Shown here: positions 1 through 11,243 of the stretch, in pieces
Position numbering within the stretch: the first letter of the stretch is position 1
Layout: every line of letters begins with the position of its first letter
Notes under the pieces: generated by a model
The model's database searches: none
What the model saw: only the letters and a program-made list of their open reading frames with translations
What the model was told of the DNA's origin: nothing
DNA from: an uncultured Pseudodesulfovibrio sp.
GTDB lineage: Bacteria; Desulfobacterota; Desulfovibrionia; Desulfovibrionales; Desulfovibrionaceae
Reading direction: 5' to 3'
Length of the DNA stretch: 11,243 bases
NCBI GenBank assembly: GCA_947259235.1
Contig: CAMYLL010000059.1
Location: 1-11,243 of the forward strand
Position numbers and translations under genes: made by a program

Positions 1-538
1 GGACGCCGCTGTCCGCCACGTCGAGGTCTCGGGCCCGGTCCTCGTTGGTGTCGAGCAGTGCGCGCAGGCCGCCGCTGCCGTCATGGGCCATGATTTGCGG
101 GACCATCTCCCGGCCGATGACCGGAGGGTGGCCGCGCCTGCCCTGAAAGCGGGGATAGAGAATGGAGACGTCGCTCTCATTGAAGGCGCGGATGAGACGG
201 GCGACGGTGCTCGGGCGCACCAGCGGGGTGTCTGCCGGGAGGATGAGGAATCCCTCGACCGAGTCGTCGAGGGCGGCCAGGCCGGTGCGGATCGAGGAGA
301 ACATGCCCAGTTTGAAGGATGGGTTGTGGACCGTCTCGGCCCCTGCCTGTTGCGCGGCCTCGGCTACGTCCCCGGCCCGGTTGCCCGTGACCACGACAAC
401 GCGCTCGATGCCGTTGGCGCGGAACAGCTCGATGCACAGGGAGAGGGGCGTGCCGTGGCCAAGGGGGAGCAGGGGCTTGAACCGGCCCATGCGCGAGGAC
501 ATCCCGGCCGCAGGGATTATGGCCGCCAGTCGCTTCAT
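1..538 (-). CDS. MocA-like molybdopterin cytidylyltransferase-type NTP transferase, 5' part
   Basis: The first 179 residues of a nucleotidyltransferase (MobA/MocA fold); the frame runs off the left edge without a stop. The nucleotide-binding signature is AAGMSSRMGRFKPLLPLG (10-27), of the MocA rather than the strict MobA type. Then come the metal-binding region ILPADTPLV (99-107), GRRGHPPVIG (133-142) and GSGGLRALLDT (154-164). MocA-type enzymes join CTP to molybdopterin to give molybdopterin cytosine dinucleotide, the cofactor found in D. gigas Mop, so CTP is the expected substrate. This is inference, since CTP/GTP choice is not certain from these motifs. The ATG at 538 overlaps the xdhC stop (ATGA). 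Related Desulfovibrio proteins, as I recall, may carry an extra C-terminal domain, which would lie outside the window. Confidence 0.88.
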   Translation of the reverse strand, partial: MKRLAAIIPAAGMSSRMGRFKPLLPLGHGTPLSLCIELFRANGIERVVVVTGNRAGDVAEAAQQAGAETVHNPSFKLGMFSSIRTGLAALDDSVEGFLILPADTPLVRPSTVARLIRAFNESDVSILYPRFQGRRGHPPVIGREMVPQIMAHDGSGGLRALLDTNEDRARDLDVADSGV

Positions 539-1554
539 GCGTCGTGTCCCGAGCGGACGGTGATCAGCTCGGCCGCGATGCTGACGGCGATCTCCTCCGG
601 GGTCTGGGCGCCGATGGTCAGGCCGATAGGGCAGTGGCAGCGGTCGATGTCCGTCTGGGTGAAGCCCTCGGCCAGCAGGGCGGCGTAGATGGCGTCGCGC
701 TTCTTGCGGCTGCCTATCATGCCGACGTATCGGGCCGGGGTGCGCAGGGCCCGGGCCAGGACGGTGCGGTCATGCATGTGGCCCCGGGTCAGGATGATGA
801 TGAACGCCTCGCCGTCCACCGGCAGGGACTCATAGCAGGCGTCGAACGAGTGCAGAACCCTGACCTCGTCCGCCTCGGGGAAGCGGTCCCTGTTGGCGAA
901 ATCCTCCCGGTCGTCGAGGACAACGGTGCGAAAGCCGAGCATGGCCCCCATGCGGGCCGTAAACAGGGAGACGTGGCCTGCCCCGAATATGTAAAGCGAC
1001 GCGGGCGGGACGCACGGTTCCGCTATGGTCAGCGCGGAGCCGGAGGACTCGAGACGGGGTGCGCCGTCCCGCATGGCCCGAGTGCAGACGGCCGGGGGGG
1101 CCGCCTGATCGGTGAACACCTTGTGGCTGACGGCCCGCATGGATTCGCCCTGGCTGAAGCGCGTGCACAGCACCGCCCGTTTCCCCGCTCGGAGCAGGGC
1201 ATCAAGCTCTTTGCAGGCGGCGGCGCCGGAGCCTGCGGACGTCATGGTTTCAAGGAGCACGGACATGTCGCCGCCGCAGATCATGTCGGAATTGGCCGCC
1301 ATCTCCTGGGTCAAGTCCACATGGGTGATTCCGGCCGCGCCGTCCCCGGCGTCGAGCATGGCGCGTCCGTCACGGCAGGCCATGGCCTCCATGAGCCCGC
1401 CGCCGATGGTCCCGACGATGGAACCGTCCCTGCGGATGATCATCTTTGCGCCGGAGGATCGCGGCGTTGAGCCGGAGCTGGCCACCACGGTTGCCATGAC
1501 GAGTGTCTCGCCGTTCTCAAGAAGGGTCTGTGCGGAGCGGATGAGGGCTTTCAT
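535..1554 (-). CDS. xdhC: XdhC/CoxI-family molybdenum hydroxylase maturation factor
   Basis: A 339-residue XdhC/CoxI protein. In the family this factor binds molybdopterin cofactor, helps provide its terminal sulfido ligand and hands it to the apo-hydroxylase. The N-terminal XdhC_CoxI domain shows ATVVASSGSTPRSSGAKMII (21-40), GTIGGGLMEA (48-57) and CGG at 93-95. The C-terminal Rossmann-type domain shows IFGAGHVS (189-196), VVLDDRE (211-217), ILTRGHMHD (254-262), VGMIGSRKKR (277-286) and CPIGLTIGAQTPEEIAVSI (308-326). Both domains are complete. The ATG at 1554 overlaps the ligase stop (ATGA), with GGGAG about 9 bases upstream; its TGA overlaps the next start the same way. Co-location with mop makes Mop the obvious client. 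Confidence 0.93.
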   Translation of the reverse strand: MKALIRSAQTLLENGETLVMATVVASSGSTPRSSGAKMIIRRDGSIVGTIGGGLMEAMACRDGRAMLDAGDGAAGITHVDLTQEMAANSDMICGGDMSVLLETMTSAGSGAAACKELDALLRAGKRAVLCTRFSQGESMRAVSHKVFTDQAAPPAVCTRAMRDGAPRLESSGSALTIAEPCVPPASLYIFGAGHVSLFTARMGAMLGFRTVVLDDREDFANRDRFPEADEVRVLHSFDACYESLPVDGEAFIIILTRGHMHDRTVLARALRTPARYVGMIGSRKKRDAIYAALLAEGFTQTDIDRCHCPIGLTIGAQTPEEIAVSIAAELITVRSGHDA

Positions 1555-2864
1555 TCGGTAGTGCTCCCGAGGGGTTGCAAGCGCCGTTTTCCGAGGCCGG
1601 GAACGGCTGGCGCGTCGTCGCTTGTCGTTTCTATTACAATGTCGAGCCGGTTGGCCGCGACAGCCTGTTCAATGACCGGAATCGACCGGAGGGCGGACCT
1701 GACGCTCTGTTCAAGCGTTTTCGCATCGCCGCACGCCCGGATTTTGAGAGTACGGGGGGCGTGCCATGCGGCGAAGTCCCGGAGTCCGGGCAGGGCGTAC
1801 AGGGCTTCGCCCAGCTCCGCCAGGGTGAGGGTCCCGGTCCCGATCCGCGCGCCGTCTCCCATGCGCCTGATGAACGGGTCGAGGAGGCGCAGGGGGCTGC
1901 CGCAGGGACAGGCCGAGGGCAGGATGCGCCCCATGTCCCCGGTGCGGTAGCGGATGAGGGGCATCCCCCGCCGCAGGGGGGTCGTCACCACCATCTCGCC
2001 GAACTCGCCGTCCGGCAGCGGGGCCGCCGTCGCCGGGTCCACTATTTCCAGGTAGACATCGGTCTCCCGCAAATGCATCCCGGAGCCCGGCGCGCACTCC
2101 ACCGCCCCGCCAAGGCCGGTTTCGATCATGCCCCAATGACGGAAAACCTGGCAACCGAATACCCGCCCCACGTTGCGCACGACGGCGTCCGGGGCCGCGT
2201 CCCAGCACAGGAGGACCGACCGTATCCTGCCCCGGGGCAGCCCGCGCGCCTCCCACTCCCGGGCCACCATGTTGACGTGGGCGGCGGGCCCCACCAGGCA
2301 GTCCGCCTTTTCCCCGATCATCTGGTCAATGGCGTCCCCGGCCCGCGTCATCTCGCCATGGGGCACGGCGCGCGCCCCGGCCCGAGCCAGGGCCTGCACA
2401 AGGAGCTGGCCGACGCCGCCGGGGCGCTGGCCGGGCATGAGCACCAGGGCGGTCTGCCCGTGGCCGATCATGGCGGCCATGCCCCAGCGAAAAAAGTCCA
2501 CGGTGGCTTCCATGTCGTCCGGGGTGTGGAAGATGCGCTTGGCCGGGCCTGTGGTTCCGGAGCTGTGCAGGGTGACCACCCGGGCGATCTCGTCCCGGGA
2601 GACGCACAGGAGCTGCTCCGGGGCGTTGCACACAGCCTCGGCCGTCAGCAGCGGCAGGCGGGAAAAGTCATCTGTGGTGCGGATTGCCGGGGCGTCGACG
2701 TCTGCAAGATGCGCTGCGTAGAACGGGCTGGTGTGGCGGGCATGGGCCACGATCTCGCGTAGGCGGGCAAGCTGCCAGCGGCGCACCTGCCCGGAGGAAG
2801 GCGCGACGCCGGGCGGCCACTGCATGCGCTCCGTGAGCCAGCAGTCAAGGGGGCGGCTGGTCAT
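1551..2864 (-). CDS. AMP-forming acyl-CoA ligase, PaaK-like (DVU_1553-like)
   Basis: A 437-residue member of the adenylate-forming family, close in size and layout to phenylacetate-CoA ligases (about 430-440 residues). The ATP-phosphate loop is SSGTTGPAKR (101-110). The adenine-binding region is FRHWGMIETG (241-250), the hinge-side motif MPLIRYRTGD (301-310), then the PaaK-type CPCG (319-322). A C-terminal GKRRL with K426 is the expected catalytic lysine. It should turn a carboxylate, ATP and CoA into acyl-CoA, AMP and PPi; the substrate cannot be told. The ATG at 2864 overlaps the radical SAM stop (ATGA) and follows GGGGGA; the longer frame back to 3143 only overlaps that gene. Because Mop makes carboxylates, the ligase could trap or use its product. 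Equally it may activate a building block for the neighbouring radical SAM/methyltransferase pathway. Confidence 0.87.
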   Translation of the reverse strand: MTSRPLDCWLTERMQWPPGVAPSSGQVRRWQLARLREIVAHARHTSPFYAAHLADVDAPAIRTTDDFSRLPLLTAEAVCNAPEQLLCVSRDEIARVVTLHSSGTTGPAKRIFHTPDDMEATVDFFRWGMAAMIGHGQTALVLMPGQRPGGVGQLLVQALARAGARAVPHGEMTRAGDAIDQMIGEKADCLVGPAAHVNMVAREWEARGLPRGRIRSVLLCWDAAPDAVVRNVGRVFGCQVFRHWGMIETGLGGAVECAPGSGMHLRETDVYLEIVDPATAAPLPDGEFGEMVVTTPLRRGMPLIRYRTGDMGRILPSACPCGSPLRLLDPFIRRMGDGARIGTGTLTLAELGEALYALPGLRDFAAWHAPRTLKIRACGDAKTLEQSVRSALRSIPVIEQAVAANRLDIVIETTSDDAPAVPGLGKRRLQPLGSTTE

Positions 2865-4192
2865 GATTTCCCCCGGTAGAGCGTCTCCCCGTTCATTGCG
2901 GTCAGGTTGTAGGCGCAGAAGGGGACGAGCCGCCCGTCCGGGGCCACCACATGGATGCAGCATCCCTTGAGCCGCTCCAGGTCCAGGGTCCATGCGTCCT
3001 GGAAGGCCATGGCCGAGACGGCCAGGGTGTGCCTGGATGCGCGGGCGATGAAGGCGTCGAGGTCGTCCGGTGCGTCCCCTGCCATGGGGAGGCTTTTCTC
3101 CGGTTGCGCCCACTGTCGTTTGACAAAGGCCTTGGCTTTGCACGCGCCGTCTTCGGCAGCCCGGGGCGTGCAGTCGCAGGGCGCGCCTGCGGAGAGTTTG
3201 CTCAGCTCACGGTCTTCGGTGACCAGATAGTTGGCGTGGAAGGAGCAATGGGAGTGCTCGCAGCCCGGGGGCATGAAATCATGGGCGGCTACCGCACCGC
3301 CTGTCTGGCTCTCCAGCAGCCGCATGAGCTCGGGCAGGGTGATGCGCTGGCTGTCCCCCGGAGCAGCAGGATACCGGCCGAAGTAGCTCACCGGCTGGAA
3401 ATGGACGCCACGGATGCCGGGCGAGTGGTCGGCGGCCAGCCGCAGGATCGCGCCGAGGTCGTGATCGTTGACGCCCGGGACCACCGTGGGAACCAGCACG
3501 ACCCCTATGCCCGCCTCGGACAGGGCGGCTATGGCCTTGAGCTTTGCATCGAGCAGGGGGCGGCCCCGCAGGGAGACATGCGCGGCGTCCTCTGTCCCGT
3601 CGAATTGCAGAAAGGCGGAGTCGAGCCCGGCCTTGGCCAGCCGTGCGGCGTATCCCTGCTCGGAGCCGATGCGCAGCCCGTTGGTGTTGAGCTGGACAAA
3701 AGGGAAGCCCTTGGCTTTTGCCAGACGGATCAGGTGGGGCAGGTCCTGGCGCACGGTGGGCTCGCCGCCCGAGAGCTGGATATTGCACAGGCCCGAGGCG
3801 CGGATGACGTGGTCGAGCAGGTGGCCGACCGCCTCGGGTGAGGGGTCCGCAGGCGCGCCTGTTCCAGATGACGCGAAGCAGACGGGACAGCCGAGGTCGC
3901 ACCGCCATGTCACCTCGAGCACGGCGGTGCAGGTGTGCTGCCGATGCGCCTCGCACAGGCCGCAATCAAGGGGGCATCCCCGGTCCGCCCGGGTGCGCGG
4001 CGTCCTGGGTGGGGAGGGAATCTTTGGCCTGGCCCATTGCCCGAAGCCGGGCTCGCCGCGCCAGACCACTGTCCTGAACGCGCCGTGATCCGGACATTCC
4101 TTGATCAGATAGGTGTCGTCGCCGACAGTTTCGTGGCTGGCGGGAACAGGCCGCAGGCAGACGGGGCAGACGCTCCTCGGGGTTTTGGTCAC
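2861..4192 (-). CDS. Multi-cluster radical SAM protein (TrsS-like, Tes/MJ0619-type layout)
   Basis: A 443-residue radical SAM enzyme. The catalytic cluster motif CDLGCPVC lies at 98-105 (Cx3Cx2C), followed by the SAM-binding SGGEPT at 141-146, LNTNGLR at 168-174 and QFDG at 196-199. Ahead of it is an N-terminal CPVC at 9-12 with C33, rubredoxin-like. A second Cx3Cx2C, CPLDCGLCEAHRQHTC (73-88), also precedes the catalytic motif. I recall this arrangement from the tetraether lipid synthase and MJ0619 pterin methylase group. C-terminal Cys at 311, 316 (CEHSHC), 339, 341, 351, 411, 412 and 426 (PFCAYN) suggest further clusters. From memory, relatives are called radical SAM (seleno)protein TrsS. 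All cysteines I checked are TGC codons here, with no in-frame TGA. The GTG start at 4192 overlaps the preceding stop; no better start lies before the first CxxC. Substrate is unknown; with a methyltransferase and Cys-rich partners nearby, radical methylation or C-C/C-S bond formation on an unidentified molecule is likely. Confidence 0.9.
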   Translation of the reverse strand: MTKTPRSVCPVCLRPVPASHETVGDDTYLIKECPDHGAFRTVVWRGEPGFGQWARPKIPSPPRTPRTRADRGCPLDCGLCEAHRQHTCTAVLEVTWRCDLGCPVCFASSGTGAPADPSPEAVGHLLDHVIRASGLCNIQLSGGEPTVRQDLPHLIRLAKAKGFPFVQLNTNGLRIGSEQGYAARLAKAGLDSAFLQFDGTEDAAHVSLRGRPLLDAKLKAIAALSEAGIGVVLVPTVVPGVNDHDLGAILRLAADHSPGIRGVHFQPVSYFGRYPAAPGDSQRITLPELMRLLESQTGGAVAAHDFMPPGCEHSHCSFHANYLVTEDRELSKLSAGAPCDCTPRAAEDGACKAKAFVKRQWAQPEKSLPMAGDAPDDLDAFIARASRHTLAVSAMAFQDAWTLDLERLKGCCIHVVAPDGRLVPFCAYNLTAMNGETLYRGKS

Positions 4193-4644
4193 GGGAGGGG
4201 CCGCCCCTGTGCCGGGTCCAGGCCGTTGTCGGCCAGTATCTGGCGCAACCGGTCATAGGCCCCGGTCACCAGACCGCCGCATTTGGCCGGGTCAGGCTGT
4301 GTGTTGTCCTTGCCGAGGATGTCGCCGCAGGCGGTTCCGCCATATTGGGCCGTGGCGTCCGCGAACCAGTCGCGCAGAGCCTCCTGCATCAGCGGCAGCC
4401 TGTCGTCGGGCTGTTCCGTGTCCGTGCCTTTCCCGGCATGCAGGGCCAGGAACAGCGAGGCTCCGGTGTACACGCCGCAGGGGCCGGAGCAGTCGCCGCC
4501 CCCCTTGCATAGCCCCATGGCAGCCCGCACCATGTCCGGGTTGTCGCGGCCCATCTCGTCGAGGGCCAGCATCACCAGTATCTGGCTGCAGCAATATCCC
4601 TTGCCCGCCAGTTCCATCACCGTGAGTCCCGTATCGTTCAGCAT
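4189..4644 (-). CDS. C-GCAxxG-C-C family protein (DVU_1555-like)
   Basis: A 151-residue soluble protein of the C-GCAxxG-C-C family, small proteins with conserved cysteines believed to bind a metal or redox centre. Visible cysteines are C18 and C19 (GYCCSQ), C46, C52, C56, C106 and C122; the signature region reads CSGPCGVYTGAS at 52-63, and CGD and KCGG follow towards the end. The length and the helical pattern are normal for the family, which has no established biochemical function that I know of. The ATG at 4644 overlaps the methyltransferase stop by 7 bases (ATGCTGA). The ribosome site is weak (AAAGGCG), so translation probably depends on ribosomes finishing the methyltransferase. It overlaps the radical SAM gene start by 4 bases (GTGA). 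It may be an electron or metal carrier for the radical SAM enzyme, but this is inference. Confidence 0.83.
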   Translation of the reverse strand: MLNDTGLTVMELAGKGYCCSQILVMLALDEMGRDNPDMVRAAMGLCKGGGDCSGPCGVYTGASLFLALHAGKGTDTEQPDDRLPLMQEALRDWFADATAQYGGTACGDILGKDNTQPDPAKCGGLVTGAYDRLRQILADNGLDPAQGRPLP

Positions 4645-5303
4645 GCTTGCGCCTTTTTTTGAGCGATCATGAGATAATAGCCGAGCTGCCGCCGTTCCCG
4701 GCATCCGCAATCGCGGGGACCGCCGTCGTCGGCCAGGATCAGCCGGGCCGCCAGTTCCCTGAGCAGGAGCGAATGGTCTTCGAGGAGGACGACGTCGAAA
4801 CCGCAGGCTTGCACCATGACGCGCGTGGCGGCCAGGGGGATGGCCCGTTGCGCGCAGGAGCCTGCTTCGGGCCGGGCGTCGTCGTTGGCGTGCAAGTCGG
4901 AGAGGACCAGAAATCCGTGGGGAAGCAGGACACGGTGCGCCTCTTCCAGCCCGCGCTCCGGGGCGGGCAGCAGCGAGAGCGCACATTCGCAAAAGACCGC
5001 GTCAAAGGTTGCGTCTCCAAAGGGCAGGCGCTGTGCGTCGGCCTGAACGATCTGAGCTCCCGGCGCGGCGCGGGTCAATTGGCCTGGAGAAGGCTCCACG
5101 CCGTACGCCCGCGCGCCGTAGCGGGAGCGCAGGCGGCTGACCGTTGCGCCCAGCCCGCACCCCACGTCGAGCACCCTGTGGCCCGGGCGCAGCCCGATGC
5201 GCACGGCTGCGCGGTCCGTGAGCCGGAACCCGCCGGGACGCAGGGTGTCCCCGGCTGCAGCGCGCAGCACGGGCTGTTCCCAGAGCGGTACGGACTGCGG
5301 CAC
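4638..5303 (-). CDS. SAM-dependent class I methyltransferase (DVU_1556/TrsM-like)
   Basis: A 221-residue methyltransferase of the UbiE/ArsM-like class I fold. Motif I is VLDVGCGLGAT (44-54), the acidic end of strand 2 is GVEPS (68-72), motif II is QADAQRLPFGDATFDAVFC (87-105), and motif III is RVLLPHGFLVLSD (124-136). It therefore binds S-adenosylmethionine; the acceptor is unknown. Cysteines at 105, 107, 150, 167, 199, 201 and 221 are more than usual for this fold, with a CGC at 199-201 near the end. I chose the GTG at 5303: it is 2 bases after the stop of the preceding gene, has GGAGG 10 bases upstream inside that gene, and the frame before it only overlaps the neighbour. The gene ends in a 7-base overlap (ATGCTGA) with the C-GCAxxG gene and carries an A7 run just before its stop. 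Its place between redox proteins and a radical SAM enzyme suggests a shared modification pathway. Confidence 0.85.
   Translation of the reverse strand: MPQSVPLWEQPVLRAAAGDTLRPGGFRLTDRAAVRIGLRPGHRVLDVGCGLGATVSRLRSRYGARAYGVEPSPGQLTRAAPGAQIVQADAQRLPFGDATFDAVFCECALSLLPAPERGLEEAHRVLLPHGFLVLSDLHANDDARPEAGSCAQRAIPLAATRVMVQACGFDVVLLEDHSLLLRELAARLILADDGGPRDCGCRERRQLGYYLMIAQKKAQAC
4653..4659 (-). other. In-frame slippery heptamer A-AAA-AAG at the methyltransferase end
   Basis: The methyltransferase reads CAA AAA AAG shortly before its stop, so the bases A-AAA-AAG stand in the frame needed for -1 slippage, the same heptamer as in E. coli dnaX. A -1 shift would continue GGC GCA AGC ATG into the C-GCAxxG frame and give a fused protein. 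I found no strong stem-loop 5-9 bases downstream and no clear internal Shine-Dalgarno stimulator, so this is a candidate only. Confidence 0.35.
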
Positions 5304-5305
5304 GG

Positions 5306-5521
5306 CTACTTGTCCTCCAGCAGTTGCTCCACCTGCCGCATCTTGCCCATGGCCAGGGATTCCGGGATGAGCACCATGTTGCACGCGGGGCAGACCGGCA
5401 GCTCCACGTTGAACAGGGAGTCCAGGTATTTCAGTTCCACCGGTTTGCGGACGAGCGGTTCGCCGCAGGTTTTGCACTGCCAGCCCGTGACGTCCGCTTC
5501 GGGTATTCTGATCATGCTCAT
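5306..5521 (-). CDS. Small two-CxxC redox or zinc-ribbon protein (DVU_1557-like)
   Basis: A 71-residue soluble protein with two CxxC pairs, CKTC at 16-19 and CPAC at 44-47, spaced like a rubredoxin or zinc ribbon. Between them is a hydrophobic, family-like stretch (ELKYLDSLFNVELPVC, residues 29-44). There is no signal peptide or membrane segment. The C-terminus (GKMRQVEQLLEDK) looks helical. From memory, it matches the uncharacterised small proteins named after DVU_1557 that accompany Mop in Desulfovibrio. The metal (Fe or Zn) cannot be decided from sequence. It starts in a 4-base overlap with the oxidoreductase and is followed 2 bases after its TAG by the methyltransferase start. A role as an electron carrier or scaffold for the neighbouring radical SAM or Fe-S proteins is inference. 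Confidence 0.8.
   Translation of the reverse strand: MSMIRIPEADVTGWQCKTCGEPLVRKPVELKYLDSLFNVELPVCPACNMVLIPESLAMGKMRQVEQLLEDK
5314..5318 (-). promoter_or_regulatory. Ribosome binding site of the methyltransferase
   Basis: GGAGG lies 10 bases upstream of the GTG at 5303, within the last codons of the two-CxxC gene. It supports the GTG start rather than an earlier codon in the long open frame that reaches back to 5600. Confidence 0.6.
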
Positions 5522-7779
5522 GCCTGTCCTCCCATGATGCGCATGCGGTGGCTCCACGTGTTGTGGACCAGATAGCCGCCGTCCGTTTCCTCGAATTCAA
5601 CCCAGTAGGTGACCACGGTCGGGCGGAACGAGGCGAGGCTGTGGCCTGTCTCGCTGTTATGAAAGCATCGTCCTGTCTCCCGGACCTGGAGGAGCACCTT
5701 CTGGATGTCGGTTTTCAGGATGCGCCGCTCTTCCATGGCCCGGGCGGCCTCGTCGGTGAAGCGGACCTCAATGGACTCGTGCGGCAGGGACGCATCGTCC
5801 CCGGTTGACCGCCACAGCTCTGTGAGGAGGCGCTCCCTGAGGCGGGCCCTGTTCTCGCGGCGGGCGGAGTAGCCCGGGGACGGCCTCGCTCCTGGGTCGC
5901 CCCCGACGGGGAACAGCAGGTCGTAGAGATGCACGGCCCGTTTGCCCGTCTTGGCGAGCATGTCGCGGCACATGGCGCAATAGGTGACGAAGTCTTCGTC
6001 CGCAGCGGCGGCCCTGCGTCTGGCCGCGGCCGTGCCCAGCTCCGGGTTGGCCTCGGCCAGCAGGCCGCCGTAGCCGCAACATTCGGTGGTGGCCCCGGTC
6101 AGCTTCGGCTCCACGGTGGGGATGTGCAGCTGGTCGAGCAGGGCGCGGACGTCCTCCAGCAGGGCCGGATTGTGGCGCGCCCCGCAGGGGTCGTTGATGG
6201 CCAGGGGGGCGCTTGTGACGGATTCGCCGCCCACCCCCAGCGCCCGCAGAATGGACCAGTGCGAGGATATCTCGGCATCGGGAAGCCGGTCCCGCAGGAT
6301 GTTGAGGCAGGTGGGACAGGCCACGATGAGCTTGGGCCTGCCCAGCTCCTCCCACTGGCTTCTGAGCAGGGCCACGGATTCGTCCATGAGCGCCTCGCGC
6401 CCGGACCACTGCGCCGGAGCACCGCAGCAGCGCAGCATCAGGCCCACGCTGCCGATTCGCTGGCGCAGGTCGGCATAGGCGGCCTCCACCGCGTCGGGCG
6501 CGGACGCCGTGAGCTGACAGCCGGGGAAGAACAGGTACTCGCTGGTCTCGGCCCCCGGCGCATGGCGGGCCAGGGCGCTCCTGTCGCCATTGGCAAAGGC
6601 CATGTCGCGCAGGGCGAACTCGTGGGCGGACTGGGGCATCGTGCCTTTCCTGACCATGGTGCGGCGCGCCTCCAGGCAGACCTCGGCCATGGAGAAATCC
6701 TCGGGGCACAGGGTTTCGCACAGGCCGCACAGCATGCAGGAGTTGATCATGGTGTTCGCCTGCCGGGTTCCCATGACGATGGATTCGTTGTTGTAGACCT
6801 GACGCACGTAGATCTTGGGATAGGACTTGTAGTGCTTGAGAAATTCGCAGTTTTTCACGCACTCCATGCATTCGCACTGGAGACATCGCCGGGCCTCCTC
6901 ATGCGCCTGTTCCTCGCCGTAGCCGGTTCCGGCGGGGATGGCCGGGGCCGGGGCCACGCCCTCCACGTTTGTATACAGCCGGGTGGCGCAGGGGCCTTCC
7001 TGCTCGCGGCCGGAGACCATGGAGACGCCCTGGGTGAACCGCTCAATGGAGTTGGCGGCGCGGCGTCCGGCCGCGGCCTGCATCACGGGCGAGGTCTCGC
7101 CCGCACGGCTGGCAAAGAGACCGGTGTGCAGGGTTCCCAGGGTGATCTCGTCGGGCTGCCCGAGGTCCGTCAGGGACAGGGGCGCGGCGTCGGAGTCGAT
7201 GAACACGGCGTCATGCGTCTCAAGGAGGGAGTCGAGGAGCGTGGAGTCGATTGTGACGTCGGTCCTGATCCTCGCGCCCAGCGTCGCAAGGTTTTCCATC
7301 TCCCGGAGAAAGGCGTCGCGCGGGAGCTGTGACTCGGGCAGGTCGAGCAGGCTGCCGCCGGGATTCTGGCAGTGAAGGGTGACGTCAAAGCCCCTGCGGG
7401 CCATCTCCCATGCGGCGCACAGGCCGGTCATGCCGCCGCCGATGATTGCCACGGCCTTGCCCCGCGAGGGGAGCGGGCGGGGTGGGGCCACGGGCGCGGC
7501 ATGCTTGGCGCAGAAGCGCTCCAGGGCGCCCATCTCGATGCCGCCGCCCAGGGGGGAGCGGACGCAGGCGTCCCGGCACGGCGCGTCGCACAGGCGGGCG
7601 AGCACCCCGGGCAGGGGCATGGTTTTGGCGATGGTTGCCCAGGCCTTGTCCCACCGTTTCTGTCCCAGCAGGGCGCAGACGGTGCGGACATCCACATGCA
7701 GGGGGCACGCCGCCGTGCATCGGGGGCTTTCCTCCTGGATGCACTTGCGTTCCCAGTGTCTCAGCTCGGCCTGTTCCAT
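5518..7779 (-). CDS. Iron-sulfur/flavin oxidoreductase with two CCG modules, likely redox partner of Mop
   Basis: A 753-residue protein with several redox modules. Residues 1-95 resemble the Fe-S domain of glutamate synthase small subunits (C13, C21, C25, C64, C68, C72). A dinucleotide-binding turn, AIIGGGMTGLCAAW (111-124), and a GRRAANSIERF segment (238-248) mark a GltD-type FAD part. Only about 170 residues separate residue 108 from 280, too few for the usual FAD plus NAD(P)H domains, and no second glycine-rich turn is visible. Next come Cys groups at 299-311 and 348-358 (CMLCGLCETLCP), like a two-cluster ferredoxin domain. Two CCG modules follow, with CCG at 451-453 and 567-569 and further Cys at 421, 488, 491, 532, 601 and 604, as in HdrB/HdrD-type subunits. 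The last 115 residues match nothing I recognise. The ATG at 7779 (MEQAELRHW) is preferred over the one at 7818, which lies inside the stem-loop; its ribosome site is weak (GCGGGGT). I recall this family as 'pyridine nucleotide-disulfide oxidoreductase/dicluster-binding protein'. Electron transfer with Mop is inferred. Confidence 0.88.
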   Translation of the reverse strand: MEQAELRHWERKCIQEESPRCTAACPLHVDVRTVCALLGQKRWDKAWATIAKTMPLPGVLARLCDAPCRDACVRSPLGGGIEMGALERFCAKHAAPVAPPRPLPSRGKAVAIIGGGMTGLCAAWEMARRGFDVTLHCQNPGGSLLDLPESQLPRDAFLREMENLATLGARIRTDVTIDSTLLDSLLETHDAVFIDSDAAPLSLTDLGQPDEITLGTLHTGLFASRAGETSPVMQAAAGRRAANSIERFTQGVSMVSGREQEGPCATRLYTNVEGVAPAPAIPAGTGYGEEQAHEEARRCLQCECMECVKNCEFLKHYKSYPKIYVRQVYNNESIVMGTRQANTMINSCMLCGLCETLCPEDFSMAEVCLEARRTMVRKGTMPQSAHEFALRDMAFANGDRSALARHAPGAETSEYLFFPGCQLTASAPDAVEAAYADLRQRIGSVGLMLRCCGAPAQWSGREALMDESVALLRSQWEELGRPKLIVACPTCLNILRDRLPDAEISSHWSILRALGVGGESVTSAPLAINDPCGARHNPALLEDVRALLDQLHIPTVEPKLTGATTECCGYGGLLAEANPELGTAAARRRAAAADEDFVTYCAMCRDMLAKTGKRAVHLYDLLFPVGGDPGARPSPGYSARRENRARLRERLLTELWRSTGDDASLPHESIEVRFTDEAARAMEERRILKTDIQKVLLQVRETGRCFHNSETGHSLASFRPTVVTYWVEFEETDGGYLVHNTWSHRMRIMGGQA
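5528..5532 (-). promoter_or_regulatory. Ribosome binding site deciding the start of the two-CxxC protein
   Basis: GGAGG sits 6 bases before the ATG at 5521, inside the last codons of the upstream oxidoreductase. It settles the start at MSMIRIPEAD rather than the ATG 36 bases further upstream, and the ATG overlaps the upstream TGA (ATGA). Confidence 0.75.
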
Positions 7780-7805
7780 GTCGACCCCGCGTGAAAGAAG
7801 GTGAA

Positions 7806-7839
7806 GACAGCGGCCCATGCGCGAGCACGGACCGCTGTC
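7806..7839 (-). promoter_or_regulatory. 15-bp stem-loop between mop and the downstream oxidoreductase
   Basis: The outer arms GACAGCGG and CCGCTGTC pair perfectly. A U-G pair and the inner arms CCGTGC and GCATGG (one G-U pair) continue the helix to a 4-base loop, TCGC, giving 15 continuous pairs in 34 bases. The two wobble pairs form only in RNA copied in the direction of the genes; on the other strand they become C-A and A-C mismatches, which points to a function in the minus-strand transcript. It starts 18 bases after the mop stop and ends 26 bases before the likely start of the next gene. The sequence after it (TTCACCTTCTTTCACG) is pyrimidine-rich but is not a clean U-run. A 3'-end stabiliser, processing site or leaky terminator for mop is likely. 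Confidence 0.7.
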
Positions 7840-7857
7840 GGTTGCGGTGTGTTTGTC

Positions 7858-10575
7858 TTAACCCTTGAGTCCGGCGAGGACCTTTTCGGGCAGTGCGGGC
7901 AGCTTCTTGATGCGCACGCCGCAGGCGTTGTAGATGGCGTTGATCACGGCGGCATGGGGGCAGGTGAGCGGGAGCTCGCCCACGCCGGATGCGCCAAAGG
8001 GACCGTCGGGCCGCGCGCTCTCGATATACTCCAGCACCATGTCGTCCGGGATCTGCTTGATGTACGGGAAGCCCGCGCCTTTCATGGTGGCGTGCTTCTC
8101 GATGTCCTCGTAGTCTTCATACAGGGCCAGGCCGATGGCCTGGGCCAGCCCGCCGTACATCTGGCCGTCCACGACCAGCTTGTTGTTGATCTTGCCGATT
8201 TCGGCCACGCAGGTCATCTTTTCCACCGTGGTCTTGCCGGTGGAAAGCTCCACGGCCACCTCGGCCAGGAATGCGCCGTACATGTAGCAGGCAAAGGGGC
8301 TGCCCTGTCCGTTGTCGTCACAGGCAGTGGCCGGAGCGGTCCATTTGCCGTTGTAGCGGACGGGGATCTTCTCATCGATCATTTCCTGATAGGTGCGGAA
8401 GGAGCCGTCGCTCTTGCGCATGCCGCCCAGGAGCAGCTCGCAGGCGGCCTTGATGCCCTGGCCCACGACGACCTGGGAGCGGCTGCCGCCGGCGGGGCCG
8501 CCGTTGGGGCAGTTGCGGGTGTCGTTGAGGACGATCTTGATCTGGTCGGGAGCCAGGCCCAGGGGGCGCAGGGCCTCGTGAGCCGTGCCCAGGGTCCCCA
8601 TGTCCGCGCCCTGGCCGTGGTCGTGCCAGCAGGTCAGCACGGTGACCGTGCCGTCCTCGTTGAGCTGGGTGTCCACCTCGGCGGTGTCGGGCCCGTCCAG
8701 GCCGGAGCCGTAGACGCCCAGGGCGATGCCCACGCCGCGTTTGACCTCGGCGGTGGAGTTGGCCGCCGCGCGTTTTTTTGCTTCGGCGTACTTGGGTCGG
8801 AGGGCGTCCAGGATGTCGGGCAGGGAGTAGACTTCCGGGTCCTGCCCGGTGGGAGTCGTGGACCCCTTGCGATAGGCGTTCTTGTAGCGCAGCTCCAGCG
8901 GGTCCATGCCGATCTTCTCGGCCATCATGTCCACCAGCACCTCGGAGGCGAACTCCGACTGCGGGGAGCCGTAGCCGCGGAAGGCGGAGCCCCAGGCGTG
9001 GTTGGTGGCCACGGTGCGGCCCATGCCGCGGATGTTGGCGATGTCATAGCCCGCGCCGATGAACTGGGCGCCGCGCAGGGTCAGCAGGTCGCCGAACTCG
9101 GAGTAGGGGCCGTGGTCCACGGTCCAGTCTGTTTCCATGCCGAGCATCTTGCCGTCGGCGTCGCAGGCCAGGCGCACGTTCATGAAGAACGGGGACCGCT
9201 TGCCGGTGTAGGTCTGTTGCTGATGCCAGGAGTAGTTCAGGAACACGGGCTTGCCCGTGGCGAGGCAGGCCGCGCCCACAAGGGCCTCCATGGTGGGAGA
9301 GAACTTGTAGCCGAAGGTACCGCCGGCCGGGTTCTGGACCATGATCAGGTTCTCGGGCTCCACGCCGAGGCCCGGGGCGATCATGTACAGGTGCAGGTGC
9401 AGGCCGATGGATTTTGAGTGGATGCACAGCTTGCCCTCGTCGTCGAGATAGGCCAGGCCGACGTCCGGCTCGATGGGCATGTGGGGCTGGCGGCCGACGT
9501 AGAAGTCGTCCTCCAGCACGTGGGCGGCCGAGGCGAATATGGGCTCGGTGTCCTCGCCCTTGGCGATGCGCTGCTCGAAGTAGACGTTGGGGGTTCCGGG
9601 GTGAATCTCTATGGCGTCGTCGCCCATGGCCGCCGGGGCGCTCATGTACTCGGGCAGGCGCTCCAGCTCGACCTTGACCTTGGCGGCCGCGGCCTTGGCG
9701 TGCTTGTCCGTGTCGGCGCAGACGATGGCGATGGCGTCGCCGTACTGGAATACCTTCTCGTCGCACAGGATCGGACGGTCCCAGCCGTCGCCCTTGTTGG
9801 ACGGGAAGGTGATCAGGCCGGTGATGCGGTTCTTGCCCTTGATGTCCTTGTGGGTGACGACCTTCTCGACGCCGGGCATGGCCTCGGCCTCGCTGGTGTC
9901 GATGGACAGGATCTTTGCGTGGGAGACCTCGGACTGGACCAGGGCGAGCTTGAGGGTTCCCTGGGGCATCTTGATGCCCAGGTCCGCGCCGTAGTCGAGG
10001 GTTCCGGTGACCTTGGCGACGGCCGTGGGCCGGGGGTATTTCGTCCCCCATATGCGGCCGTCCTCGGGAATGGTGAAGGAGAGATCGTCGATGGATTTGT
10101 CGCCCCGCAGAACGGCGGCGGCGTCCAAGACGGCATCCACGAGCTGCTTGTAGCCGGTACAGCGGCAGGCATTGCGATATTTCTGGAACCAGTCGCGGAT
10201 GTCGTCGCGGGTGGGGCTGGGGTTGGAGTCCAGCAGCGCCTTGGTGGAGACGATGAAGCCGGGGGTGCAGAAGCCGCACTGCGCGCCGCCGTGGGCCATC
10301 CATGCCACCTGGATGGGGTGCATGTTGTCCGGTGTGCCGATGCCCTCGGTGGTGGTGATGACGGCGTTTTCCTTGACGCGGCTCATCTTCATGGAACAGG
10401 AGCGGATCAGCTTGCCGTCCATGATGACGCTGCAGCTGCCGCACTGTCCGGTTCCGCAGCCCACCTTGACGCTGGTCAGCCCCAGATTCTCGCGCAGGAC
10501 ATTGGCGAGGGATTCGTCCTGCTCGCATATCACCGTCCTGGTGACGCCGTTGACGCGGAGTAGTAATTTGATCAT
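7858..10575 (-). CDS. mop: Aldehyde oxidoreductase (molybdenum hydroxylase, xanthine oxidase family)
   Basis: A cytoplasmic-type, 905-residue single-chain molybdenum hydroxylase that oxidises aldehydes to carboxylic acids (R-CHO + H2O to R-COOH + 2e- + 2H+). The plant-type [2Fe-2S] cluster is bound by C40, C45, C48 and C60. The second cluster is bound by C100, C103, C137 and C139 (NACRCTGYK). The molybdenum domains follow from about residue 170: GRQPHMPIEPDV (361-372), GGTFGYKFSP (418-427, with the F421-G422 seen in D. gigas Mop) and GVGELPL with the catalytic glutamate at E867 (E869 in D. gigas). Remembered D. gigas Mop is 907 residues and the N-terminal 430 residues align without gaps; the cluster cysteines have the same numbers. 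There is no FAD domain between the Fe-S and Mo parts and no Tat signal, as in that enzyme. The cofactor expected is molybdopterin cytosine dinucleotide. The start is fixed by AAGGAGG 9 bases upstream and by alignment; the stop is TAA. Natural substrate and electron acceptor cannot be read from the sequence. Confidence 0.97.
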   Translation of the reverse strand: MIKLLLRVNGVTRTVICEQDESLANVLRENLGLTSVKVGCGTGQCGSCSVIMDGKLIRSCSMKMSRVKENAVITTTEGIGTPDNMHPIQVAWMAHGGAQCGFCTPGFIVSTKALLDSNPSPTRDDIRDWFQKYRNACRCTGYKQLVDAVLDAAAVLRGDKSIDDLSFTIPEDGRIWGTKYPRPTAVAKVTGTLDYGADLGIKMPQGTLKLALVQSEVSHAKILSIDTSEAEAMPGVEKVVTHKDIKGKNRITGLITFPSNKGDGWDRPILCDEKVFQYGDAIAIVCADTDKHAKAAAAKVKVELERLPEYMSAPAAMGDDAIEIHPGTPNVYFEQRIAKGEDTEPIFASAAHVLEDDFYVGRQPHMPIEPDVGLAYLDDEGKLCIHSKSIGLHLHLYMIAPGLGVEPENLIMVQNPAGGTFGYKFSPTMEALVGAACLATGKPVFLNYSWHQQQTYTGKRSPFFMNVRLACDADGKMLGMETDWTVDHGPYSEFGDLLTLRGAQFIGAGYDIANIRGMGRTVATNHAWGSAFRGYGSPQSEFASEVLVDMMAEKIGMDPLELRYKNAYRKGSTTPTGQDPEVYSLPDILDALRPKYAEAKKRAAANSTAEVKRGVGIALGVYGSGLDGPDTAEVDTQLNEDGTVTVLTCWHDHGQGADMGTLGTAHEALRPLGLAPDQIKIVLNDTRNCPNGGPAGGSRSQVVVGQGIKAACELLLGGMRKSDGSFRTYQEMIDEKIPVRYNGKWTAPATACDDNGQGSPFACYMYGAFLAEVAVELSTGKTTVEKMTCVAEIGKINNKLVVDGQMYGGLAQAIGLALYEDYEDIEKHATMKGAGFPYIKQIPDDMVLEYIESARPDGPFGASGVGELPLTCPHAAVINAIYNACGVRIKKLPALPEKVLAGLKG

Positions 10576-10584
10576 TCGAGCGTT

Positions 10585-10591
10585 CCTCCTT
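10585..10591 (-). promoter_or_regulatory. Strong ribosome binding site of mop
   Basis: AAGGAGG sits 9 bases before the ATG at 10575. It is the closest match to the full Shine-Dalgarno consensus among the genes here, fitting high, independent translation of the catalytic subunit. Confidence 0.8.
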
Positions 10592-10613
10592 GGTCTGTCT
10601 TTGTTTCTGGTGT

Positions 10614-10638
10614 CGCTGGCTTCGAGGGTGAAGCCGCG
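10614..10638 (-). promoter_or_regulatory. Stem-loop in the mop leader
   Basis: On the minus strand GGCTTC and GAAGCC form a perfect 6-bp stem around a 6-base loop (ACCCTC). Beyond a single bulged A, CGC and GCG add three more pairs. It lies 10 bases past the stop of the molybdopterin-binding gene and 38 bases before the mop start. No U-run follows, so it does not look like an intrinsic terminator; a processing or mRNA-stabilising role is inference. I saw no convincing sigma70 or sigma54 promoter in the 73-base gap. Confidence 0.45.
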
Positions 10639-10648
10639 TGTCTGAAAA

Positions 10649-11243
10649 CTATTTTCCGAAGGGACAGGTCGGATAGCGGCAGGTCTCGCACCCTGCGCAA
10701 AAGCCGCCGTGCCCCATGGCCACGATGTCCTGGCGGGTGATTGTCCGGCCCGCCAGCAGCCGGGGAACCACCAGGTCGAAAATGCTGGCCCGGTAGTACA
10801 TGACGCAGCCGGGGAGCCCCAGGATGGGCACGCCGTCGAGCATGGCGATCATGAACATGACGCCGGGGAAAGTGGGCGCGCCGTAGGTGACGACCTCGGC
10901 CCCGGTGGCCCTGATGGCCGTGGGGGTCTGGTCGTCCGGGTCAACCGACATGCCTCCGGTGACCACGACCATCTCGGCCCCCTCGGCGATGAAGGCGAGG
11001 ATGGCGTCGCGGGTCATGGCCGGATCGTCGGAGGCGAAACGCTGATCCATGACGGTGGAGCCCAGCCTGTCGAATTTTTCGCGGATGACCGGGCCGAATT
11101 TGTCCTTGATGCGGCCGTGGTAGACCTCGCTGCCCGTGGTCACCAGACCCACCTTGTGATGGATGAAGGGGAGGACTCCGACCACGTAGGGATACTCGGC
11201 GCAGATGGCCTCCACGCGCCTGATCTTTTCCTCGTCGATGACA
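10649..11243 (-). CDS. Molybdopterin-binding protein (MoaB/Mog/MoeA-type domain), 3' part
   Basis: The last 197 residues are visible; the frame stays open to the right edge, so the start lies outside. An internal GTG at 11215 could be read as a start but the frame continues upstream of it in the same style. The MoaB/Mog fold is shown by VGLVTTGSEVYHGRI (visible residues 31-45), VVVTGGMSVDPDD (92-104) and ILGLPGCVMYY (140-150); this family binds molybdopterin and acts in adenylylation or molybdenum insertion. After this comes a cysteine tail, Cx2Cx2Cx4C at visible residues 182, 185, 188 and 193, ending in CPFGK, suited to binding an Fe-S cluster or zinc. I recall the same tail in molybdopterin-binding proteins beside molybdenum hydroxylases of anaerobes. 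It is first in the visible gene order, 73 bases before mop, so a role in loading cofactor into Mop is inferred. The stop is TAG. Confidence 0.88.
   Translation of the reverse strand, partial: VIDEEKIRRVEAICAEYPYVVGVLPFIHHKVGLVTTGSEVYHGRIKDKFGPVIREKFDRLGSTVMDQRFASDDPAMTRDAILAFIAEGAEMVVVTGGMSVDPDDQTPTAIRATGAEVVTYGAPTFPGVMFMIAMLDGVPILGLPGCVMYYRASIFDLVVPRLLAGRTITRQDIVAMGHGGFCAGCETCRYPTCPFGK

Follow-up and report, generated by a model that had tools for sequence, protein, structure and literature searches.

The aldehyde oxidoreductase (AOR) of D. gigas has served as a structural model for its family (PMC10223205). The purified enzyme is described as active with the ordinary pyranopterin cytidine dinucleotide cofactor and as needing no sulfido ligand (PMC3877041; PMC10223205), and isolation also yields inactive enzyme in which the dithiolene is oxidised (PMC3877041). 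In purified form it works with a dye, the literature proposes flavodoxin as its partner (PMC10223205; PMC3877041), and its role is given in PMC3877041 as likely only, either energy supply or detoxification. Two described carriers are relevant to the genes found next to such an enzyme here: LysW, a zinc-containing amino-group carrier protein loaded at its C-terminal residue (PMC10433800), and mycofactocin, a radical SAM-made electron carrier that was proposed from the invariant C-terminus of its precursor together with "only-if" enzymes (PMC3023750).

The window analyzed here, a stretch of 11,243 nucleotides from an uncultured Pseudodesulfovibrio sp., encodes an enzyme of the D. gigas MOP type, the single-subunit molybdenum aldehyde oxidoreductase Mop (7858..10575, minus strand, as are all genes below; NF045668, 1695 bits, cut-off 1100), whose product scores 1453 bits against PDB structure 1dgj and 1451 bits against 1sij. 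Upstream, separated by 73 bases, lies a gene for a MoCF_biosynth (MoeA/MogA-like) protein with a Cys-rich C-terminal tail (10649..11242; PF00994, 86 bits), the 5′ end of which is beyond the window. Downstream of mop, after a gap of 39 bases, eight genes follow from position 7818 down to 2. The first encodes a protein with an FAD/NAD-binding part, a 4Fe-4S dicluster and two CCG motifs, here called diclust (5518..7818; NF045663, 1023 bits, cut-off 530). It is followed by a DVU_1557 family redox protein with two CxxC motifs and the C-terminus -LEDK (5306..5521; NF045645, 103 bits, cut-off 60), a SAM methyltransferase of the DVU_1556 family (4638..5309; NF045667, 218 bits, cut-off 155), a C-GCAxxG-C-C protein of the DVU_1555 family (4189..4644; NF045669, 169 bits, cut-off 103), TrsS, a radical SAM enzyme whose metal ligands resemble those of Tes (2861..4192; NF045646, 673 bits, cut-off 490), and a PaaK-like adenylate-forming (AMP) ligase of the DVU_1553 family (1551..2864; NF045666, 441 bits, cut-off 300), which scores 110 bits against PaaK 4r1l. 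Last come an XdhC-type maturation factor for aldehyde oxidoreductase (XdhC_rel_AOR; 535..1554; NF045664, 432 bits, cut-off 350) and a partial MocA-like NTP transferase of the DVU_1551 family (2..538), which scores 229 bits with NF045665, below the cut-off of 315; the match spans model positions 2–176 of 359 and the C-terminal half lies beyond the window edge. For the DVU_1557 protein, the methyltransferase, the C-GCAxxG protein and the ligase, internal starts were chosen, the mechanical list of reading frames starting further upstream. At each of the seven junctions between diclust and the NTP transferase the genes overlap, in six cases by 4 bases and in the remaining case by 7, which suggests that these eight genes form one transcript.

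An earlier note on this DNA had described an undescribed five-gene module consisting of the radical SAM, methyltransferase, C-GCAxxG, two-CxxC and ligase genes. All five are present at this place on the minus strand, each above its curated NCBIfam cut-off, but the module as drawn was incomplete, as diclust is also part of the unit. "Undescribed" was too strong, because the families are already catalogued: NCBIfam models exist for all of the genes, the window genes match TrsS NF045646 and the DVU_1551–1557 set, and TrsS is entered as a selenoprotein family in PMC13188914, a listing that names the family only and gives Haft and Tolstoy 2025 as its source. The synteny with D. vulgaris pointed out in that note is backed by the family names DVU_1551, 1553, 1555, 1556 and 1557, in that order, and by DVU_1559 being called Aor (PMC10920352); D. 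vulgaris is known here from these names alone. A literature search on the DVU locus tags, on TrsS and on Mop with radical SAM, which did not extend to Haft and Tolstoy 2025, showed no function among the matches listed. Three results presented below come from this analysis, although that publication may or may not contain them as well: the one-way dependence of Mop on the module, the existence of a Mop-free class, and the constant C-terminus of DVU_1557.

The occurrence of the families was profiled in 198 genomes of the phylum, the unbiased part of the survey thus covering a single phylum. TrsS, the methyltransferase and the ligase were found in an identical set of 20 genomes (TrsS in G039 being partial and two of the methyltransferases scoring slightly under the cut-off), and Mop, diclust and DVU_1557 in an identical set of 14 (counting a split Mop in G104), all of them within the 20. 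Thus, Mop occurs in this sample only together with the module, whereas the module also occurs without Mop (6 of the 20 genomes). Five further TrsS loci came from genomes in which no Mop exceeds the cut-off, so the families are not restricted to Mop-containing organisms. Identical sets of 20 and 14 genomes led us to set aside chance clustering. Among the 80 loci fetched, 52 show mop, and 46 of these carry all six core genes (diclust, DVU_1557, methyltransferase, C-GCAxxG protein, TrsS and ligase); in one locus (L083), mop is present but no reading frame for DVU_1557 was found. The earlier note's proposal of a conserved unit tied to Mop is borne out by these loci and by all 14 Mop genomes carrying the five families. 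The unit also withstands the refuting condition set in that note, genes dispersed and unlinked to mop in the majority of genomes, since in both samples the Mop-linked class outnumbers the Mop-free one. Module loci come from records whose titles name nine bacterial phyla. In the TrsS tree, the Mop-linked class forms one clade (SH-aLRT 100), and the Mop-free rows lie outside it. TrsS as phage cargo was set aside, no close relative having been found in viral_contigs. Over the 52 loci, distances correlated at 0.80 for TrsS–ligase, 0.80 for TrsS–diclust and 0.82 for ligase–diclust, and at 0.60, 0.55 and 0.75 for mop with TrsS, ligase and diclust, respectively; taken without a housekeeping control, these values are only suggestive. 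Beside Mop relatives of 740–809 bits, inspection of the short flanks by eye revealed no neighboring FAD subunit that would indicate what diclust replaces. Some loci contain gene fusions, namely of NTP transferase and TrsS (L117), of ligase and a phosphatase (L093), and of transferase and a phosphatase (L086).

One of two options offered by the earlier note was that the module modifies or builds a cofactor for the Mop/Fe-S complex. A maturation system of this kind, acting on Mop at its molybdenum cofactor, its Fe-S clusters or a residue, would agree with Mop being found only with the module in the 198 genomes, with the XdhC and MocA-like genes in the same operon, with the fusions just listed, and with the inactive D. 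gigas form carrying an oxidised dithiolene (PMC3877041). Despite these points we consider this very doubtful. Native AOR of D. gigas, a species covered here through the papers on this enzyme, has the ordinary cofactor and shows activity although it lacks a sulfido ligand (PMC3877041), which weakens the notion that the module builds the Mop cofactor; L144 encodes, next to all six core genes, an enzyme that shares 93 percent identity with crystallised 1dgj over 520 residues; and the module exists without Mop. The occurrence profile agrees better with a third option, in which Mop uses the module as a carrier or electron-acceptor system, than with either option of the earlier note.

The other of these options was that the module makes or consumes the substrate of Mop, that is, that Mop is one enzymatic step and the module either provides its aldehyde or activates its acid as a CoA ester. 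In its favor, a single operon encodes both a PaaK-like ligase and an enzyme that yields a carboxylate, and the ligase C-terminus points the same way: most of the ligases, including that of the window with 127 residues past the YxTGD motif, have a C-terminal domain of the length seen in CoA ligases. However, this stretch comprises only 43–69 residues in 13 Desulfovibrio-like loci, compared with 98–155 in the other readable ones (a 14th short ligase, in L080, is possibly cut by a contig end), and these 13 enzymes thus appear to have lost the domain for the CoA half-reaction. Some Mop-free loci adjoin genes for a TRAP transporter, a benzoyl-CoA-reductase-like protein and a corrinoid methyltransferase. 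Such neighbors would suit a pathway, but the class B (Mop-free) loci read had no recurring neighbor pathway, and the 6 module genomes without Mop argue against a module devoted to the substrate of this enzyme. A pathway of this kind, whether catabolic or biosynthetic, is conceivable but on the unlikely side.

The Pfam domains of diclust are Fer4_20, Fer4_17 and CCG. A pattern search found two complete CCG motifs in the window protein; of 82 diclust rows, 77 have both motifs and the remaining five are contig-cut or split pieces. The two CxnCCxnCxxC motifs are shared with HdrB-type double-CCG proteins; unlike these, diclust combines the CCG part with a GltD-like FAD domain and with a further domain at the C-terminus, about 90 residues long and conserved in the alignment.

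The small zinc-ribbon protein DVU_1557 comprises about 60–74 residues with cysteines conserved over its length, and its C-terminus hardly changes. All 75 proteins of the Mop class end exactly in -EDK or -EEK, the 120 database relatives listed, out of 943, end in -LEDK, and the two diclust–DVU_1557 fusions (L108 and L128) retain a free -LEDK end. As a yardstick, E is the final residue in 87 of 91 LysW relatives, and TrsS ends are mixed. In the class B DVU_1557-like proteins (26–59 bits), the -EDK end is found in only three of nine, and in three of nine the lysine stands third from the end, the nine including three proteins of 26–30 bits. The near-unchanging tail in the Mop class suggests a dedicated carrier on which Mop depends. 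DVU_1557 resembles LysW/ArgW in being a small acidic protein with two CxxC motifs and a fixed C-terminal residue, but its tail is -LEDK rather than -EDWGE, and the module ligase is of the AMP-forming PaaK type, in contrast to LysX, the partner of LysW, which is of the ATP-grasp type. Comparison of the profiles (hhalign) gave 86 percent and E 5e-6 over 32 zinc-ribbon columns only, the tail not being covered; in NCBIfam and Pfam scans, LysW models did not match DVU_1557 at E 0.001. The likeness to mycofactocin lies in a radical SAM enzyme, a small partner with an invariant C-terminus and enzymes found only with it. The differences are the size of DVU_1557 and its cysteines, which are conserved throughout, and the score of TrsS with the MftC-family maturase model (59 bits, below the cut-off of 265).

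Several points speak against a carrier. Purified D. gigas AOR works with a dye in the absence of DVU_1557, and its proposed partner is flavodoxin (PMC10223205; PMC3877041); the class B relatives score low and vary at the tail; and L083 has mop with no DVU_1557 frame found. The conserved cysteines would also allow DVU_1557 to be simply a protein for electron transfer or docking. Its tail might serve for docking, like the arm of DsrC, or for binding, and bear no group, with the module making an unrelated metabolite. Fixed C-termini can serve binding, and with the fusions in L108 and L128 the tail could dock into diclust. Unlike the arm of DsrC, which carries a cysteine, the DVU_1557 tail has none, and docking alone leaves unexplained why the ligase, TrsS and the methyltransferase all occur in one identical set of 20 genomes; we regard this explanation as improbable.

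TrsS was compared with the tetraether lipid synthase Tes, or GDGT-MAS (PDB 7tol), and ligands for all four metal sites of Tes are present: C9, C12, C33 and H36 for the rubredoxin site, C73, C77, C80 and H83 for the N-cluster, C98, C102 and C105 for the radical SAM cluster, and, by alignment to 7tol, C411, C426 and the labile Met395 for the C-cluster, with C316 as likely third cysteine. The 11 N-terminal ligands are kept in 99 of 99 TrsS rows, and those of the C-cluster in 98 (C316), 96 (M395), 95 (C411) and 96 (C426) of 99, the rest being gaps except for one Ser. In contrast, TrsS scores 335 bits against Tes, below the cut-off of 450, and in the column of Tyr459, strictly conserved in Tes, Tyr is absent from all 95 TrsS rows that have a residue there (V in 65, E in 11, I in 9, others in 10). 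Cys88 is found in 99 of 99 TrsS rows; the residue is Ile in M. jannaschii Tes and Cys in two of four Tes-like outgroup rows. The score below the Tes cut-off and the changed Tyr column led us to set aside TrsS as a lipid synthase.

Our preferred explanation, held tentatively and somewhat short of being probable, is that the core genes (diclust, DVU_1557, methyltransferase, TrsS and AMP ligase, in most cases with the C-GCAxxG protein) form a system complete in itself. It would produce and operate a dedicated carrier, with a redox function being the most likely, and in the Mop class this carrier would be fed by Mop via diclust. DVU_1557 would be the carrier protein or its precursor, with the fixed C-terminal tail as its working end. 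The ligase would adenylate a small carboxylate and attach it to the carrier, the terminal lysine being the most plausible site; TrsS would act on it by radical C-H activation, probably via a cluster-sulfur intermediate as in Tes; and the methyltransferase would complete the carried group, with which the two-CCG part of diclust would trade electrons. In the Mop class, electrons from aldehyde oxidation may then pass from Mop via diclust to the carrier system. XdhC and the NTP transferase would serve Mop's own cofactor, and the C-GCAxxG protein stands outside the proposed steps. A bolder and, in its full detail, unlikely version is that DVU_1557 represents a new kind of carrier, the C-terminal lysine of which is acylated by the PaaK-like ligase and elaborated by TrsS and the methyltransferase into a sulfur-bearing redox swinging arm, which the double-CCG diclust oxidises and reduces, with D. 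gigas-type AOR as a dedicated client.

Throughout the sample examined, Mop is always accompanied by a radical SAM–based module that can itself exist without Mop. If the last residue of DVU_1557 does carry a group, it would constitute a new protein-bound cofactor, in loci whose record titles name nine bacterial phyla. If the swinging-arm reading is true, a LysW-like, mycofactocin-like or lipoyl-like cofactor system would have been missed beside an enzyme that has been studied for decades. The old question of the role of AOR becomes directly testable through its dependence on the module.

On the minus strand of the window, the putative operon runs from upstream to downstream through the genes for a MoCF protein, Mop (the D. 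gigas-type molybdenum aldehyde oxidoreductase), diclust (an FAD/NAD, 4Fe-4S dicluster, two-CCG protein), the small two-CxxC protein DVU_1557, a methyltransferase, a C-GCAxxG protein, the radical SAM enzyme TrsS, an AMP ligase, XdhC and an NTP transferase, of which only the start is present. The eight genes from diclust onward overlap at seven junctions (with the chosen starts, six times by 4 bases and once by 7). Each of the five genes that the earlier note had described as an undescribed, conserved unit linked to Mop passed its curated NCBIfam cut-off, the D. vulgaris family names DVU_1551 to DVU_1557 run in the same order as the window genes, and Aor is DVU_1559 in the available text of PMC10920352. 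The observation therefore holds. The word “undescribed” does not, as the families are already catalogued and TrsS stands in a table excerpted from PMC13188914 as a radical SAM selenoprotein, credited to Haft and Tolstoy 2025. The MoCF protein has a cysteine-rich C-terminal tail (10649–10700; CAGCETCRYPTCPFGK).

The question whether the five families occur only with Mop or also alone received a one-sided answer when one even set of 198 genomes of the phylum was searched with seven families: Mop was always accompanied by the module, and the module was also present without Mop. TrsS was above cut-off in 19 genomes, with a partial TrsS in G039 (eleven lower-scoring rows of 210–377 bits, from nine further genomes, were left out, judged Tes-like by score), the methyltransferase in 18 (G104 with 148 and G131 with 144 bits were just below; the next best reached at most 106) and the ligase in 20 (in G075 on a contig other than that of TrsS). 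Mop was above cut-off in 13, a 14th (G104) being split across two contigs, DVU_1557 in 14 (weak matches in three others), diclust in 14 (two weaker matches besides) and the C-GCAxxG family in 16. TrsS, methyltransferase and ligase share the same 20 genomes, counting the partial TrsS and the two sub-cut-off methyltransferases; Mop, diclust and DVU_1557 share the same 14, counting the split Mop, and all of these lie within the 20. Within this sample the dependence runs one way, that of Mop on the module (co-occurrence of Mop and TrsS, Fisher p 4e-17, uncorrected for kinship). Five families (f1, f15, f16, f35 and f49) each contain genomes with Mop and the whole module and genomes with neither TrsS nor Mop above cut-off, which counts against a shared single ancestor as the sole cause. 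Mop relatives of 740–809 bits were seen in eight genomes (L046–L050, L052–L054), five of them without TrsS; judged by eye, some of their neighbors resemble bis-MGD and class V aminotransferase genes.

Beyond the phylum, a scan of GTDB species genomes with a TrsS alignment matched at least 576 loci, of which 80 were taken. Mop was in view in 52; the record titles name nine NCBI phyla (one title names none), some being those of MAGs and maybe wrong. Scored at lenient limits with HMMs built in this analysis, diclust was present in all 52, the C-GCAxxG protein in 51, DVU_1557 in 51 (two fusions entered by hand), methyltransferase and ligase in 48 each, and all six core genes in 46; some missing genes fall at contig ends, and L083 is apparently frame-broken. 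For the 28 loci without mop in view, a search of the whole genome found Mop above cut-off elsewhere in 15, lower matches in six and none in seven.

A quick tree (SH-aLRT support, no bootstrap) was built from 99 TrsS rows together with four that are Tes-like (Tes is tetraether lipid synthase), and 88 of the TrsS rows formed one clade with support of 100. Mop was within the locus in 64 of these and elsewhere in 16 (15 above cut-off plus the split G104); three (L086, L112, L130) had a Mop fragment or a score just below cut-off, and five, all MAGs (L105, L107, L117, L122, L138), had no Mop above cut-off. The Mop label changes only once on the tree if these five are assigned to the Mop class, as was done by contig ends or gene order. 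The other 11 rows (class B: L055–L060, L116, L123, L151–L153) come from genomes without Mop above cut-off, L152 having a relative of 799 bits. Their loci contain a ligase in 10 cases, a methyltransferase in nine, a DVU_1557-like frame in nine, a C-GCAxxG protein in two and a two-CCG protein in seven (five half-length, two full-length); besides TrsS, L151 and L153 have just a weak ligase. Neighbors differ among the class B loci and include bis-MGD, corrinoid, TRAP transporter and benzoyl-CoA-reductase-like genes.

The C-terminus of DVU_1557 is nearly fixed. Among 81 proteins above 30 bits, from as many loci, lysine is last in 79 and the end is exactly -EDK in 75; other module proteins have mixed C-termini (Mop ends in K in 30/62), and among all called frames in the 100 loci an -EDK end is confined to this family. 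All 75 Mop-class proteins end in E[DE]K (72 EDK, 3 EEK). In class B, three weaker proteins included, 6/9 end in lysine (3 EDK, 1 EAK, 2 SYK); in the other 3/9, two residues follow the lysine. A search of 5.8 billion proteins returned 943 relatives, and -LEDK ended 120/120 of the matches listed, top scores favoring relatives with matching tails. The -LEDK end is retained even where DVU_1557 is fused behind diclust (L108, L128). Across 40 aligned rows C16, Y32, C44, C47, E65, E69 and K71 are invariant and C19 almost so; the last 62 residues have a median pI of 4.8 (range 4.2–8.8). In the zinc-ribbon carrier LysW, whose attachment point is the C-terminal Glu according to the available part of PMC10433800, E is last in 87/91 by the same measure. 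The profile match between the two is confined to the zinc ribbon. The claim is therefore that DVU_1557 looks like a carrier protein, and does not extend to its being a LysW.

The best solved relative of TrsS is Tes (7tol). With site positions taken from the text available of PMC9433317, TrsS of both classes retains the rubredoxin ligands, N-cluster ligands, radical SAM cysteines, C-terminal cysteines and labile methionine. Tyr459, strictly conserved in Tes, is Tyr in none of the 95 TrsS rows that have a residue at this position. According to the same text, Tes variants Y459F and M439A are still active, so neither residue determines which reaction takes place. The paper also reports that Tes passes through an intermediate joined by a carbon–sulfur bond to the enzyme's C-terminal cluster; the retained ligands suggest that TrsS may perform such a step. 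Cys88 of the window TrsS (2861–4192), near the N-cluster, is present in 99/99 TrsS rows, is Ile in M. jannaschii Tes and Cys in 2/4 outgroup rows. The ligase is PaaK-like. After YxTGD, 43–69 residues follow in 13 Desulfovibrio-like loci, compared with 98–155 in other readable loci (one length value was misread, and the short ligase of L080 is maybe cut by the contig end), which makes “CoA ligase” a doubtful name, at least in those 13; the window ligase is full length (127 residues after the motif). Two CCG motifs are present in 77/82 diclust rows, the remaining five being cut or split. The diclust C-terminus (5518–5802) is a conserved domain of ~90 residues, a separate gene in class B; the L057 copy had no Pfam match at E 0.01.

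Several fusions and recurrent neighbors were observed. A CobC-like histidine phosphatase (e.g., L099:14782–15390) was found by phmmer in 41/100 loci, often directly after the gene for the NTP transferase or for the ligase; L093 (11332–13290) has it as a fusion with the ligase and L086 (5624–7390) as one with an NTP transferase. In L117 (3897–6395), a DVU_1551 NTP transferase and TrsS are parts of a single 832-residue frame, scoring 424 and 629 bits respectively, and a Desulfosporosinus MAG has a TrsS-DUF5714 fusion (L100:9962–12139). A Eubacterium MAG (L151:60–5373) has consecutive genes for TrsS (two copies), a ligase, a DUF5714-like protein and a protein resembling lipoate-protein ligase (275 bits; cut-off 280). 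A cysteine desulfurase-like protein occurs in seven loci (the copy at L093:8513–9646 is nearest TIGR01977 and selenocysteine lyase, under cut-offs), and a sigma-54 dependent regulator near the operon in nine (that at L114:15401–17326 is nearest PrdR and DhaR, under cut-offs).

The obvious guess, maturation of the Mop protein, finds its best argument in the fusion of TrsS or ligase to cofactor-type enzymes (L117, L093). However, the cofactor of native D. gigas AOR is an ordinary pyranopterin cytidine dinucleotide, and the enzyme is active in the absence of a sulfido ligand, as stated in the accessible parts of PMC3877041 and PMC10223205, the former also mentioning inactive preparations with oxidised dithiolene. 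In L144, the Mop encoded beside all six core genes shares 93 percent identity with the crystallised 1dgj enzyme over 520 residues. Maturation is probably not what the module is for. A metabolic pathway that includes Mop is a serious rival. The reasoning for the best reading is that by which mycofactocin was proposed in the available text of PMC3023750, from a radical SAM enzyme, a small partner whose end does not vary, and enzymes restricted to genomes that have it. This reading, held tentatively and at somewhat under even chances, is that the module may serve Mop as its dedicated carrier system.
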